NCBI GenBank assembly: GCA_023663345.1
Contig: JAMPHR010000005.1
Coordinates: 1 to 64,000, forward strand
Direction: 5' to 3'
DNA: 64,000 bases
DNA from: Paenibacillus sp.
GTDB lineage: Bacteria; Bacteroidota; Bacteroidia; Bacteroidales; Muribaculaceae
Positions within the stretch are counted from its first letter, which is position 1, and each line of letters opens with the position of its first letter. Shown here one piece after another: positions 1 to 64,000 of the stretch. The notes beneath the pieces are model-generated. The model worked only from the letters and a program-made list of their open reading frames with translations, made no database searches and had not been told where the DNA came from. The translations under genes were made by a program, and so were the position numbers.

Positions 1-116
1 CTAAACTTTATGCCTGATCCACCTCTTTGCCAACCGGAAAAATCCGCTGACCCCCCATTCGGGGCTTGGTGTGTGAAAGATTGAGTGGGAAATATTATGA
101 GTAAGGGAAAAATATT

Positions 117-142
117 AGAGGGCTGTCGATCGACAGCCCTCT
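117..142. terminator. Perfect 26-bp palindrome (hairpin)
   Basis: The two 13-base halves are exact reverse complements; the left half is AGAGGGCTGTCGA. It is GC-rich in an AT-rich setting and has no loop bases beyond the centre. It may be a terminator for a gene left of the window or a protein-binding palindrome. There is no strong T-run on either side, so terminator is only the likeliest reading. Confidence 0.45.
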
Positions 143-419
143 ATTGAATGCGATAACAATTAGGTTTATTTCTACTAAAAAACTATTTCTTTGCAACCGT
201 AAGTTTTCTCTTATGGTATTTGATCTTTATATCTTGTGACCCTCTTGATGGGGTTCTTTATTATCAACACTGCAAATTTACTACAGTTGTGTTACAAAGA
301 CGTTACAAGTATAAAACAATGTTGTGACATATCTGTGACGGTTAAATTTTTAACATTTGGAGTGCCGATCAGTCGTAAATTATGGGCCGTTGGCCATGGG
401 CTTATATGACGACACAAAC

Positions 420-448
420 CACGGGGCTGTCATCTCGACAGCCCCGTG
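420..448. terminator. 12-bp stem hairpin, CACGGGGCTGTC type
   Basis: Bases 420-431 pair perfectly with 437-448 around a five-base loop. The core GGGCTGTC is shared with the palindrome at 117-142. Downstream sequence is only weakly T-rich. It sits about 180 bases before the response-regulator start and could be a terminator or a leader element. Confidence 0.4.
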
Positions 449-626
449 ATTCTTAACCTTAAATCTAATACCATGAAAACACAGTGCAAATAATAGTAAC
501 TACATAAGTAAAACTCCGGAGGATAGAAAAAGTTCAAAGATAAATTCGATTTAACAATCATTAACGGTTAGGCCGAAAAAAAAGTTGTAATTTTACGGAA
601 AATACAAAACACAGAGCAGCTGAACA

Positions 627-1364
627 ATGAATGCACGCATTTTAGTGATCGACGATGAGGAATCGATCTGCGAAATTTTAAAATACAACCTAAGTAAAGA
701 AGGCTATGAGGTCGATGTTGCTTACAGTGCCGAGGAAGCACTTGAAATGGACCTGCATCCATACGACCTGTTTATTGTTGACATAATGATGGAGCGACTG
801 AGCGGATTTGATTTCGCCAAGAAATTAAGAAATTCCGACAGTACCGAAATTGTGCCGATAATATTCTGTTCCGCGCTCAATGGCGAGGACGATACAGTGA
901 TGGGTCTTAACATAGGTGCTGACGATTATGTCACAAAGCCGTTCAAGATGAGCGAGATGGTGGCGAGAGTCAATGCCGTGTTGCGCCGTGCCGCGCTTGC
1001 ACGCAAGGCCGCTGCAGCTGCGGCCGCCAAAGCCTCGGCACCCCAGGCTGACGCCGATCCACTCGAGCAGCGCATCGAGTACCAGACACTGTGCATAGAC
1101 CCCAACGACAAGACCTGCTATATCAACGGCGAGCTTGTCCCCCTCACCAAGACCGAACTTGAGATACTGAGTTTTTTCCTCACACACCGCAACCGCATTT
1201 ATTCGCGCGAAGAGATCATACGCCGTGTATGGGACGACGATGTTGTAGTGACCACCCGTACCATTGACACCAATATCACCCGCTTGCGCAAAAAAATAGG
1301 AGCTTACGGCAATAATATCGAGACCCGTCTGGGATTCGGCTATGGCTTCAAAGAGAAGGATTAA
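627..1364 (+). CDS. OmpR-family response regulator (RprY-like)
   Basis: DNA-binding response regulator, 245 residues. The receiver domain (about 3-120) shows the acidic pair Asp9/Asp10, phospho-acceptor Asp52 in VDIMM, switch Ser82 and Lys104 in VTKPF. An unusual alanine-rich linker (about 119-140, with a run of seven alanines) leads to a C-terminal winged helix (about 150-243) of the Trans_reg_C type. The last 23 bases overlap the sensor kinase gene, so the two are almost certainly cotranslated and work as a pair. The domain order resembles the Bacteroides RprX/RprY system, but orthology cannot be proven here and the signal is unknown. Confidence 0.93.
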   Translation: MNARILVIDDEESICEILKYNLSKEGYEVDVAYSAEEALEMDLHPYDLFIVDIMMERLSGFDFAKKLRNSDSTEIVPIIFCSALNGEDDTVMGLNIGADDYVTKPFKMSEMVARVNAVLRRAALARKAAAAAAAKASAPQADADPLEQRIEYQTLCIDPNDKTCYINGELVPLTKTELEILSFFLTHRNRIYSREEIIRRVWDDDVVVTTRTIDTNITRLRKKIGAYGNNIETRLGFGYGFKEKD

Positions 1365-2805
1365 CTATCACTGGCAACTGTTTCTGCCCATTGCACTGAG
1401 CATGTGTGCGGTCTTCGGCCTGCTCATCTGGTATCAGTATAAGCGCGAGGCGATATACAGGGCGGAAATGCTCACCATGCAGCTTGACATGATCAACCGC
1501 AGGGTGATAAATGCCTATGAGGAGGACCAGAACCTGCGCCCGTTCAATGCGTTCCTCGCATCGTATTTTGCCGGATCTCCGTTTGAGGATGTGCGTATCA
1601 CGGTGTATGACCGTAACGGCCTGATCAAATATTCGCTCGGAATCCCCATCCAGAGGGAGGATGACGGAATGGAGGTGATACGCCAGATCGACAATAAGGA
1701 GACGGATCGCAATGTGATACGCAATTCCAAGGGCTATCTCTTCTACATGAGCAGGGCTGTGAGCCCCGACGGTAAGATAACCGTGTACTCGGCCATCCCG
1801 TTTGACGCTGATGTGAGCGATGCCATCGATATCGACTCGATGGTGTGGGTGGTGATAGCCGGTTGCATATTGCTCACGCTTGTAGTGTCGTATTACTTCA
1901 CCGGCCGACTGTCGCGTAGCGTGACGCTGCTCAAGGATTTCGCCTACAGGGCCTCGACGGGTGGTAAGTTCACGGGGCTTGACAAGTTTCCCCGCAACGA
2001 GCTGGGCGATATATCACGCGATATCGTGACCATGTACCGCAACCGTGAGGAGGCCGTGGAGCAGATACGCAAGGAGCGAAAGGTGGCTATACACGCCATT
2101 GAGGAGAAAGCGAGGGTGACACGCCAGATGTCCAACAATATCAATCATGAGATAAAGACTCCGGTAGGTATTGTCAGGGGCTATCTCGAGTCGATACTCG
2201 GAGATCCCGACATGGATGCCGCCACCCGCACACGCTTCCTGGAGCGTATGCTCAGCAATATAGAGCGTCTCACCAATCTGCTCAACGACGTTTCCACCAT
2301 GACCCGACTCGAAAACGGTACCGATAAGATAGCCGTGAGCAAGGTGGATATGTACGACCTGGTATATCAGATCGATTATGACATGCCGGCCAATAATCTG
2401 GCTGGGGATCTGAAATTCTCGTTTGACATACCGTTGGATTGTGATGTGGCCGGAAATCTCGGTCTGCTCAACGGTATGATATGTGGCCTGATACGTAACT
2501 CGGCCATGTATTCAGGCGGCAAGAACATAGGTCTGCGCCTCATATCCGAGAGCGAGAGATTCTATATGTTTGCTTTCTACGATGATGGCGTGGGTGTGCC
2601 TGAGGAGCATCTGCCTCACCTGTTTGAACGGTTCTACCGCATTGACACGGGCCGTTCGCGCAAGCAGGGCGGTACGGGACTCGGCCTGCCTATCGTGAGG
2701 AGTACCGTGATCACGCTCGGAGGCACCATCTCGGTACACAACCGTTCGACCGGAGGCCTTGAGTTCATCTTCTCACTGCCCAAATGGACCGGCCCGACCG
2801 ATTGA
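1342..2805 (+). CDS. Membrane sensor histidine kinase
   Basis: Sensor kinase, 487 residues. A first membrane helix lies at about 12-30, a periplasmic sensing region at about 31-170, and a second helix at about 171-190. The dimerisation/phospho-acceptor helix carries His269 in NHEIKTP. The ATPase domain shows the N box (Asn386 in RNSAMYS), the G1 box DDGVGVP and the G2 box GGTGLGLP. All catalytic motifs are intact. The start lies inside the 3' end of the response-regulator gene, the usual arrangement for a cognate pair. It should phosphorylate the upstream regulator; the periplasmic domain gives no recognisable ligand. Confidence 0.93.
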   Translation: MASKRRINYHWQLFLPIALSMCAVFGLLIWYQYKREAIYRAEMLTMQLDMINRRVINAYEEDQNLRPFNAFLASYFAGSPFEDVRITVYDRNGLIKYSLGIPIQREDDGMEVIRQIDNKETDRNVIRNSKGYLFYMSRAVSPDGKITVYSAIPFDADVSDAIDIDSMVWVVIAGCILLTLVVSYYFTGRLSRSVTLLKDFAYRASTGGKFTGLDKFPRNELGDISRDIVTMYRNREEAVEQIRKERKVAIHAIEEKARVTRQMSNNINHEIKTPVGIVRGYLESILGDPDMDAATRTRFLERMLSNIERLTNLLNDVSTMTRLENGTDKIAVSKVDMYDLVYQIDYDMPANNLAGDLKFSFDIPLDCDVAGNLGLLNGMICGLIRNSAMYSGGKNIGLRLISESERFYMFAFYDDGVGVPEEHLPHLFERFYRIDTGRSRKQGGTGLGLPIVRSTVITLGGTISVHNRSTGGLEFIFSLPKWTGPTD

Positions 2806-2877
2806 GGCCCGGCCGTTTCTGACAAGGATATCCAGAAGGTATCATCACTCTTGTATTCATAGTACATTTAATATCAT

Positions 2878-2912
2878 CACGCCGCCTGATCCATTGGTCA
2901 GGCGGCGTGTTT
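2878..2912 (+). terminator. Terminator after the sensor kinase
   Basis: A perfect 12-bp stem (2878-2889 with 2898-2909, arm CACGCCGCCTGA) with an eight-base loop is followed by TTTG. It lies 73 bases after the kinase stop codon. Confidence 0.7.
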
Positions 2913-3060
2913 GATTATCAACCTACAGCTCTTAATTGTAGGTAAACCGTAGATTTACGTCACTGGGCATGGGGCGTAATTCAGTTATGGAGCTATAAGA
3001 AGCTGTTTAGATTTACTTAGAGGTCGTTTTTAAACAACCTCTTAATACAGATTTGCCGTA

Positions 3061-3106
3061 AAAAAAGTGTACACCGCCGATAATGAGTGGCGATGTACAC
3101 TTTTTT
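3061..3106. terminator. Bidirectional terminator
   Basis: Bases 3061-3078 pair with 3089-3106 with one mismatch. The arms begin with A6 and end with T6, so a U-run follows the GC-rich stem in both directions. It lies 40 bases past the stop of the minus-strand protease gene. Confidence 0.8.
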
Positions 3107-3145
3107 ATGGGCCGGAATTGGGCCGGGAAAAGTAATGTGGAGTGA

Positions 3146-6100
3146 TTACTTCTTGTTGATGTCCTGCATGAGAGTCTTTACGGCAGTGATAAGCTGGTCG
3201 TCCACGCCCTTTACAAGACGGGCGGGATCGTTGGCAACCTTCACGTCGGGTTCAAGCTGAGTGTTCTCGAGGAAATTGCCTTCGGCTGTGCGGAAGCCTA
3301 CCACGGGAATACCGAAGTAGAGGCTGGGATCCTGGAGGGTAACCCAGTTGACCGAGCTCATGGTGCCGGGAACGGGCATACCCACGATCTTGCCGAGCTT
3401 GTTGTGCTTATACATCCAGGGGGTGCCATGGGCGTTGGAGTAGTTGGCCTCGCCGGTGATCATGATCGAGGGGCGCAACCAGCGTTTCGAGGGCATTTCG
3501 CCGCTCTTCACACCACGTATTTCCTGGGTGAGATATTTCTTTCCGCTGAACAGGATCTCGATGTCCTCGTGCAGACGGCCACCGCCGTTGAAGCGGGTGT
3601 CGATCACGATGCCGTCGCGGTCGGCATAGCGTCCGAGAACGTCGGCATATATCTGACGGTAGGAGGGGTCGTCCATCGACTCGATGTGGACATATCCGAG
3701 ACGTCCGCCCGAGATGGAGTCAACGATGTGGCGGTTGCGCTCAACCCAACGCTTGTAGAGCATCTCGCTCACGGCACCGGCATTGGTTGGGAGGATTACC
3801 TCCTCGACCTTTTCGCCACCGGGGAGGGTGAATGATACGAGGGTCTTGGTGCGAACCTTGGAGTTGAGCGAAGCCAGAGGATCGGACTCGCCGCTGAGCG
3901 ACTTGCCGTCGATGGCAGTGATTACGGCACCGGGCTTCATCTTGGAGCTTACACGGTCGAAGGGGCCACGCTTCAGTACCTCGGCCACGCGCAGGCCGTC
4001 GCCTGTATAGGTGAGGTCATAGAGCAGTCCGAGCGATGCGGTGGGTTCGTTGCTGCCACCGGCGCGGTAGCCACTACCGGTGTGGCTCACATTGAGCTCG
4101 CCGAGAAGCTCGCTGGCCAGTTCGGCGAAGTCATAGTTGTTGTTGATGTGGGGGAGGAACTTGCGGTAGTTCTTGCCATAACCCTTCCAGTCCACGCCAA
4201 ACATGTCCTCGACGAGGAAGCGGCGACCGGTCTGATGCACGATGTAGTCATACATGTACTCGCGCTCCTTGGCGGGATCGATCTCCTGGTTGGCAGCAAA
4301 CGAGATATTTGTCATATTGCCACCGGGAATCGACATCTTGCGCAGAGACGAGCCCATGAGAAGAAGGTTCTTGCCCGAGGCATCGGCCTGGATTCCCACT
4401 GGACCTCCCATCTTCTTGAACATGGCTACGTCGCCCTTGCGGAGATTCTTTTTCCACATGTCATATCCCTCGTCTACCTTGGCTATGAAGTAGAGGTTCT
4501 CGCCATCATTGTCGACGTAGGCATCGGCTATCTCACCCGAGAATGGGGTCAGGCGCACGATGCGGTCACGTATTCCATCGGCCTCGACTTTGATCTTGTT
4601 GTCGGGCTTGTCGGCGCTCTCCTTCTTGTCGTTTTGGGAGTCCTTTTTGTCGCTTTTCTTATCCCCCTTCTTGGAGTCCTTCTTATTCTTCTTGTCGTCC
4701 TTCTTGCTGTTGGCCTGGCTCTTCTGGGTTTTCTCCACATCTTTGAGGAGAGCGAAATCCTCGTCGGAGAGGCGGTAGCGGTCATAAGCCTCCTGGTTGG
4801 TGAAGGCCATGAGGACATCCTCGGTAGCACCCCATGATGCGTGGTTCTTCATGCCGTAGCGGTCGCTGGAGAATATCACAGCATTGCCGTTCATCACCCA
4901 ACGGGGATTGTAGTTGGAGTAGGCATCATTGGTGATGTTTATGAGCTCGCCGGTGGTGGCATTGATGAGGGCGATGTCATAGTAGGGGTCGCGCTGATGC
5001 ACGTCGATGGTGGCAGTGAGCCACTCGCTGTCGGGCGACCAGTCGATCGCGATACCGCCGTTGCGGGCAGTGTAAGTCTCGCCGTTGGTGAGCAGTTTTA
5101 CCTTTTTAGACTTGATGTCCATTACGGCGATCTTGTTGCCGTCCTGGATGAATACCATTCGCTTGCCGTCGGGCGACACCTGGGGGTGCTGGCGGTCGAT
5201 GCCGTCGCTGAACAGGGCTTTCTCCTCGATGATGGTGGCGTTGGAGAAGTTGGGGTCATCCTTACGTCCGATAGTGGCGCTGTAGATGTTGCTGTAGCCG
5301 TCGCGGTCGGAGGTATAATATATGGTGCGGTTGTCGGTGGCCCATGTGGGGCTGCTCTCAGCCTGAGGGGTCTCGGTGATCTGGCGTGTGGAAGGGTACT
5401 CTACCGAGGTCACGAAGAGGTCGCCGTGGCTTGTGAAGGCCACCTGCTTGCCGTCGGGTGACATGCTTGCCGACTGGAGACCGTTGACACGGCGGTGTGA
5501 GGTTTGGTCAACATCGTCGGTCACGATGTCGATGGCCACCTTGGCGGGCTTGCCGCCCTTCTCGTTGAGGGTGAAGATCTCGCCGTTGTAGGTAAAGGCC
5601 AGGGTGCCGTCGGCTCCGCGCGAGAGGAATCTCACGGGGTGGGTCTTGAAGCTGGTCACGGCCTTTACTTTGGAGGGATCGGAAAGGTTGAAGGAGTAGA
5701 CGTTGAAGCTACCGCCGTTGCGCTCGCTCAGGAAGTAGACGGTGTTGCCGTCGGCTCCGAGCACGGGATTGCGGTCCTCGCCACCGCGGGCGGTGAGGTT
5801 GGTGTGACGGCCTGTCTTGGCATCATAGCTCCACAGGTCGCGTGTCACCGATGAGGTGTGGTGCTTGCGCCACTCGTTCTCGGTGCCCTTGTCGTCCATG
5901 TACAAGAACGATTTTCCATCGGGGAGAAACTCGATGTCGAGGGCTGTGGTGCCGAGTATCTGCTGGGGACGTCCGCCCTCCACGGGTACTTTGTAGACCT
6001 GTCCGAGACGGCTTTTGGGGAATGCGAGGCTCGAGGCGGGGGCCTGGATGTTGGCGGTGTAGACTACATATTTTCCGTCGGGAGTGAATGTCTGAGGGAT

Positions 6101-6427
6101 TTCCGAGGCCGAGTTGAAGGTGATGCGGCGTGCAGGACCTCCTTTGGCATCCATGACGTAGACATCCTGTCCGCCCTCGCGGTCACTGGCGAAAGCTATG
6201 GTCTTGCCGTCGGGCGACCATACGGGCACTGACTCGTATGAGTCGGCAGTGGTGAGGCGCTTGGCGTCTCCACCGGCCGCCGGCACGGTGAAAATGTCCC
6301 CCTTGTAGGTGAACGCTATGGTCTTGCCGTCGGGCGAGATGTTCACGTCACGCAGCCACAGAGGGGTGGCCGCTCCGGCGCTCATGGCCGAGGCGGTGAG
6401 GAGAATGTAAGAAATGAGATGTTTCAT
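3146..6427 (-). CDS. Tricorn-like S41 family protease, secreted
   Basis: Large protease of 1093 residues with a signal peptide (MKHLISYILLTASAMSAGAA). Residues about 25-540 contain repeated WSPDGK/ SPDGK beta-propeller (PD40) units, as in the tricorn core protease. A lysine/aspartate/serine low-complexity linker covers about 564-610. A PDZ-like region (about 770-850) and a C-terminal S41 peptidase domain follow; the likely nucleophile is Ser1024 in GTMSSVNW. Homologues degrade peptides to short fragments. The signal peptide places this one in the periplasm or at the surface, unlike the cytoplasmic archaeal tricorn. The gene ends at a strong terminator; its promoter was not identified. Confidence 0.9.
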   Translation of the reverse strand: MKHLISYILLTASAMSAGAATPLWLRDVNISPDGKTIAFTYKGDIFTVPAAGGDAKRLTTADSYESVPVWSPDGKTIAFASDREGGQDVYVMDAKGGPARRITFNSASEIPQTFTPDGKYVVYTANIQAPASSLAFPKSRLGQVYKVPVEGGRPQQILGTTALDIEFLPDGKSFLYMDDKGTENEWRKHHTSSVTRDLWSYDAKTGRHTNLTARGGEDRNPVLGADGNTVYFLSERNGGSFNVYSFNLSDPSKVKAVTSFKTHPVRFLSRGADGTLAFTYNGEIFTLNEKGGKPAKVAIDIVTDDVDQTSHRRVNGLQSASMSPDGKQVAFTSHGDLFVTSVEYPSTRQITETPQAESSPTWATDNRTIYYTSDRDGYSNIYSATIGRKDDPNFSNATIIEEKALFSDGIDRQHPQVSPDGKRMVFIQDGNKIAVMDIKSKKVKLLTNGETYTARNGGIAIDWSPDSEWLTATIDVHQRDPYYDIALINATTGELINITNDAYSNYNPRWVMNGNAVIFSSDRYGMKNHASWGATEDVLMAFTNQEAYDRYRLSDEDFALLKDVEKTQKSQANSKKDDKKNKKDSKKGDKKSDKKDSQNDKKESADKPDNKIKVEADGIRDRIVRLTPFSGEIADAYVDNDGENLYFIAKVDEGYDMWKKNLRKGDVAMFKKMGGPVGIQADASGKNLLLMGSSLRKMSIPGGNMTNISFAANQEIDPAKEREYMYDYIVHQTGRRFLVEDMFGVDWKGYGKNYRKFLPHINNNYDFAELASELLGELNVSHTGSGYRAGGSNEPTASLGLLYDLTYTGDGLRVAEVLKRGPFDRVSSKMKPGAVITAIDGKSLSGESDPLASLNSKVRTKTLVSFTLPGGEKVEEVILPTNAGAVSEMLYKRWVERNRHIVDSISGGRLGYVHIESMDDPSYRQIYADVLGRYADRDGIVIDTRFNGGGRLHEDIEILFSGKKYLTQEIRGVKSGEMPSKRWLRPSIMITGEANYSNAHGTPWMYKHNKLGKIVGMPVPGTMSSVNWVTLQDPSLYFGIPVVGFRTAEGNFLENTQLEPDVKVANDPARLVKGVDDQLITAVKTLMQDINKK

Positions 6428-6505
6428 TGACTGGTGTATGGTATGTTATGTACTTGTATCGCTTTGGAGCGTGGAGGGGATGAGGGGAGAGCCGAGAGGT
6501 AAGGG

Positions 6506-7420
6506 TCATTTCCACTCGCGCCGTTGCAGATAGTCGGCGAGCCACACGCCCGCGAGTATCAACGTGCATCCGGCGAGGCCGATCGGTGTGATGGGTTCGT
6601 GGAGGATTATCACCGAGAACACGAGGGTGACAACCGGCTGGAAATACAGATAGTTGGATGCCATCATGGCTCCGATCTTGATAACTGTTATGGCCCATAG
6701 GAGGAAGGCGGCCATTGAGCATATCAGGCCGAGAAACAGCAGGTTGTAGATCACGGTGGGGCGCATCATCACTTCGAGCGGAGCTATCGTAGGCTCGATG
6801 GCCAGGAAGGGGAGGGCGGTGAGGACACCATAGAAGAAGACCTTGCGGGTGATGAATCTCGCGCTGTAATTGGCGTTGAGCGGCTTGATGAGGAGGCAAT
6901 ATATGGCCCAGCAGAATGCCGAGAGGAGTGCCAGGAGGTCGCCCAGCGGGTTGATGCTCATATTGAAACTGCTGTTGAATATCACGAGTCCGACACCGAG
7001 AAACGCTACGGCCGATCCTATATAGGCTCCGCGCCCGGGACGGTCGGTCTTGTATATCACACCCATGAGCAGGACAGTGAGCAGTGGGGGAAGCGAGGTG
7101 ATGAGCGATACGTTGCTCACCAGGGTGTACTCGAGCGCCACATTCTCCGAGATGAAGTAGATGGAGCCGGCTACCATGCCACACACGACGAGCAGAAGCT
7201 CATCCTTGAGAGAATTGGCGAATATTTTCTTATGACAGATGGCCAGCATACACACGTAGGCGAGAAGTGACCTGTAGATGTAGATCTCGATCGGATGCAG
7301 GCCATTGTCGAGCAGTACACGGGTTGATATGAACGAGAGGCCCCAAGCTGTGACTACGAGGCATGCGAAAATGTGATATAACCAGATGTTGCTCTTGGCG
7401 GAAACGCGCTTTGTTTCCAT
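6506..7420 (-). CDS. EamA/DMT-family membrane exporter
   Basis: Membrane protein of 304 residues with about ten hydrophobic helices arranged as two EamA repeats, typical of drug/metabolite transporters such as RhaT/YdcZ-type permeases. The N-terminal motif AWGLSFISTRVLL is characteristic of the first repeat. The substrate cannot be read from sequence; relatives export amino acids, purines or other metabolites. It has its own well-formed Bacteroidetes promoter (7483-7513) and lies 78 bases upstream of the tricorn-like gene on the same strand, so partial cotranscription is possible. Confidence 0.88.
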   Translation of the reverse strand: METKRVSAKSNIWLYHIFACLVVTAWGLSFISTRVLLDNGLHPIEIYIYRSLLAYVCMLAICHKKIFANSLKDELLLVVCGMVAGSIYFISENVALEYTLVSNVSLITSLPPLLTVLLMGVIYKTDRPGRGAYIGSAVAFLGVGLVIFNSSFNMSINPLGDLLALLSAFCWAIYCLLIKPLNANYSARFITRKVFFYGVLTALPFLAIEPTIAPLEVMMRPTVIYNLLFLGLICSMAAFLLWAITVIKIGAMMASNYLYFQPVVTLVFSVIILHEPITPIGLAGCTLILAGVWLADYLQRREWK

Positions 7421-7482
7421 AATGCGTATTAAGATTTTTGGTACACCGCTGTTCCTGCGGATGATTGATGATTGAATACGTG

Positions 7483-7513
7483 CAAATTTAGAAAATTTTT
7501 TCCAATTGTCAAA
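7483..7513 (-). promoter_or_regulatory. Bacteroidetes promoter for the EamA gene
   Basis: On the minus strand a -33 TTTG (7510-7513) is followed after 19 bases by the -7 box TAAATTTG (7483-7490). This matches the Bacteroides consensus TTTG-N19-TAnnTTTG. The predicted leader is about 55 nt. Confidence 0.75.
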
Positions 7514-7691
7514 ACCAAAGAGTGCCAGACTATGGGATTCGCTATATATAGTTAATGGTTATAATATGAATCGAAAATGCGAATTATCAATATGGAATTT
7601 TTATTAGATACTATGTTAAGTTATGATATATCAAGTTGAACTATGTTTTGATGTTTTTGTTCTACTTAAAATTAGGGATACTCTTATTTTT

Positions 7692-9239
7692 ATGCATAGC
7701 AATATATTCACTCAGGTACTATCATTTCTCAAAGTTAAATATACTGAGAGATATGCTAATAGCTTATTTATAAACCAACCATATAGAAATACCTTATATG
7801 GTATAGGATTATTATTGGATCATTACAATATTAAGCATGAATGTCTCCAACTTAAGGAGAAGAAGAATGTGTTAAAAAACTCATTACCTCCAGTAATAAT
7901 CGCATATCAAGGACGGTTCTGCATTTTATCGAGGGTAAGAGGTAGTTCTGTTATTCTTATAGACGCAGAGGGGCAGGAAATAGAGCTAACTGGTGTTGAA
8001 TTCTTTGCCCAATGGGATGGCATAGGATTATTTATTTATCCCAGTGAAAACTCAAGGGAACCGAACTTCAAAAAAAATAATGTGAGTGATATAATTTTAA
8101 ATTTAAAAAATGCATTATTAATAGGTTGTTCTATTATCTTGATTGTATTTATCTATGTCCAAAATTTTGAAACTACATCAGTTTCATATAACGCGATTTT
8201 AATTTCTAATATTTTAGGTGTCTATATAACATATTTACTTCTCCAAAATGAATTATTAATAAAAAATAATATAGCTGATAAATTATGTTCTTTAATTGGG
8301 TATCACAGTTGTGATAAAGTTACAAAATCAGAGGCTAGTTCTATATTCGGTATTGCCAAATTAAGTGAAATAGGATTTGCTTATTTCAGTGTAAATATAA
8401 TCACATTACTCTTAAATCCAAATTTGGAGGCATATTTTTCATTATTTGCAATTTTTGTTTTGCCATTCACTTTTTGGAGTATATGGTATCAGAAATATCG
8501 TATCAAAAGCTGGTGTGTATTATGTCTCATGACCATTGGTGTAATGTGGGTACAAGCGATATTATGCGTTATTTTTGGTATGTTTAAATTTGAGAACTTT
8601 AATGTTAAATATATTTTCGTTACGGGTATTAGCTATATTATTGGTATTTTGTGTATAAATAGGATTATACCTTTTATAAAAGCTATGAGGGAGTCACTTA
8701 TATGGAAATTGGAATACGAAAGTCTTAAAGTTCATGATAAAGTAATAGATGCTTTCACTAAGGATATGCCATTATATAAAACAGACAAAGATAGTTGTTC
8801 AAGCATCATCTTTGGAAATTCCAACTCAAAATATAAGATTACTGTATTAAGCAATCCCTATTGTCAGCCATGCGCAAAAATGCATCAACGTTTGAATAAA
8901 ATAATTATTCATGATGTTTGTATTCAGTATGTATTCACATCTTTTTCTCCACTACTAGATAACATAAATAGATATATAATAGCATTTTATAAAAGATTTG
9001 GCGCTGAACATTGTTGGAATATGCTTACTAATTGGTATGAATTTGGGAAAAAACAAAATGAAGAGTTCTTTGAATCTGTTGGTTTAAACATTGAAAAGTC
9101 GGATGTAGTAGATGAATTTCAAAAACATGTGTTGTGGCGAAAAGATAAGCTGTTTATTGGAACTCCTACAATTTTAATAAATGGAATGATTCTAACAGCC
9201 CCATATTCTGTAGAAGATTATGTATATGTCGCAAAATAG
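7692..9239 (+). CDS. C39-like / VKOR / thioredoxin fusion membrane protein
   Basis: Disulfide-forming membrane protein, 515 residues from the ATG at 7692; an upstream ATG at 7623 adds 23 residues that fit the family poorly. Residues about 1-130 resemble a C39 peptidase fold of the non-catalytic type: the TLYGIGLLLDHY and FFAQWDGIGLF segments fit, but the usual HFVV histidine site reads GRFCIL. The middle (about 135-330) is a VKOR domain with several membrane helices and active-site Cys275/Cys278 (CVLC). The C-terminus is a thioredoxin-like domain with Cys391/Cys394 (CQPC) and a cis-proline segment GTPTILING. VKOR-Trx fusions oxidise cysteines of exported proteins. The gene is strongly AT-rich compared with its flanks, suggesting transfer. 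It precedes a small four-cysteine protein, its likely client. Confidence 0.85.
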   Translation: MHSNIFTQVLSFLKVKYTERYANSLFINQPYRNTLYGIGLLLDHYNIKHECLQLKEKKNVLKNSLPPVIIAYQGRFCILSRVRGSSVILIDAEGQEIELTGVEFFAQWDGIGLFIYPSENSREPNFKKNNVSDIILNLKNALLIGCSIILIVFIYVQNFETTSVSYNAILISNILGVYITYLLLQNELLIKNNIADKLCSLIGYHSCDKVTKSEASSIFGIAKLSEIGFAYFSVNIITLLLNPNLEAYFSLFAIFVLPFTFWSIWYQKYRIKSWCVLCLMTIGVMWVQAILCVIFGMFKFENFNVKYIFVTGISYIIGILCINRIIPFIKAMRESLIWKLEYESLKVHDKVIDAFTKDMPLYKTDKDSCSSIIFGNSNSKYKITVLSNPYCQPCAKMHQRLNKIIIHDVCIQYVFTSFSPLLDNINRYIIAFYKRFGAEHCWNMLTNWYEFGKKQNEEFFESVGLNIEKSDVVDEFQKHVLWRKDKLFIGTPTILINGMILTAPYSVEDYVYVAK

Positions 9240-9325
9240 GTTAATAATGATTTATTTGTTAGTATGTTGTTGAACGTTTATTGCTTGCATGATGTTACAT
9301 ATACTAAACCATTAATCTTATAATT

Positions 9326-9604
9326 ATGGACTCAAGCAATAAAAAAGATTTATCGGATGCCAAGCGTCTAGATGATGCACAGGCTAAGGGTGTTGTGGCT
9401 GATCCTTCAACATCAACAGATGATCTAAACTTCCTCCCGGCATCTATAGATAAACCTAAATTGGATGCTTGTATAGGCAAAAAATTCCATGATCCCTGTT
9501 TTTGGACGCATAATTATATTACATATTATGGACGATGCGTATACAACCAATTAGCTTTCGAGAAGGAGCTATATTGTTCCGATATTTTCAGAGATGAAGA
9601 ATAG
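9326..9604 (+). CDS. Small four-cysteine protein, possible exported peptide precursor
   Basis: Protein of 92 residues with no confident family. The first 45 residues are polar, acidic and cysteine-free (DLSDAKRLDDAQ...), like a leader or spacer. The C-terminal half carries four cysteines at 49, 58, 71 and 84 (motifs DACIGKKFHDPC, GRCVY and LYCSD), enough for two disulfides. There is no Sec signal peptide, no Gly-Gly cleavage site and no membrane helix, so its export route is unclear. It lies 86 bases after the VKOR-Trx fusion and before a secreted thioredoxin-like gene, both redox proteins. I infer that it is the substrate of that machinery; alternatives are a regulatory or metal-binding small protein. 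AT-rich like its neighbours. Confidence 0.7.
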   Translation: MDSSNKKDLSDAKRLDDAQAKGVVADPSTSTDDLNFLPASIDKPKLDACIGKKFHDPCFWTHNYITYYGRCVYNQLAFEKELYCSDIFRDEE

Positions 9605-9630
9605 AGTAGCTTTTGGCAGTGATAATATTT

Positions 9631-9660
9631 CAAGTCCACAATACTAGTATTGTGGACTTG
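9631..9660. repeat. Perfect 30-bp palindrome
   Basis: The two 15-base arms (left arm CAAGTCCACAATACT) are exact reverse complements with no spacer. It starts 27 bases after the stop of the four-cysteine protein and runs into the presumed -33 region of the next gene. It may be a terminator, although no T-run follows, or an operator. Confidence 0.7.
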
Positions 9661-9688
9661 TATGTTAGTAAGATATCACTTATATTTG
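9658..9688 (+). promoter_or_regulatory. Promoter for the TlpA-like gene
   Basis: The -7 box TATATTTG (9681-9688) fits TAnnTTTG. A TTG at 9658-9660, the last bases of the palindrome, lies 20 bases upstream and may serve as the -33 element. The predicted leader to the ATG at 9712 is under 20 nt. Confidence 0.6.
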
Positions 9689-9711
9689 TGAAAAATTAAA
9701 AGCTTACATCT

Positions 9712-11250
9712 ATGTCTGTTTATCCTAAATCTATCGCCATAGCGTTATTCGTATTGATAGGAGCTATCTGTGGCCAATCATCTGCGCTTGACAGGACTAA
9801 CTTTATGCGCAATGGTGTTGCTGAGGTCAGATTGAACATAGAGGATAACGGAAATATTCCGGATAGCTTAGAGGCATCCATCATCACTCTATCACTATTT
9901 GATCGGCCATTTGAGAGTATGACAGTCAAAATGAATAGAGTAGGTAACAGCTTTGCACTATCAGTGCCGTTATATACCAACGATGCGATTGTCGGGATAG
10001 AGATTGAATCACCTGAACAACGATTTGCAGTAGGAATGATCGAGATATCTCAAAACAGTCCGCTAATAATTGATGGATATTTTGATCCCAATAGAGTGCT
10101 AATACTTTCCAAATCAAATGATACAGGTGTCAATAAATATGAATTAGGACCTACGCCGGAAAATAAGAGCATAGACATTGCTAATATCATATATCGTTTT
10201 GTATCGTACCGAATCGGCTTAGACGAAAGAGAGCCATCAATACAGAGTGACGATTACAATGATTGGAAATCAGTCAAGGCAAAGCTGGATTCTCTATATG
10301 AAATTCAGTTAGAACATGCTTTGAATGGCAGAACCATACCCGAGGCCGTAAACGATTGGCTCATCAACAGCTTGAAATATTTCTATGCGGCTAATTGGCG
10401 ATTCAATTATAAAGAGCGGGCAGAAAGAACATTTAATGTAAAAGGTGTAGTGGATGCCCCGCCGTTGGAGTACTATGCTTTCTTGAATGACATAGATTTC
10501 TCTTCCATATTGAATCATTCCACTATTTTTGGTCCGTATTATTTATTAGATAAAATGATTACCCAACTTCCGATAGAAATTAAACCTATCGGAGAAACAC
10601 CCGTAGATACATGGGAAAAAGAAATCAAAGATAAGTTAACAGCCATAATGCCCGATCCGGAGCCTGTTTTAATGGATCTGTTGGCAATGACCTCCTATCT
10701 GCAACAGATCAAAGAATACAATAGACCATTGAATAATATTCAAATCAACAATATAAAAGATGGTTTCAATGCAGATATTAGTTCGATTATCTTGGACATT
10801 AACAGTTCTATGATTTCGGACTTAGATCCGAATACCCTCATTGCAGACTATATTGGTAAACAATTTTCATTGGATGAATTCTTGAAAGAGTATCCAGGCA
10901 CACCCGTTATTGTTGATTTATGGAATACGTGGTGCGCTCCGTGCATAGAAGCTCATAAAAAAATGAAGTCGGTTTTTAAGGCCGGTAGTAGTTCTGACGG
11001 TATTCTGCGTCTATATATTTGCGATGAATCTTCCCCGCTTAATGAGTGGGAGAGATTGGCTCCACACATCGGAGGAGTACAGATCCGGTTATCCTCCAAA
11101 GATATGGAAAGGATACTTACACGATTTGAATTGACAGCCTTTCCGTCTTATTTGTTTTTCAACAACAAGCATGAATTGGTAAATAAGCAAACCGGATTTT
11201 CAGATATCGATCAATTCACGAAAATTGTAGATCAACTGATAGATCAATGA
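9712..11250 (+). CDS. Secreted TlpA-like thioredoxin-fold protein
   Basis: Protein of 512 residues with a Sec signal (MSVYPKSIAIALFVLIGAIC; cleavage probably near residue 25). The middle 350 residues have no recognised family. The C-terminal about 130 residues form a TlpA/AhpC-type thioredoxin domain: Cys408/Cys411 in WCAPC, an upstream VIVDLWNTW strand and a cis-proline segment AFPSYLFF. Family members reduce or shuffle disulfides in the periplasm. It closes the AT-rich island, following the four-cysteine protein, and appears to have its own promoter. It could act as the isomerase or reductase partner of the upstream VKOR-Trx protein. That pairing is inferred from position only. Confidence 0.85.
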   Translation: MSVYPKSIAIALFVLIGAICGQSSALDRTNFMRNGVAEVRLNIEDNGNIPDSLEASIITLSLFDRPFESMTVKMNRVGNSFALSVPLYTNDAIVGIEIESPEQRFAVGMIEISQNSPLIIDGYFDPNRVLILSKSNDTGVNKYELGPTPENKSIDIANIIYRFVSYRIGLDEREPSIQSDDYNDWKSVKAKLDSLYEIQLEHALNGRTIPEAVNDWLINSLKYFYAANWRFNYKERAERTFNVKGVVDAPPLEYYAFLNDIDFSSILNHSTIFGPYYLLDKMITQLPIEIKPIGETPVDTWEKEIKDKLTAIMPDPEPVLMDLLAMTSYLQQIKEYNRPLNNIQINNIKDGFNADISSIILDINSSMISDLDPNTLIADYIGKQFSLDEFLKEYPGTPVIVDLWNTWCAPCIEAHKKMKSVFKAGSSSDGILRLYICDESSPLNEWERLAPHIGGVQIRLSSKDMERILTRFELTAFPSYLFFNNKHELVNKQTGFSDIDQFTKIVDQLIDQ

Positions 11251-11299
11251 CGTGTGTAAAATAGATATTGACAATCTATCGGAATGTCTCTAAAAATTT

Positions 11300-11338
11300 A
11301 AGCCCGACAGCTTGAACGGTGAGCAAGCTGTCGGGCTT
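11300..11338 (-). terminator. 15-bp stem terminator
   Basis: Bases 11300-11314 pair perfectly with 11324-11338 around a nine-base loop. On the minus strand the stem is followed by AAATTTTTAG, on the plus strand by no T-run. It therefore fits a minus-strand transcript ending after the small gene at 11373-11552 better than the plus-strand TlpA-like gene, though it may stop both. Confidence 0.7.
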
Positions 11339-11372
11339 TAGATCTTAGATTAGATTACTACTATGGCACGTT

Positions 11373-11552
11373 TCAGTCGTTAGAGGGACGGGATTCTGAC
11401 AGGTAATCGGTTGTTGCATATACCTGCTGGGAAGAGGAACGTGACTCCTGGTTGGGTGTCCAGTCGGCCAGAAAGTCGTGCGAGTTGGGCGTAGCGGAAC
11501 CGTCAATTGCATAGGCTCCATAGGCATTGAAGAAAGAGTTGGAAGTTTCCAT
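11373..11552 (-). CDS. Possible 59-residue protein of unknown function
   Basis: Short reading frame starting METSNSFFNAYGAY and ending SESRPSND. It is rich in Ser, Asn, Ala, Asp and Tyr, with no cysteine, signal peptide or membrane helix. Codon choice (GCC, CTG, ACC, CCC) matches the GC-richer native genes and not the adjacent AT-rich island. A good terminator for this strand follows 35 bases downstream. No clear -7 box or ribosome site was found; upstream lie three phased A-tract repeats (11615-11647). I do not recognise the family. An additional 10 upstream codons in frame look non-coding. Confidence 0.5.
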   Translation of the reverse strand: METSNSFFNAYGAYAIDGSATPNSHDFLADWTPNQESRSSSQQVYATTDYLSESRPSND

Positions 11553-11614
11553 GTAATTAATTAGGTTTGGTATATAAAACATTTATGTGTAACAGATAAA
11601 CAAATGTGTTTCTG

Positions 11615-11647
11615 AAAAAGTTCACAAAAAGTTGAGAAAAAGTTGAG
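11615..11647. repeat. Three phased 11-bp A-tract repeats
   Basis: Three tandem units: AAAAAGTTCAC (11615-11625), then AAAAAGTTGAG twice (11626-11636, 11637-11647), followed by a further A5. The 11-base spacing is close to one helical turn, so the stretch should be intrinsically curved. It lies 63 bases upstream of the small minus-strand gene. Confidence 0.75.
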
Positions 11648-11700
11648 AAAAATTACAAATTTGTCACAATTGTCAGATCTGTAGAGGTTTATGTCAGGAG

Positions 11701-11750
11701 AAAAAAGCCTCCGGAACGATACTTTTTTGTTTTATCGTTAATCGTTCCGG
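11701..11750 (-). terminator. Terminator of L-asparaginase
   Basis: A perfect 10-bp stem (11711-11720 with 11741-11750, arm CCGGAACGAT) with a 20-base loop is followed on the minus strand by AGGC and six T. It begins 28 bases past the asparaginase stop. Confidence 0.75.
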
Positions 11751-11778
11751 ATTGTACGGTGGTGGGGAGCAGGTGGTG

Positions 11779-12804
11779 CTACAGCGTGACCTCGCCACAA
11801 AGGTTGACCGAGAACCGTGTGGCGACAGCCGATGGGGTGAGCCCAAGGCCAAACAGATACATCAGTTTGGTGATAGCGGCCTCGGATGTCATGTCGTGTC
11901 CCGAGATCACGCCACAGTTGGCCAGGCGGTCGCCTGAGACGTAACGGCGGGCATGAACACCGCCGTTGACACACTGGGTGACGTTCACTATCACCACTCC
12001 GCGGTCGACAGTGCGCTTGATTTCCTCGAGAAACCATGGGGCGGTGGGGGCATTGCCGGCGCCATAGGTGCGGAGCACTATTCCCTTTATGCCGGGGGTA
12101 TTGAGCATGTAGCGCAACGCGTCGTGACTCATGCCGGGATGGAGGTCGATGGTGATGACTCCGGGATCCATCTGGGTGTTCACGTGGAGGGGACGGCGCT
12201 CGTTGGGACGGCGCAGGGCTTTTTCGGCAAAGTGTATGCCGAGTCCTATCTTGGCAAGCTCGGGGTAGTTGTTGCTTTTGAAGGCATTGAAATTGTCGGC
12301 ACTCATTTTGGTGGAGCGGTTTCCGCGCCACAGGTAGTTCTCAAACAGTATCGCTACCTCCTGTACCATAGGATCGCCGTTGAAATCGGTGGCTGCGGCT
12401 ATCTGCAGGGCGGTGATGAGGTTTTCCTCGCCGTCGGTGCGCACCTCGCCGATGGGGAGCTGCGAGCCGGTGATTATGACGGGCTTGTCGAGATGAGCGA
12501 GCATGAATGAGAGGGCCGAGGCTGTGTAGGCCATTGTGTCGGTGCCGTGAAGCACCACGAAACCGTCGTAGCTATCGTAATTCTCGGCTATCGACAGGGC
12601 TATCTCCTTCCATCCCTCGGGACCCATATCGCACGAGTCTATGGGGGTGAACTGGATATTGTCGATATGATAGTCGAGCATCTTTACCTTGGGCACATTG
12701 TCCATGAGGTGAGTGAAATCAAAGGGTTCGAGAGCCTTGGTCTCGGGATTCTCGATCATCCCTATTGTGCCACCGGTATAGATGATAAGGATACGGGGTG
12801 TCAT
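11779..12804 (-). CDS. ansA: L-asparaginase, type I
   Basis: Hydrolyses L-asparagine to aspartate and ammonia. The 341 residues fit the family length. The first catalytic threonine is Thr13 in YTGGTIGM; the second centre is Thr88-Asp89 in LHGTDTM, followed by the conserved ITGSQLP segment. There is no signal peptide, as expected for the cytoplasmic type I enzyme. The gene stands alone with its own -7 box (12834-12841) and terminator. It may process asparagine released from imported peptides. Confidence 0.95.
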   Translation of the reverse strand: MTPRILIIYTGGTIGMIENPETKALEPFDFTHLMDNVPKVKMLDYHIDNIQFTPIDSCDMGPEGWKEIALSIAENYDSYDGFVVLHGTDTMAYTASALSFMLAHLDKPVIITGSQLPIGEVRTDGEENLITALQIAAATDFNGDPMVQEVAILFENYLWRGNRSTKMSADNFNAFKSNNYPELAKIGLGIHFAEKALRRPNERRPLHVNTQMDPGVITIDLHPGMSHDALRYMLNTPGIKGIVLRTYGAGNAPTAPWFLEEIKRTVDRGVVIVNVTQCVNGGVHARRYVSGDRLANCGVISGHDMTSEAAITKLMYLFGLGLTPSAVATRFSVNLCGEVTL

Positions 12805-12833
12805 GGTTTTTTACAGCTATTGAAGGTTGATTA

Positions 12834-12841
12834 CAAAATTA
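12834..12841 (-). promoter_or_regulatory. -7 box for ansA
   Basis: Minus-strand TAATTTTG, 29 bases upstream of the ansA start. It fits TAnnTTTG; no matching -33 TTTG is seen at the usual distance. Confidence 0.55.
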
Positions 12842-12878
12842 GTGTAAATCCCTATATTATGCAAGATTCGGGACATGA

Positions 12879-12912
12879 AAAAACACGGGCCAGACCGGTG
12901 TCTGACCCGTGT
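12879..12912 (-). terminator. Terminator of the SusC/SusD operon
   Basis: A 12-bp stem with one mismatch (12883-12894 with 12901-12912) is followed on the minus strand by six T. It lies 31 bases past the SusD-like stop codon. Confidence 0.8.
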
Positions 12913-12943
12913 GGTGTTGTGGTGGTCGATTAACTGTAGTTGA

Positions 12944-14515
12944 TTAGTAGAACGAAGGGCGAGGGAAGCGTGAGTAGAGCTGTGTATTTGTCAGTTCCTC
13001 GTTGCTGGTGATGCGGAACAGATAATACTTGGAGTTGGGGCAGAAGGCCGAACCGTCAGGGAACTTTATTATACGGTGGCCCTGAGGCTGTATCATGCGG
13101 GTGTGTTCCTCGCCATTGTCGTCGGTCCAGGTGTAGGCTACATAATCGGCTTCAGTGGCCGGCCATTCCTTACGCTCGACCGATTTCTGGAGGCGTATAA
13201 TGTCGACGAGACCGAATCCTTCGCCCCACAGTTCGAGACGGCGCTCCATGTATATATCCTCAAGGAGCTGGTCGCCTGTAGAGGTGCGTGCCTGAGCTCC
13301 GCGAGCTGTGCGTACATCATTGAGGCGCTGTGAGGCGTTGGCTTTACCCAAGTGTGCTCCCGCTTCGGCGGCTATGAGATACATCTCGGCATTACGCATG
13401 AGTATTATGTCGCCTACCATGGTGTCGATGTTGCGGAAGCGGAATTTGGAATTGCGCATCCACACAAGACCGGCTGTGCTGGGGTCGCCTCCCGGATCAG
13501 TGGCCCAGTATATCATTTCCTTGCGGTAGTCACCGTCTCCATAGTTCTCGCGGAACCAAGGATCCACATTGAATGAATAGTAGTAGGAACCGGGGGTAGT
13601 GGTGTCAAGGTAATTGAACTGATAGGAGGGGTTGGACTGATCGTCGGTCTGCGGGTGTCCCCATATCCATTCACCGTTGGATATGTCGTTGAATCCGCCC
13701 TTGAACTCAGCTTCGGTCATGAGATAGTCGTTGTCGGCAAGAACCTTTTCGGCAGCATCGTAGGCAACATCCCATTGGCGTGCATACAGGGCAGCGCGGG
13801 CAAGGATTGCCCTGGCTGTGCGGCGGTCTATCTTGTATTTGTCGGAGGCATCGCTACGCTTGTAGGATTCGGGTATGAGAGCGATGGCCTCGGTGAGATC
13901 GCTGAGAGCCTGGTCATATACCTCCTTGACCGATGAGGCCGGTGCGCCGGTGAGCGCCTGAGAGAGATAGTCGCCTGCTGTGGGATGGGTGTATATGGGC
14001 ACGCACACCGCATTTGGGTCATGGTCGATGGCGAAAGAGTAGAGCGATGCGAGGTGCAGGTAGATGAATCCGCGCAGAGCCAGAGCCTGACCCTTTACAC
14101 GGTTGCGGTCGGTCTCGGATCCGCTCACATAGTCCATCTGCTCTATCACGTTGTTGCAGTTGTTGATTGTCTGGTAGGATATTTCCCAGCTCAGTGAATT
14201 GGTGCCCCCGCGACCGTATATGGCCGAGAACGCATAGTGGGAGCTGAAGCCGTATCGGGTGTTGAGCACCACATCGGAGCTCATGGCATCCGAAGCACGC
14301 ATGAAAGCGCCGTATCCCGGATTGGCGTATGACCACCAGCTCTCCATCATGAAACGCCAGGTGCCGTTGAGCACGGTCTCGCCGTCCTCATAGGTTTTGA
14401 ATACTTCCGATGCTGATACTGAGGTGGTGGGGTCGGTCTGTAGGTCGCACGAGGCTGTCAGCAGTGATGCCGCTGTGACCATGGCCGGCAATATGGATTT
14501 ATATAGAGATTTCAT
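12944..14515 (-). CDS. SusD/RagB-family outer-membrane lipoprotein
   Basis: Surface lipoprotein of 523 residues that forms the lid of the partner SusC channel and binds the nutrient. A lipobox ends at Cys23 (LLTASC). The N-terminal helices carry the SusD-like segment VFKTYEDGETVLNGTW, and the C-terminal RagB/SusD region ends with FCPNSKYYLFRI. It begins six bases after the stop of the SusC gene, so the two are cotranslated. There is no adjacent glycan-active enzyme or dedicated regulator, so the substrate is not predictable. Confidence 0.93.
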   Translation of the reverse strand: MKSLYKSILPAMVTAASLLTASCDLQTDPTTSVSASEVFKTYEDGETVLNGTWRFMMESWWSYANPGYGAFMRASDAMSSDVVLNTRYGFSSHYAFSAIYGRGGTNSLSWEISYQTINNCNNVIEQMDYVSGSETDRNRVKGQALALRGFIYLHLASLYSFAIDHDPNAVCVPIYTHPTAGDYLSQALTGAPASSVKEVYDQALSDLTEAIALIPESYKRSDASDKYKIDRRTARAILARAALYARQWDVAYDAAEKVLADNDYLMTEAEFKGGFNDISNGEWIWGHPQTDDQSNPSYQFNYLDTTTPGSYYYSFNVDPWFRENYGDGDYRKEMIYWATDPGGDPSTAGLVWMRNSKFRFRNIDTMVGDIILMRNAEMYLIAAEAGAHLGKANASQRLNDVRTARGAQARTSTGDQLLEDIYMERRLELWGEGFGLVDIIRLQKSVERKEWPATEADYVAYTWTDDNGEEHTRMIQPQGHRIIKFPDGSAFCPNSKYYLFRITSNEELTNTQLYSRFPRPSFY

Positions 14516-14521
14516 TTTGGA

Positions 14522-17500
14522 TTAGAGTTTGAAGTTGAGTCCGAATGATACTGTGCGCATGGCCGGATAGCGGTAGTAAGTGGTGCCGCCTACGGTCTGT
14601 TCCGGGTCGAGACCCTGCTGGCCGCATATTGTGAACAGGTTTTCGGCCTGGAGGAATACCGATGCTGACTGGAACGAGATTCTTGAGAGAAGATTCTCGG
14701 GGATGTTGTAGCTGAATGTCAGTGTCTTGAGTCGCAGATAGGAGCGGTCCACGAGGAATCGTGACGAAGCCTGAGTCCACGAGCTCTGAGGTTGGGTGGT
14801 GAGGCGCGGTATGTCGGTATTGGGATTTTCGGGAGTCCAACGGTCGAGCATGTCGGCGCTCCAGCCTGATCCTGTCGATGACTGTCCCATGAGCGATACC
14901 TTGTCACCATTGTAGATCTTGCCTCCGAGCGAATAGGATGCGAGAGCCGATAGGGTGAAGTCGCGGTAGCGCAGATCGGTCTGGATACCACCGGTGAGGT
15001 CGGGGAGCGATGATCCCAGCTTCACTTTGTCGGCTGTCACGAGCGAGCTGTAGTCCTCGGTCTTTACGCGCTGTCCGTCGGCGTTTGTGCGCCACCACTG
15101 CGGATTACCGTTGGCGGGATTCACGCCGGCCCATTCATACATCCACCAGTCGTAGATGGATCCGCCCACAACCCACTTTTTGTTTCCGCTCCACATCTCG
15201 GACGAGGGGAGACGGGTGATCTTGTTGGTATAGGTGGTGGCGTTGACCGAAAGTGTCCAGGTCCAATCCTGAGTCTGGATGATGTTGCCGCTTATCTGGA
15301 ACTCCCATCCGGCATTGCGCATGGCTCCGATATTTTCGGTGGTGCTTTCAAATCCCGATGAAGGCACGAGGTCACGCGAGAAAAGGAGGTCTTTGGAGTG
15401 ACGGTTGAAGTATTCGATGCTACCGCGCAGGCGATAGTTGAACAGAGCGAAGTCCACGGCCGCGTTGAAGTTATAGTTGGTCTCCCATGTGAGATTGGGA
15501 GTGGCGAGACGGCTGGCTATGAGGCCCGATGATCCGAGATTGCTCTGCATGTCATAGAGAGCCTGATAGGCATAGTAGCCTACCTTGTCGTTGCCCTGGC
15601 CACCGTAGGATGCGCGTATCGAGAGGTTGTTGAGCGTAGGTTCGGCCCACTTCATGAAGTTCTCGTGGGAGAGGCGCCATGAGGCACCTACACTGAAGAA
15701 TGTACCCCAGCGCTTTGAGGGATCGAAACGTGATGAACCGTCGGTGCGGACTGATGCCGAGAGGAAATAACGCTGGTTGTAGTTGTACTCGGCGTTACCG
15801 AAGAAGCTGAGCAGTTTGTACTTGTCGCTCGATCCGTAGAAGTCCGAGAGGGCACTCGATGCGCTCGGTTCTGTAAAGCCCGGCACCATGCTGTTGTCGC
15901 GCTGTCCGCCCCAGTCCGAGTTATTGTATTCATAGTACTCGTGACCGGCCATCACGTGGAAATTGTTGAGCTCGTTGAGTGTCCATTCGTAGTTTATGAC
16001 GTTGTTCCATGTCACGCCTGTCGTGCGGATGTTTTCCTTGGCGGAATATCCGGTGGAGCGGCGGTTCCAGTTGGGGTCGGCATAGGAATGGTCGGTGCGG
16101 TTGTTGTAGTCCACATTGAGAGTCATTTTGTAGGTGAGGTTCTTGATGGGTGTCACCATGATGTGGGCTTGCACGGTGGCCGCGTCGCGCATACGCTTGT
16201 TCAGGTCGTGGGGCACTGAGGCGGCCAGATTGTAATTGGCGTATGAGCTTGCGCGGTAGGCACCGTAATCATATATGCGGTTGCCATCCGAGTCGAGCAG
16301 GTACTCGCCTGTGGCACGGTCACGCTCATAGATGGGATAGAACGGAGGCAGATTGCGGGCGAAGAGCACCACGTTGCTGATGGTGGAGTCGTCCTGCTTT
16401 GGATAGTCCTGCACGGAATGTGATGCCGAGAGGTTGACACCCAACTGAAGCCAATCGGAGAGATCGCTGACCACATTGGTGCGCACATTGTAACGGGTGA
16501 AGCCTGAGCCGATATATGCGCCCTGGTCGTTGAGGTAGGCTCCACTCACATAGTAGGTGGAGTTTTTCGAGCCACCGCTCACGCGTACATTGAGGTCGGT
16601 GTAATGGGCGTTTTTAGTAAGAGCATCCTCCCAGTCGTCGTTCCACAACGGGGTGGCTCCTGCCACGAGTCGGCCATCGGTACCCACAGGCTGGGGGTAG
16701 GCGGTGCCGTAGGGGTTGATTCCGAGTCGGCCTACGAGGTTTTGCGAGGCGTATGCCGCAGCCATAGAGCTGTCATCGCCCTGATCAAGACGGTAGTTTC
16801 GCAGAGCTTCCCAGTAGAGCTGGAAATATTGGTCGGTGTCAAGTTGCTTGTAATCCTTGCGGGCACGGTCGCTGAAACCGAATTTCATGCCGAGCTCGAT
16901 TGTTGGGCGTGAGTCACGCTTACCTTTCTTGGTAGTGATCATGATCACGCCGTTGGCCGCACGTGAGCCATACAGGGCTGCCGAGGCGGCATCCTTTAGT
17001 ACTGTTACTGACGCTATGTCCGAGTTGGAGATGTTGGAGATGGAGCCGTCATAGGGCACGCCATCGACAACATAGAGAGGTGTGGAATCAGCATTGATAG
17101 AACCGACACCACGGATAAAGATCGACGCATCCGAGCCGGGCTGTCCGGTGGAAGCGAATGACTGGAGGCCGGCCACTGTTCCCTCGAGAGCCTTTGACAC
17201 GTTGGAAACCTGAGCCTGCTCGATCACCTTGCCGTCGACAAAGCTTGCGGCTCCGGTGAAAGTAGACTTCTTTGCGGTGCCGTAGGGCACTGCTATCACC
17301 ACTTCGTCAAGTTGTTTGGCTGTCCTCACCAGGCGCACCTGGATTTCGGGAGCGATGTTGACCTCGGCTGTCTCATAGCCCACATAGCTGATACGCAGCT
17401 TGGTGGCTTTGGCCGGAATGTTGGTCAGAGTGAAATGACCATCGAGATCGGTGGCTGTTCCGATTGCCGGAGTACCTACCACTGTGACTGTGGCTCCGAT

Positions 17501-17620
17501 CAGGGGCTCATCGTCCTCAGCATCGACCACCGTACCGATGGCCTTGCGTGTCTGAGCTGATGCCACAAATGTTACAGCAACCAACAGGATTGCTGTAAAT
17601 AGCATTAACGATCTTTTCAT
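14522..17620 (-). CDS. SusC/RagA-family TonB-dependent transporter
   Basis: Outer-membrane import channel, 1032 residues, with a signal peptide ending ...FVASAQ. Residues about 25-100 are a CarboxypepD_reg-like domain (GTVVDAEDDEPLIGATV). A TonB-box-like LDEVVIAVPYG precedes the plug domain (about 110-230, with SFASTGQPGSDASIFIRG and YVVDGVPYDG). The remainder is a 22-strand-type barrel ending in FGLNFKL with a terminal aromatic-rich strand. It works with the SusD-like protein encoded immediately downstream. No obvious promoter box was found in the upstream 250 bases. Confidence 0.95.
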   Translation of the reverse strand: MKRSLMLFTAILLVAVTFVASAQTRKAIGTVVDAEDDEPLIGATVTVVGTPAIGTATDLDGHFTLTNIPAKATKLRISYVGYETAEVNIAPEIQVRLVRTAKQLDEVVIAVPYGTAKKSTFTGAASFVDGKVIEQAQVSNVSKALEGTVAGLQSFASTGQPGSDASIFIRGVGSINADSTPLYVVDGVPYDGSISNISNSDIASVTVLKDAASAALYGSRAANGVIMITTKKGKRDSRPTIELGMKFGFSDRARKDYKQLDTDQYFQLYWEALRNYRLDQGDDSSMAAAYASQNLVGRLGINPYGTAYPQPVGTDGRLVAGATPLWNDDWEDALTKNAHYTDLNVRVSGGSKNSTYYVSGAYLNDQGAYIGSGFTRYNVRTNVVSDLSDWLQLGVNLSASHSVQDYPKQDDSTISNVVLFARNLPPFYPIYERDRATGEYLLDSDGNRIYDYGAYRASSYANYNLAASVPHDLNKRMRDAATVQAHIMVTPIKNLTYKMTLNVDYNNRTDHSYADPNWNRRSTGYSAKENIRTTGVTWNNVINYEWTLNELNNFHVMAGHEYYEYNNSDWGGQRDNSMVPGFTEPSASSALSDFYGSSDKYKLLSFFGNAEYNYNQRYFLSASVRTDGSSRFDPSKRWGTFFSVGASWRLSHENFMKWAEPTLNNLSIRASYGGQGNDKVGYYAYQALYDMQSNLGSSGLIASRLATPNLTWETNYNFNAAVDFALFNYRLRGSIEYFNRHSKDLLFSRDLVPSSGFESTTENIGAMRNAGWEFQISGNIIQTQDWTWTLSVNATTYTNKITRLPSSEMWSGNKKWVVGGSIYDWWMYEWAGVNPANGNPQWWRTNADGQRVKTEDYSSLVTADKVKLGSSLPDLTGGIQTDLRYRDFTLSALASYSLGGKIYNGDKVSLMGQSSTGSGWSADMLDRWTPENPNTDIPRLTTQPQSSWTQASSRFLVDRSYLRLKTLTFSYNIPENLLSRISFQSASVFLQAENLFTICGQQGLDPEQTVGGTTYYRYPAMRTVSFGLNFKL

Positions 17621-17873
17621 TTAGAAATGTAATTTGGTTAAAATTTGTGTAATATCCATCCGCGAAGTTAAATAAATATTATCAAATTACCCCCCCCTAA
17701 AAGTTAAATTACATTAAATGCATGGATCTACATATGATATTTTGTATGTTATCGATATCTGGTAGATAAAAATGTAAAAAAATATCGTCGGAATATTGGA
17801 AAGATTAAAAGTGTCTTTCCCGTATTCAGACGATATCACTATGTTTAAAGAGTGTTAATGAGCGGTGCTCTTA

Positions 17874-19916
17874 TCACCCTATCTTGGAGCCGGGGGCGGT
17901 GGGGGCGGAGGGGGAGATCAGCACCAGCGAGCCGTCCTTGTCGACTGCCGAGAGGATCATGCCCTGAGACTCGATGCCCTTGAGCTTGCGCGGAGGGAGA
18001 TTGGCGATGAAGCATACCTGCTTGCCCACGAGGTCCTCGGGGTTGTAGTATTTGGCGATGCCCGACACGATGGTGCGCTTCTCCATGCCGTCGTCGATGA
18101 GGAAGCGGAGCAGTTTGTCGGCCTTGGGTACCTTGGTACACTCGAGCACGGTACCTACGCGGAGGTCGCTGCGGCAGAAGGTGTCGAAGTCCACATCCTC
18201 GGCCTGGGGCTCGGGACGCCATGCAGCTTCCTCGTTGGCTTTCTTGGTATCGAGCAGTTTCTGTACCTGGGTCTGGACAGTGGCATCCTCGATCTTCTCG
18301 AAGAGGAGTTCGGCCTGGCCGATCTCTTTGCCGTCGGCCACAAGATCGGTGTCTCCGAGCTTGTCCCAGCTCAGTGAGTCGAGACGGAGCATACCTGCGA
18401 GTTTTGCCGAGGTGTAGGGGATGAACGGCTCGAAGGCTATGGCAATGTTGGCGCATATCTGGAGCGCGATGTTGAGGATGGTGCCGGTACGGGCCATGTC
18501 GGTCTTGGCCACGCGCCACGGCTCGGTCTCCTGCAGGTAGCGGTTGCCCACGCGGGCTATTTCCATAGCCTGCTTGAGAGCCTCGCGGAAGTGGAATGTA
18601 TCGAGGGCCTCGGATTCGGCTCTCACGGCCGAGCGGATGTCCTCGAGGGCTTGACGGTCGGTGTCGGTGAGCTCGCCGGCCACGGGTACCATGCCACCGA
18701 AATATTTGTGGGTGAGCACGAGGGCGCGGTTGACAAAGTTGCCGAGGATGGCCACGAGCTCATTGTTGTTGCGGGCCTGGAAGTCGGTCCATGTGAAGTC
18801 GTTGTCCTTGGTCTCGGGAGCATTGGCTGTGAGCACGTAGCGGAGCACATCCTGCTTGCCGGGGAATTCCTGGAGATATTCGTGAAGCCATACGGCCCAG
18901 TTGCGGGAGGTCGAGATCTTGTCGCCCTCGAGGTTGAGGAACTCGTTGGCCGGTACATTGTCGGGGAGCTGGAAGTTGTCACCGTAGGCCATCAGCATAG
19001 CGGGGAACACGATGCAATGGAACACGATGTTGTCCTTACCGATGAAGTTGATGATACGTGTCTCGGGATCTTTCCAGTAACGTTCCCACGAGTCGGGGAG
19101 GAGTTCTTTGGTGTTGGATATATAGCCGATGGGAGCGTCAAACCACACGTAGAGCACCTTGCCCTCGGCACCCTCCACGGGTACGGGCACGCCCCAGTTG
19201 AGGTCGCGGCTCACAGCACGGGGCTGCAGGCCACCGTCGAGCCATGATTTGCACTGACCATACACGTTGGTCTTCCACTCCTTGTGGCCGTCGAGGATCC
19301 ATTTGCGCAGGTCGCCCTCCCACTTGTCGAGGGGGAGATACCAGTGGGTGGTCTCGCGCATCTTCACCGGCTCGCCGGTGAGGGCCGAGCAGGGGTTGAT
19401 GAGGTCGGTGACGTTGAGTGATGATCCGCAGGCCTCGCACTGGTCACCATAGGCACGCTCGTTGCCACACTTGGGGCAGGTGCCCACCACGTAACGGTCG
19501 GCAAGGAACTCGCCCCCCTTCTCGTCGTAGGGCTGGAGGGCTGTCTGTACGGTGAATTCCCCCTTGTCGTAGAGACGGCGGAAGAATTCCGATGCTGTGG
19601 CGTGATGGAGGTCGGAAGTGGTGCGGGAATAGATGTCAAACGACACTCCCAGCTCCTTGAGCGAGTCCTTGATGATATTATGGTAGCGGTCCACGATCTC
19701 CTGGGGGGTGACACCCTCCTTGCGGGCGCGCAGAGTGATGGGCACGCCATGCTCGTCGCTGCCGCCTATCATCACCACATCCTCACCCTTGAGACGTAAG
19801 TAACGGGCATAGATGTCGGCCGGGACATACACTCCGGCCAGATGGCCGATGTGTACAGGGCCGTTGGCGTAAGGGAGCGCGGTAGTGATGAGTGTGCGCT
19901 TGAATTTCTTTTCCAT
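17874..19916 (-). CDS. metG: Methionyl-tRNA synthetase
   Basis: Charges tRNA-Met with methionine. The 680 residues include the class I HIGH motif (22-25, in [11 protein letters not shown]), a zinc-binding knuckle ([18 protein letters not shown]), the KMSKS equivalent KISTS near residue 340, and a C-terminal EMAPII/Trbp111-type tRNA-binding domain (about 575-680, with [14 protein letters not shown]). All expected parts of the dimeric long form are present. A -7 box lies at 19942-19949. It is a single-gene unit between SusC and an M16 protease. Confidence 0.98.
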
Positions 19917-19941
19917 TTATATGTGATTAAATATTATGATG

Positions 19942-19949
19942 CAAAATTA
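19942..19949 (-). promoter_or_regulatory. -7 box for metG
   Basis: Minus-strand TAATTTTG located 25 bases upstream of the metG start. A TTTG at 19962-19965 is too close (12 bases) to be a good -33 element. Confidence 0.55.
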
Positions 19950-19975
19950 GTGTATATGCCTCAAATATACAAGAT

Positions 19976-21220
19976 TCACAGCAATGTAAGCCGTGACATG
20001 CCGAGCAACGAGCCGGCGGCCTCGCGCACGTCGGCGGGCGTGATGGCCCGGATAGCCTCGAGATGGCGTGCCGACGGGATCACCTCGTCACGGAACAGCA
20101 TGGCCCGTGCCATGCTCAATGCGCGTTGCTCGGTGTTGGTCGACGCGAGTGTGAGCTGGCCTATGTATTGCCGGCGTGCTTCATCGAGATGTCTCTGGGT
20201 CATGCACTCGTTGGCCTGTTTCTCAATGATTCCCTCAATGATCCTGCGGCAACGATCCACGTCGCCGGTGTCGCATCCGTAGTAGATGGTGAAGAGACCG
20301 GCATCGCTAAGTAATGAAGCCGAGGCGTCGACGGTGTACACCAATCCGCGACGCTCGCGCAGGGCCACGTTGAGCAGGGAGTTCATGCCCGGTCCGCCGA
20401 GTATATTGGTGAGCAGGGCCATGGCATGACGCCTGGGCGAATACATGTCGTGTATCCTTGCGCCGAGTATGGTGTGGGCCTGATGGGTACCTATCTCCTT
20501 CACCACATCTGCCTTGGCGGGGATTGGAGGTGGCGTTGTGGTCTTGCGTCCGGCTTCAACAGCCGTGATTACGGGGCTACTCTTGCGGAAGCATCGCGAA
20601 GCCACGCGCACCACGCGGTCGGGCTTTTCGGGGCCGGAGTAGAAGAACACCATGTTGGCCGGCGTGTAGTATTCATCGAGATAATTACGGCACACTTCGG
20701 TGGTGAGCCTGTCGATGCTCTCGCGGCTTCCGAGTATAGGGTGGGCGAGTGGGGAATCCGCGAATATCAGTTCATCGAAATCATCGAATATGCCTTCGGA
20801 GGGGATGTCGAGATAGGTGTCGATCTCATCGGCCACCACCTGACGCTCGCGGTCGATCTCCACCGTGGGAAACTGGGAGTTCTCCACAAGATCGGCTACC
20901 AGGTCGACAGCGCGTTCCAGATGTCCGGCCGGATAGGTGGTGTAGACCACGGTCTCCTCCTTGGTGGTATAGGCATTTAGTTCGCCCCCGATGCGCTCCA
21001 TGCGGTTGAGTATGTGCCATGACCGGCGACGCATAGTGCCCTTGAATATAGTATGCTCCACAAAGTGAGCCAGGCCGTAGTGTTCGGGCCTCTCGTCGCG
21101 GCTTCCGGCTCTTACAGCCACTCCGCAGTGTTCGGCCACGCTTCCCGGTCGGTGATGCATCACCACCCTAAGCCCCGACGGGAGGGTGGCGTAATGATAT
21201 TCGTTGTCGGTAGTGTCCAT
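19976..21220 (-). CDS. M16-family zinc metallopeptidase
   Basis: Processing-peptidase-like protein of 414 residues. The inverted zinc motif HxxEH is intact (His52, Glu55, His56 in AHFVEHTIFKGT) and the third ligand Glu132 lies exactly 76 residues later, as in the mitochondrial processing peptidase beta family. The C-terminal half is the M16_C domain, with LTNILGGPGMNSLLN and RRGLVYTVDA. There is no signal peptide, so it is probably cytoplasmic. Substrate is unknown. Its promoter lies so close to the start codon that the mRNA should be nearly leaderless. Confidence 0.93.
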   Translation of the reverse strand: MDTTDNEYHYATLPSGLRVVMHHRPGSVAEHCGVAVRAGSRDERPEHYGLAHFVEHTIFKGTMRRRSWHILNRMERIGGELNAYTTKEETVVYTTYPAGHLERAVDLVADLVENSQFPTVEIDRERQVVADEIDTYLDIPSEGIFDDFDELIFADSPLAHPILGSRESIDRLTTEVCRNYLDEYYTPANMVFFYSGPEKPDRVVRVASRCFRKSSPVITAVEAGRKTTTPPPIPAKADVVKEIGTHQAHTILGARIHDMYSPRRHAMALLTNILGGPGMNSLLNVALRERRGLVYTVDASASLLSDAGLFTIYYGCDTGDVDRCRRIIEGIIEKQANECMTQRHLDEARRQYIGQLTLASTNTEQRALSMARAMLFRDEVIPSARHLEAIRAITPADVREAAGSLLGMSRLTLL

Positions 21221-21227
21221 GGGAGTG

Positions 21228-21259
21228 CAAAGTTATGGATTTTTGCCTTCATGACCAAA
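21228..21259 (-). promoter_or_regulatory. Promoter of the M16 peptidase, next to the start codon
   Basis: On the minus strand TTTG (21256-21259) is separated by 20 bases from the -7 box TAACTTTG (21228-21235). Only seven bases lie between the -7 box and the ATG, so transcription should start at or next to the start codon. Confidence 0.75.
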
Positions 21260-21341
21260 TTGGAAGTTGACACGTCCTATAGTGTGCCGTGTAATAAGAA
21301 TGGTGATGCTACCGTGTTGGTTTTGATGATATTAGTGCCCG

Positions 21342-21635
21342 TAAGGCGCATTATTAGATATAAGAATCCGTATTATCGGAATTTAGTATTCAATGAAGTT
21401 GTAGTGTTTGAAAATCTGTCGAAAAAGTAGCATAATGGTGGCAAATTAGGCCAATTCGTGACAGATGAAATGTTAAAACGATGCTCTGTTAACATTTATT
21501 GACATAATATATTTTAACACGTATTTAAAGATTATTACTTTTGCGCCCAAATCATTTATTAAAGTGTAATCTTTCCATAAGAATTATATACAAATCTTCA
21601 TAATAACACCTGTAAACTTCCTATAATGCGCCTTA
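21342..21635. repeat. 13-bp inverted repeat pair flanking a promoter
   Basis: TAAGGCGCATTAT at 21342-21354 and its exact reverse complement at 21623-21635, 268 bases apart. The pair brackets the -7 box of the SusC gene. A role as regulator sites is possible; chance cannot be excluded. Confidence 0.45.
21536..21543 (+). promoter_or_regulatory. -7 box for the second SusC/SusD operon
   Basis: TACTTTTG fits TAnnTTTG. No convincing -33 TTTG lies 17-23 bases upstream. The start codon at 21736 is 192 bases away, leaving room for leader regulation. Confidence 0.5.
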
Positions 21636-21735
21636 TCATCATATTGGATTCCGGCGTGGGGAAGTCTGCGATACATTCCAATAAGTACATAAATACACTA
21701 TCATCTATTATTCTAACTACATTTATTTATCAAGT

Positions 21736-24700
21736 ATGAAAAAATTGTTTCTTCTACTTGTGGCCGTCATCACGATGAGCCTCACCGCTCTGGCTCAGGA
21801 CCAGAAGGTAAGGGGTATAGTGTTTGGCGTTTACAACGGTACTGAACCTCTGGTAGGAGCTACCGTCAAGGGAGTAGGGACCAATGTCGGTGTCACTACC
21901 GATATCAATGGTGTCTTTGACATCATGCTCCCCGTTACAGTAAAGAAAATCCAGGTGTCATACGTGGGTATGCGTACCCAGGAGTTTGACATCACTCCCG
22001 GACAGGAAATGGTGGTCACTCTCGAGGGCGAGACCTCTCTTGACGAGGTTGTGGTGACAGCATTCGGTGTAAAGCGTGACCGTAAAGGTCTCGGATATGC
22101 CGTGCAGGATCTTAAGGCTGACGACCTTAACACGGCCGGAACAACATCGCTCTCAAGCGCCATGCAAGGCAAACTGTCGGGTGTGGAGATACGTCCGTCA
22201 TCGGGTGCTCCCGGTGCCTCAAGCAACATCACCATCCGTGGCGTGCGCTCATTCTCAGGCAACAACGCACCTCTGTATGTGATCGACGGTATGCCTATCG
22301 AATCGACCCCCGACGTGGTGCAGACCGCCAACGGCATGGTGACAGATGCAAGCTATGCTGACCGTAGCATCGATATCAACCCTGACGACATTGAGTCGAT
22401 CAACGTGCTCAAGGGCCAGGCCGCAGCCGCCCTCTACGGTATCCGTGCCACCAATGGCGTGATCGTGATCACCACCAAGCGTGGCGGAGGTCTCCAGTCG
22501 TCCAAGCCTCTGATCACAGTGTCGACCGACCTCTCGTCCGAGCGCATCTCGCGTAAATTCAAGCATCAGGATGTGTATGCCCAGGGTATGGGCGGAGAGT
22601 ACAACCCTACTGCCTCGATGACATGGGGTCCGAAGATCTCCGAGCTGCCCAACGATGCTACCTATGGCGGTAATACCGATAACAAGTACACCCAGCTGTA
22701 CGGCAAGCATCCCGGCATGTATTACAGCACCAAGCGTGCTCTTGCAGGTCTCGACGGATGGACCTCGCCGCAGATTTATGACAATGTGGGCGATTTCTTC
22801 TCCAACGGATTCACCGAAAATGCCAATTTCTCGATTTCGCAGCGCACTGACCGCACCTCGTATGCTTTCGGCCTGAACAACTCCCACCAGGATGGTGTGG
22901 TGAAGAATACCGGCCTTGACCGTTGGGGCGCACGTGGCGCACTCGACTGGTACATCAACAAGGAGTGGAAGCTCGGTTTCACAGCCAACTATGTACACAC
23001 CAATATCCGCACAGCTCCCCAGGCCAACTCGGGTATCGTGAACGTGGTGTACTCCGCTCCCGCCGAGTATGATCTCAAGGGGATACCCTCGTCAGTGCCC
23101 GGAGATCCCTCCCAGCAGACATCGTTCCGCTCAACCAGCTTCAACAACCCCTACTGGTGGGCTGAGAACAACTCCTACAGACAGTCTACCCAGCGATTCT
23201 TCGGTAACGCATACGTGGAATACCGTCCCAATATCAACTGGGGGGACAATTATGATCTCGTGATCAAGGAGCAGATGGGTATCGATGCCTACACCTCGCG
23301 TTACTCCAATATCCAGGAGGTAGGCTCGGCCGGCAATGCTTCAGGTTATATCGAGAACGAGAGCTATACCCGCCAGATATTCAACAACCTTATCACGGCC
23401 AACTTCACCGCTGAATTTGGTGCCGACCGTGAGTGGAACTTCGGTCTGCTCGTGGGTAATGAGATCAACAACGATCATCTCACCGCCACCGATTATATCG
23501 GTTCGGGCCTTGCTTTCTACGGCCAGCCTACCATCGGCAACTGCGCTACCCTCACCTATGGATATGAGGCTCCCGCCCAGGACCGCACAGTGGGTCTGTT
23601 CTTCAACGCATCGGCATCGTGGCGCGACATGCTGTTCCTGAATGTGACCGGACGTAACGACTGGGTATCTTCCATGCCCAACGGCAACCGCTCGTTCTTC
23701 TATCCCTCGGTATCGCTCGCATGGGTGTTCACCGAGCTCGAGGCTCTGAAAGGTAACAATATCCTCACCTTCGGTAAGGTGCGCACCTCGTATGCCGAGG
23801 TAGGCCAGGCCGGAGCATACGTCAACAACTTCGCTTACACTCCATCCTACGGCGGTGGATTCTATGCCTTTTACCCCGTGAACTACCCCATCAAGGGTGT
23901 GACATCGTTTGTGCCTTACTGGCGTGAGTATGACCCCAACCTCAAGCCTCAGACCACCAAGAACTATGAGCTGGGTCTCGACCTGCGTCTCTGGAACGAC
24001 CGTGTGAAGTTTGAGTATACCTACTCTTATCAGGATGTGCGCGACCAGATATTCCAGGTGCCCATGGACGGAGCAACCGGTTACCAGAGCATCATGACCA
24101 ACGGCGGTCGCATCACCACCAACACCCATGAGATCAATGCGTCGGTGACAGCCTACACTTCCAAGGATATCGACGTGGAGGTGGGTCTGAACTGGACCAA
24201 GTACAAGTCTATGGTCAAGGAGCTGGCCCCCGGCGTGGACAACATCATGCTCGGCGGATTCGTTGAGCCTCAGGTACGTGCCTACACCGGTTACGGTTAT
24301 CCCGTAATATTCGGTAACTCGTTCCTGCGCGATGATGCCACCGGTCTCATGATACTCGATTCCGACGGTCTGCCCATGACCAACGGTGAGTCAACCGTAA
24401 TCGGCGAGTGTACACCCGACTTCAATATGGGATGGAGCACCAATATCCGCTACAAGCGCTTCAACCTCTCCACAACATGGAGCTGGCAGAAGGGCGGACA
24501 GATGTATCACGGCACCTATGGCACAATGCAGATGTTCGGTGCCACCACCGAGTCTATCAACCGCGACGTGCCTCTCCACGTGGTAGGTATCGACTATGAG
24601 ACAGGAAACCGTGTGGAGCATGATGTCGACCTGTATGACTGGAACCAGATATACTATGACATTTCCGAGTCGATGATCGTTGACACCGATTTTGTCAAGC

Positions 24701-24912
24701 TCCGTGACATCACACTCACTTACCGTCTGCCCCGCATAGCAGGATTTGACATCAGCGTGTCAGGCTTTGCCCGCAATGTACTCGTGTGGGCCAAGATGAA
24801 GGATTTCGATCCCGAATCATCGGTGGGCAACAACAACGCCGGCGGTTATTTCGAGCGTTACTCGCTCCCCAACACCGCATCATTCGGCGGAGGTCTCAAG
24901 CTCACATTCTGA
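21736..24912 (+). CDS. SusC/RagA-family TonB-dependent transporter
   Basis: Outer-membrane transporter, 1058 residues, signal peptide ending SLTALAQ. A carboxypeptidase-regulatory-like domain (about 25-100) is followed by the TonB-box-like LDEVVVTAFGVKR, a plug domain (about 115-230; GAPGASSNITIRG, YVIDGMPI) and a barrel ending TASFGGGLKLTF. The barrel carries the usual NDWVSSMPNGNRSFFYPSVSLAW-type segment (conserved from RNDW onwards). It pairs with the SusD-like gene 57 bases downstream. The locus has no hydrolase, sulfatase or regulator, so the nutrient is unknown. Confidence 0.95.
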   Translation: MKKLFLLLVAVITMSLTALAQDQKVRGIVFGVYNGTEPLVGATVKGVGTNVGVTTDINGVFDIMLPVTVKKIQVSYVGMRTQEFDITPGQEMVVTLEGETSLDEVVVTAFGVKRDRKGLGYAVQDLKADDLNTAGTTSLSSAMQGKLSGVEIRPSSGAPGASSNITIRGVRSFSGNNAPLYVIDGMPIESTPDVVQTANGMVTDASYADRSIDINPDDIESINVLKGQAAAALYGIRATNGVIVITTKRGGGLQSSKPLITVSTDLSSERISRKFKHQDVYAQGMGGEYNPTASMTWGPKISELPNDATYGGNTDNKYTQLYGKHPGMYYSTKRALAGLDGWTSPQIYDNVGDFFSNGFTENANFSISQRTDRTSYAFGLNNSHQDGVVKNTGLDRWGARGALDWYINKEWKLGFTANYVHTNIRTAPQANSGIVNVVYSAPAEYDLKGIPSSVPGDPSQQTSFRSTSFNNPYWWAENNSYRQSTQRFFGNAYVEYRPNINWGDNYDLVIKEQMGIDAYTSRYSNIQEVGSAGNASGYIENESYTRQIFNNLITANFTAEFGADREWNFGLLVGNEINNDHLTATDYIGSGLAFYGQPTIGNCATLTYGYEAPAQDRTVGLFFNASASWRDMLFLNVTGRNDWVSSMPNGNRSFFYPSVSLAWVFTELEALKGNNILTFGKVRTSYAEVGQAGAYVNNFAYTPSYGGGFYAFYPVNYPIKGVTSFVPYWREYDPNLKPQTTKNYELGLDLRLWNDRVKFEYTYSYQDVRDQIFQVPMDGATGYQSIMTNGGRITTNTHEINASVTAYTSKDIDVEVGLNWTKYKSMVKELAPGVDNIMLGGFVEPQVRAYTGYGYPVIFGNSFLRDDATGLMILDSDGLPMTNGESTVIGECTPDFNMGWSTNIRYKRFNLSTTWSWQKGGQMYHGTYGTMQMFGATTESINRDVPLHVVGIDYETGNRVEHDVDLYDWNQIYYDISESMIVDTDFVKLRDITLTYRLPRIAGFDISVSGFARNVLVWAKMKDFDPESSVGNNNAGGYFERYSLPNTASFGGGLKLTF

Positions 24913-24969
24913 TAATGCGCGCAAATGTTTTCTCATATTCACAACATAGACATATCTCATAAAATAAAG

Positions 24970-26511
24970 ATGAAACTATATAGAATCCTACCCGTCGTCG
25001 CACTCCTCCTCGCATCGTCGTGTTCCGAGGACGAGATGGACCGCATAAACACTGATAACGGCAATCCGCCCGTCGGTGTGATCAACGGCCGTCTCATGAT
25101 CACCGATGCCATCACATCGACAGGTTTCTCCACCGTAAGCGGTGACTATTCCTATTATTCGTCGGTCTACTGCGAGCAGATATTCGGAACCGGTAACAAC
25201 CAGTTCAAGAATGCCGAGCTGCGCCAGCTCTCGGAGGTGGCCGGATCATCGACCTTCAACAATGCCTGGAACAGCGTGTATGCCAATCTCCTTACCATAA
25301 AGACCATCATGGCCAAGTGTGAGGAGGGTGGTACCAATGCCGGACAGAAGGACCTCCTCGGTATGGCCCAGGTGCTCGCCGCCATGAACTGGGGTGTGCT
25401 CACCGATATGCACGGCGACATCCCTTGCTCCGAGGCTCTTCAGGGCGGTGCATTGATGCAGCCCAAGCTGGATGCCCAGAAGGATATATACGACAAAATC
25501 TTCACCTTGCTCGACGGAGCCATCGCCAATCTCACCGATGCTGTGGCCGAAGGTATGGACAATGTGGGCGATCAGGATATCCTCTATGGCAATGACAATG
25601 CCAAGTGGCTTGCCGCCGCACATGCTGTGAAGGCCCGCTACAAGCTCCACATGATGATACGCGACACCAATGCCGCCGCCGAGGCTCTCTCTGAGGCCAA
25701 GGCTGCCATCGCGGCCGGTTTCGAGGGTATGACCCTTGACATATACGATGGCACAGAGTCGCTCATGACCCCCTGGGCTGCCTTCCAGTACAGCCGCGAC
25801 TATTGCGCTTGTTCGACCACCGTGCAGTCGCTCCTCCAGGACCGTCAGGATCCCCGCGAGAACATATACATATATTATTATAGCGCCGGCGAGGCTCTCG
25901 ATCCCTCCGATCCTGATTATTATGCACCCCTTTGCGGAACTCCGGGCGACGAGTCCCAGGCTACAGCCTCGGGCGCATGGGACCTGAGCGCACCCAAATG
26001 GATCGCATACAATGCCGCCGGAACTTACCCTATGTATCCTGCCGCAACCACCCAGCTGATGTCGCTCGCCGAGGTTAACTTCATCATCGCCGAGCTCGAG
26101 GCCCGCAACGGTGACGATTGCACCCAGGCTCTGACCGATGCTGTGGAGGCCAGCTTTGCCGACACCAAGGCCTTCGGTACTGTAGCGATGACCGCAGCAG
26201 ACTATGTGGCAAGTCTGTCGTCTCGCCTCTCGGCCGATGCCGTAAAGGAGGTGATGGTACAGAAGTATCTTTCACAGTGCCGCAATGAGCAGGTGGAGAC
26301 ATTCAATGACCTGCGCCGTTGCAAGGCTCTCAATGAGACTTTCGTGGCCATGACCAATCCCAAGAATGTAAACGGCTCGTCCAACCGCTGGCCGTTGCGT
26401 CTGCCATACGGAAACTCGGGCGTATCGTCCAACCCCAATGTGCGTGCCGCATACGGTGACGGACTCTATGTATTCTCCGAGCCGGTGTGGATATTCGGTG
26501 GAACCCGATAA
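24970..26511 (+). CDS. SusD-like outer-membrane lipoprotein (SusD-like_2 type)
   Basis: Lipoprotein of 513 residues from the ATG at 24970. This start gives a clean lipobox (MKLYRILPVVALLLASSC, Cys18); an upstream ATG at 24925 would bury it. The body resembles the SusD-like_2 family that pairs with SusC channels often linked to peptides or unknown substrates: NAWNSVYANLLTIKTIMAK near the N-terminus and EVMVQKYLSQCRNEQVETF near the C-terminus. It should cap the SusC channel encoded just upstream. Hairpins follow the stop codon. Confidence 0.9.
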   Translation: MKLYRILPVVALLLASSCSEDEMDRINTDNGNPPVGVINGRLMITDAITSTGFSTVSGDYSYYSSVYCEQIFGTGNNQFKNAELRQLSEVAGSSTFNNAWNSVYANLLTIKTIMAKCEEGGTNAGQKDLLGMAQVLAAMNWGVLTDMHGDIPCSEALQGGALMQPKLDAQKDIYDKIFTLLDGAIANLTDAVAEGMDNVGDQDILYGNDNAKWLAAAHAVKARYKLHMMIRDTNAAAEALSEAKAAIAAGFEGMTLDIYDGTESLMTPWAAFQYSRDYCACSTTVQSLLQDRQDPRENIYIYYYSAGEALDPSDPDYYAPLCGTPGDESQATASGAWDLSAPKWIAYNAAGTYPMYPAATTQLMSLAEVNFIIAELEARNGDDCTQALTDAVEASFADTKAFGTVAMTAADYVASLSSRLSADAVKEVMVQKYLSQCRNEQVETFNDLRRCKALNETFVAMTNPKNVNGSSNRWPLRLPYGNSGVSSNPNVRAAYGDGLYVFSEPVWIFGGTR

Positions 26512-26528
26512 TCTCAAAACATGATAGA

Positions 26529-26594
26529 AGGCCGTATTCTGCCGGCCTCTGACAAACCTATAGCGGGGCGTGTCCGATGGTGACACGTCCCGCT
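26529..26594 (+). terminator. Two hairpins after the SusD-like gene
   Basis: A short GC stem (26529-26534 with 26543-26548) is followed by a 13-bp stem with one wobble position (26562-26574 with 26582-26594). Neither has a strong T-run, but both lie directly past the operon end. Confidence 0.5.
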
Positions 26595-26630
26595 TGTCAT
26601 ATATGGTTGCTTAACAAACAGCCGGATACA

Positions 26631-26660
26631 AAAAAGACATCCGATAAAAGATCGGATGTC
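26631..26660 (-). terminator. Terminator of rubrerythrin
   Basis: A perfect 10-bp stem (26636-26645 with 26651-26660, arm GACATCCGAT) and five-base loop is followed on the minus strand by TTTTTTG. It lies 35 bases past the rubrerythrin stop. Confidence 0.8.
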
Positions 26661-26694
26661 CAAGTATATTCAGGTTAAGATAAATTGGTTTCGA

Positions 26695-27282
26695 TTATTC
26701 GATATCCAGAGCCTTGTAGTGCTGGTAGGGATGATCGCAAGCGGGACATACCTTTGGGGGCTCGGTGCCCTCGAAGATGTAACCACACACGAGGCACTGC
26801 CACTTGATGGGTTTCTCACGTTTCCACACGGTGCCGTCCTTAACCTGTTTCAGATAGGTCTCGAAACGCTCGCGGTGATGATTCTCGATCTCGGCGATGG
26901 CACGGAAATGCTCGGCGATCTCGGGGAATCCCTCCTCATCGGCAACCTTGGCCGATGCCTGATATTGTTCTACACCCTCCACCATCTCTTCATGAGCGGC
27001 AGTGGCGAGGTTGGAGGCTGTATCGCCTATCACACCGGCATCTACGCTCACTCCGCAGTCCACCTGGCCGCCTTCTAGATACTTGAAGAATATCTTGGCG
27101 TGACGTAGCTCATTGTCGGCTGTCTCCTGGAATACTTCCTGGATGGGGAAATAGCTTTCCTTCTCGGCCTGGGATGCATAGAATACGTAGCGTGAGTATG
27201 CTGTTGACTCGCTCACATAGGCATTTACAAGATTCTGTTCGGTCTTGGTGCCCTTGATGGATTTGGATTTTTTAGCTGTCAT
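26695..27282 (-). CDS. rbr: Rubrerythrin
   Basis: Non-haem iron peroxidase that removes hydrogen peroxide in anaerobes. The 195 residues comprise a ferritin-like diiron domain (ligand segments ELRHAKIFF and EIENHHRERF) and a C-terminal rubredoxin-like iron site with two CxxC pairs (CLVCGYIF and CPACDHP, about residues 160-185). Length and order are typical. It is a monocistronic gene between two terminators; the promoter was not identified. Confidence 0.96.
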   Translation of the reverse strand: MTAKKSKSIKGTKTEQNLVNAYVSESTAYSRYVFYASQAEKESYFPIQEVFQETADNELRHAKIFFKYLEGGQVDCGVSVDAGVIGDTASNLATAAHEEMVEGVEQYQASAKVADEEGFPEIAEHFRAIAEIENHHRERFETYLKQVKDGTVWKREKPIKWQCLVCGYIFEGTEPPKVCPACDHPYQHYKALDIE

Positions 27283-27332
27283 ATCGTAAAAGAATGTTTA
27301 AGTTTAGTCTCTGTGTTTGTTACGATATAACA

Positions 27333-27368
27333 ACCCTCCCGGGCATAAGGTTCTATGCCCGGGAGGGT
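27333..27368 (-). terminator. 14-bp stem terminator
   Basis: Bases 27333-27346 pair perfectly with 27355-27368 around an eight-base loop (arm ACCCTCCCGGGCAT). It lies 45 bases past the stop of the beta-barrel gene and upstream of rubrerythrin, separating the two units. The following T-run is weak. Confidence 0.7.
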
Positions 27369-27413
27369 AAATCTTGTGTAGGGTCAGCAATGTGGCCGAC
27401 GACTAAGAGATGA

Positions 27414-29156
27414 TCAGAATTTGAGAGCCGCGCCTATCATTACATTAGCGCTCTGCATGGGGCGCCCACCGATGTACACGCACTTGCGTCCGAGTAGGTT
27501 CTCGCCACGGGCGAACAGGGTGAGACGGTCGGTGAAACTGTATCCGGCTCCTACCGAGAGGTTGCCGACCACACCCATGGACACGCGTTCGGGTGTCCAC
27601 ATCTCGAGATCGCCGATCATGGTGGGCTCTCCGGTATAGGCGTAGCATGAGCGTCCGGCACGGAACTCATAGCCGGCTGTGATGAGGAGCTTCTCCACAG
27701 GTCTTACCTTAAGCTCGGCGTTGATCACGTGGCGGGCACGGTCGCGCCACTCGTAATATGCACGATCCCATTTGCCGGGAGCGCCTTCGTACTTCACGCT
27801 CACGGCCAGATTCTTGCCGTTGTCATAGCTGATCTTGGCTCCATAATGGTATCCCTTCACATCGACGGGTTCCCACACGCCTCCAGCCGGATAGATCTCG
27901 CCTATCACGGGCATGAGCCAGTCATTGGCGCGGGCATATCCTCCGAACAATTCGATCGAGCCTCCGAAGAAGGGGCCGAACGCGATCTTGGCATCAAGAG
28001 CGTAGGGGATATGGCTATGGCGATAGGCTACCGAGCCGTTCATGTAGGGTGAGATGTCGTAGAGCGATGCGAGCGAATTCATCCTTGATTCGCCATGGGC
28101 CTTAAGCTCTATGCCGAATATCTGTGAACCGTGCCATGCGAGGGTGACATCGGGTGCGATATGGAAGGCCTTGCCTGAATTTTTGGAGAAGTCAACGTTG
28201 GCTCCCACGCGCAAGGTCACCGACTGGTTGTGGGTCTCGAAGTAGGGGTTGAGGTTCACGAGGGCAGTGTTGCGTGATTTCAACAATGCGACAGATTCTT
28301 CGAAATAGGGGATCGAAGCCTCGTAGTATTTGCCCGTAGCGAGCAGGTCGGCGTTGATGTTAAGTCCGGCATGGCTTGATGCACCTGTTTCAAGGCGTCC
28401 TGCAAGGGATACACCTATCTGGTTTTGTCTCACGGGCTCGTAACCGTTGTAGGGATCATTGAAAATGTCGGGATCGTTCAACTCCACGCCGGGGATGTGG
28501 GGATTATAGAATCCGAAGTGCTGATACTTGACTCCGGCATTGTAGCTGAGGCCCGAGTGGCTCGAACTGAACAGGACGGATGCGTTGATGCGCGAGGTGG
28601 ACTGGGAGAAGCGTCCAAGGTCGCCCGGCATGTCATGGAATCCGTAAGTGTAGTTCAGTCCGCCGTCGAGAGTACTGCGGCTTCCGATGGCCTGGTGGAG
28701 ATCAAGTCCGAGAGAGGCCGTGTGGTCATGCCATGTCACTTTCTCGCGCTTGTACACGTCACCGTTGTACTGTCCCCAGGCGCTGAGACGGGTGCGGTCA
28801 TTGTCGACCATCCTGTATCCGGCCGATACTCCGCCGAGATATACCGGCATACCGATGCTGAGGTCGAAGTATCCTCGGTAGGGCGAGGTGTAGAGCTTGT
28901 CTCCCCACGCCACGGGATCGAGGGTTTTGAACGAGTTGGGGACATTAGTCGTCACCACCTTGCTGCTGTAGTTGAGCGAGGCGGCTTTTACAGGTGTGAG
29001 TTGCACGGTCGGGAGCACGGTGATACGCGATGCCTCGCGTTTGGCCGGGGTGATGGCCTGCTCCACAGTGATATCTTTGTGTAGATCCTGGGCCCACGGA
29101 CACCCGGGGCTAAAGAGTGCGAAAACCGATGCTATCAGTGCGATTTTTTTCATCAT
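27414..29156 (-). CDS. Outer-membrane beta-barrel protein, TonB-receptor-like
   Basis: Protein of 580 residues with a signal peptide (MMKKIALIASVFALFSPGC; probably Sec type, though the Cys leaves a lipoprotein option open). After about residue 90 the sequence alternates in barrel fashion (YFDLSIGMPVYLGGVSAGYR, then many aromatic-ended strands) and ends with an outer-membrane-style terminal strand SANVMIGAALKF. It resembles the barrel half of TonB-dependent receptors but has no clear plug domain. It lies 38 bases downstream of a 998-residue TPR protein in one operon, suggesting a shared envelope complex. Function is not known. Confidence 0.75.
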   Translation of the reverse strand: MMKKIALIASVFALFSPGCPWAQDLHKDITVEQAITPAKREASRITVLPTVQLTPVKAASLNYSSKVVTTNVPNSFKTLDPVAWGDKLYTSPYRGYFDLSIGMPVYLGGVSAGYRMVDNDRTRLSAWGQYNGDVYKREKVTWHDHTASLGLDLHQAIGSRSTLDGGLNYTYGFHDMPGDLGRFSQSTSRINASVLFSSSHSGLSYNAGVKYQHFGFYNPHIPGVELNDPDIFNDPYNGYEPVRQNQIGVSLAGRLETGASSHAGLNINADLLATGKYYEASIPYFEESVALLKSRNTALVNLNPYFETHNQSVTLRVGANVDFSKNSGKAFHIAPDVTLAWHGSQIFGIELKAHGESRMNSLASLYDISPYMNGSVAYRHSHIPYALDAKIAFGPFFGGSIELFGGYARANDWLMPVIGEIYPAGGVWEPVDVKGYHYGAKISYDNGKNLAVSVKYEGAPGKWDRAYYEWRDRARHVINAELKVRPVEKLLITAGYEFRAGRSCYAYTGEPTMIGDLEMWTPERVSMGVVGNLSVGAGYSFTDRLTLFARGENLLGRKCVYIGGRPMQSANVMIGAALKF

Positions 29157-29194
29157 TTCAGTAATGGGAGGAGAGGTTTATCGGGTGTCGGTGA

Positions 29195-32191
29195 TTATTT
29201 TTTTAGTCGTGAGTCGATCATCTGGAATATGTCGGCCTCGGTGCCTGGGTAGTTGGAGCGCAACGACTTGAGGTATTCGTTGGCCTCGAACTCGTTGCCC
29301 TGCTTGCGCAGAATATCGCTGTAGAGCACAAAACCACGGGCGAGCCAGTACTGGTGAGGAGTGTCGGAGGATATGAGCGCATCGGTAACGGTCTTGGCCT
29401 TGGCGGTCTGTCCGCGATCAAGGAGCGACTGACCCATGTAGTAGGCACTCTTGGCTCCATATATGTCGGCTGTGTTTCCGGCGAGTTGTTCCCAGTCGCT
29501 GTAAGCCTCGTCATAGTTGCGCAGGCGGTCGTTGGCCATGCCACGGGTGAATCTTACCTCGGCCATGTCGGCGGGCGAGTTGGCGGCGGTGGTCGACATG
29601 AGCTTGTCGGCGGCAGCCACAGCTTCGGCATATTTGCCGAGATCCATTGCTGTGCGCATCAGTCCCAGACGTGCATCCCTGAGCATATTGGAGCCGGATG
29701 CGTGGCTTTCAAGTTCGAGGAACGAACTGTAGGCGATCTCGGTCTTGCCAAGCTCGCTTTCTGCCTGGGCCTTTATGAGTAGCGCGTCCTCGGCCACCTC
29801 CGAGTCGGGATGGCTCAGGAGCACCTGTGTGGCATAGCCCTGTGCCTCGGTGGCCTTGCCTTCGTTCCATGAGGCATCGGCAAGATAGTAAAGAGCTGAA
29901 GCACGCGATGCTCCATCGGGATAATTCTTGATGTATCCGAGGAGGCCGGCGGTGGCACCGGTGTTGATATAGGCATTCTCGGCGGCCTGATATGCTGTCT
30001 GTTCCAGCTCCGAGGCTTCATACTTAGGCGCGTTGGGCACCGAGTTGAGGAATCCCACGAGGTCGTTGAGCTTGCCGTCGGCGGCATATATCTGCTTGAG
30101 GTCGTCGGCGGCGATGCGTGCCTCCTCGCTCGAGGGGAATGTGCTGATCACTTTCTTATAGGTGTCGATACCCTTGTTGCGGTCACCATTGTTAATATAG
30201 GTGATGGCGAGCTGCAGGTAGCCGTTACGGCCGGGTGCAGTGCCGGGATATTGGCGCACGAGCTGATTGTAGGTGCTGATGGCTCCGCGTATATCGTTGA
30301 TGGCCGACTGGCTTTCGGCTTTCTCCAGGAGGGCCTGGGGCAGAAGACCCGAGGAGGGGAATTTGCCGGTGAGGTCGTCGATGGTGGCTATCTTGCCATT
30401 GTGATCCTTGAGGAGACCTTTCATGATGGCCTGCTGGTAGAGAGCGTAGTCACCGGCCGAGGGGTTGAGGTCGTAGGAGCGCTTGTAGTCGGTAGCCGCT
30501 TGGGAGAAGTCGCCCAAATAGTAACGGCAGTCGCCGATACGACTGTAGGAGTCGGCCTGGAGCGATGCGGGGAGCGAGGTGCGGCCCGAAGCCAGAAGCT
30601 TGGCGGCGTCGCTGAAATCGGTGAGCGCTTCGCCGTATTTCTCCTGGGCGAAACGGGTGTAGCCAAGGTCGTAGCGGGCGAGGGCGAGATCGCCTGTGGC
30701 CGATGCGGGAGTGGCCGATATGTAGTCGAGATAGGAGCGCGCGGCGGCATCGTAGTTGCCACGGGTATAGTAGCAGTCGCCGAGCCACATATTGCACTGG
30801 CGGGCTATGGAGGCATCGTAGCGCGAGAGTGACCGGGCCTCGGTGAGATGCTTTATGGCATCGGCCACGCGGCCTGAGGAGTATTCGCGGGTGGCAAGTA
30901 CGAAAAGCACTCTTTGCTTGGCTTTGAGCATCTGGTCGGTAGGATTCTTCATCCGGTTGATCGCCTTGAGAGCGCTTGCATAGTCATTGTCGCTCATGTA
31001 TCCGGTGACGATATAGCGCTGGACATCGGCGGCGTAGGGGGAATCGGGGTATTCGTTGAGGAAGTTCTCGAGGAGCGATACCGAGTTTCCGAAGGGGACG
31101 CGTCCGCCATCCATGCGTGCAACGGCATAGTTGTAGAAGGCCGTTTCGCGCACATCGCGGTCGTAGTTGACCTTGTAGGCGTTCTCGAAAGCCATCAAGG
31201 CCTGGGTTTTATCGCCACGTTTCAGATAAGCCTGTCCGAGATAGAGCCATGCGCTCTGCTCCATGGCCGAGTGGGAACCTATGGCCTGCTGGAACAGCTT
31301 GATGGCGGCATCGTTATCACCTTTCTCATATTCGCTCACACCGAGAATGTAGAAGGCCGACGGGGCCGGATCCTTGGTTTCGGCGCAGTATTTCCACAGA
31401 TAGGGGATGGCCTCCTGGGTGCGTCCGAGGTTGTAGAGCGACTCGCCGGCGAGGCGGTTGCACTCGGGTACAAACTGTGGTACATTTCCACCCGACAGCA
31501 GGTTGCGGGCAGTGGTGAGGCACTTGTCATATTCGCCCTGGGCATAGTAGATCTGAGCCTCGTAGTAGGGGGCGGCATTGGCCGGCTCCTTGGTGGTGTC
31601 TAGTCCGCGGAAATAATGCAGAGCCTGGGCAAAATCGCCCTTGGAGTAGGCTATGTAGCCGAGATAGAAGTGGGCGGCGTTGCGCCATGCCGGTTTGCTC
31701 TGGAGAGTGCGGAACAGCGAAGCGGCCATATCGGGCTCGCCGAGCAGCAGATAGGAGTAGGCCTGGCGGTAGTTCATCTCGTCCTGCCGGGCCGATGTGA
31801 GGGCCAGAGGGTCAACGAGACTGTATTCGGCGAGCGCCTCGGCATATTGTCCGTGATTGAAATAGTAGTCTCCGACCATCATCATCACATCGGCGCGAAG
31901 TGTTGATACGGGATATTCGCGCAGGAAATTCTGCAACATCTCCAGCGCCTCGTCATCGCCAAGACCAAGAGTGGCCTTGCACATGTAGTAATGCGCGGTC
32001 TCGCGTTGCTGTGGTGTAGCGTTGAGGTTGTAGAGACGTGCCATCTGGTCGAGGCATCCTTCGTAATTGCGGTCGTCGCACATGAGGATACCTCGCTCGA
32101 GATAACCCGCTGCTTCAGGACTGTTTATCTGGGCCACAGAGCCGGCGCAGGCAAGAGCGCACATGGCTGTGAGGATGAGCGGTCGTTTCAT
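29195..32191 (-). CDS. Large secreted tetratricopeptide-repeat protein
   Basis: Protein of 998 residues with a signal peptide (MKRPLILTAMCALACAGSVA). Nearly the whole mature part is built of TPR helices: segments such as AEALAEYSLVDP, FAQALHYFRGL and AAIKLFQQAIG recur at roughly 34-residue steps. TPR proteins of this size at the Bacteroidetes envelope act as scaffolds. It is the first gene of a two-gene operon with a beta-barrel protein, and the pair may form an uncharacterised outer-membrane assembly. A -7 box lies at 32245-32252. No enzyme domain is seen. Confidence 0.88.
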   Translation of the reverse strand: MKRPLILTAMCALACAGSVAQINSPEAAGYLERGILMCDDRNYEGCLDQMARLYNLNATPQQRETAHYYMCKATLGLGDDEALEMLQNFLREYPVSTLRADVMMMVGDYYFNHGQYAEALAEYSLVDPLALTSARQDEMNYRQAYSYLLLGEPDMAASLFRTLQSKPAWRNAAHFYLGYIAYSKGDFAQALHYFRGLDTTKEPANAAPYYEAQIYYAQGEYDKCLTTARNLLSGGNVPQFVPECNRLAGESLYNLGRTQEAIPYLWKYCAETKDPAPSAFYILGVSEYEKGDNDAAIKLFQQAIGSHSAMEQSAWLYLGQAYLKRGDKTQALMAFENAYKVNYDRDVRETAFYNYAVARMDGGRVPFGNSVSLLENFLNEYPDSPYAADVQRYIVTGYMSDNDYASALKAINRMKNPTDQMLKAKQRVLFVLATREYSSGRVADAIKHLTEARSLSRYDASIARQCNMWLGDCYYTRGNYDAAARSYLDYISATPASATGDLALARYDLGYTRFAQEKYGEALTDFSDAAKLLASGRTSLPASLQADSYSRIGDCRYYLGDFSQAATDYKRSYDLNPSAGDYALYQQAIMKGLLKDHNGKIATIDDLTGKFPSSGLLPQALLEKAESQSAINDIRGAISTYNQLVRQYPGTAPGRNGYLQLAITYINNGDRNKGIDTYKKVISTFPSSEEARIAADDLKQIYAADGKLNDLVGFLNSVPNAPKYEASELEQTAYQAAENAYINTGATAGLLGYIKNYPDGASRASALYYLADASWNEGKATEAQGYATQVLLSHPDSEVAEDALLIKAQAESELGKTEIAYSSFLELESHASGSNMLRDARLGLMRTAMDLGKYAEAVAAADKLMSTTAANSPADMAEVRFTRGMANDRLRNYDEAYSDWEQLAGNTADIYGAKSAYYMGQSLLDRGQTAKAKTVTDALISSDTPHQYWLARGFVLYSDILRKQGNEFEANEYLKSLRSNYPGTEADIFQMIDSRLKK

Positions 32192-32244
32192 CTTATATAA
32201 TTGCGGTTTTGAATCAGTTCATTCAGTTGAATCAGTTCGTTATG

Positions 32245-32252
32245 CAAATTTA
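32245..32252 (-). promoter_or_regulatory. -7 box for the TPR/beta-barrel operon
   Basis: Minus-strand TAAATTTG, 53 bases upstream of the TPR gene start. A TTTG at 32266-32269 is only 13 bases away. The leader contains the repeated segment GAATCAGTTC. Confidence 0.55.
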
Positions 32253-32367
32253 CACCTTTTTTAAGCAAATGCCAATCTTGGATTGTTATTTTTTTGAACG
32301 GCTCGTGGTTTTGAATGGGCCGTGACGTTTCAACTATCGATAAGCGAAAAAATTTAACGAGGTATTT

Positions 32368-34701
32368 ATGAGAAAGCTATGGGCGATATTGATGGCAGTG
32401 GCCATCGTGACCGGTACATCGGTGTGTGCGGCCGGTAATGACAATGATGCTGTGACCAGGACATCGCGTCACGGTACCGTGGGACTTGTGCTCAGCGGTG
32501 GCGGGGCCAAGGGCATAGCGCACATAGGCGTGATTCAGGCTCTCGAAGATAATGATATCCCCATCGATTATATCACCGGTACCTCGATGGGTGCCATTGT
32601 GGGAGGACTGTATGCGTCGGGCTATACGCCTGCCGAGATGATAGCGCTGATCGCCTCGCCGGGATTTGCCGGATGGTCGACCGGTCAGATCGATACCAAC
32701 AGTCTCTACTATGTGCTCTCCAAGTCGGAGACTCCCTCGATGCTCAATATCAATTTTGGCAAGGATTCCACGAGCATCACCTCGGTACTGCCCATGAGTC
32801 TGATCAACCCCATCCCCATGAATATAGCATTTCTGGAGATATTCAGCCGTTACACGGCCCAGTGCGAGGGAGATTTCAACAAGCTGTTCGTGCCGTTCCG
32901 CTGTGTGACCTCCGATGTGTATGCCAAGCATAAGGTGGTGCTGTCCAAGGGTTCGCTGGCCGATGCTGTGAGGATGTCGATGTCGTTTCCCATGGTGTTC
33001 GAGCCTATCGAGCTTGACGGGGTGCCGATGTATGACGGCGGTATCTATGACAATTATCCGGTGGACGTGATGGTGGAGGATTTCAACCCGTCGGCTCTGA
33101 TAGGTGTGAATGTAGGGTCGAAGGACGCTCCCCCGTCGAGCCGCAATCCCATGTCGCAACTCGAGGAGATGATAATGCAACCGCATAACTATCCGTTTCC
33201 TGTCGACAAGGGGGTAAACATACGCATCGACCTTGATGAGTTCAGTCTGCTCGATTTCGGAAAGTATCAGGAGATATATAATATAGGATACAAGCGCGGA
33301 CTTGAGATGATCGATTCCATACGCATGAAGATCAAGGAGGTGGCTCCGGCCAGGACCGTGAGTGAGCGGCGTGATGCCTTCAAGCGGGCCACGCCCGAGG
33401 TTCGTATCGGCAAGGTGACTGTGACCGGCGGGAGTGCAAGCGAGAACAGTTATCTGGAATCGCTGTTCCGTCCGGCTCGAGGACAGCACACAATGTCGTT
33501 GCCCGAGGCCAAGGATGCCTATTACAAGGCTATAAGCTCGGGTCAGTTGCAGAATTTCGTGCCTACACCGGTGTACAATCCGTCCGACTCGACATTCACG
33601 CTCAATTACCGTGCTGTGGTGAAGGAGAATTATACGGCATCAATAGGCGGATATGTGTCATCATCCACCACAAGTATGCTCTTTTTTCATGCCGGATACA
33701 ATACTCTCAGTTTCAAGTCGCTTAATGCCAACGTGAATGCCTGGGTGGGCCAGAGCTATCTGGCCGGCGAGGGTGCTTTCAACGCTTATTTCAATACACG
33801 CCATCCTTCGGTGCTGACGTTGAGAGTGGTGGGTTCGAGACTGAAGTTTCATGAGACCGAGAAACTGTTCTACGAGCTTAAGGATCCCGATTTCATCAGG
33901 CGGTCGGAGTTTTTTGTGCAAGGGCGATATTCCATAGGTACCGGGATACGATCGCGTCTCGATATGCAGGTAGGTTGGGGACATCTCACCGACAGCTATC
34001 ATTCCGATCTGCTCAACGCTGCCTCGGCCGAGGGTAAGGATACCGGAGTGTTCAATCTGTGGCAGGCTGCTGTGAGATGGGAGCGCAATGCTCTCGACGA
34101 TCCATCCATCCCTACATCGGGCAATCGTTTCTATGCCACGGCAATGGGTGTAGCCGGAAAATACCGGTTCTCGACAACCGATCCTATGCTCTCGTCATCA
34201 AGCCGCGACGTGAAGTGGGTTCAACTCGATATGGGAGCGTTGCACTATATGGATCTCGGACGGAGTTTCGCGTTGGGAACAGGCGCAAGAGCGCTCCTGT
34301 CGACACGCAAGCTGTTGTCGACCTATCAGGCTTCAATCGTGGCTGCCGAGGCTATTCATCCCACGCCGTCGAGTTACAATCTGTTCAGCCGCTCGCTCAG
34401 GGCCAATTCATTCCTATCGGTTTCATTGGAGCCGGTGTGGAAGGTCTCGGGATCGTTTCAGATAAGGGGTATTGTTGACGGATTCCTCCCTCTGCGCAAG
34501 ATCGAGTGTGGCGCGGATGCTGTGCCTTACTACGGTAAATGGTTCAGCAATCCTGAATTTTTCGGAGAATTGCAGGCGCGTCTCAAGTTGCCTCTCGGTA
34601 CAGTGAGTGCCTACGGAAACTATACCACTGGTGGTATAGGTTGGAATTTCGGTATCTCGATAGGTGCTTTCATTCTTGCCCCAAGATTCCTGGAAAGATA
34701 A
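32368..34701 (+). CDS. Patatin-like phospholipase with outer-membrane barrel (type Vd-like)
   Basis: Protein of 777 residues with a signal peptide (MRKLWAILMAVAIVTGTSVC). The patatin domain (about 35-310) has the oxyanion loop SGGGAKG, nucleophile Ser73 in GTSMG and the dyad Asp223 in DGG, so it should be an active lipase. A POTRA-like segment (about 335-410) and a C-terminal barrel of the BamA/surface-antigen kind follow, ending FGISIGAFILAPRFLER. This order matches type Vd autotransporters such as PlpD and FplA. A GAGGT ribosome site precedes the ATG. Substrate lipids are unknown. Confidence 0.92.
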   Translation: MRKLWAILMAVAIVTGTSVCAAGNDNDAVTRTSRHGTVGLVLSGGGAKGIAHIGVIQALEDNDIPIDYITGTSMGAIVGGLYASGYTPAEMIALIASPGFAGWSTGQIDTNSLYYVLSKSETPSMLNINFGKDSTSITSVLPMSLINPIPMNIAFLEIFSRYTAQCEGDFNKLFVPFRCVTSDVYAKHKVVLSKGSLADAVRMSMSFPMVFEPIELDGVPMYDGGIYDNYPVDVMVEDFNPSALIGVNVGSKDAPPSSRNPMSQLEEMIMQPHNYPFPVDKGVNIRIDLDEFSLLDFGKYQEIYNIGYKRGLEMIDSIRMKIKEVAPARTVSERRDAFKRATPEVRIGKVTVTGGSASENSYLESLFRPARGQHTMSLPEAKDAYYKAISSGQLQNFVPTPVYNPSDSTFTLNYRAVVKENYTASIGGYVSSSTTSMLFFHAGYNTLSFKSLNANVNAWVGQSYLAGEGAFNAYFNTRHPSVLTLRVVGSRLKFHETEKLFYELKDPDFIRRSEFFVQGRYSIGTGIRSRLDMQVGWGHLTDSYHSDLLNAASAEGKDTGVFNLWQAAVRWERNALDDPSIPTSGNRFYATAMGVAGKYRFSTTDPMLSSSSRDVKWVQLDMGALHYMDLGRSFALGTGARALLSTRKLLSTYQASIVAAEAIHPTPSSYNLFSRSLRANSFLSVSLEPVWKVSGSFQIRGIVDGFLPLRKIECGADAVPYYGKWFSNPEFFGELQARLKLPLGTVSAYGNYTTGGIGWNFGISIGAFILAPRFLER

Positions 34702-34738
34702 TGGAGTATAGAGGGGAAAGTATAGAGGTCGCAGGGGG

Positions 34739-35530
34739 TTATTTGCGTAGATGCAGGTAACTGTGGATCGCTCCTACGAGGAGTGCTCCACCTACGATGT
34801 TGCCGAGTGTGGAGGGGATGAAGTTGGCGGTGATCGACTGGATTATTGTCACATCGGCTCCCTCCATCATTCCGAGCGGGATGAAGAACATATTGGCTAT
34901 GCAGTGCTCATATCCGAGCGCCACAAATGCCATTACCGGCAACCAGCATCCGAGAGCTTTCTCAAACAAGGTTTTACCACTGAGAGCGAGCCACACGGCA
35001 AGGCATACACACCAGTTGGCTCCGATTCCCTTGAGGAATACTGTAAACCACGGCATGGAGACCTTGGCCTCGGCTATCTTTACAGCTGCCGAGTGCCAGG
35101 GATCGGAGGCTGTGAGGCCACACTGATACACCATAAAATAAGTGAATAATAGAGCGCCGATGAGGTTGCCTATGTAGACGAGAGTCCAGTTGGCGAGCGT
35201 CAGGCTGGGTGAATGTCGACGCTGGGCCATCGAGGGGATGAGCACGGCGTTGTTGCCGGTGAAAAGTTCGGCTCCGAGCACTACCACGAGTATCAGGCCG
35301 ATGGGAAAGGCCACCCCGCTCAACAACCGTTGCATGGCGGGATTGGCGGCAGTGATCTCGGGGAATCCGAAACCCAGAGTCATCGACAATATGCCTCCGA
35401 GCGATATATAGGCTCCGGCAAGAGCGGCTGAAAGCATGAGTTTGCCGGGTGATGATGCGGTGAGATTGGCTTTGGCGGTGCCGGCGTTGGATGCGGCTTC
35501 AGTGATTTCCTTTGGAGTCAGTATCTTCAT
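34739..35530 (-). CDS. Formate/nitrite-family (FNT) channel
   Basis: Membrane protein of 263 residues with six predicted helices. Characteristic FNT segments are AGAYISLGGIL in helix 1, GAELFTGNNAVL after helix 2, and LGYEHCIANMFFIPLGM near the fifth helix. The family passes formate, nitrite or hydrosulfide; the substrate cannot be fixed from sequence, though formate export would suit a fermenter. Its start overlaps the end of the exonuclease gene by four bases, so it is translationally coupled to it. Confidence 0.93.
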   Translation of the reverse strand: MKILTPKEITEAASNAGTAKANLTASSPGKLMLSAALAGAYISLGGILSMTLGFGFPEITAANPAMQRLLSGVAFPIGLILVVVLGAELFTGNNAVLIPSMAQRRHSPSLTLANWTLVYIGNLIGALLFTYFMVYQCGLTASDPWHSAAVKIAEAKVSMPWFTVFLKGIGANWCVCLAVWLALSGKTLFEKALGCWLPVMAFVALGYEHCIANMFFIPLGMMEGADVTIIQSITANFIPSTLGNIVGGALLVGAIHSYLHLRK

Positions 35531-36183
35531 TGTTGGTCAACAGGAGGAGTGGCTTCGGGGGTATCAGGAACTATATATGGTGAGGTTGAGGGGTCGAATT
35601 GTCCCGAGTTGAGGTATCGGTATATCTTCAGACATGCCCAGGCATCGATCGACGCATATATCATCTGGGGACCGGTGAGCTTGGTGGCTTCCCAGTTGGT
35701 GAGTCGCTGTCCCTTGGATATGCGCTGGTTGAACAGTATGGCATATATCTTCTGCAGGCTCGAGTCGGTGATATGGTATTTCTTCACCATCTCCTGCAGT
35801 TCCACAAAATTGTGTGGCTCGAACTCGCCGATCATGTGAAGCATGTGGAAATCATCCTTGAGCGATAGGCCTATCTTCACAATGTCGTCACACTCCATGA
35901 ACTCCTTCAGTTCGGGGGTGAATCCCATCTTATTGATGCGGAATAGGAAGGAGTGTTGTTCGGTGGCAACCTGGATCAGCGACACACGGTTGGTCATGCC
36001 CTTGCGGAAGTTTGGTTTGGTCTCGGTGTCGAAACCCACTATCGACTGTCCGCGCAGATAACGCACAGCCTCGGCCGCATCGCCGGGTTGCTCAACCACG
36101 GTTATGGCACCCGAGAATGTCACGATGGGCATTTCGGCTACCTTACGTTTGTCAATAGCTATGCTGAAACTTTGGTTATCCAT
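35527..36183 (-). CDS. 3'-5' exonuclease, DEDD family (RNase D-like)
   Basis: Nuclease domain protein of 218 residues from ATG 36183. The exonuclease motifs are GFDTETKP (Exo I), a middle segment IVKIGLSLKDD (Exo II) and YASIDAWACLKIY (Exo III, Tyr-type). It is close to the stand-alone DEDDy exonucleases seen in Bacteroidetes. A longer frame starts at 36207, but a -7 box TACCTTTG sits at 36188-36195, so the shorter start is preferred. It is coupled to the FNT gene downstream, with no obvious functional link. Confidence 0.88.
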   Translation of the reverse strand: MDNQSFSIAIDKRKVAEMPIVTFSGAITVVEQPGDAAEAVRYLRGQSIVGFDTETKPNFRKGMTNRVSLIQVATEQHSFLFRINKMGFTPELKEFMECDDIVKIGLSLKDDFHMLHMIGEFEPHNFVELQEMVKKYHITDSSLQKIYAILFNQRISKGQRLTNWEATKLTGPQMIYASIDAWACLKIYRYLNSGQFDPSTSPYIVPDTPEATPPVDQQ

Positions 36184-36187
36184 ATTG

Positions 36188-36195
36188 CAAAGGTA
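36188..36195 (-). promoter_or_regulatory. -7 box immediately before the exonuclease start
   Basis: Minus-strand TACCTTTG, an exact TAnnTTTG match, four bases from the ATG at 36183. It predicts a leaderless transcript. No -33 TTTG is visible at 17-23 bases. Confidence 0.55.
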
Positions 36196-36249
36196 CGACA
36201 TTTTCAAGGATTATCATGCACCGGAGCCATTAATATTCGATGTCGGTAA

Positions 36250-36885
36250 TCAAATGCTGGGGACAGTGGCAAACAGTGCGTCGGGGAAATTGCGTTTCAC
36301 ATACCGCTCGATAAATCCGCGTGTATCGGTGGCAATTACGGTATCGGTGTCGAAATGCTCGTTGTAGATCACGGCGGCGAGCTCGATGCCACGCGCACGC
36401 ACGGCTTCCAGCGAAAGCACTGTGTGATTGATGGATCCGAGCACTCCGTTGGTGACGAGAATGAGCGGCAACCGGCGCGACTCGACATAATCAATGGCCA
36501 TGAAAGTGTCGGTGATGGGGACAGCGAGACCTCCGGCTCCCTCCACGAGCACCACATCATAGAGCGACAGGAGTCTCTCGGTGGCATGGTCGATCACTCC
36601 GAGGTCGATCTCACGACCGTCGATGCGGGCGGCGAGCTGAGCCGATGCGGGATAGCTGAATATGACAGGAGCAGTGGTGTGGTCCAGATCCTCGGGTAAC
36701 ATTCCGGTGCCCATGATGCGACGGTGGACCTCGATGTCCTCCGACATGCCGGTGTTGCCGGTCTGTATGAACTTCTGGGTGATCACTCTCTTGCCCTCGT
36801 GCATCAGGTGACGGGCTATGTGGCCGGTTACATAGGTTTTTCCGGCATCGGTGTCAATGCCCGATATGAAATATGCTTTGCTCAT
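36250..36885 (-). CDS. bioD: Dethiobiotin synthetase
   Basis: Converts 7,8-diaminopelargonate, CO2 and ATP to dethiobiotin. The 211 residues show the N-terminal P-loop-like GIDTDAGKTYVTG, the EGAGGLAVPI segment and the LVTNGVLGSINHTVLS region that are diagnostic for BioD. Its start overlaps the end of the BioG-BioC fusion gene by four bases. It is the last gene of the biotin operon in this window; bioB is absent. Confidence 0.96.
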   Translation of the reverse strand: MSKAYFISGIDTDAGKTYVTGHIARHLMHEGKRVITQKFIQTGNTGMSEDIEVHRRIMGTGMLPEDLDHTTAPVIFSYPASAQLAARIDGREIDLGVIDHATERLLSLYDVVLVEGAGGLAVPITDTFMAIDYVESRRLPLILVTNGVLGSINHTVLSLEAVRARGIELAAVIYNEHFDTDTVIATDTRGFIERYVKRNFPDALFATVPSI

Positions 36886-38297
36886 AGTTTTCGTAATATC
36901 ATATAGATGGGATGATAGGTGAGAGGTGCGCGCCCCTGAGGGTCGAGAGGATAGTTGCGCAGAACTTCCTTGCCCGAGGCAAGACCTTTGTCGGCCGGGT
37001 TATGTCCGGTGCCGTTGACTCCGGTGCGCTTGATATGGGTGAGCGCATCCATTGCCGAAGGCATCAGCAGAGAGTCGCGCTCCTCGCTTAGCGACAGCAC
37101 CTCGAAGCCCGAGGGGATGATGCGGTGACGTATTGTGTCGATGTCGGGAAAACGGCAAGTGGTGCCCATCGCTGCATGAACCTCGCGCATGGTGTCGGGG
37201 CCGTAGGTGGAGATGGCGCATATACCACCTGGAACCAATACCCGGGCTACTTGCGAGAGAAATGCCCGGAACGAGTTGAACCACTGGGCCGTGGAGGCTG
37301 ATATGACAAGATCGGCCGATGAGCCGGGCTGAAGCATGATGCCCGATTCGGCATCACAGCTCTGGGTCGAGATTTTCCCTGAGGTGTATTCTCGGGTGAG
37401 TGATTCCACTTGGGGGGAGATGTGGAGGTCGTAGAGGATCGCCTCGGCAGGCTTGAACCGTTCAAGGGCCATTTCGGTTGACCGGCCTGTACCGCATCCC
37501 ACCTCGATCATCCTTCTGACCGGAGCCTGGATATGGGCCGACGCGAGGTCGATGAGCCTGCGGGCCGTGGCGAGTTGCATTGTGGCATGGGTATCATAAG
37601 TAGACTCGGCCTTACGGAAGCATTGCTCGATGAGGCCCTTGTCGTTAAGCCCCATGCGGAGTATCATGCTGAAATCAGGCAGATGCGGACCCTCCATGTC
37701 GATTATTTCCACAGCCTCGTCGGCCCAAGCGTTGCGTTGGTTGGCGGGAGGAATGATGCGGTCGTCGGAGTATATGAACGCTTTGTCCCACATCATGTAG
37801 GGAGCCGGATCGGTGTCGAAGGATTGCAGTTCCTCGCGCAACTCATCCTCGGGGCGGTCGGGTGCCATTGTGACAAACCGACGGTAAACCTCGCCTCCGC
37901 CACACATGCGCATGTTAAACTTAGTCACAGCCCTGGCATCGAGCCCGGCAAGGGTGGCATCGAATATGGCGCGCGGTATCCCTCGGGTATCATCGGCTGT
38001 GAATCGTGTGCCGTTGACGGCTATGCGGGCGGTGATGTTGAGCGCGGAATGAGACGACATGAACCGGGCGGCTGCGTGTACGCCATAGGACCATGCCACG
38101 AGTGCGATCTCGCGGTAATCCGCCAACAGGTCGAGCCATGGTGCGGAGAGGTCACGATAGTCCCACACCACAGCAATGTCGTAGCCCGAGCGCGTCAGCC
38201 CTTGGAATGGAGCCGGAGACATGCCCCAACCTGCAAAGAGCAGTATTAGTGGCCGGCCTGGCCGGGAGGTGTCACGGTCTATGAACTCTAATTTCAT
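36882..38297 (-). CDS. BioG-BioC fusion: pimeloyl-ACP methyl esterase plus malonyl-ACP methyltransferase
   Basis: Two enzymes in one 471-residue chain. Residues about 1-215 match BioG (DUF452-type alpha/beta hydrolase): LLFAGWGMSP near the N-terminus and the nucleophile serine in AWSYGVHA. Residues about 225-471 are BioC, a SAM methyltransferase with motif I EVGCGTGRS near 260-270. BioC methylates malonyl-ACP to disguise it for fatty-acid elongation; BioG removes the methyl group from pimeloyl-ACP. One polypeptide thus opens and closes the pimelate pathway. It overlaps bioF and bioD by four bases each, so the operon is translationally coupled. Confidence 0.92.
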   Translation of the reverse strand: MKLEFIDRDTSRPGRPLILLFAGWGMSPAPFQGLTRSGYDIAVVWDYRDLSAPWLDLLADYREIALVAWSYGVHAAARFMSSHSALNITARIAVNGTRFTADDTRGIPRAIFDATLAGLDARAVTKFNMRMCGGGEVYRRFVTMAPDRPEDELREELQSFDTDPAPYMMWDKAFIYSDDRIIPPANQRNAWADEAVEIIDMEGPHLPDFSMILRMGLNDKGLIEQCFRKAESTYDTHATMQLATARRLIDLASAHIQAPVRRMIEVGCGTGRSTEMALERFKPAEAILYDLHISPQVESLTREYTSGKISTQSCDAESGIMLQPGSSADLVISASTAQWFNSFRAFLSQVARVLVPGGICAISTYGPDTMREVHAAMGTTCRFPDIDTIRHRIIPSGFEVLSLSEERDSLLMPSAMDALTHIKRTGVNGTGHNPADKGLASGKEVLRNYPLDPQGRAPLTYHPIYMILRKL

Positions 38298-39436
38298 AAT
38301 TTCACAATCATTTTACGGAGCGCATCGCCGAAACGGTCAATGTCGGCAAGCGACAGATTGGCACTCAGGCTTATGCGCAGACGGTCGGTGCCCGGAGGGA
38401 CTGTGGGCACACGTATCGGCAATACCTTGAATCCCTCCTCAAGCAGTGCCCGCGACAGGCCTACTGCCCGGTGGGGGTCGCCTACGACAAGAGGCTGTAT
38501 ATGGCTTGGGGGGACAGGGAAGCCGGGTGAAAGCGGAGCAAGTATCTCATGGAGTCTGTGGCCGAGATCGCGCAGATGGGCCCGCTCGGCATCCATGTGG
38601 ATGAATTTCCCGATCATGAAACGGGTCCACTCGGCTGTCACTGGCGGTAAGGCCGTCGAGAATATGAAACTGCGGGCGCGGTTGACCAGATAGTCGTGTA
38701 TATCGGCGCTAACGGCACAAAACGCTCCCATCGAGGCACATGCTTTGCCGAACGTGCCTACTATTATGTCTATATCGGGGTATCCGGCAGAGTCTCGGCA
38801 CAGTCCGAGTCCGCCACGGCCTTCGGCTCCGAAAGCATGGGCCTCATCGACATACAGCAATACGCCCGGATGAGCACGCTTGATTTCCACGAGGCGGTCG
38901 ATGTCGGCACGATCTCCATCCATGGAATAGACGCTCTCGACTATCACAAGTATGCGATCGTATTTTCCGGACTCTTTGGATAGTATGCGGTCAAGATGGT
39001 CAAGATCGTTGTGTCGGAAGCGGGTGAATGGTGCTTTGGAGAGAGTGATGCCGTCGATGATGCTCGCATGTACCAGACGGTCGGCCACTATGATGGTACG
39101 CGCACCCTGCGCAATGGATGAGACCATGCCTGTGTTGGCGTGGTAACCGCTGTTGAACAGCAGGCAGGGCCGGTCGTATAGCCCGGAAAGCAATCCCTCG
39201 AGCGCGGAGTACTCCTCCTGCCGTCCGGCCAGCAGACGTGAGGCCGACGATGACATGGGGATGGATGTGACTCCTGGCCGGGCGTAAAATTCCTCCTGGA
39301 GATCGTGACGGGATGCGAGACCGAGATAGTCGTTGGACGACAGGTCGATCAAGCCGTCGCCAAGCCCCGAGGCGGGGATGATGCGGAGGTTGCCTTCAGC
39401 CGAAAGCCTGTCGATTGTGTCGCGGAACGGATTCAT
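38294..39436 (-). CDS. bioF: 8-amino-7-oxononanoate synthase
   Basis: PLP enzyme joining pimeloyl-ACP and L-alanine. From the ATG at 39436 it has 380 residues, the family length; a longer frame from 39502 would overlap bioA by 50 bases. Conserved parts include LIDLSSNDYLGLA, the glycine-rich GYHANTGMVSS, VDEAHAFGAEGRGGLG and the PLP lysine in VGTFGKACASMGAF. It starts 17 bases after the bioA stop and overlaps the bioGC gene by four bases. Confidence 0.95.
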   Translation of the reverse strand: MNPFRDTIDRLSAEGNLRIIPASGLGDGLIDLSSNDYLGLASRHDLQEEFYARPGVTSIPMSSSASRLLAGRQEEYSALEGLLSGLYDRPCLLFNSGYHANTGMVSSIAQGARTIIVADRLVHASIIDGITLSKAPFTRFRHNDLDHLDRILSKESGKYDRILVIVESVYSMDGDRADIDRLVEIKRAHPGVLLYVDEAHAFGAEGRGGLGLCRDSAGYPDIDIIVGTFGKACASMGAFCAVSADIHDYLVNRARSFIFSTALPPVTAEWTRFMIGKFIHMDAERAHLRDLGHRLHEILAPLSPGFPVPPSHIQPLVVGDPHRAVGLSRALLEEGFKVLPIRVPTVPPGTDRLRISLSANLSLADIDRFGDALRKMIVKL

Positions 39437-39452
39437 GTGTGATGGATGGGCG

Positions 39453-40754
39453 TTATCGGATACATTCAATGGTCTGCTCGATGAGATATTGCAGATCCTC
39501 ATCGCTGATTATATACGGAGGCATGAAATATACATTCCTTCCGAACGGTCGCACCCATATACCGCGGTCCACACATTTGCGCTGGAACTCGGCGAGATTG
39601 ACCGGCTCCTCCATCTCGATTACACCTATTGAGCCGAGTGTGCGGACTTCGCGCACTCCGGGGACGGAGGCCGCCGGGGCGATGAGACGTTTTATCTCGC
39701 TCTCCAGGTGTCCTACTATGGCGGACATATCCTGCTCGCGGAGCATACGCAATGACTCGATGGCTATGGCACAGGCCAAGGGATTGGCCATGAATGTGGG
39801 GCCGTGCATCATCACTCCGGCCTCGCCACGCGAGATGGTGTCGGCCACTTCGGCGGTGGTAAGTACCGCGCTGAGGGTGAGGTATCCGGCGGTGAGGCCT
39901 TTGCCTATGCACATTATATCGGGTTCAATTCCGGCATGTTCCCATGCAAACATGCGGCCTGTGCGCCAGTATCCGGTAGCTATTTCATCGAATATCAGGT
40001 ATATGCCATATTTATCACACACCTTGCGGGCTTCGCGCAGATATTGGGGATGGTAGAATCTCATTCCTCCCGCTCCCTGCACCATGGGTTCGAGAATGAG
40101 GGCGGCGAGTTCATGATGATGAGCTTCGATTATTGCTTCGAGTGGCTCGAAATCCGCCCGATCCCATTCCTCCCACGGCTTGATGGTGGGGGCGGGTGCA
40201 AAATATCGTATCGGGAGAGCCGGACCGAAAGCTCCGTGCATACCTGTGACGGGATCGCACACGCTCATAGCATTCCATGTGTCGCCGTGGTAACCGCTGC
40301 GGATTGTCACAAAGTTGGTCTTGGCATGATCGCCACTCTTTGATATGGAGGCCTGTACCGCCATTTTCATGGCTACCTCCACGGCCACCGAGCCGGAGTC
40401 GGCATAAAATATATTGTGCATCGAGGGGGGAGCGACTTCAAGAAGCATCTTGCCCAGCTCTATGGCAGGTTCATGGGTGAGACCACCAAACATCACATGG
40501 CTCATCTTGCCTATCTGGTCGATCGCCGCGCGGTTGAGACGGGGATTATTGTAGCCATGTATCATGCACCACCACGACGACATGCCGTCGATGAGTTCGC
40601 GTCCGTCGGCGAGATGAATCCTCACACCCTCGGCTCCGGTCACCTTATAAGTAGGGAGCGGATTGATGGTGGAAGTATAGGGATGCCACAGGTGCTCGCG
40701 GTCGAAGGGATCGTGGAGGATGGCCCGGGATGAATTTTCGATAGTTTTTTCCAT
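39453..40754 (-). CDS. bioA: Adenosylmethionine-8-amino-7-oxononanoate aminotransferase
   Basis: PLP aminotransferase that makes 7,8-diaminopelargonate with SAM as amino donor. The 433 residues from ATG 40754 include the BioA signature [26 protein letters not shown], the PLP aspartate in [14 protein letters not shown] and Lys285 in [10 protein letters not shown]. An in-frame frame reaches upstream to 40850, but the -7 box at 40808-40815 lies inside it, so a start at 40754 (or 40778) is right. First gene of the biotin operon. Confidence 0.96.
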
Positions 40755-40807
40755 TGCATTAGTGTGGTTGACAGCCATGGACCGAGGCCTGACGTAAAAA
40801 CCGAATG

Positions 40808-40815
40808 CAAATTTA
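40808..40815 (-). promoter_or_regulatory. -7 box of the biotin operon
   Basis: Minus-strand TAAATTTG, 53 bases upstream of the bioA start. It fits TAnnTTTG, has no good -33 partner, and gives a leader of about 45 nt. No clear biotin-repressor palindrome was recognised nearby. Confidence 0.5.
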
Positions 40816-40838
40816 CACAATATTTCCGAAAAAGAGTA

Positions 40839-40869
40839 GCCGGGCTCCATCCAATGTGATAGGCCCGGC
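40839..40869 (-). terminator. Terminator of the gate-domain transporter operon
   Basis: A 7-bp GC stem (40839-40845 with 40863-40869, arm GCCGGGC) is followed on the minus strand by TACTCTTTTTC. It lies 23 bases past the transporter stop and just upstream of the biotin promoter. Confidence 0.65.
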
Positions 40870-40892
40870 CACGATGTTCAGTGATATTGCGG

Positions 40893-42107
40893 TCAGGCCG
40901 CTATGCCGAGGAATAGAATGAGCATGTAGAGTGCGTGGGCGAAGATGGCTGCGCAGATTCCGCCGATGGTGTGGGCGAGAATGGCTTTGGTGGTCAGTTC
41001 GCGGTAGCCGAGCGAGTCGAGCATGGCGGTGTGGGTACTGAGATATCCGCTCCAGCACATGCCTATGGCGGTGAACACAGCAATGGCATTGCCGTCGACC
41101 CATCCCTGCTCGATGAAGTTGGGGACGAGACTCAGGGCTGCGCCCACAGCTCCGAGCGCTGTGATGGGGAATGCCACGAGGTGGGGATCGCCGAAGCCGA
41201 AGAGCCATTCAAAGATGAAGTTGACCTTTTCGGCCAGCCAAGGAAGGATGGCCACACCCTCGTAGGCCGCACCTGTATATGTGCCGTCGGCCGAGGCTCC
41301 GAATGTCAGTATCATCACCAGTGTGGAGATGATGAGCACTCCCGGGATGATGGCTATACCCACGTCGACACCCGAGCGTCCGCCGTCGAGCAACGAGTTG
41401 AGGATGCGGATGAAGAGTGATTTATCGTCGTTAGCCTCCTTTTTCTCCTCGAGGGTCTCATCGGGCTCCACTACATTTTCGGTGGCGAAGTGGGGATAGG
41501 CTTTGAGGATGAATCGTTGCATGAGGCGGGTTGAAACCGCACAGCCTACAAAAGCTCCGGCAAATCCCACGAGCGGCTGCCAGAAATAGCCCTGACCCAC
41601 CATGAACACCATCACCAGAAGGCCCATGCCGAAGGCGGTGCCGAAATTGGTGAGCGATATGAACTGGAATTTCTTGAAGTAGGAGCTGAATCTCTTTTCC
41701 TGGGCCAGCGAGATGATGGCGGGATTGTCGCTGAGAAATGTCATCACCGCTCCGAGCGATGCCACGCCGGGCAGACGGAATAGCGGACCCATGAGGGGCT
41801 TGAGTATCTTCTCGAGCATACTTACCACGCCAAATTCCACAAACAGTCGACCCAGCGCGCCGGTGACGACGCAGATGCCCATGAGGTAGAACACGGTGTT
41901 GAGCAGCAGGTCGTGGGCTGTGGCCATGACTGTCTTGAGCATCTGGGCCATGCCCATTACCGAGCCGAGATACCAGAAGAGACCAAACACTACCGCGAGG
42001 CATATCACACCCGAGGGAATGTAGCGGGTGATTGAGAACGGGCGTTTACCCTTGGCCGAGATTTCAGCAGCCGGGTTGGAGGTGATTTCAGGTGAGGTGT
42101 TGTCCAT
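40893..42107 (-). CDS. Nucleoside-recognition/gate-domain membrane protein (YjiH-like)
   Basis: Integral membrane protein, 404 residues, with about ten hydrophobic segments. Two gate-like regions are visible: LSDNPAIISLAQEKRFSSYF in the first half and FGDPHLVAFPITALGAVGAA in the second, as in the YjiH/CD0519 family. A charged loop (EPDETLEEKKEANDDKS) sits mid-protein. The family has no established substrate; relatives of the gate fold move nucleosides or ions. The gene starts three bases after a porin gene ends, so an inner-membrane/outer-membrane pair is likely. Confidence 0.85.
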   Translation of the reverse strand: MDNTSPEITSNPAAEISAKGKRPFSITRYIPSGVICLAVVFGLFWYLGSVMGMAQMLKTVMATAHDLLLNTVFYLMGICVVTGALGRLFVEFGVVSMLEKILKPLMGPLFRLPGVASLGAVMTFLSDNPAIISLAQEKRFSSYFKKFQFISLTNFGTAFGMGLLVMVFMVGQGYFWQPLVGFAGAFVGCAVSTRLMQRFILKAYPHFATENVVEPDETLEEKKEANDDKSLFIRILNSLLDGGRSGVDVGIAIIPGVLIISTLVMILTFGASADGTYTGAAYEGVAILPWLAEKVNFIFEWLFGFGDPHLVAFPITALGAVGAALSLVPNFIEQGWVDGNAIAVFTAIGMCWSGYLSTHTAMLDSLGYRELTTKAILAHTIGGICAAIFAHALYMLILFLGIAA

Positions 42108-42110
42108 TGT

Positions 42111-43163
42111 TTATCTGTTATGCTTGAAGGAGAGTAAATCGAAGTGACAGCGCACGCCCGCCGAGAGCATCACGCTATTGTGTTGCATGAGGTCGGCCGA
42201 GTTGGCGTTGCGTCCCCACGAGTAGTAGCAGTTGGCGTGCAGGCGCACGGCTCCGCGCTTCTTCACTATGGGGTAGAATTCCACGCCACCGCCGGCCATG
42301 GTGAGTTCGGTGCCGGGTAGGACGGTGTAGTCGGCGCTATTGTTGGCATGGTTTACATCGTAGGTCACCTTGCCGTGAAGTCTCCAGCGGGTATCGGGAT
42401 ACCAGGCGGCCTCGCCCATTATGGAGCAGTCCTTGAACAGGAATGTCTGCCCGCGTGACGCACGGTTCATGAAGTCGAGCTCCACGGTGACGTTTCCGAG
42501 GGTGACACGGTTGCCCAGAGCCAGGTAGCTGATGTATCGTCCGGGGAGATATTCCACCATGTTGGCCGACCATAAGGCTGAGTACGGACCATGTGAACCG
42601 TTCCACATCACGTTGTAGGCATACATGTTGCGGTAGGCCGATGTATGAAACAGGCTCTGGGTCACCTGTGCGGTGAGCAGATCGGATTGCGAGGCATGGA
42701 AGCCCACAGATCCGCCGAGCTGGTAGCAGGGTATATTCTGCCAAAACACCGAGGTGCTGTACAGATCGGCCGGATGACGGTCATATTCCCATCCGCCTAT
42801 GCAAACGATCTGTTTACCTCCAGCTATCTCAAAGCGTCCGGTGGAATAGTTAAGGTATATCCAGTCGGTGGCATCGAAGAATGATGAATCATCGTGATTC
42901 TTGTTAAGCCTCTGTCGCCATGAATACGTCAGGCCGGGAATGATCTCTCCGTCGGCCCGGAGCATGAAATATTTTCCCTCGAAGCCGGTATTGGCATCGT
43001 CGGTACGGTCCTCGTGCCACAGATGCTGGTAATCCACTCGCACGTCTATGCCGAGACGCAACAGTTCATGAGACTCTATTTCGCAGGAATTTGTTACATT
43101 CTGCGCGTGCATCCCGCAGGTCGTTGCCATAATGACAGCAAAAGCCATCAATTGCTTTTTCAT
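42111..43163 (-). CDS. Outer-membrane porin-like protein
   Basis: Protein of 350 residues with signal peptide (MKKQLMAFAVIMATTCGMHA). The rest alternates like a beta barrel (KYFMLRADGEIIPGLTYSWRQ, WIYLNYSTGRFEIAGGKQ) and ends GVRCHFDLLSFKHNR. It resembles the phosphate-selective porin O/P and related Bacteroidetes porins. First gene of a two-gene operon with the gate-domain transporter, with a strong promoter at 43214-43244. Substrate is unknown; a shared solute with the transporter is the simplest idea. Confidence 0.8.
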   Translation of the reverse strand: MKKQLMAFAVIMATTCGMHAQNVTNSCEIESHELLRLGIDVRVDYQHLWHEDRTDDANTGFEGKYFMLRADGEIIPGLTYSWRQRLNKNHDDSSFFDATDWIYLNYSTGRFEIAGGKQIVCIGGWEYDRHPADLYSTSVFWQNIPCYQLGGSVGFHASQSDLLTAQVTQSLFHTSAYRNMYAYNVMWNGSHGPYSALWSANMVEYLPGRYISYLALGNRVTLGNVTVELDFMNRASRGQTFLFKDCSIMGEAAWYPDTRWRLHGKVTYDVNHANNSADYTVLPGTELTMAGGGVEFYPIVKKRGAVRLHANCYYSWGRNANSADLMQHNSVMLSAGVRCHFDLLSFKHNR

Positions 43164-43213
43164 TTGTAGATCTTAAGGGGTGATGATTGGAATGGCGATA
43201 ATAATTGACGGGT

Positions 43214-43244
43214 CAAAATTAGATATTTCCAAGATTATTCCAAA
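43214..43244 (-). promoter_or_regulatory. Bacteroidetes promoter for the porin/transporter operon
   Basis: On the minus strand TTTG (43241-43244), a 19-base spacer and TAATTTTG (43214-43221) match the consensus exactly. The ATG is 50 bases downstream. Confidence 0.75.
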
Positions 43245-43262
43245 ATGGAAATAATATGTTTT

Positions 43263-43301
43263 ACGGCATAAGATCTCCCGCAAGGGTGGACCTTATGCCG
43301 T
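43263..43301 (-). terminator. Hairpin after the acetylxylan-esterase-like gene
   Basis: A perfect 10-bp stem (43263-43272 with 43292-43301, arm ACGGCATAAG) with a 19-base loop lies 23 bases past the stop of the esterase gene. The T-run is weak (AAAACATATT). Confidence 0.6.
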
Positions 43302-43323
43302 AGATGTCGATATGCCACAGGCG

Positions 43324-44625
43324 TTACTTTACCTGGGACTTGAGCCAGGTGTAATGCCCGCGCTCGGTTGATTCGGAGGTCCAATGCTCGTTGACGGGTG
43401 TGATGAGTGCTTCCTTGGGAGCGGTGATCACGTTGTAGACCTCGTAGGATGTGGTGGGGGGACAGGTGTTGTCGTTGAAACCCCATGTCATGCGCACGGG
43501 ACACTTGAGATGGCGGGCGAAGTTCACAACGTCGTAATACTCGAGCGTGCGGATCTTCTCGGGGGTGGCATCGTTGCGGTTCTTGCGGAAATGATGGGGA
43601 TATCCGCCGGTCTTGTCGCTGAGATAACCGGTCATGTCGCTGAGTGCGGGGTGATTGGCCGCACAGCCGTTGACACGAGGGTCGAGAGCCGCTGTGGTGA
43701 TGGCGAGCGCTCCTCCCTGACTACCACCCTGGGTGAAGAGGTTGCGTCCGTCCCATTCGGGCAGAGACGTGAGCAGATCGAGAAAGCGACGGCATCCGAG
43801 ATACACGTCCTTCATATAATAATTGTCGGGATCCTCGAGTCCGAATTCAAGGTATTTGCCTTTCTCCTGGCGGAGTCGTGCGAATTCCTCTTCGCTGAGT
43901 TCGGGATGGCAACCGTGAATCTCTATTTCGCAACGTATCATGCCCCCCTCGCCGTAATAGCGGTGGCGCAACGGCTCCTTGATAGTCTTGACTCCGGCTC
44001 CGGGAGGGCACATCACCGCAGGATATTTGCCACCGCCCTTGGGGATGAACAGATAGGCATACATGCAACGGCCCTGAGGGTTGAGCTGCAGTTTCACGAG
44101 CTGGCAAGTCATTTTGTCGGTGGTGTATTTCTCCACCGGTTCCACAGTGTACTGCAGAGGGAATTTCTTATCCTCGGCCACAGCTTTTTCCCAGAATCCG
44201 AGGAAGTCTTTTGGTTCCTTAACGAAGGGTTTGAGTCGGTCGGGTGAAAATCCGAGCTTGATGTGGTGAGTGGTCTTCATGCCGTCGCAGTCGGCTGTGA
44301 GTCGCAGATCGCGGAATCCCGGCTTGGCCATGGTGCCCATATTTATGCTGGCACGTCCGTCGGCATCGAGTTTCACGGAGTTCTTCACGTCATCGGGGAG
44401 CATATCATCACCGAGTGTGTAGGTGATGACCGCACCCGAGGCCGGTTGTCCGTAGCGGAGCAACTGGACATCGACAGTCGCATTCTCTCCGGTCTCATAG
44501 AGCCAGTCATAATGGTCGGGGATTGTTATCCACTGGAAATCGTCGCGGTAGGGGTAGTTCTCGGCTATTGCCGGAAATGCAATGGCCAGCAGGCACAGCA
44601 GGCAGATTGTTTTTACAAGTTTCAT
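43324..44625 (-). CDS. Acetylxylan esterase / cephalosporin-C deacetylase family (CE7-like), secreted
   Basis: Alpha/beta hydrolase of 433 residues with a signal peptide (MKLVKTICLLCLLAIAFPAIA). An N-terminal beta-sandwich (about 30-125) precedes the AXE1-type domain. The nucleophile serine lies in TQGGSQGGALA, and WGFNDNTCPPTTSYEVYN and NEHWTSEST carry the probable catalytic Asp and His. CE7 enzymes remove acetyl groups from short xylan oligosaccharides or other small esters. No other xylan gene is nearby, so the substrate is open. Confidence 0.9.
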   Translation of the reverse strand: MKLVKTICLLCLLAIAFPAIAENYPYRDDFQWITIPDHYDWLYETGENATVDVQLLRYGQPASGAVITYTLGDDMLPDDVKNSVKLDADGRASINMGTMAKPGFRDLRLTADCDGMKTTHHIKLGFSPDRLKPFVKEPKDFLGFWEKAVAEDKKFPLQYTVEPVEKYTTDKMTCQLVKLQLNPQGRCMYAYLFIPKGGGKYPAVMCPPGAGVKTIKEPLRHRYYGEGGMIRCEIEIHGCHPELSEEEFARLRQEKGKYLEFGLEDPDNYYMKDVYLGCRRFLDLLTSLPEWDGRNLFTQGGSQGGALAITTAALDPRVNGCAANHPALSDMTGYLSDKTGGYPHHFRKNRNDATPEKIRTLEYYDVVNFARHLKCPVRMTWGFNDNTCPPTTSYEVYNVITAPKEALITPVNEHWTSESTERGHYTWLKSQVK

Positions 44626-44682
44626 GGAAGATATTGTGGTGTTAACTGGTATTGTTTTCGGAATGTGGTGTCGAGTGTCCGG

Positions 44683-45693
44683 TCAATGTCCGGTCAAGGC
44701 TCGCTTCAATCGCCATAAGGCGTGGATGGTGCGAGGGAAGTACATGTGGGCGGTAAGTTTAAGACGGTCCTTAAGGGGCCGGTTGCGGTACAGAGGATTA
44801 CGTCTATAACCGGGCACAACTTTCTCCACAGTGGCCTTTACGTAATGAAGCCGCATGGAGGGGAGACGGTCGAAACGGTATATGCAACCGTACACTGTGT
44901 GTACAAGATACTGGTTGAGGATCAGGTGGTCGATCTCGGTTTTCCATCTGCCGTACAGCCCGAGCCTTGTTAGATGTCCCTTGAGGGTCACAGCTGATTG
45001 CAGGCGGTGGAAGAACCGGTAATTGTTGAGGCTTCGGGTGACCGATATATTGTCGGTGCGGTATCCGTAGAGGGGTATGTTGACCTTGACGGGCACCGAG
45101 GCCGAGAGCTGTATGGCCAGGGCGACGGCATTGTCCTCGTAGAACACCCGCTCGGGAAAAAACAGATCGTTGCCGGTGATGAGCGAGCGCTTGTACATAG
45201 CCGACCATATAGGGGTGGGAGATAGGGTGATGCGTCGGCGTAGATCATCGCCGGTAAGGGTTGCGGAGTCGGGTTCGAGCGGTGACACTACATCAACAGG
45301 CGTGGCCGGAAGATTTCCTCCGAAGCGAAAGTAGTCAAACAGCACCATGTCGGCTTTCTCCTTGCGGGCGGTGTCGAGGCACGTGGCCACTGCTGAGGGT
45401 GCGAGACCGTCGTCGGCATCAAGAAACATCACGTATTGACCATGAGCTTCTTTCAACGCACGGTTACGGCCTCCGCCTTGCTTTACATTTACGGGGGAGT
45501 CGATGACCCGTATGCGCGGATCGGCCGATGCGAATGTGTGCAGCTTTGCGGAACTGCCGTCGGTAGAGGCATCGTTGAAGCATATAAGCTCCCAGTCGGG
45601 ACTCGTCTGAGCCAATACCGATCCTACCGAACAGTCGAGAAACTGCTCGGCATTATAGACAGGCATTATTATGGAGACTTCAGGGCTTTTCAT
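44683..45693 (-). CDS. Glycosyltransferase family 2
   Basis: GT-A fold sugar transferase, 336 residues. The N-terminus VSIIMPVYNAEQFLDCSVGSV, the nucleotide-binding NDASTDGSS and the metal-binding DADD (92-95, in FLDADDGL) are typical. There is no membrane helix. It probably adds a sugar to a surface glycan. A single gene with a -7 box 10 bases before the ATG (45704-45711). It lies 57 bases upstream of the esterase gene on the same strand, so cotranscription is possible. Confidence 0.92.
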   Translation of the reverse strand: MKSPEVSIIMPVYNAEQFLDCSVGSVLAQTSPDWELICFNDASTDGSSAKLHTFASADPRIRVIDSPVNVKQGGGRNRALKEAHGQYVMFLDADDGLAPSAVATCLDTARKEKADMVLFDYFRFGGNLPATPVDVVSPLEPDSATLTGDDLRRRITLSPTPIWSAMYKRSLITGNDLFFPERVFYEDNAVALAIQLSASVPVKVNIPLYGYRTDNISVTRSLNNYRFFHRLQSAVTLKGHLTRLGLYGRWKTEIDHLILNQYLVHTVYGCIYRFDRLPSMRLHYVKATVEKVVPGYRRNPLYRNRPLKDRLKLTAHMYFPRTIHALWRLKRALTGH

Positions 45694-45703
45694 GACTGAG
45701 ACA

Positions 45704-45711
45704 CAAAGGTA
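45704..45711 (-). promoter_or_regulatory. -7 box of the glycosyltransferase gene
   Basis: Minus-strand TACCTTTG, exact TAnnTTTG match, 10 bases from the start codon. A TTTG at 45737-45740 is 25 bases upstream, slightly too far. The mRNA leader should be only a few bases. Confidence 0.55.
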
Positions 45712-45802
45712 GTATTTTTCCGCTGAAATATCAATTCAAAAAGCCATCAATATAAATTTAGTTAACGACAGTTAAAATTATGAGATATTATTTATAAATG
45801 TG

Positions 45803-45810
45803 TATTTTTG
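45803..45810 (+). promoter_or_regulatory. -7 box of the protease/SusCD operon
   Basis: TATTTTTG fits TAnnTTTG and lies 94 bases before the subtilisin-like gene. Upstream sequence is AT-rich with no clear -33 TTTG. Confidence 0.5.
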
Positions 45811-45904
45811 TAAAATTCCAATCTGAAAGATTAAAAAACATTTACTAAAGTTCGTGTAATAGTAACAATATCGCAAGAACTCGTTCTCAAACCTGATTAT
45901 CGCA

Positions 45905-47458
45905 ATGTTAAGCATTAAGTTAAAGCATCTGGTGGCTGCCGCTGCGTTATCGGCGGTCTCATTTACGGCAGTTGGGGCTGTCGATCATGCTCCCGTAGGG
46001 TGGCATAAGGTGTACAATGACAGTTGTCAGGGTGTGAATCTCGACGAAGCATTGTCATATCTCAAGTCGCGCAAGCTCAAGCCACGTCATGAAATCGTTG
46101 TCGGTATAATTGATTCGGGTGTGGACACCGCTTCTGTCGACCTCAAGCCAGCCTTGTGGGTCAATCCTGATGAACGGCTCGACGGGAAGGATACCGATGG
46201 AAACGGATATACCGATGATATGCACGGATGGAATTTCCTGGGGACTGGTGACGGCAGTTTCAACATGACAAGCGCAGGCACCGAGGAATTTCGCGAGTTC
46301 AAGCGCCTTTACCCCAAATACAAGGATGCTGACAGTGCTACCGTTGCCGACCGTGGCGAATATGACTATTATCGTCTTATGCGCCGTAAGGCCGGTATCG
46401 ATAGCTACATAATGATGGCGGCATATACAGCCCGAAAGGGAGATTGCTACCGGCTGATAGATTCGATAGGACATGCTAATTTTCCCGAAAAGATGGATAC
46501 CGTGACAGTGACTCACATGGCGGTATTGCTACCCGATGATGAGAATGTGGCGATGTCGCTCCAGGCTATATTGCCCGATTTCATGCGTCAGGCCAAGGGG
46601 GTGACATGGAGTGCGCTGTATGACAAGCACCGCAAGGATCTGGCTCTGATGCAGACACGTCTTGAGGGGATAGAAAAGGATCCTGACAAGCGGTTGTTGA
46701 TGGGTGATAATCTGAAGGATGCTTCGGATATATATTACGGAAATCCATGTCTTGACGTGGAGGGGTGCGAGCACGGCACCTTTGTGGCCGGAGTGATAGC
46801 CGGTCAGGGGATAGGCGAGAAGGAGTGTGCCGGAGTCTGTCCGCATGCCAGGGTGATGATACTCCGCGCAGCCCCCGAGGGAGATGAGTATGACAAGGAT
46901 ATAGCTACTGCCATACGCTATGCCGTGGACAACGGAGCCAAGGTGGTGAACATGAGCATCGGAAAGACCTGTTCGCCCGACAGCGTGATGGTGAGCGATG
47001 CGGTGGCCTATGCTCTGGCTCATGATGTGCTCCTGCTTCAGGCAGCCGGCAACAGCCATAAGGATGTCGATGCCACGCCGTATTTCCCTACCGGACGTGA
47101 TCCCAAGGGAGCGAAATATGCGAATTACATGAGGGTCGGTGCCTCGGATATGGCAGGCGCTCCGGCCGGAATGAGCAATTATGGCAGGAATGAGGTGGAT
47201 GTGTTCGCTCCCGGAGTGGATATCCGTTCCACCACTGTAGGCAACACTTACATGTATGCCGACGGCACAAGTGTGGCTTGCCCCGTGGCTTCGGGAGTGG
47301 CCGCCCTTATCCGCTCATATTTCCCGAAATTGAAAGCCAGGGAGGTGAAGGAGATCCTGGTGAAAAGTTGTCGCAGGAACGATGCTCTCGGCGATATGTG
47401 TCGCGGAGGTGGTGTCATTGACGCACTTGAGGCTGTAAAACTTGCATCCAACTATTGA
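45905..47458 (+). CDS. Subtilisin-like (S8) serine protease, secreted
   Basis: Protease of 517 residues with a signal peptide (MLSIKLKHLVAAAALSAVSF). The catalytic triad is intact: Asp70 (GIIDSGVD), His290 (HGTFVAGVIAG) and Ser456 (GTSVACPVASG), with oxyanion Asn in QAAGNSHKD. About 220 residues separate Asp and His, far more than in classical subtilisins; this large insert is typical of a Bacteroidetes S8 group. It heads an operon with a DPP-IV-like peptidase, 13 bases downstream, and a SusC/SusD set, suggesting extracellular protein digestion. Confidence 0.92.
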   Translation: MLSIKLKHLVAAAALSAVSFTAVGAVDHAPVGWHKVYNDSCQGVNLDEALSYLKSRKLKPRHEIVVGIIDSGVDTASVDLKPALWVNPDERLDGKDTDGNGYTDDMHGWNFLGTGDGSFNMTSAGTEEFREFKRLYPKYKDADSATVADRGEYDYYRLMRRKAGIDSYIMMAAYTARKGDCYRLIDSIGHANFPEKMDTVTVTHMAVLLPDDENVAMSLQAILPDFMRQAKGVTWSALYDKHRKDLALMQTRLEGIEKDPDKRLLMGDNLKDASDIYYGNPCLDVEGCEHGTFVAGVIAGQGIGEKECAGVCPHARVMILRAAPEGDEYDKDIATAIRYAVDNGAKVVNMSIGKTCSPDSVMVSDAVAYALAHDVLLLQAAGNSHKDVDATPYFPTGRDPKGAKYANYMRVGASDMAGAPAGMSNYGRNEVDVFAPGVDIRSTTVGNTYMYADGTSVACPVASGVAALIRSYFPKLKAREVKEILVKSCRRNDALGDMCRGGGVIDALEAVKLASNY

Positions 47459-47471
47459 AGTGACCGAGGGT

Positions 47472-49790
47472 ATGAGATACAGTGTGAAGAAAATAGTATG
47501 TGCTGTGGCCGGTGTGATGTTGGCCATAGGATCCTTCTCGGCCTCAGCCCGGGTTCCGGAGCATAGTTCCGTTGACTGGACCCGTGCCGAGAACATGTCG
47601 GGCGACTCACTTGCTCGTTGCATCAAGGGAAAGAGCCTCTATCCCACATGGATTCACGGCACCTCCTGTTTCTATTACAATGTGAGGGAGGACGACGGTA
47701 CACATTATTATATAGTGGACGCGCCCACCGGAAAGCGCAGGGATATGATAAGGGATAGGAAGCGCTTTGTAAAGGATTATGCCCGCATGACCGGTGACAC
47801 CCTTGACCCTAAGGAGCTCACCATCTACGGCCTGGAATTTCCCGAGGGGGACCCGCGGAAATTTATCGTGTCGCACAAGGGCAAGAAGATGGTTTATGAC
47901 ATCGCTTCGGGCCGGCTCCGCGAGCATAAGGATAAGAATAAAGGAAAGCCCGGAGGACATCTAGACGGTTGGACCGATAAGTCACCCAGCAATGCCGACT
48001 CTACCCATACGATGATGGGGTGTGGATATGACCTGTATGTGCGCGACAATGCCACCGGAGCGGTGAGACGTCTCACCGATGATGGTAAGGAGGGTGCATC
48101 CCACACTTACCGTTGCACCGCCGATACCGTAGTGGGCGGAGTGAACGGCTCGTGGTATGGCAACCGCTTCATGCAGGTGATATACGACAACAGCGACATA
48201 AAGGAGATGGGATTCATAGAATCACTCACCGACGGTCGTCCGAAAGTGAATGTGTTCAGGATGCCGATGCCCGGCGATGATGGTGTGAGGCGCGTGAGAG
48301 TATATTGGTTCAATGCCGATACGGGCGAGGGTCGCTATGTACCTATAGAGAAGTATCCCGATCAAACGGTGGAGATAGGCTTCAACAATGTGGACGGGGC
48401 GGTATTCTTCACCCGCCGTAGCCGTAAAGCCGACCACATCGACCTGTGCCGCATCAATCTTGCCGACGGTAGCGTGACCGAGATTATCACCGAGGAGTGC
48501 AAGCCTCACATGAATCTCACGCTGTTCAACTACCGCTTGCTTGACGATGGAAAGGAGATAATATGGTGGTCGGAACGCACTGGCCGAGGCAATTATTACC
48601 GTTATGACGGGGATGGCCGACTGCTCAACCGTATCACCGAAGGCGAAAACCTGGTGGCCGGCCGTATCGAGCGCTTAGACTCGGCCCGGCGCTACATGGT
48701 GTTTTCCGGATATGGCAATGAACCCGGCATCAATCCCTACTACCGCCATTATTATAAGGTGTCGCTTGACGGCGGAGACCAGCGGTTGCTCACTCCGGGC
48801 GACGGCAATCACAGTCTCGCCATCTCGGGAGACGGAGAGTGGGCTATCGATCGGTATTCGAGAGTGGATATGCCCACAGTGATGCAGACGGTGAGCATCA
48901 ACGAGCCCGGCCGATGCAATGTGGTGGACTCGATGGATGTGAGCGGACTTGTGGCCGCCGGATGGAAGGCCCCGAAATTGTTCTCTGTAAAGGCCGCCGA
49001 CGGAGAGACCGATCTCTACGGTATGATGTATGTGCCGTCGGATTTTGATCCCGCAAAGAAATATCCTGTGATAAGCAATGTGTATCCCGGTCCGCAGGAC
49101 GACCAGATAGCCCGCGATTTTGTGGTGGACGACAATGGCAACCAGACATTGGCCGAACTGGGATTCGTGGTGATCAACGCATCATCGCGGGGCAGCTCGC
49201 CGTTGCGCGGTCGAGATTTCTACACCTACGGCTACGGCAATCTGCGTGACTATCCGCTGGCCGATGACAAGAACACGATCGAGACCCTTGCCGGACGGTA
49301 TCCGTTCATCGATCTTGACCGTGTGGGGATATTCGGTCACTCGGGCGGAGCGTTCCAGACCGTTGCAGCGATGCTGACCTATCCCGAGTTCTACAAGGTG
49401 GGGGTAGCCGCATCAGGCAACCATGACAACAATATATATATACAATGGTGGGGCGAGGTGTTCCACGGACTCGACGAGACCACCGACAGCGTGACCGGAA
49501 AGACCGTGTTCAGGACCGATATACCTACCAATATGGAGCTTGCCGGCAATCTCAGAGGGCGGTTGTTGCTCATAACGGGAGATGTGGACAAGAATGTGCC
49601 TCCGTCCAACACCTACCGCCTGGCCGACGCGCTGATCAAGGAGGGGAAGCGCTTCGATATGTTTGTTCTCCCTGGCAAGGATCACGGAGTGATGTGCCCT
49701 TATTATCAGAATCTGATAAGGTATTATTTCGTAGACAATCTCCTCGCTCCGGCCAAAACACAGCATAGTAACATTATCAATCATAACTAA
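47472..49790 (+). CDS. Prolyl-oligopeptidase/DPP-IV-like (S9) peptidase, secreted
   Basis: Peptidase of 772 residues from the ATG at 47472, which gives a clean signal peptide (MRYSVKKIVCAVAGVMLAIG). An earlier ATG at 47442 would overlap the previous gene and spoil it. Residues about 60-500 form the DPP-IV N-terminal beta-propeller; the C-terminal alpha/beta hydrolase has Ser624 (GHSGGAF), Asp706 (DVDKNVPP) and His738 (KDHGVM). Such enzymes release dipeptides, often after proline. It sits between an S8 protease and SusC/SusD genes. Confidence 0.93.
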   Translation: MRYSVKKIVCAVAGVMLAIGSFSASARVPEHSSVDWTRAENMSGDSLARCIKGKSLYPTWIHGTSCFYYNVREDDGTHYYIVDAPTGKRRDMIRDRKRFVKDYARMTGDTLDPKELTIYGLEFPEGDPRKFIVSHKGKKMVYDIASGRLREHKDKNKGKPGGHLDGWTDKSPSNADSTHTMMGCGYDLYVRDNATGAVRRLTDDGKEGASHTYRCTADTVVGGVNGSWYGNRFMQVIYDNSDIKEMGFIESLTDGRPKVNVFRMPMPGDDGVRRVRVYWFNADTGEGRYVPIEKYPDQTVEIGFNNVDGAVFFTRRSRKADHIDLCRINLADGSVTEIITEECKPHMNLTLFNYRLLDDGKEIIWWSERTGRGNYYRYDGDGRLLNRITEGENLVAGRIERLDSARRYMVFSGYGNEPGINPYYRHYYKVSLDGGDQRLLTPGDGNHSLAISGDGEWAIDRYSRVDMPTVMQTVSINEPGRCNVVDSMDVSGLVAAGWKAPKLFSVKAADGETDLYGMMYVPSDFDPAKKYPVISNVYPGPQDDQIARDFVVDDNGNQTLAELGFVVINASSRGSSPLRGRDFYTYGYGNLRDYPLADDKNTIETLAGRYPFIDLDRVGIFGHSGGAFQTVAAMLTYPEFYKVGVAASGNHDNNIYIQWWGEVFHGLDETTDSVTGKTVFRTDIPTNMELAGNLRGRLLLITGDVDKNVPPSNTYRLADALIKEGKRFDMFVLPGKDHGVMCPYYQNLIRYYFVDNLLAPAKTQHSNIINHN

Positions 49791-49841
49791 GGGATGAGGT
49801 CGTCAAGGCCCGAATCCCACAAAAACAGAATCTTTAACCTT

Positions 49842-52800
49842 ATGAACATTTACACTTCAGTCAAGGCACTGCTGTCGGTATGCTTCCTCACCGTGGCATT
49901 GACGCTCGCGGCTCAGAAAGCCCAGCCCGATGCTATGGTACAGGTCGACGTGACAGTGGTGGACTCAGAGGGGCAGACACTGCCCGGAGCTACAGTGCAG
50001 ATTTCAGGCAAGTCGCAGGGTGTGATATCCGATGCCGACGGCCATGTGAGTCTGTGGGTCGACAAGGGCGCACGTATCGAATTCAGATATGTGGGCATGA
50101 AGATCGTGTCGATGCGTGTCACAAAACCCGTTAAGGGCACCATCACACTCGAGGATGATTCCTCCCAGCTCGACCAGGTGGTGGTGACCGGATACCAGCG
50201 TACCACCAAACGGCGCACCACCGGATCGGTGGCCACTCTTTCAGCCGAGGATCTGAAAGGATCCCCCACCGCCAATCTCGACATGCTCATGCAGGGCAAG
50301 GTGGCCGGTATGGACGTGAAGGCTCTTTCGGGCCGTCCGGGCGAATCGGCCAAGGTGCGCATACGCGGAACCAATACCATCACCGGTAATGCCGACCCTC
50401 TGTGGGTGGTTGACGGTGTGCCCTTGCAGAAAGATATTCCCGCGATATCCAGCTCTCAGGTGAAGGCCGGTGATTTCAACGACATATTCAGCAACGGTAT
50501 CTCGGGTATCAACCCCAACGACATCGAGTCGATCACGGTGCTTAAGGATGCTTCGGCGGCCGCTATCTACGGCTCGCGTGCGGCAGGCGGTGTCATCGTC
50601 ATCACCACCAAGCGTGGCAAGGAGGGCAAACTCAACGTGAGCTATTCGGCCAACGTGTCGATTGTCACCAAGCCGCCTCATGATGCCAACCTCATGAACT
50701 CGACCGAGAAACTGGCATGGGAACAGGAGCTGTGGGATGAATTTTCGGCTGACCGAATGGCCCAAGGGCTACGCTACCCGGTGATCGGTGCCGTGGGGCA
50801 GATCCGTTCGGGATACGGGAAGTATGCCGGATGGACCACGGAACAGCAGGATGCCGAGATACAGAGGCTCGGCTCGCAGTCGACCGACTGGTTTGGCGAA
50901 CTGTTCCAGAACTCGGTATCCAACAGTCATTACCTGTCGCTGTCGGGCGGATCGGACAAGACATCCTACTATGTCTCGCTCGGATATGCCAAGAACAACG
51001 GTCTGGTTAAGAACACCGACTATGACCGCTACAACATCAACTCGAAACTCGACCTCAAGCCCAACCGCAAACTCAAGATAGGCGTGCAGCTCGACCTGTC
51101 GATGCAGGAGTCCAACGGTCCGTCGCTCAATGTGGATCCGTTCAAGTATGCCTACTTCGCCAATCCTTACGAGAGGGTGTACAACGCCGACGGCTCCTAT
51201 GCCTCTGACAATACCTACAATACCCTGGCTATATCCAACGGCTCGGTGGGCATGATGGAACCTGAGAACGGCTTCAATATCATGCGCGAGATCAACGAGA
51301 CCTCCTCCAAGAGCAAGAATCTGTCGGCCCAGGCCATCGCCACACTGTCCTATAATATAATAGACAACCTGTCGTTTGAGGGACTTGCATCCTACGGCTA
51401 TACCGACAACCACACCGACAATGTGAACGGAAAGGGTACATACGCCGCATGGAAGGACAGGCCGTTTGAGACCTCGCTGACCTCGAAACGCTCGTATGGC
51501 TCGATCACACAGACCTCGGCCTACAACACAAGCTACAATCTGCGCGGACACTTCCTGTACAGCAACACGTTTGCCGATGATCACTACATTAGCGCCCTTG
51601 CAGGTGCCGAGATACGCGGACAGTATGCCAAGAGTATCTATGAGAAGCGTTACGGATATGATCCCGTGACGGGAAATTCATCATTCCCTGTATATCCCGA
51701 GGGGACTAATGTGGATTACTCCACCCTGCTGTCGTATGCCAAGATCATGGACGGACTTTCGGGCCAGAGCAGGGAAAAGACCACATTCGCATCCTTCTAT
51801 CTCACGCTCGATTATGTGCTCAAGAACCGCTACATACTCAGCCTCACAGGCCGTACTGACGGCTCCAATAATTTCGGTAGCGACGAGCAGTTCAACCCCA
51901 CCGGATCGGTCGGCCTGTCGTGGAACGTAGATCAGGAGTCGTTCATGCAGTCTCTTAAGCCCGTGTTTAGCACCCTGTCGGTACGCGCGGCGATGGGTTA
52001 TACAGGAAATATCAATAAATCGGTGTCACCCCAGTTGGTGATGGATTATCTGAGCAATTTCCGTAATCTGGGCAATTTCTTTTTCCGCATAGGTGACATC
52101 CACAATGCTCCCAACCCGCGCCTGCGTTGGGAGAAGACAAGAGACATGAAAGTGTCGCTCGACATGGGATTCTTCAACGACCGTCTGCGCGTGCAGGGCG
52201 AACTCTACGACCGCCGTACACGTGATGCCGTGTCGTCAGTGCCGGTGGTATATACAACCGGATTCGGAACACAGACATTCAATACCTCCGAACTTCTCAA
52301 CCAGGGAGCCGAGCTGAGCGTGAGCGCCACTGCGTTCAGCAACCGTGACTGGAGAGTGTCGCTGTCGGCCAATATCGCATGGAACCGCAACAAGCTGCTC
52401 AAGTACAATCCTCCTACAACGAGCATGTTTGACAGCAATTATGAGGGATATCCCATCGGTGCCATAATAAGCGGACATGTACTCGGCATCGACCGTAAGC
52501 TCGGTATATATGCCTACGAGGTGCGCCCCGACGTGAATATGTCGACAGCTGCCGACCGTGGCAAGAGCAATAACTACGCCTTCTACCTGGGCACGAGCAA
52601 TGCCCCCACCAATGGCGGTTACTCAGTCTCGGTGGGTTATAAGAAAGTGACACTGAGCATGGGCGGATCGTTCTCATGGGGAGGAAAGATCCTTAACAAT
52701 ATCTCATGTCCCGTGGGATATTCGACGCTCAACGGATCGGTGGTCGAGAGCATCCCCACTCAGGAAAATGACCTCTACACCAACTTCCTGAATGTGACCA

Positions 52801-53153
52801 AGGACCGCGTGAACCGCTGGACTCCGTCCAACCCCATCACCAACGCTTATCCCCGCATCATCGATGCTTATGGTGAGAAGCTCGGCCTTGACCGCTACAT
52901 GGTGACAAGCGATAAGATAACCCGCGCTTCCATGATGGAGAATGTGTCGTATTTCAAGCTCGGATCCATCATGCTCACCTACTCGATGGATTACGCATGG
53001 CTCAAGAGAGCTTTCATCAACTCCATAACGCTCTCGGGTGGTGTGAGCAACGTGTTCACCATCACCAATTACGACGGTATCGATCCGGAGACTCCCGGTG
53101 CGGTATATCCTCAGCCACGCACTTACTCCATGGGACTTTCAGTAAACTTTTAA
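49842..53153 (+). CDS. SusC/RagA-family TonB-dependent transporter of a protease-linked locus
   Basis: Outer-membrane channel, 1103 residues from ATG 49842, chosen because it gives the signal peptide (MNIYTSVKALLSVCFLTVAL). The carboxypeptidase-regulatory domain (DVTVVDSEGQTLPGATV) is followed by the TonB box LDQVVVTGYQR, plug (LSGRPGESAKVRIRG, WVVDGVPL) and barrel ending RTYSMGLSVNF. Located 51 bases after a DPP-IV-like peptidase and 13 bases before its SusD partner. Given the neighbours, imported peptides are the best guess, as with RagAB of Porphyromonas. Confidence 0.95.
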   Translation: MNIYTSVKALLSVCFLTVALTLAAQKAQPDAMVQVDVTVVDSEGQTLPGATVQISGKSQGVISDADGHVSLWVDKGARIEFRYVGMKIVSMRVTKPVKGTITLEDDSSQLDQVVVTGYQRTTKRRTTGSVATLSAEDLKGSPTANLDMLMQGKVAGMDVKALSGRPGESAKVRIRGTNTITGNADPLWVVDGVPLQKDIPAISSSQVKAGDFNDIFSNGISGINPNDIESITVLKDASAAAIYGSRAAGGVIVITTKRGKEGKLNVSYSANVSIVTKPPHDANLMNSTEKLAWEQELWDEFSADRMAQGLRYPVIGAVGQIRSGYGKYAGWTTEQQDAEIQRLGSQSTDWFGELFQNSVSNSHYLSLSGGSDKTSYYVSLGYAKNNGLVKNTDYDRYNINSKLDLKPNRKLKIGVQLDLSMQESNGPSLNVDPFKYAYFANPYERVYNADGSYASDNTYNTLAISNGSVGMMEPENGFNIMREINETSSKSKNLSAQAIATLSYNIIDNLSFEGLASYGYTDNHTDNVNGKGTYAAWKDRPFETSLTSKRSYGSITQTSAYNTSYNLRGHFLYSNTFADDHYISALAGAEIRGQYAKSIYEKRYGYDPVTGNSSFPVYPEGTNVDYSTLLSYAKIMDGLSGQSREKTTFASFYLTLDYVLKNRYILSLTGRTDGSNNFGSDEQFNPTGSVGLSWNVDQESFMQSLKPVFSTLSVRAAMGYTGNINKSVSPQLVMDYLSNFRNLGNFFFRIGDIHNAPNPRLRWEKTRDMKVSLDMGFFNDRLRVQGELYDRRTRDAVSSVPVVYTTGFGTQTFNTSELLNQGAELSVSATAFSNRDWRVSLSANIAWNRNKLLKYNPPTTSMFDSNYEGYPIGAIISGHVLGIDRKLGIYAYEVRPDVNMSTAADRGKSNNYAFYLGTSNAPTNGGYSVSVGYKKVTLSMGGSFSWGGKILNNISCPVGYSTLNGSVVESIPTQENDLYTNFLNVTKDRVNRWTPSNPITNAYPRIIDAYGEKLGLDRYMVTSDKITRASMMENVSYFKLGSIMLTYSMDYAWLKRAFINSITLSGGVSNVFTITNYDGIDPETPGAVYPQPRTYSMGLSVNF

Positions 53154-53166
53154 CCGAAACTACAAC

Positions 53167-54585
53167 ATGAAGATATATAGAATTTTTTCCGGGATGGCGC
53201 TGGCATTGGCAATGGCCTCGTGCAGCAATTATCTCGATGTGAAGCCCTACGGAAAGGTGATCCCCACCACTGCCGAGGAGTTTTCGGCTCTGCTCAACAG
53301 CGATCTGGATGCCATCGATCAGGGCAACACCAATTATATGGTGCCTAATTTCTCGCACACGGCCTTAAGCCTTGATGCAGAGTTCAGCGATAATTTCGAG
53401 GTGTGCCTCACCTCCAGTTCAAGCAGTGCGATAAGTATGCTCCGGTCGTATGTGGGCGATGTCATATCCAAAAACAATACCGATGCCATCTACAGCGGTC
53501 TGTATGAAGTGGTGCGCAACTGCAATATTGTACTCACCGAGATGGAGGAGCGAGGCACCGAGGAGGCCGACAAGATGCTGGCGCTTGCCTATGGTATGCG
53601 TGGCGTGGCCTATTACCAGCTGATGCGCTATTTCTGCGAGGCCCCTGAGGCCGGAAATATGTCGGGACAGCTCGGTTTGCCTTTGGTCGAGGTGTTTGAC
53701 ATGGAGGCTACTCCTGCCCGGAGCACTATGGCCCAGACTGTGTCATTTATCGAGAATGATCTGAAAATGGCGCTGTCGATCCACATGACCGATGGTGACT
53801 ACCGGTTTACCGACGATGTGATCACCGGCTACCTGTGCCGCTTGTATTTTTGGACTCAGCAGTGGGACAAGGCTCTTCCGCTGGCTCAGGAACTGTTGCG
53901 CAAATATCCGTTGCTGAACGGAGAGGAGTATGTGGCGATGATGATGACTGTAGGTCAGCTCAGTGGAAATCAGCTGATAAAGGCTTACCGCTCGGCATCG
54001 GGCAACAATCAGACCACCGAGGGAGCTCTGACCGCGCTGTCGACCCGCCCGGTGAGCGTGAGGATGCTTAATTGCTTTTATGGCGATGAAAAGAATACCG
54101 ATGTGCGCTATGACCTGTGTTTCAACGCCAAGCGTCAGGCCAAGAATAAGATATTCTGTGGCATGAGAGCCGCCGAGTTTGCACTCATTGAGGCTGAATG
54201 TCTCTACCATATGAATCAGCCCGACGAGGCGTTGAAGTCCATCAACCGGTTGCGCTCCAACCGCATAGCCGGGTACACCGACATGAAGATGGATGAGATC
54301 CCCGCCGTGCCGGCAAGCGAGATCATAGAAAAGGATGCCACCGGAGCCGAGCTTACTCCGCTCATGGGGCTGATACTCAGCGAGCGACGCAAGGAGCTGT
54401 TTCTTGAGGGAGACCGGTTCTTTGAGCTTAAGCGCAATGGAGCGCCCGAGTTTTCATCGTATAACAACGGTGTGAAATACACTACCCGCAGTTATATGTA
54501 CACTTTCCCGATCCCTGTCAGGGAGTTTGACATTACCAATAATCTGGTACAGAATCCGGGTTACACAGAAGTTATAAACAAATAA
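53167..54585 (+). CDS. SusD/RagB-family lipoprotein of a protease-linked locus
   Basis: Lipoprotein of 472 residues. Lipobox Cys19 in MKIYRIFSGMALALAMASC is followed by SNYLDVKPYGKVIPTTAEEF, a SusD-type start. Helical TPR-like segments (LALAYGMRGVAYYQLMRYF) and the C-terminal LSERRKELFLEGDRFFELKR fit the RagB/SusD fold. It should cap the upstream SusC channel; the neighbouring proteases suggest peptide binding. Confidence 0.93.
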   Translation: MKIYRIFSGMALALAMASCSNYLDVKPYGKVIPTTAEEFSALLNSDLDAIDQGNTNYMVPNFSHTALSLDAEFSDNFEVCLTSSSSSAISMLRSYVGDVISKNNTDAIYSGLYEVVRNCNIVLTEMEERGTEEADKMLALAYGMRGVAYYQLMRYFCEAPEAGNMSGQLGLPLVEVFDMEATPARSTMAQTVSFIENDLKMALSIHMTDGDYRFTDDVITGYLCRLYFWTQQWDKALPLAQELLRKYPLLNGEEYVAMMMTVGQLSGNQLIKAYRSASGNNQTTEGALTALSTRPVSVRMLNCFYGDEKNTDVRYDLCFNAKRQAKNKIFCGMRAAEFALIEAECLYHMNQPDEALKSINRLRSNRIAGYTDMKMDEIPAVPASEIIEKDATGAELTPLMGLILSERRKELFLEGDRFFELKRNGAPEFSSYNNGVKYTTRSYMYTFPIPVREFDITNNLVQNPGYTEVINK

Positions 54586-54597
54586 AAGACTGTCAAG

Positions 54598-54810
54598 ATG
54601 AAAAAACATATAAATGATGCTTTCCTGATACTCGCCGTAGTAGGTGCCGGAATTGTGATGGGAGCATGTGAGAAAGTGGATGAGATGCCACCCTACAAGG
54701 AATCATCGGCATCCAAGGCTTATAAATTGCCTGACCCGACCGTGATGACGGCCGATGAGGTAGCCGAGTTCAATGCTATCAAGGCCGAATACGAGGCGGC
54801 CACAAAGTAA
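54598..54810 (+). CDS. Small lipoprotein of the protease/SusCD operon
   Basis: Protein of 70 residues with a lipoprotein signal ending at Cys24 (VMGAC). The mature 47 residues are acidic and helical (VMTADEVAEFNAIKAEYEAA) and have no recognised domain. It lies 12 bases after the SusD-like gene and 36 before the next lipoprotein. Small lipoproteins in such loci may be accessory parts of the SusCD complex. Function unknown. Confidence 0.8.
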   Translation: MKKHINDAFLILAVVGAGIVMGACEKVDEMPPYKESSASKAYKLPDPTVMTADEVAEFNAIKAEYEAATK

Positions 54811-54846
54811 TAGTGTGTCCAACATGACGCTAAAAACAGAGTGATT

Positions 54847-56124
54847 ATGAGATATATGAAATATAGATTTGCATTGTTGTCACTGATTCTGGGACTGATG
54901 CCGGTGCTGGTGTCGTGCTCCGATGATGACAGTGATAGCGGACAACTGCCTCAGATATTCATCGAACAGCCTTACTATTCGATGGCCAAGGGGCAGGTTG
55001 AGATCAAAGTGGAAGCTGATGTTGCTCCCGGCCAGGATGTGGCGATACCGGTGAAATTTGCAGGCACAGCTGTACGCGATATTGATTTCACAGTCGAAAA
55101 TTCCGAGATCGTGATCAAGGCAGGTGAGACCGAGGGATCGTTGGTGATATCGAGAGTCACGGAAAATATTCCAGATGATGATCTGGAGCTGTTCATCAAC
55201 CTTGCCGGAGCTCCCGCCGGATATCAGCTCGGACTCATGAATTATGCTACGGTAAATATGCTCGGCAACAACGGCTATGTGATGTCGTTCAAGGAGCCCG
55301 AGGGTACCGTGGGACTGGATGGTGAGTTCAAGATTGTGCTTTACGACATGAAGGGAAGCATCTACCGTCCCAAGGCCGATGAGTATTTCGGAATAGTCAT
55401 TGATGAGGAACTTTCTACCGCTGTCGAGGGCGAGCATTATGAAATGCCCGACGGACATGTGATAAAGTATGCCAGCGGAGCAAGAGAAGGCGTGCTGAAA
55501 ATAAATATGCTCAAGGTGGAGCCCGGACATGACAGGATAGTGATGCGCTTGGACGACAAGGATGGATATGCCAACGGCAACGTTCCGGCCATGACCGTTA
55601 CTATCAAGGGTCCGGATGTCTATAACGGCACATGGGTGTTTGACCACTTCGACCTGGACGACGTGCTCATGTATGCCGACTGGGGCAGCATGGTGAATCC
55701 TGAACTCGCTCCTACAGGATCGTCGGCCGACAAGCTGATATTCTCGGGCGATTCCTATCTTAAATATCAGTTCACTCCCCAGTTGTCGGGTGACCTCAAA
55801 AAGTATTTCGGTACCGAGGCCCGCGAGGTAACATTCCTTATGGAAGATAAGGAATTCAGGGATCAGAGCGGTAACTATCCCAAGTTCACACGTCTTAAAT
55901 TCCCCGGAATAAATTATTCGTTCTCAAGCAAGCAGTCCGATATACGTGATGCCCAGATAGGCTTTAAGCTTAAGGACATCGACGGCAAGGAATATCTGGA
56001 ATGTTGGATTGGTGACTGGTGTCCGCTCGAGGATGAGTTCGGTGGCGAGCTGTGCTGGTGGATCTACGATGAGACCAATCTGTGGGGAATGGCTCCGATC
56101 CGTGTATATTTCACTCGTGAATAG
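54847..56124 (+). CDS. Surface lipoprotein with beta-sandwich domain (DUF4843/BT_3987-like)
   Basis: Lipoprotein of 425 residues, Cys24 in PVLVSC. Translation probably begins at ATG 54847; a GTG six bases earlier and an ATG nine bases later are alternatives. The N-terminal part (about 30-140) resembles a Calx-beta/DUF1735-type sandwich (VAIPVKFAGTAVRDIDFTV). The rest is of unclear fold and ends in a tryptophan-rich region (CWIGDWCPLEDEF). These proteins usually bind the nutrient at the cell surface alongside SusD. Last gene of the operon, ending at a strong terminator. Confidence 0.8.
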   Translation: MRYMKYRFALLSLILGLMPVLVSCSDDDSDSGQLPQIFIEQPYYSMAKGQVEIKVEADVAPGQDVAIPVKFAGTAVRDIDFTVENSEIVIKAGETEGSLVISRVTENIPDDDLELFINLAGAPAGYQLGLMNYATVNMLGNNGYVMSFKEPEGTVGLDGEFKIVLYDMKGSIYRPKADEYFGIVIDEELSTAVEGEHYEMPDGHVIKYASGAREGVLKINMLKVEPGHDRIVMRLDDKDGYANGNVPAMTVTIKGPDVYNGTWVFDHFDLDDVLMYADWGSMVNPELAPTGSSADKLIFSGDSYLKYQFTPQLSGDLKKYFGTEAREVTFLMEDKEFRDQSGNYPKFTRLKFPGINYSFSSKQSDIRDAQIGFKLKDIDGKEYLECWIGDWCPLEDEFGGELCWWIYDETNLWGMAPIRVYFTRE

Positions 56125-56156
56125 GATGTTGTAGTTTCCGGTCAGGAATAAATAAT

Positions 56157-56198
56157 CGATGCGCGTCTCAACTTTTTTGAGTCGCGCATCGTTTTTTT
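56157..56198 (+). terminator. Strong terminator after the protease/SusCD operon
   Basis: A 15-bp stem with one mismatch (56157-56171 with 56177-56191) and a five-base loop is followed by seven T. It lies 32 bases past the last lipoprotein. The -33 element of the next gene lies inside its 3' arm. Confidence 0.9.
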
Positions 56199-56209
56199 GA
56201 GTAACTTTG
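56176..56209 (+). promoter_or_regulatory. Promoter of L-serine dehydratase, inside the terminator
   Basis: TTTG (56176-56179) and the -7 box TAACTTTG (56202-56209) are 22 bases apart. The -33 element is made by the loop and descending arm of the terminator hairpin. The start codon at 56231 is 21 bases past the -7 box. Confidence 0.7.
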
Positions 56210-56230
56210 CACCACCGAAGATGTGTATTT

Positions 56231-57430
56231 ATGGAATCGATCAAGAATATATTCAAGATAGGTCACGGCCCGTCGAGCAGTCACACGATGGGACCGTTGA
56301 AGGCCGCGCAGGAATTTCTATCAGTTACCCCGGGAGCCTCGGCCCGCAGGGTCACGCTCTATGGCTCGCTTGCTGCCACCGGGCGCGGTCACCTCACGGA
56401 CAAGGCCATCCTCGGTGTGCTCACACCCGATGCTCCGTGTGAGATCGTGTGGTTGCCTGAGGTATTTCTCCCGTTTCATCCTAACGGAATGAAGTTTGAG
56501 GCTCTTGACAATGACGGCAATATGACCTTCAGCGAGACCTACTACAGTATAGGTGGCGGTGACATTCTCAAGGAAGGGGAAAGCCGTGAGGGTGCCTCGC
56601 GTCAGGTCTACGACATGCACACGATAGCTGACATTCAGAAATGGTGCGAGTCCACGGGATCGAGCTTTTGGGAGTATGTCGACAAGTGCGAGGGACCCGG
56701 TATATGGGATTACCTGCGTGAAGTGTGGCGCGTGATGAAGGCCGCAGTCGAGCGTGGCATAGAGGCCGAGGGGGTATTGCCCGGCGGACTGGGAGTGCGT
56801 CGCAAGGCTGTGAGCTACTATGTACATGCTTCGGGTTACAGCAACAGTCTGAAAAGCCGTGGCCTGGTGTATGCCTATGCTCTTGCCGTGAGCGAGGAGA
56901 ATGCCTCGGGTGGAGAGATTGTCACGGCTCCCACATGCGGCTCGTGTGGCATAGTCCCGGCAGTGCTGTATCACTTGCACACCTCCAAGGATTTTTCCGA
57001 GAAACGCATACTCAGGGCATTGGCCACGGCTGGCCTGTTTGGCGCTGTGGTCAAGAATAATGCCTCGGTCTCGGGCGCCGAAGTTGGATGCCAGGGCGAG
57101 GTGGGTGTAGCCTGTGCCATGGCGGCCGCGGCGGCATCGCAATTGTTTGGTGGCACGCCGGCTCAGATAGAGTATTCGGCTGAGATGGGACTTGAACATC
57201 ACCTGGGACTTACATGTGACCCGGTGTGTGGAATGGTGCAGATACCGTGTATCGAGCGTAATGCCTATGCCGCCGCCAGAGCATTGGATGCCAATCTCTA
57301 CTCGTCATTCTCGGATGGCAAACATTCAGTGAGCTTCGACCGTATCGTGGAGGTAATGAAGCAGACCGGACACGACTTACCGTCGCTCTACAAAGAGACC
57401 TCCCAGGGTGGACTTGCGGTGATAAATTAG
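56231..57430 (+). CDS. sdaA: L-serine ammonia-lyase (iron-sulfur dehydratase)
   Basis: Converts L-serine to pyruvate and ammonia using a 4Fe-4S cluster. From ATG 56231 it has 399 residues; an upstream in-frame ATG at 56207 overlaps the promoter. The N-terminal beta domain begins SIKNIFKIGHGPSSSHTMGP, and the alpha domain has APTCGSCGIVPAVLYHL and cluster cysteines in CGMVQIPC. Single-chain alpha/beta arrangement. A terminator follows at 57491. Confidence 0.96.
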   Translation: MESIKNIFKIGHGPSSSHTMGPLKAAQEFLSVTPGASARRVTLYGSLAATGRGHLTDKAILGVLTPDAPCEIVWLPEVFLPFHPNGMKFEALDNDGNMTFSETYYSIGGGDILKEGESREGASRQVYDMHTIADIQKWCESTGSSFWEYVDKCEGPGIWDYLREVWRVMKAAVERGIEAEGVLPGGLGVRRKAVSYYVHASGYSNSLKSRGLVYAYALAVSEENASGGEIVTAPTCGSCGIVPAVLYHLHTSKDFSEKRILRALATAGLFGAVVKNNASVSGAEVGCQGEVGVACAMAAAAASQLFGGTPAQIEYSAEMGLEHHLGLTCDPVCGMVQIPCIERNAYAAARALDANLYSSFSDGKHSVSFDRIVEVMKQTGHDLPSLYKETSQGGLAVIN

Positions 57431-57490
57431 GATAAACTCAAATTAAGAAAAATCTTTTATCAGTAATGGTAAAAGGTAGAAAAATAATCT

Positions 57491-57538
57491 GAGCTACGGA
57501 TCCGTCAGGCGAATTTCCGTAGCTCATTTCTTTTTTTC
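57491..57538 (+). terminator. Terminator of L-serine dehydratase
   Basis: A perfect 10-bp stem (57491-57500 with 57516-57525, arm GAGCTACGGA) is followed by ATTTCTTTTTTTC. Confidence 0.85.
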
Positions 57539-57636
57539 TGTGGCTATTAAGGTTAAATTGTACGAATTGTCGATATTGAATTGTCATTTTTCTATAAAAT
57601 ATTATACGATATATAAGATTTTGTTAGATAAATGCG

Positions 57637-57644
57637 TATCTTTG
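57637..57644 (+). promoter_or_regulatory. -7 box of the arginine operon
   Basis: TATCTTTG, an exact TAnnTTTG match, 60 bases before the first gene of the operon. The nearest TTTG (57620-57623) is only 13 bases upstream, so the -33 element is weak. Confidence 0.6.
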
Positions 57645-57703
57645 CATGATATTTTTAATAATCAGTATTTAAACAAACAATTTCTAAGTACCGCAACAGT
57701 CAG

Positions 57704-58318
57704 ATGAACAATGACCAGATAAAGGTGATGTTTGCTCAGGAAGAACACTGCAAGTATGCTGAGCAGATAGTAAACCTCATCTATGAATCGGCCTTGCAGC
57801 GTGGCACCGGCATAGCCCGGCGCTCGCCTGAGTACATCGCCCAGAAGATTAAGGGCGGTAAGGCTGTAGTTGCTCTCTGTGACGACCGTCTGATCGGGTT
57901 CAGTTACATAGAGAGTTGGGAACATGGTGATTATGTGGCCACTTCGGGCCTCATTGTCGATCCTGAGTTCCGACGATTGGGGCTGGCTGCGCGTATCAAG
58001 GCAAAGACATTCGAGCTTGCACGACTTAGATTTCCTTTCGCGAAGATCTTCTCCATCACCACTTCGCTTCCCGTGATGAAGCTGAATTCGCAGATGGGTT
58101 ATCGCCCGGTAACATTTTCGGAACTCACTGATGATGAGGAGTTCTGGGCCGGATGCAAGGGATGTGTCAACTATGACATCCTTCAGCGCAACAACCGTCG
58201 CATGTGCCTGTGTACAGGTATGCTCTACGATCCTAAGGCCAAGCTTGAGCGTCCCTCCAAGAGCCGTCCTTACATGATGTGGATCAAGAACAGGCTTGCA
58301 AAACTCTTCAAGCATTGA
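57704..58318 (+). CDS. GNAT acyltransferase, probable first enzyme of arginine synthesis
   Basis: N-acyltransferase of 204 residues. The GNAT acetyl-CoA-binding motif A is GLIVDPEFRRLGLAARI (about 85-101). The extra C-terminal part has several cysteines (GCKGCVNYD, MCLCTG). It is the first gene of the arginine operon, before argG, the position held in Bacteroides by a proposed glutamate N-acyltransferase (ArgA role). I infer that it acylates glutamate, using acetyl- or succinyl-CoA. The acyl donor is not shown by sequence. Confidence 0.8.
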   Translation: MNNDQIKVMFAQEEHCKYAEQIVNLIYESALQRGTGIARRSPEYIAQKIKGGKAVVALCDDRLIGFSYIESWEHGDYVATSGLIVDPEFRRLGLAARIKAKTFELARLRFPFAKIFSITTSLPVMKLNSQMGYRPVTFSELTDDEEFWAGCKGCVNYDILQRNNRRMCLCTGMLYDPKAKLERPSKSRPYMMWIKNRLAKLFKH

Positions 58319-58373
58319 TTCACCTCTGATTTTCATTCTTTTAACTTATTGATTTTACTCACCTTGGGCGAGT

Positions 58374-58405
58374 TGTATCCAATCCGATAGGGAGGATTGT
58401 ATACA
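58374..58405 (+). promoter_or_regulatory. Imperfect inverted repeat in the argG leader
   Basis: TGTATCCAATCC (58374-58385) and GGATTGTATACA (58394-58405) form a 12-bp stem with one mismatch around an eight-base loop. It sits 26 bases before the argG start, in the gap after the acyltransferase gene. It could be an operator or an mRNA hairpin that sets argG expression. Confidence 0.5.
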
Positions 58406-58431
58406 GCCCACCCGCAACATACTATATAAAA

Positions 58432-59637
58432 ATGAAAAAGAAAGTAGTTCTCGCCTTCAGTGGCGGTCTCGACACCTCGTTTGCCGCCAAGTATCTCTCG
58501 GAAGACCTCGGATATGAGGTACACACCGCGATAGCCAACACCGGAGGCTTCGGCCCCGAGGAGCTCGAGCGTATCGAGAAACGGGCCATGGATCTGGGAG
58601 CGGCCTCCCATGCCACCCTCGATGTGACAGGCGACTATTACGACAAGAGCATCCGCTACATGATAGCCGGCAATGTGCTCCGTAACGGCACTTATCCCAT
58701 ATCGGTGTCGTCGGAGCGTATATTCCAGGCGATAGCCATCATCGAGTATGCCAAGAAGATCGGAGCCGACGCTGTGGCTCACGGATCGACAGGTGCCGGA
58801 AATGACCAGGTGCGTTTCGACCTTACATTCCAGATCCTGGCTCCCGAGATCGAGATCATAACCCCTACACGCGACATGACTCTCACCCGCGAGTATGAGA
58901 TCGACTATCTGCGCAAGCATGGCATCGAGGCTGACTACAAGAAGATGGAGTACTCCATCAACAAGGGCCTTTGGGGCACAAGTATCGGTGGTAAGGAGAC
59001 ATTACATTCCGAGCAGACTCTGCCCGACAGCGCATATCCCAGCCAGGTGACAGCCGACGGCGAGGAGAAGATGACCATAACATTTGACAAGGGTGAAGTA
59101 GTTGCTGTCAACGGCAAGGAGTATGCCGACCGTATCGAGGCTATCCGTGAGGTAGAGCGTCTGGGCGCACGTTACGGCATCGGCCGTGACATGCACATAG
59201 GCGACACTATAATAGGTATAAAGGGCCGTGTTGGATTTGAGGCTGCAGGCCCCATGCTCATCATCGCCGCCCACAAGATGCTCGAGAAGCATACACTGAC
59301 CAAGTGGCAGCAGTACTGGAAGGACCAGATAGGCACATGGTATGGAATGTTCCTCCACGAGTCGCAGTATCTGGAGCCGGTGATGCGCGACATGGAGAAG
59401 TTCCTCGAGAACTCCCAGCGCAATGTGTCGGGTACGGTAGAGATCACTCTCCGTCCGCTCGGCTACACACTCGTGGGTGTGGATTCTCCTTTTGATCTCA
59501 TGAAGACCGATTTCGGTGAATATGGAGAGGTCAACAAGGCATGGAGCGCCGACGACGTTAAGGGATTCACCAAGATCCTCGGCAACCAGATGAAGATATA
59601 CCACAATGTGCAGAAGCGCAACGGCCTGGCCGAGTAA
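58432..59637 (+). CDS. argG: Argininosuccinate synthase
   Basis: Condenses citrulline and aspartate with ATP. The 401 residues open with the ATP-binding VLAFSGGLDTSFAAKYL. Conserved later segments are AHGSTGAGNDQVRFDL and SINKGLWGTSIGG, the latter contacting substrate. In Bacteroidetes argG sits before the acyl-ornithine genes, as here. A 31-base gap leads to argC. An inverted repeat precedes the gene. Confidence 0.96.
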   Translation: MKKKVVLAFSGGLDTSFAAKYLSEDLGYEVHTAIANTGGFGPEELERIEKRAMDLGAASHATLDVTGDYYDKSIRYMIAGNVLRNGTYPISVSSERIFQAIAIIEYAKKIGADAVAHGSTGAGNDQVRFDLTFQILAPEIEIITPTRDMTLTREYEIDYLRKHGIEADYKKMEYSINKGLWGTSIGGKETLHSEQTLPDSAYPSQVTADGEEKMTITFDKGEVVAVNGKEYADRIEAIREVERLGARYGIGRDMHIGDTIIGIKGRVGFEAAGPMLIIAAHKMLEKHTLTKWQQYWKDQIGTWYGMFLHESQYLEPVMRDMEKFLENSQRNVSGTVEITLRPLGYTLVGVDSPFDLMKTDFGEYGEVNKAWSADDVKGFTKILGNQMKIYHNVQKRNGLAE

Positions 59638-59668
59638 GTCACCACTCACACCTTAATATAACGACGAT

Positions 59669-60631
59669 ATGATTAAAGCCGGAATTATAGGCGGCGCGGG
59701 CTACACAGCCGGCGAACTGCTCCGACTGCTCATAAACCATCCCGGGGTGGAGGTGGCGTTTGTCCACTCCACAAGCAATGCCGGTGCTCCTGTGTCAGAT
59801 GTTCATGAGGGACTCGTGGGTGAGACGGATCTCACATTCGCTTCGGAGTATGACCTCTCGGCCTGCGACGTGCTGTTTCTCTGTCAGGGACACGGTTTCA
59901 GCCGTAAGTTCTGGGAGGATAACGAGAAGCCTGCCGGACTCAAGGTCATAGATCTTGCCCAGGATTACCGCGATGAGAGCGACGGATACGTCTACGGACT
60001 ACCTGAGGTGAAGCGCGATGCAGTGCAGGCTTGTGATCTGCTGGCCAATCCCGGATGTTTCGCCACTGCCATCCAGTTGGCGCTGCTTCCGTTGGCGGCT
60101 GCCGGAAAGCTCGACGGTGAGGTGCATGTGACCGGTATCACCGGCTCGACCGGAGCGGGAGTAAAGCCCGGAAGCACCACCCACTTCTCGTGGAGAAACA
60201 ATAATATGTCGGTCTACAAGGCTTTCGAGCATCAGCATCTCAAGGAGATCAAGCAGACGTTGTCGGCCCTGCAGGGGGGCAAGGAGCCTGAGATCAGTTT
60301 CATACCAGTGCGTGGCGATTTTGCCCGTGGTATATTCGTGATGGCCGATATCACCACTCCGATGAGTATAGATGAGGCTGTGGCGCTCTACAAGGATTTC
60401 TATGCCGATGCGGCGTTCACACATGTATCGGACCGTCCTGTAGATCTTAAGCAGGTGGTGAATACCAATAAATGTGTGATCTCGCTTGAAAAACATGGCG
60501 ACAAATTGTTAATACTAAGTGCTATCGACAATCTCCTGAAGGGAGCCTCAGGTCAGGCGGTGCAGAACATGAATCTGATGTTCGGCCTGCCCGAGAAAGA
60601 GGGACTTGCCCTTAAGCCGTCGGCATTTTGA
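59669..60631 (+). CDS. argC: N-acyl-gamma-glutamyl-phosphate reductase
   Basis: NADPH enzyme of the third arginine step, 320 residues. The N-terminal Rossmann motif is IGGAGYTAGELLRLL; the catalytic Cys130 lies in NPGCFATAIQLA; GITGSTGAGVKPG follows. In this lineage the acyl group is probably succinyl. The gene lies between argG and argD. Confidence 0.95.
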   Translation: MIKAGIIGGAGYTAGELLRLLINHPGVEVAFVHSTSNAGAPVSDVHEGLVGETDLTFASEYDLSACDVLFLCQGHGFSRKFWEDNEKPAGLKVIDLAQDYRDESDGYVYGLPEVKRDAVQACDLLANPGCFATAIQLALLPLAAAGKLDGEVHVTGITGSTGAGVKPGSTTHFSWRNNNMSVYKAFEHQHLKEIKQTLSALQGGKEPEISFIPVRGDFARGIFVMADITTPMSIDEAVALYKDFYADAAFTHVSDRPVDLKQVVNTNKCVISLEKHGDKLLILSAIDNLLKGASGQAVQNMNLMFGLPEKEGLALKPSAF

Positions 60632-60711
60632 TAATTTCCGGCAAGCCGGGCGGGGATTGGCGATTCTTATGATGGCTGATTGCCGTGAATATATTTTTGA
60701 TTGAAAAAAAG

Positions 60712-61863
60712 ATGAATTTATTTGACGTATATTCGCTATATGACATAGAGCCGGTGAGCGGCAAAGGATCCTATGTCTATACTGCCGACGGCACCGAGTA
60801 TCTCGATCTCTACGGTGGTCATGCCGTGATTTCTATAGGCCATGCGCATCCCCGCTATGTCGCAGCCGTGAGCGAGCAGGTGGGTAAGCTCGGGTTCTAT
60901 TCCAATTCGGTGAAGAACTCCCTGCAGATGAAGCTTGCCGAGAAGCTGGGCCGTCAGAGCGGTTACATGAGCTATTCGCTGTTTCTGTGCAATTCAGGGG
61001 CCGAGGCCAATGAGAATGCTATGAAACTGGCCTCGTTTGCCACGGGACGCTCCAAGATCCTGGCCTTTGACCGCGCGTTTCATGGCCGTACTTCCGGAGC
61101 CGTGGCTGTGACCGATAATCCCAAGATACAGGCTCCGTTCAATGCCACTGAAAACGTGGAGTTCGTAGCGCTTGGCGACCTTGATGCCGTGCGTCGTAAA
61201 CTCGCCACCAAGGAGTTTGCCGCCGTGATCATCGAGGGAATTCAGGGTGTAGCCGGAATACGTATGGTGGCCGATGATTTCCTGCGCCAGTTGCGCACCG
61301 TGTGCGACAATACCGGCACGCTCATGATTCTCGACGAAATACAGTCGGGCTACGGACGCACCGGCCAGTTCTTTGCCCATCAACATGCCGGAGTGCGTCC
61401 CGATATGGTGACGTGCGCCAAGGGTATTGCCAACGGTTTCCCTATGGGAGCCGTGCTGATCTCACCCGACATAGAGGCTCGTAAAGGTATGCTCGGCACC
61501 ACGTTTGGTGGTAATCATCTGGCATGTGCGGCCGCGATAGCTGTCCTTGATGTGATGGCCGAGGAGCATCTGGTGGAAAATGCCGCCGAAGTGGGCAAGT
61601 ATCTGCTTGACAGTCTCGAAGAGATGGCCCGCAACACCGATGAGATCGTCGAGGTGCGTGGCCGTGGACTCATGATAGGCATAGAGATAAAGGGCAATGC
61701 CGGAGCATTGAGAAAGCAATTGCTTTTCGGCAACAAGATATTCACCGGAGGTGCCGGAGAGCACACCGTGAGATTGCTTCCGGCACTTGGACTCACGAGA
61801 GAGCAGGCTGATGTATTCCTCAAAAATTTCAAACAATTAATAACCGGTCAGAAAGATGCGTAA
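60712..61863 (+). CDS. argD: N-acyl-ornithine aminotransferase
   Basis: PLP aminotransferase that forms N-acyl-ornithine, 383 residues from ATG 60712; a GTG at 60685 in frame is not needed. The family motif YLDLYGGHAVISIGHAHPRY, the PLP aspartate in LILDEIQSGYGRTG (about 208) and Lys237 in CAKGIANGFPMGA are present. The stop codon overlaps argF' by eight bases. Confidence 0.95.
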   Translation: MNLFDVYSLYDIEPVSGKGSYVYTADGTEYLDLYGGHAVISIGHAHPRYVAAVSEQVGKLGFYSNSVKNSLQMKLAEKLGRQSGYMSYSLFLCNSGAEANENAMKLASFATGRSKILAFDRAFHGRTSGAVAVTDNPKIQAPFNATENVEFVALGDLDAVRRKLATKEFAAVIIEGIQGVAGIRMVADDFLRQLRTVCDNTGTLMILDEIQSGYGRTGQFFAHQHAGVRPDMVTCAKGIANGFPMGAVLISPDIEARKGMLGTTFGGNHLACAAAIAVLDVMAEEHLVENAAEVGKYLLDSLEEMARNTDEIVEVRGRGLMIGIEIKGNAGALRKQLLFGNKIFTGGAGEHTVRLLPALGLTREQADVFLKNFKQLITGQKDA

Positions 61864-62809
61864 TTTCACCAACGTAAATGATATAGGGCCACTCGACCTG
61901 GCCGTGAAGGAGGCTCTTGAGGTCAAGGCCAACCGTTTCGGATATACCGATCTGGGCAAGAACCGCACGTTGCTCATGATATTTTTCAACTCCTCGTTGC
62001 GTACTCGTCTGAGCACACAGAAGGCTGCCATGAATCTCGGCATGAACGTGATGGTGCTCGATGTAAACCAGGGAGCCTGGAAACTCGAGACCGAGCGCGG
62101 AGTGATAATGGACGGTGACAAGGCCGAGCATCTGCTCGAGGCTATCCCCGTGATGGGATCCTATTGCGACATTATAGGTGTGCGCTCTTTCGCCGGACTC
62201 AAGGATAAGGCCGAGGATTATGAGGAGCGTGTGATCTCACAGTTCATCAAGTACTCGGGCCGTCCGGTATTCTCGATGGAGGCCGCCACGCGCCATCCGT
62301 TGCAGAGCTTTGCCGACCTTATCACTATCGAGGAGTTCAAGACCAAGCCCCGCCCCAAGGTGGTGATGACATGGGCGCCTCATCCCCGTGCGCTCCCTCA
62401 GGCTGTTCCCAACTCGTTTGCCGAGTGGATGAACGCCACCGATTATGATTTCGTGATCACTCACCCCGAGGGTTACGAGCTTGATCGGCAGTTTGTAGGC
62501 AACGCCCGTGTGGAGTACGATCAGCGCAAGGCGCTCGAAGGAGCCGATTTTGTCTATGCCAAGAACTGGTCGGCCTATGCCGATCCAAATTATGGCAAGG
62601 TGCTGTCGACCGACCGTTCATGGACTGTCGATGCCGAGAAGATGGGCCTTACCGACAATGCTTTCTTCATGCACTGTCTGCCTGTGCGCCGCAATATGAT
62701 CGTGACTGATGATGTGATCGAGTCGGAGCGCTCCATAGTGATACCCGAGGCCGCCAACCGTGAGATCTCGGCTCAGGTAGTAATAAAGCGTCTTCTTGAA
62801 AGCCTATGA
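61856..62809 (+). CDS. argF': N-succinyl/acetyl-ornithine carbamoyltransferase
   Basis: Carbamoylates acyl-ornithine rather than ornithine, 317 residues. The carbamoyl-phosphate motif FFNSSLRTRLST (45-54) and HCLPVRRN near the C-terminus are present, with the Bacteroidetes-type QGAWKLETERGVIMDGD. In the B. fragilis succinylornithine enzyme the specificity residue is Pro90; here, by my count, position 90 is Ala (GDKAEHLL). A small residue should still fit succinylornithine, unlike the Glu of acetylornithine enzymes. It overlaps argB by four bases. Confidence 0.93.
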   Translation: MRNFTNVNDIGPLDLAVKEALEVKANRFGYTDLGKNRTLLMIFFNSSLRTRLSTQKAAMNLGMNVMVLDVNQGAWKLETERGVIMDGDKAEHLLEAIPVMGSYCDIIGVRSFAGLKDKAEDYEERVISQFIKYSGRPVFSMEAATRHPLQSFADLITIEEFKTKPRPKVVMTWAPHPRALPQAVPNSFAEWMNATDYDFVITHPEGYELDRQFVGNARVEYDQRKALEGADFVYAKNWSAYADPNYGKVLSTDRSWTVDAEKMGLTDNAFFMHCLPVRRNMIVTDDVIESERSIVIPEAANREISAQVVIKRLLESL

Positions 62810-63609
62810 GTGAGATGACTGTGCCTGTCTCCGGTGATATCACTGTAGTTAAGATCGGAGGCAATATAGTGGACAATCCTGAAGCGCTGGCCCGCTTTGT
62901 CAAGGATTTTGCCTCGCTTCCGGGACGCAAGATATTGATTCATGGCGGAGGCAAGGAGGCCACGCGCCTCAGCACCCGCCTGGAGATCCCCACTACCATG
63001 ATCGAGGGTCGCCGTGTGACCTCAAGGGAAACTCTCGATGTTGTCACCATGGTATATGCCGGTCTTGTCAACAAGCGCATCGTGTCGATGCTTCAGGCCG
63101 AGGGGTGTGATGCCCTCGGTCTCAGCGGAGCCGATGGAAATGCTATCCGTGCCACCCGCCGTGAGGCCAAGCCTGTGGATTACGGTTTCGTGGGAGATAT
63201 AGCTCCCGAGGGGGTGAACACTTCCCTGATGGGAGCTTTGCTCGATGCCGGCATCACTCCGGTGTACTGTGCCATCACTCATGACGGTAACGGCACGCTT
63301 CTCAATTGCAATGCCGACACCATAGCGTCGTCGGTAGCGATCGGAGCCTCGCGTCTCGCACCTGCCGATCTCGTGTATTGTTTCGAGCAACCCGGCGTGA
63401 TGGAGGACATCGACCGTCCGGATTCACTCATCCCTCGCATAACTCCCGCAGACTATGCTTCTCTCAAGGAGCGCGGTGTCGTCAACAAGGGAATGATCCC
63501 CAAACTCGATAATTCGTTCCATGCTATCGGAGCAGGGGTGAGGAGCGTGATAATAAAACATGCCGCGAATCTCACCAATGATACCGGCACAATCCTCTCG
63601 GCTGAATGA
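62806..63609 (+). CDS. argB: N-acyl-glutamate kinase
   Basis: Phosphorylates N-acyl-glutamate, 267 residues. The amino-acid kinase motifs VVKIGGNIVDN and LIHGGGKEATRLS are near the N-terminus, with GLSGADGNAIRATR mid-protein and GMIPKLDNSFHAIGAGV towards the end. It begins with ATGA overlap to argF' and overlaps the next gene by four bases, so the block is tightly coupled. Confidence 0.95.
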   Translation: MSEMTVPVSGDITVVKIGGNIVDNPEALARFVKDFASLPGRKILIHGGGKEATRLSTRLEIPTTMIEGRRVTSRETLDVVTMVYAGLVNKRIVSMLQAEGCDALGLSGADGNAIRATRREAKPVDYGFVGDIAPEGVNTSLMGALLDAGITPVYCAITHDGNGTLLNCNADTIASSVAIGASRLAPADLVYCFEQPGVMEDIDRPDSLIPRITPADYASLKERGVVNKGMIPKLDNSFHAIGAGVRSVIIKHAANLTNDTGTILSAE

Positions 63610-64000
63610 ACATCGACAAGGAAATAGAGCTTCTGAGCCGCATGGTGGCCATGCCCTCTTTCTCCAGGCAGGAGGATGGCACGGCCACGATCATATATGA
63701 TTACCTTGCCGCTGCGGGAGCTGATCCTCGCAGGTGTGGCAACAATGTGTGGGCTCTTTCGGAAAATTTTGATCCGTCGCTCCCCACGCTTATGCTAAAT
63801 TCTCATCACGACACTGTGAAGCCGGCTGCTTCCTATACCCGCGATCCGTTCAGTCCCACCGTTGAGGGTGGAAAGCTGTATGGACTTGGGAGCAATGATG
63901 CCGGAGCCTCGGCGGTGTCACTGATAAGCGCGTTTCTTGCACAGCGTGGAGGTACAAGGCCGTTCAATCTGCTTCTGGCCATAACGGCAGAGGAGGAGGT
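63606..64000 (+). CDS. ArgE-like M20 deacylase, cut by the window end
   Basis: The first 131 residues of an M20 peptidase, starting ATG at 63606 within the argB stop. The metal-site segments NSHHDTVKP, LYGLGSNDAGAS and ITAEEE are visible and intact. By position it should remove the acyl group from N-acyl-citrulline or ornithine in the arginine route (ArgE role, in Bacteroidetes acting on acyl-citrulline). The C-terminal two thirds lie outside the window. Confidence 0.9.
   Translation, partial: MNIDKEIELLSRMVAMPSFSRQEDGTATIIYDYLAAAGADPRRCGNNVWALSENFDPSLPTLMLNSHHDTVKPAASYTRDPFSPTVEGGKLYGLGSNDAGASAVSLISAFLAQRGGTRPFNLLLAITAEEE

What the first reader, a model, noticed from the sequence alone, without database searches (positions are those of the whole stretch)
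7600..11260. AT-rich island with a three-gene oxidative-folding module
Three plus-strand genes of clearly lower GC than both flanks encode a membrane disulfide generator (C39-like/VKOR/thioredoxin), a four-cysteine small protein and a secreted WCAPC thioredoxin-fold protein. The set reads as oxidase, client and reductase/isomerase. VKOR-Trx chemistry is known; its dedication to this small protein would be new. The composition suggests transfer into this genome.
Basis: partly seen in the sequence, partly recalled or inferred. Interest (0 to 1): 0.72.

Follow-up and report, generated by a model that had tools for sequence, protein, structure and literature searches.

The report
Dedicated disulfide-bond maker for small protein
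A gut bacterium carries, on a stretch of DNA that looks acquired from elsewhere, a membrane enzyme that seems built to recognise one small cysteine-rich protein and put its disulfide bonds in; similar enzyme-and-peptide pairs occur in related bacteria and may make secreted antimicrobial-like peptides.

Summary
The three genes and the AT-rich island are real (GC 0.333 against 0.528) and form a recurrent module. In 297 family genomes the small protein co-occurs with the long C39-like/VKOR/DsbA fusion (11 of 13 genomes against 5 of 284); 20 of 20 control loci of the short fusion form lack it. Of 12 long-fusion loci from other Bacteroidota, 11 have a Cys-rich leader peptide nearby and 9 a peptidase-ABC exporter; one such GG-leader peptide has a core matching the Muribaculaceae profile.
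So this is a derived member of a known kind, disulfide-bonded double-glycine peptides such as bacteroidetocins. New: the oxidase carries a C39 domain without its catalytic Cys, the fold that reads such leaders; the Muribaculaceae clients mostly keep the leader helix but lack GG, and this genome shows no peptidase-ABC exporter; an extra TM helix and reversed loop charges predict that leader reader, VKOR site and thioredoxin domain face the cytoplasm, so disulfides may be a leader-guided modification made before export. Topology, disulfides and activity are untested.

The parts
7500..11350 (.). AT-rich island between an EamA-family gene (6506-7420, -) and a 69-aa ORF / asparaginase gene (11373-11582, 11779-12804, -)
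   Evidence: GC 0.333 vs 0.528 window; EamA and asparaginase are neighbours with other content between them in G117, G130, G240
7692..9239 (+). Gene 1: C39-like / six-TM VKOR / DsbA-like fusion, 515 aa (ORF opens at 7623; homologues start at 7692)
   Evidence: Pfam; alignments A2, A4; AlphaFold2 mean pLDDT 87.3
7692..8060 (+). C39-like domain (residues 1-123) without the catalytic Cys: proposed leader reader
8067..8729 (+). Six TM helices: TM0 (126-157) plus VKOR TM1-TM5; redox Cys 199/207 (8286, 8310) and CxxC 275/278 (8514, 8523)
8754..9239 (+). DsbA/BdbD-like thioredoxin domain, CQPC 391-394 (8862-8873)
9326..9604 (+). Gene 2: 92-aa client protein
9326..9439 (+). Leader-like N-terminus (residues 1-38), no GG or AG in the first 45 residues
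   Evidence: pLDDT < 50 for residues 1-38; leader motif by a loose pattern, family alignment
9452..9601 (+). Four-Cys core (Cys 49, 58, 71, 84), one short helix and three strands
9631..9660 (.). Perfect 15-bp inverted repeat between genes 2 and 3
   Evidence: I2
9712..11250 (+). Gene 3: TlpA-like protein with a signal-type N-terminus (by eye) and C-terminal WCAPC thioredoxin domain (10930-10944)
11289..11349 (.). 26-nt imperfect hairpin (85% complementary) after gene 3, terminator-like by eye
   Evidence: I1; not reported by the terminator scan

Best explanation
Gene 2 encodes the precursor of a disulfide-bonded peptide of the double-glycine type and gene 1 its own disulfide-installing enzyme. 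The C39-like domain of gene 1, which cannot cut, holds the precursor's N-terminal leader helix (inferred); the VKOR part passes electrons from cysteines to quinone (family knowledge); the attached DsbA-like domain exchanges the disulfide into the four core cysteines (inferred). Loop charges, the extra helix TM0 and the lack of a signal sequence on the client put all three domains on the cytoplasmic side, so the bonds would be made before export (inferred, least certain step). Gene 3 would act on the exported product in the periplasm as a thiol-exchange or holding protein (inferred). The product is most likely an antimicrobial or signalling peptide (inferred). The window's version derives from GG-leader clusters that have a peptidase-ABC exporter and has lost GG; its export route is unknown.
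Against: No experiment. 12 of 24 client loci have no VKOR in the stretch read, 5 neither VKOR nor gene-3 type. DsbA-like domains are mostly periplasmic; gene 3 has a signal-type N-terminus; class II bacteriocin disulfides are usually taken to form during or after export (recalled). The charge rule is only predictive: of 13 further Bacteroidota fusions 10 could be scored, 8 positive, 1 zero, 1 negative, and the periplasmic orientation of the 8 control VKORs is recalled. Clients without GG also occur in genomes that do have a PCAT (G061, G063, G080, G134), so loss of GG and of exporter do not simply go together. The window's leader is among the most divergent. No background rate was measured for the leader and peptide patterns. 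The genome is 87% complete.
Confidence: 0.42

Rival explanations
1. Same dedicated module, but usual orientation: VKOR site, DsbA-like domain and, because of TM0, the C39-like domain too face the periplasm; the peptide is exported first and oxidised there by docking its leader from outside.
For: Known VKOR-thioredoxin fusions work outside the cytoplasm (recalled); the C-terminal domain resembles DsbA/BdbD; gene 3 has a signal-type N-terminus.
Against: Charge bias reversed relative to 8 actinobacterial VKORs; a 120-residue N-terminal domain without signal sequence would have to be translocated; in GG clusters the leader is cut off during export (recalled) and would not be there to dock.
Confidence: 0.3
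2. Ordinary bacteroidetocin-like bacteriocin cluster: gene 1 merely supplies disulfides, its C39-like domain is a vestige, nothing reads the leader.
For: Bacteroidetocin regions also combine a 4-Cys GG peptide, a thiol oxidoreductase, a TM protein and a peptidase-ABC transporter (PMC6671954, passages).
Against: Several columns of the C39-like part are 90% or more conserved over 29 sequences, 11 of them short forms, and it folds well, which argues against decay; no full-length peptidase-ABC gene was found in G000 or G024.
Confidence: 0.13
3. The fusion is a general oxidase of the cell and its place next to small proteins is a habit of islands.
For: A short C39-like/VKOR form, often with a small thioredoxin beside it, is widespread in the family and looks general; half of the client loci have no VKOR in the stretch read.
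Against: The short form is a separate gene in the same genome and has no A1 protein near it in 20 of 20 control loci; the long form tracks the client by genome.
Confidence: 0.05
4. The small protein is not secreted at all: an intracellular Cys-rich protein (metal or redox buffer) whose cysteines the fusion keeps oxidised.
For: No signal peptide, no full-length peptidase-ABC gene found in G000, G024 or G110.
Against: The fusion's other relatives sit in GG/PCAT/HlyD clusters; the core's best fold match is a secreted antifungal protein, though weak; Ser-Gly linkers and glycosyltransferase neighbours in sister loci suit an exported product.
Confidence: 0.1

Closest known systems
Bacteroidetocins (class IIf bacteriocins of Bacteroidetes; PMC6671954, passages seen)
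   Same: Small peptide with four Cys and a double-glycine leader beside a thiol oxidoreductase and a multi-TM protein; low-GC region reported for bacteroidetocin A; removing the peptide, TM or oxidoreductase gene attenuates activity.
   Different: Window: C39-like/VKOR/DsbA fused in one protein, 92-aa client with a degenerate leader, no peptidase-ABC transporter in the island or found in the genome. Whether the 5-TM protein or the oxidoreductase of bacteroidetocin regions is related to gene 1 or 3 was not tested, nor were the peptides aligned.
Actinobacterial VKOR with DsbA-like partner, and VKOR-thioredoxin fusions (the latter recalled)
   Same: VKOR core with two Cys pairs; a thioredoxin-fold protein is annotated next to it in 8 of 8 plasmid loci opened, in one of them as TlpA.
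   Different: C39-like domain and TM0 added, reversed loop charges, linked to leader peptides.
Aeropyrum pernix VKOR acting in two compartments (Hibender 2017; only the title seen, in the reference list of PMC12453122; paper not held)
   Same: Precedent for a VKOR serving two compartments.
   Different: Archaeal; absence of a C39-like domain and of a dedicated peptide is my assumption.
C39 domains of ABC exporters and a double-glycine protease (8vp5, 6mpz)
   Different: No catalytic Cys and no transporter attached.
Bacteroidetes GG-peptide clusters with TIGR04157 glycosyltransferases and LanC-like proteins
   Same: Several Muribaculaceae sister loci carry such neighbours: one glycosyltransferase tested matches TIGR04157 best, 276 bits, below its cut-off of 400; two LanC-like proteins match PF05147 below its cut-off; the rest by BLAST similarity to these.
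   Different: VKOR fusion rather than radical SAM enzymes (the radical SAM context of TIGR04157 is recalled); the window has neither neighbour.
NFAP2, a fungal antifungal protein (8rp9)
   Different: No sequence match; Foldseek E 1.4; a Z this low may be only a common arrangement.

Membership tests
Bacteroidetocins (class IIf) | Small peptide with Cys pairs (four Cys in A and B, at least two in all) | tested here: met
   Cys 49, 58, 71, 84
Bacteroidetocins (class IIf) | About 15-aa leader ending in GG | tested here: not met
   Disordered N-terminus of about 38 residues, no GG/AG in the first 45
Bacteroidetocins (class IIf) | Peptidase-domain ABC transporter in the region | tested here: not met
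   None in the island; the only C39 match in the 87%-complete genome is gene 1
Bacteroidetocins (class IIf) | Thiol oxidoreductase gene beside the peptide | tested here: met
   genes 1 and 3 by domain; homology to the bacteroidetocin enzyme not tested
Bacteroidetocins (class IIf) | Kills Bacteroidales | not testable with these tools
   needs an assay
VKOR family | Pfam VKOR domain above cut-off with two Cys pairs | tested here: met
   59 bits vs 27.5; C199/C207 and C275/C278 invariant in 29 sequences
VKOR family, usual topology | Active site on the extracytoplasmic side | tested here: inconclusive
   charge bias and TM0 predict the opposite; no experiment
Peptidase C39 | C39 fold | tested here: met
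Peptidase C39 | Catalytic Cys | tested here: not met
   no Cys before residue 51; profile matches start at position 22-23
Double-glycine (C39-exported) peptides | Leader helix of the type L-S/T-x-E-M/L-K followed by GG/AG | tested here: inconclusive
   loose motif in 18 of 22 A1-type proteins, GG/AG right after it in 2 of 22; sister L154 has GG and a matching core
TlpA/ResA-type thiol-disulfide proteins (gene 3) | C-terminal thioredoxin fold with CxxC | tested here: met
   WCxPC in 6 of 6 aligned; PDB matches to thiol-disulfide oxidoreductases
TlpA/ResA-type thiol-disulfide proteins (gene 3) | Reductase activity | not testable with these tools
   needs protein

The most novel reading that the evidence does not exclude
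A leader-guided, cytoplasm-facing disulfide synthase: an inverted VKOR fused to a non-cutting C39 leader-reading domain and a DsbA domain installs disulfides into leader-bearing precursors before export, making disulfide formation a RiPP-type enzymatic modification across Bacteroidota; in Muribaculaceae the client family has mostly shed the GG cleavage site.
Probability: 0.35. Interest if true: 0.87.

Novelty: new variant of a known kind. Interest (0 to 1): 0.66.

Why it matters
Bacteroides are said to lack the general disulfide machinery (PMC6671954, passage), so how this phylum makes disulfide-rich peptides is open. A recurrent enzyme that pairs a leader-reading fold with disulfide formation would answer part of that, give a genome-mining handle for unannotated Cys-rich peptides, and, if the orientation is as predicted, be a rare bacterial case of programmed disulfide formation in the cytoplasm. 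Each claim is directly testable by topology reporters and mass spectrometry.

Tried and rejected
Anti-phage or phage origin: no PADLOC or PHROGs match, no match of gene 1 in the phage records; one IMG/VR contig carries a distant cluster (L123). Four A1 matches with E between 5e-4 and 0.01 (G068, G189, G089, G173) were left out of the co-occurrence count; the match list was cut, so 16 genomes with the long form is a lower bound. G210, first doubted, proved a true member by its leader and core. The scan of named genome contigs with gene 1 gave two Pedobacter loci only. Sequence search of the PDB with the core gave nothing credible; with the VKOR part only weak DsbB rows. No VKOR structure stands among the 50 rows listed, which the thioredoxin and C39 parts fill; this says nothing against the VKOR fold. 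Promoter and terminator scans were at shuffle level. One of the 9 plasmid records matched (H9, 16% of the query) was not opened. Paper searches for VKOR with C39 and Bacteroidetes, with bacteriocin and thioredoxin, with Bacteroides gene clusters, VKOR with bacteriocin, and with RiPP (listings only) found no paper on such clusters; passages of PMC10352776, PMC4555120, PMC8546649 and PMC12453122 named none either. Most subscription papers are not in that library.
Full report
What is there. The island at about 7500-11350 holds three plus-strand genes. GC is 0.333 against 0.528 for the window; third-position GC of gene 1 is 0.24. Gene 1 (start 7692) is a 515-aa C39-like/VKOR/thioredoxin fusion, gene 2 a 92-aa protein with four Cys and no family match, gene 3 a 512-aa protein with a C-terminal WCAPC thioredoxin domain.

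Surroundings. EamA and asparaginase genes flank the island. In three same-genus relatives (G117, G130, G240) they are neighbours with a different single long gene between them; in the other seven of ten relatives fetched no EamA match was seen in the stretch. The genus is sampled with 27 genomes; A1-type matches occur in two, G000 and G210, and a listed long fusion only in G000. The closest module is in another genus (G024). This supports transfer into a variable site. Low GC of the fusion gene recurs in many but not all sister loci (0.29 to 0.54 over 18 loci).

The client family. A search of 198 family genomes with gene 2 gave one clear full-length relative, several partial ones and many noise-level rows (47 genomes at E up to 1). 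I picked 17 cores from these loci with a pattern that asks for four Cys and aligned them as A1, so the four invariant Cys there are by construction. In 297 family genomes the A1 profile hits 17 at E up to 0.01, 13 below 1e-5. Seven full proteins found by the profile and not by the pattern (L077, L078, L080, L082, L083, L085, L092) all keep the four Cys; L033 stops before the fourth, and some cores are cut by contig ends. In 295 genomes drawn from the order the profile hits only G000 (E up to 0.001); a divergent relative outside the order came up later (L154). The proteins share a leader-like N-terminus and a variable, often Ser-Gly-rich, spacer; some carry two cores.

The oxidase family. In the same 297 genomes the fusion profile hits 143, mostly a short form of about 340 aa without thioredoxin domain, present also in this genome (L042). 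Sixteen listed genomes have the long form, one of them broken by stops (G086) and one in pieces (G171). Eleven of the 13 client genomes are among them, 5 of the other 284 (p about 1e-14, not corrected for relatedness). Of 21 long loci, 11 have an A1 protein within 3 kb (in L074 a weak 61-aa piece); 6 more have a different Cys-rich small ORF next to the gene (my reading of the ORF lists; L089 is itself in pieces); 3 end at a contig edge and 1 is broken (L087). Seen from the client: 24 loci, 11 with the long VKOR within 3 kb, L091 at about 7 kb, 12 without it in the stretch read, of which 7 have a gene-3-type neighbour and 5 neither; several of those stretches are short contigs. Of 20 short-form control loci (up to 5 kb on each side, some cut by contig ends) none has an A1 protein, LanC-like or outer-membrane-barrel match; 3 have a glycosyltransferase match and 6 a small thioredoxin picked up by the gene-3 profile.

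Beyond the family. Eight of nine matching plasmid records were opened. Parabacteroides L124: fusion, 59-aa Cys-rich leader peptide, DUF4369/thioredoxin protein, LanC-family, two glycosyltransferases, PCAT. Emticicia L126 and L131: VKOR, small peptide, TlpA in that order, with PCAT and HlyD. Spirosoma L127: fusion, 62-aa GG peptide (unannotated), PCAT, HlyD. Aureibacter L128: two GG peptides, PCAT, HlyD. Hymenobacter L133: TlpA, PCAT, HlyD, no peptide annotated. Hymenobacter L132 and Parabacteroides L125 show no PCAT in the stretch; L125 has the fusion split in two genes and a Cys-rich GG peptide. In a phylum sample of 118 genomes, 11 of 117 others carry the long fusion at E up to 1e-40. Of 12 loci fetched, 11 have a Cys-rich leader peptide within 3.5 kb (10 by script, L158 by eye; none found in L162; in L157 the site reads NG rather than GG), 9 a peptidase-ABC transporter within 7 kb, 5 a TlpA-like gene. 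The peptide criterion was loose and no background rate was measured. The L154 peptide joins a plain GG leader to a core that matches the Muribaculaceae profile over positions 11-43 (18.9 bits). That makes gene 2 most likely a derived double-glycine peptide precursor.

Leader and exporter. By a loose pattern 18 of 22 A1-type proteins keep the leader motif but only 2 of 22 have GG or AG right after it; 11 of 11 peptides taken from GG-type clusters have it. A full-length peptidase-ABC gene was found in 6 of 18 genomes with clients or long fusions; G000 (87% complete), G024 (99%) and G110 (94%) have none, but clients without GG also occur in genomes that have one. How these products leave the cell is unexplained.

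Which side of the membrane. Six TM helices put the C39-like domain, the VKOR cysteines and the thioredoxin domain on one side. In 37 C39-VKOR proteins TM0 is present in all, and the active-side loops carry more net positive charge than the opposite loops in 34 (mean difference +3.2); in 8 actinobacterial VKORs TM0 is not seen and the difference is negative in all (mean -6.0). Of 13 further Bacteroidota fusions 10 could be scored: 8 positive, 1 zero, 1 negative. Beside 14 of 21 short-form genes lies a 97-120-aa thioredoxin that starts without a signal sequence (by eye; none found in 7), while a Rhodococcus partner has an N-terminal anchor. These point to the cytoplasm. A precedent for a VKOR serving two compartments is archaeal (title). 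This is prediction, not proof.

Gene 3. Six relatives share the WCxPC domain, but in L027, L085 and L091 the related protein stops before it (no thioredoxin match for L091), so the constant part is the N-terminal region of unknown role. Some relatives look like lipoproteins (by eye). A reductase/isomerase role is possible, a holding or delivery role equally so.

Verdict. A real, recurrent, probably transferred oxidase-client module; a variant of the known kind of disulfide-bonded double-glycine peptides, with a type of enzyme architecture that suggests leader-guided oxidation, for which I found no paper in the searches named under Tried and rejected.

Noticed in passing
G000:C11 (L042:9366-10681): A second, short C39-like/VKOR gene next to a 98-aa WCPHC thioredoxin without signal sequence; the pair recurs in the family and may be a general cytoplasm-facing oxidase.
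   Followed up: partly
L025, L028, L031, L032, L074, L075, L078, L079, L080, L083, L089, L091, L123: Sister loci carry glycosyltransferases (one tested is TIGR04157-like), in several also LanC-like proteins and an outer-membrane-barrel-like protein of about 930-1000 aa (one tested has no Pfam match); these suggest glycosylated relatives.
   Followed up: partly
L021:7198-8338, L022:3668-4351: Pedobacter GG-leader peptides with six Cys; one tested has a below-cut-off match to an animal knottin-toxin family. They lie next to the fusion, glycosyltransferases and a peptidase-ABC transporter.
   Followed up: no
L027:647-1768, L085:4798-5895, L091:15382-16500: Gene-3 relatives that lack the thioredoxin domain, so their N-terminal part probably has a function of its own.
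   Followed up: no
window 6506-12804: The EamA-asparaginase interval is a variable site: G117, G130 and G240 hold different single long genes there.
   Followed up: partly
window 11373-11582 (-): A 69-aa ORF beside asparaginase with small ORFs of similar look at the same place in G117 and G240; unknown.
   Followed up: no
window 9631-9660: A perfect 15-bp inverted repeat between the client and gene 3, possibly a regulatory site.
   Followed up: no
window 21250-22000: Another short dip in GC (0.32 at 21251-21750) outside the finding.
   Followed up: no
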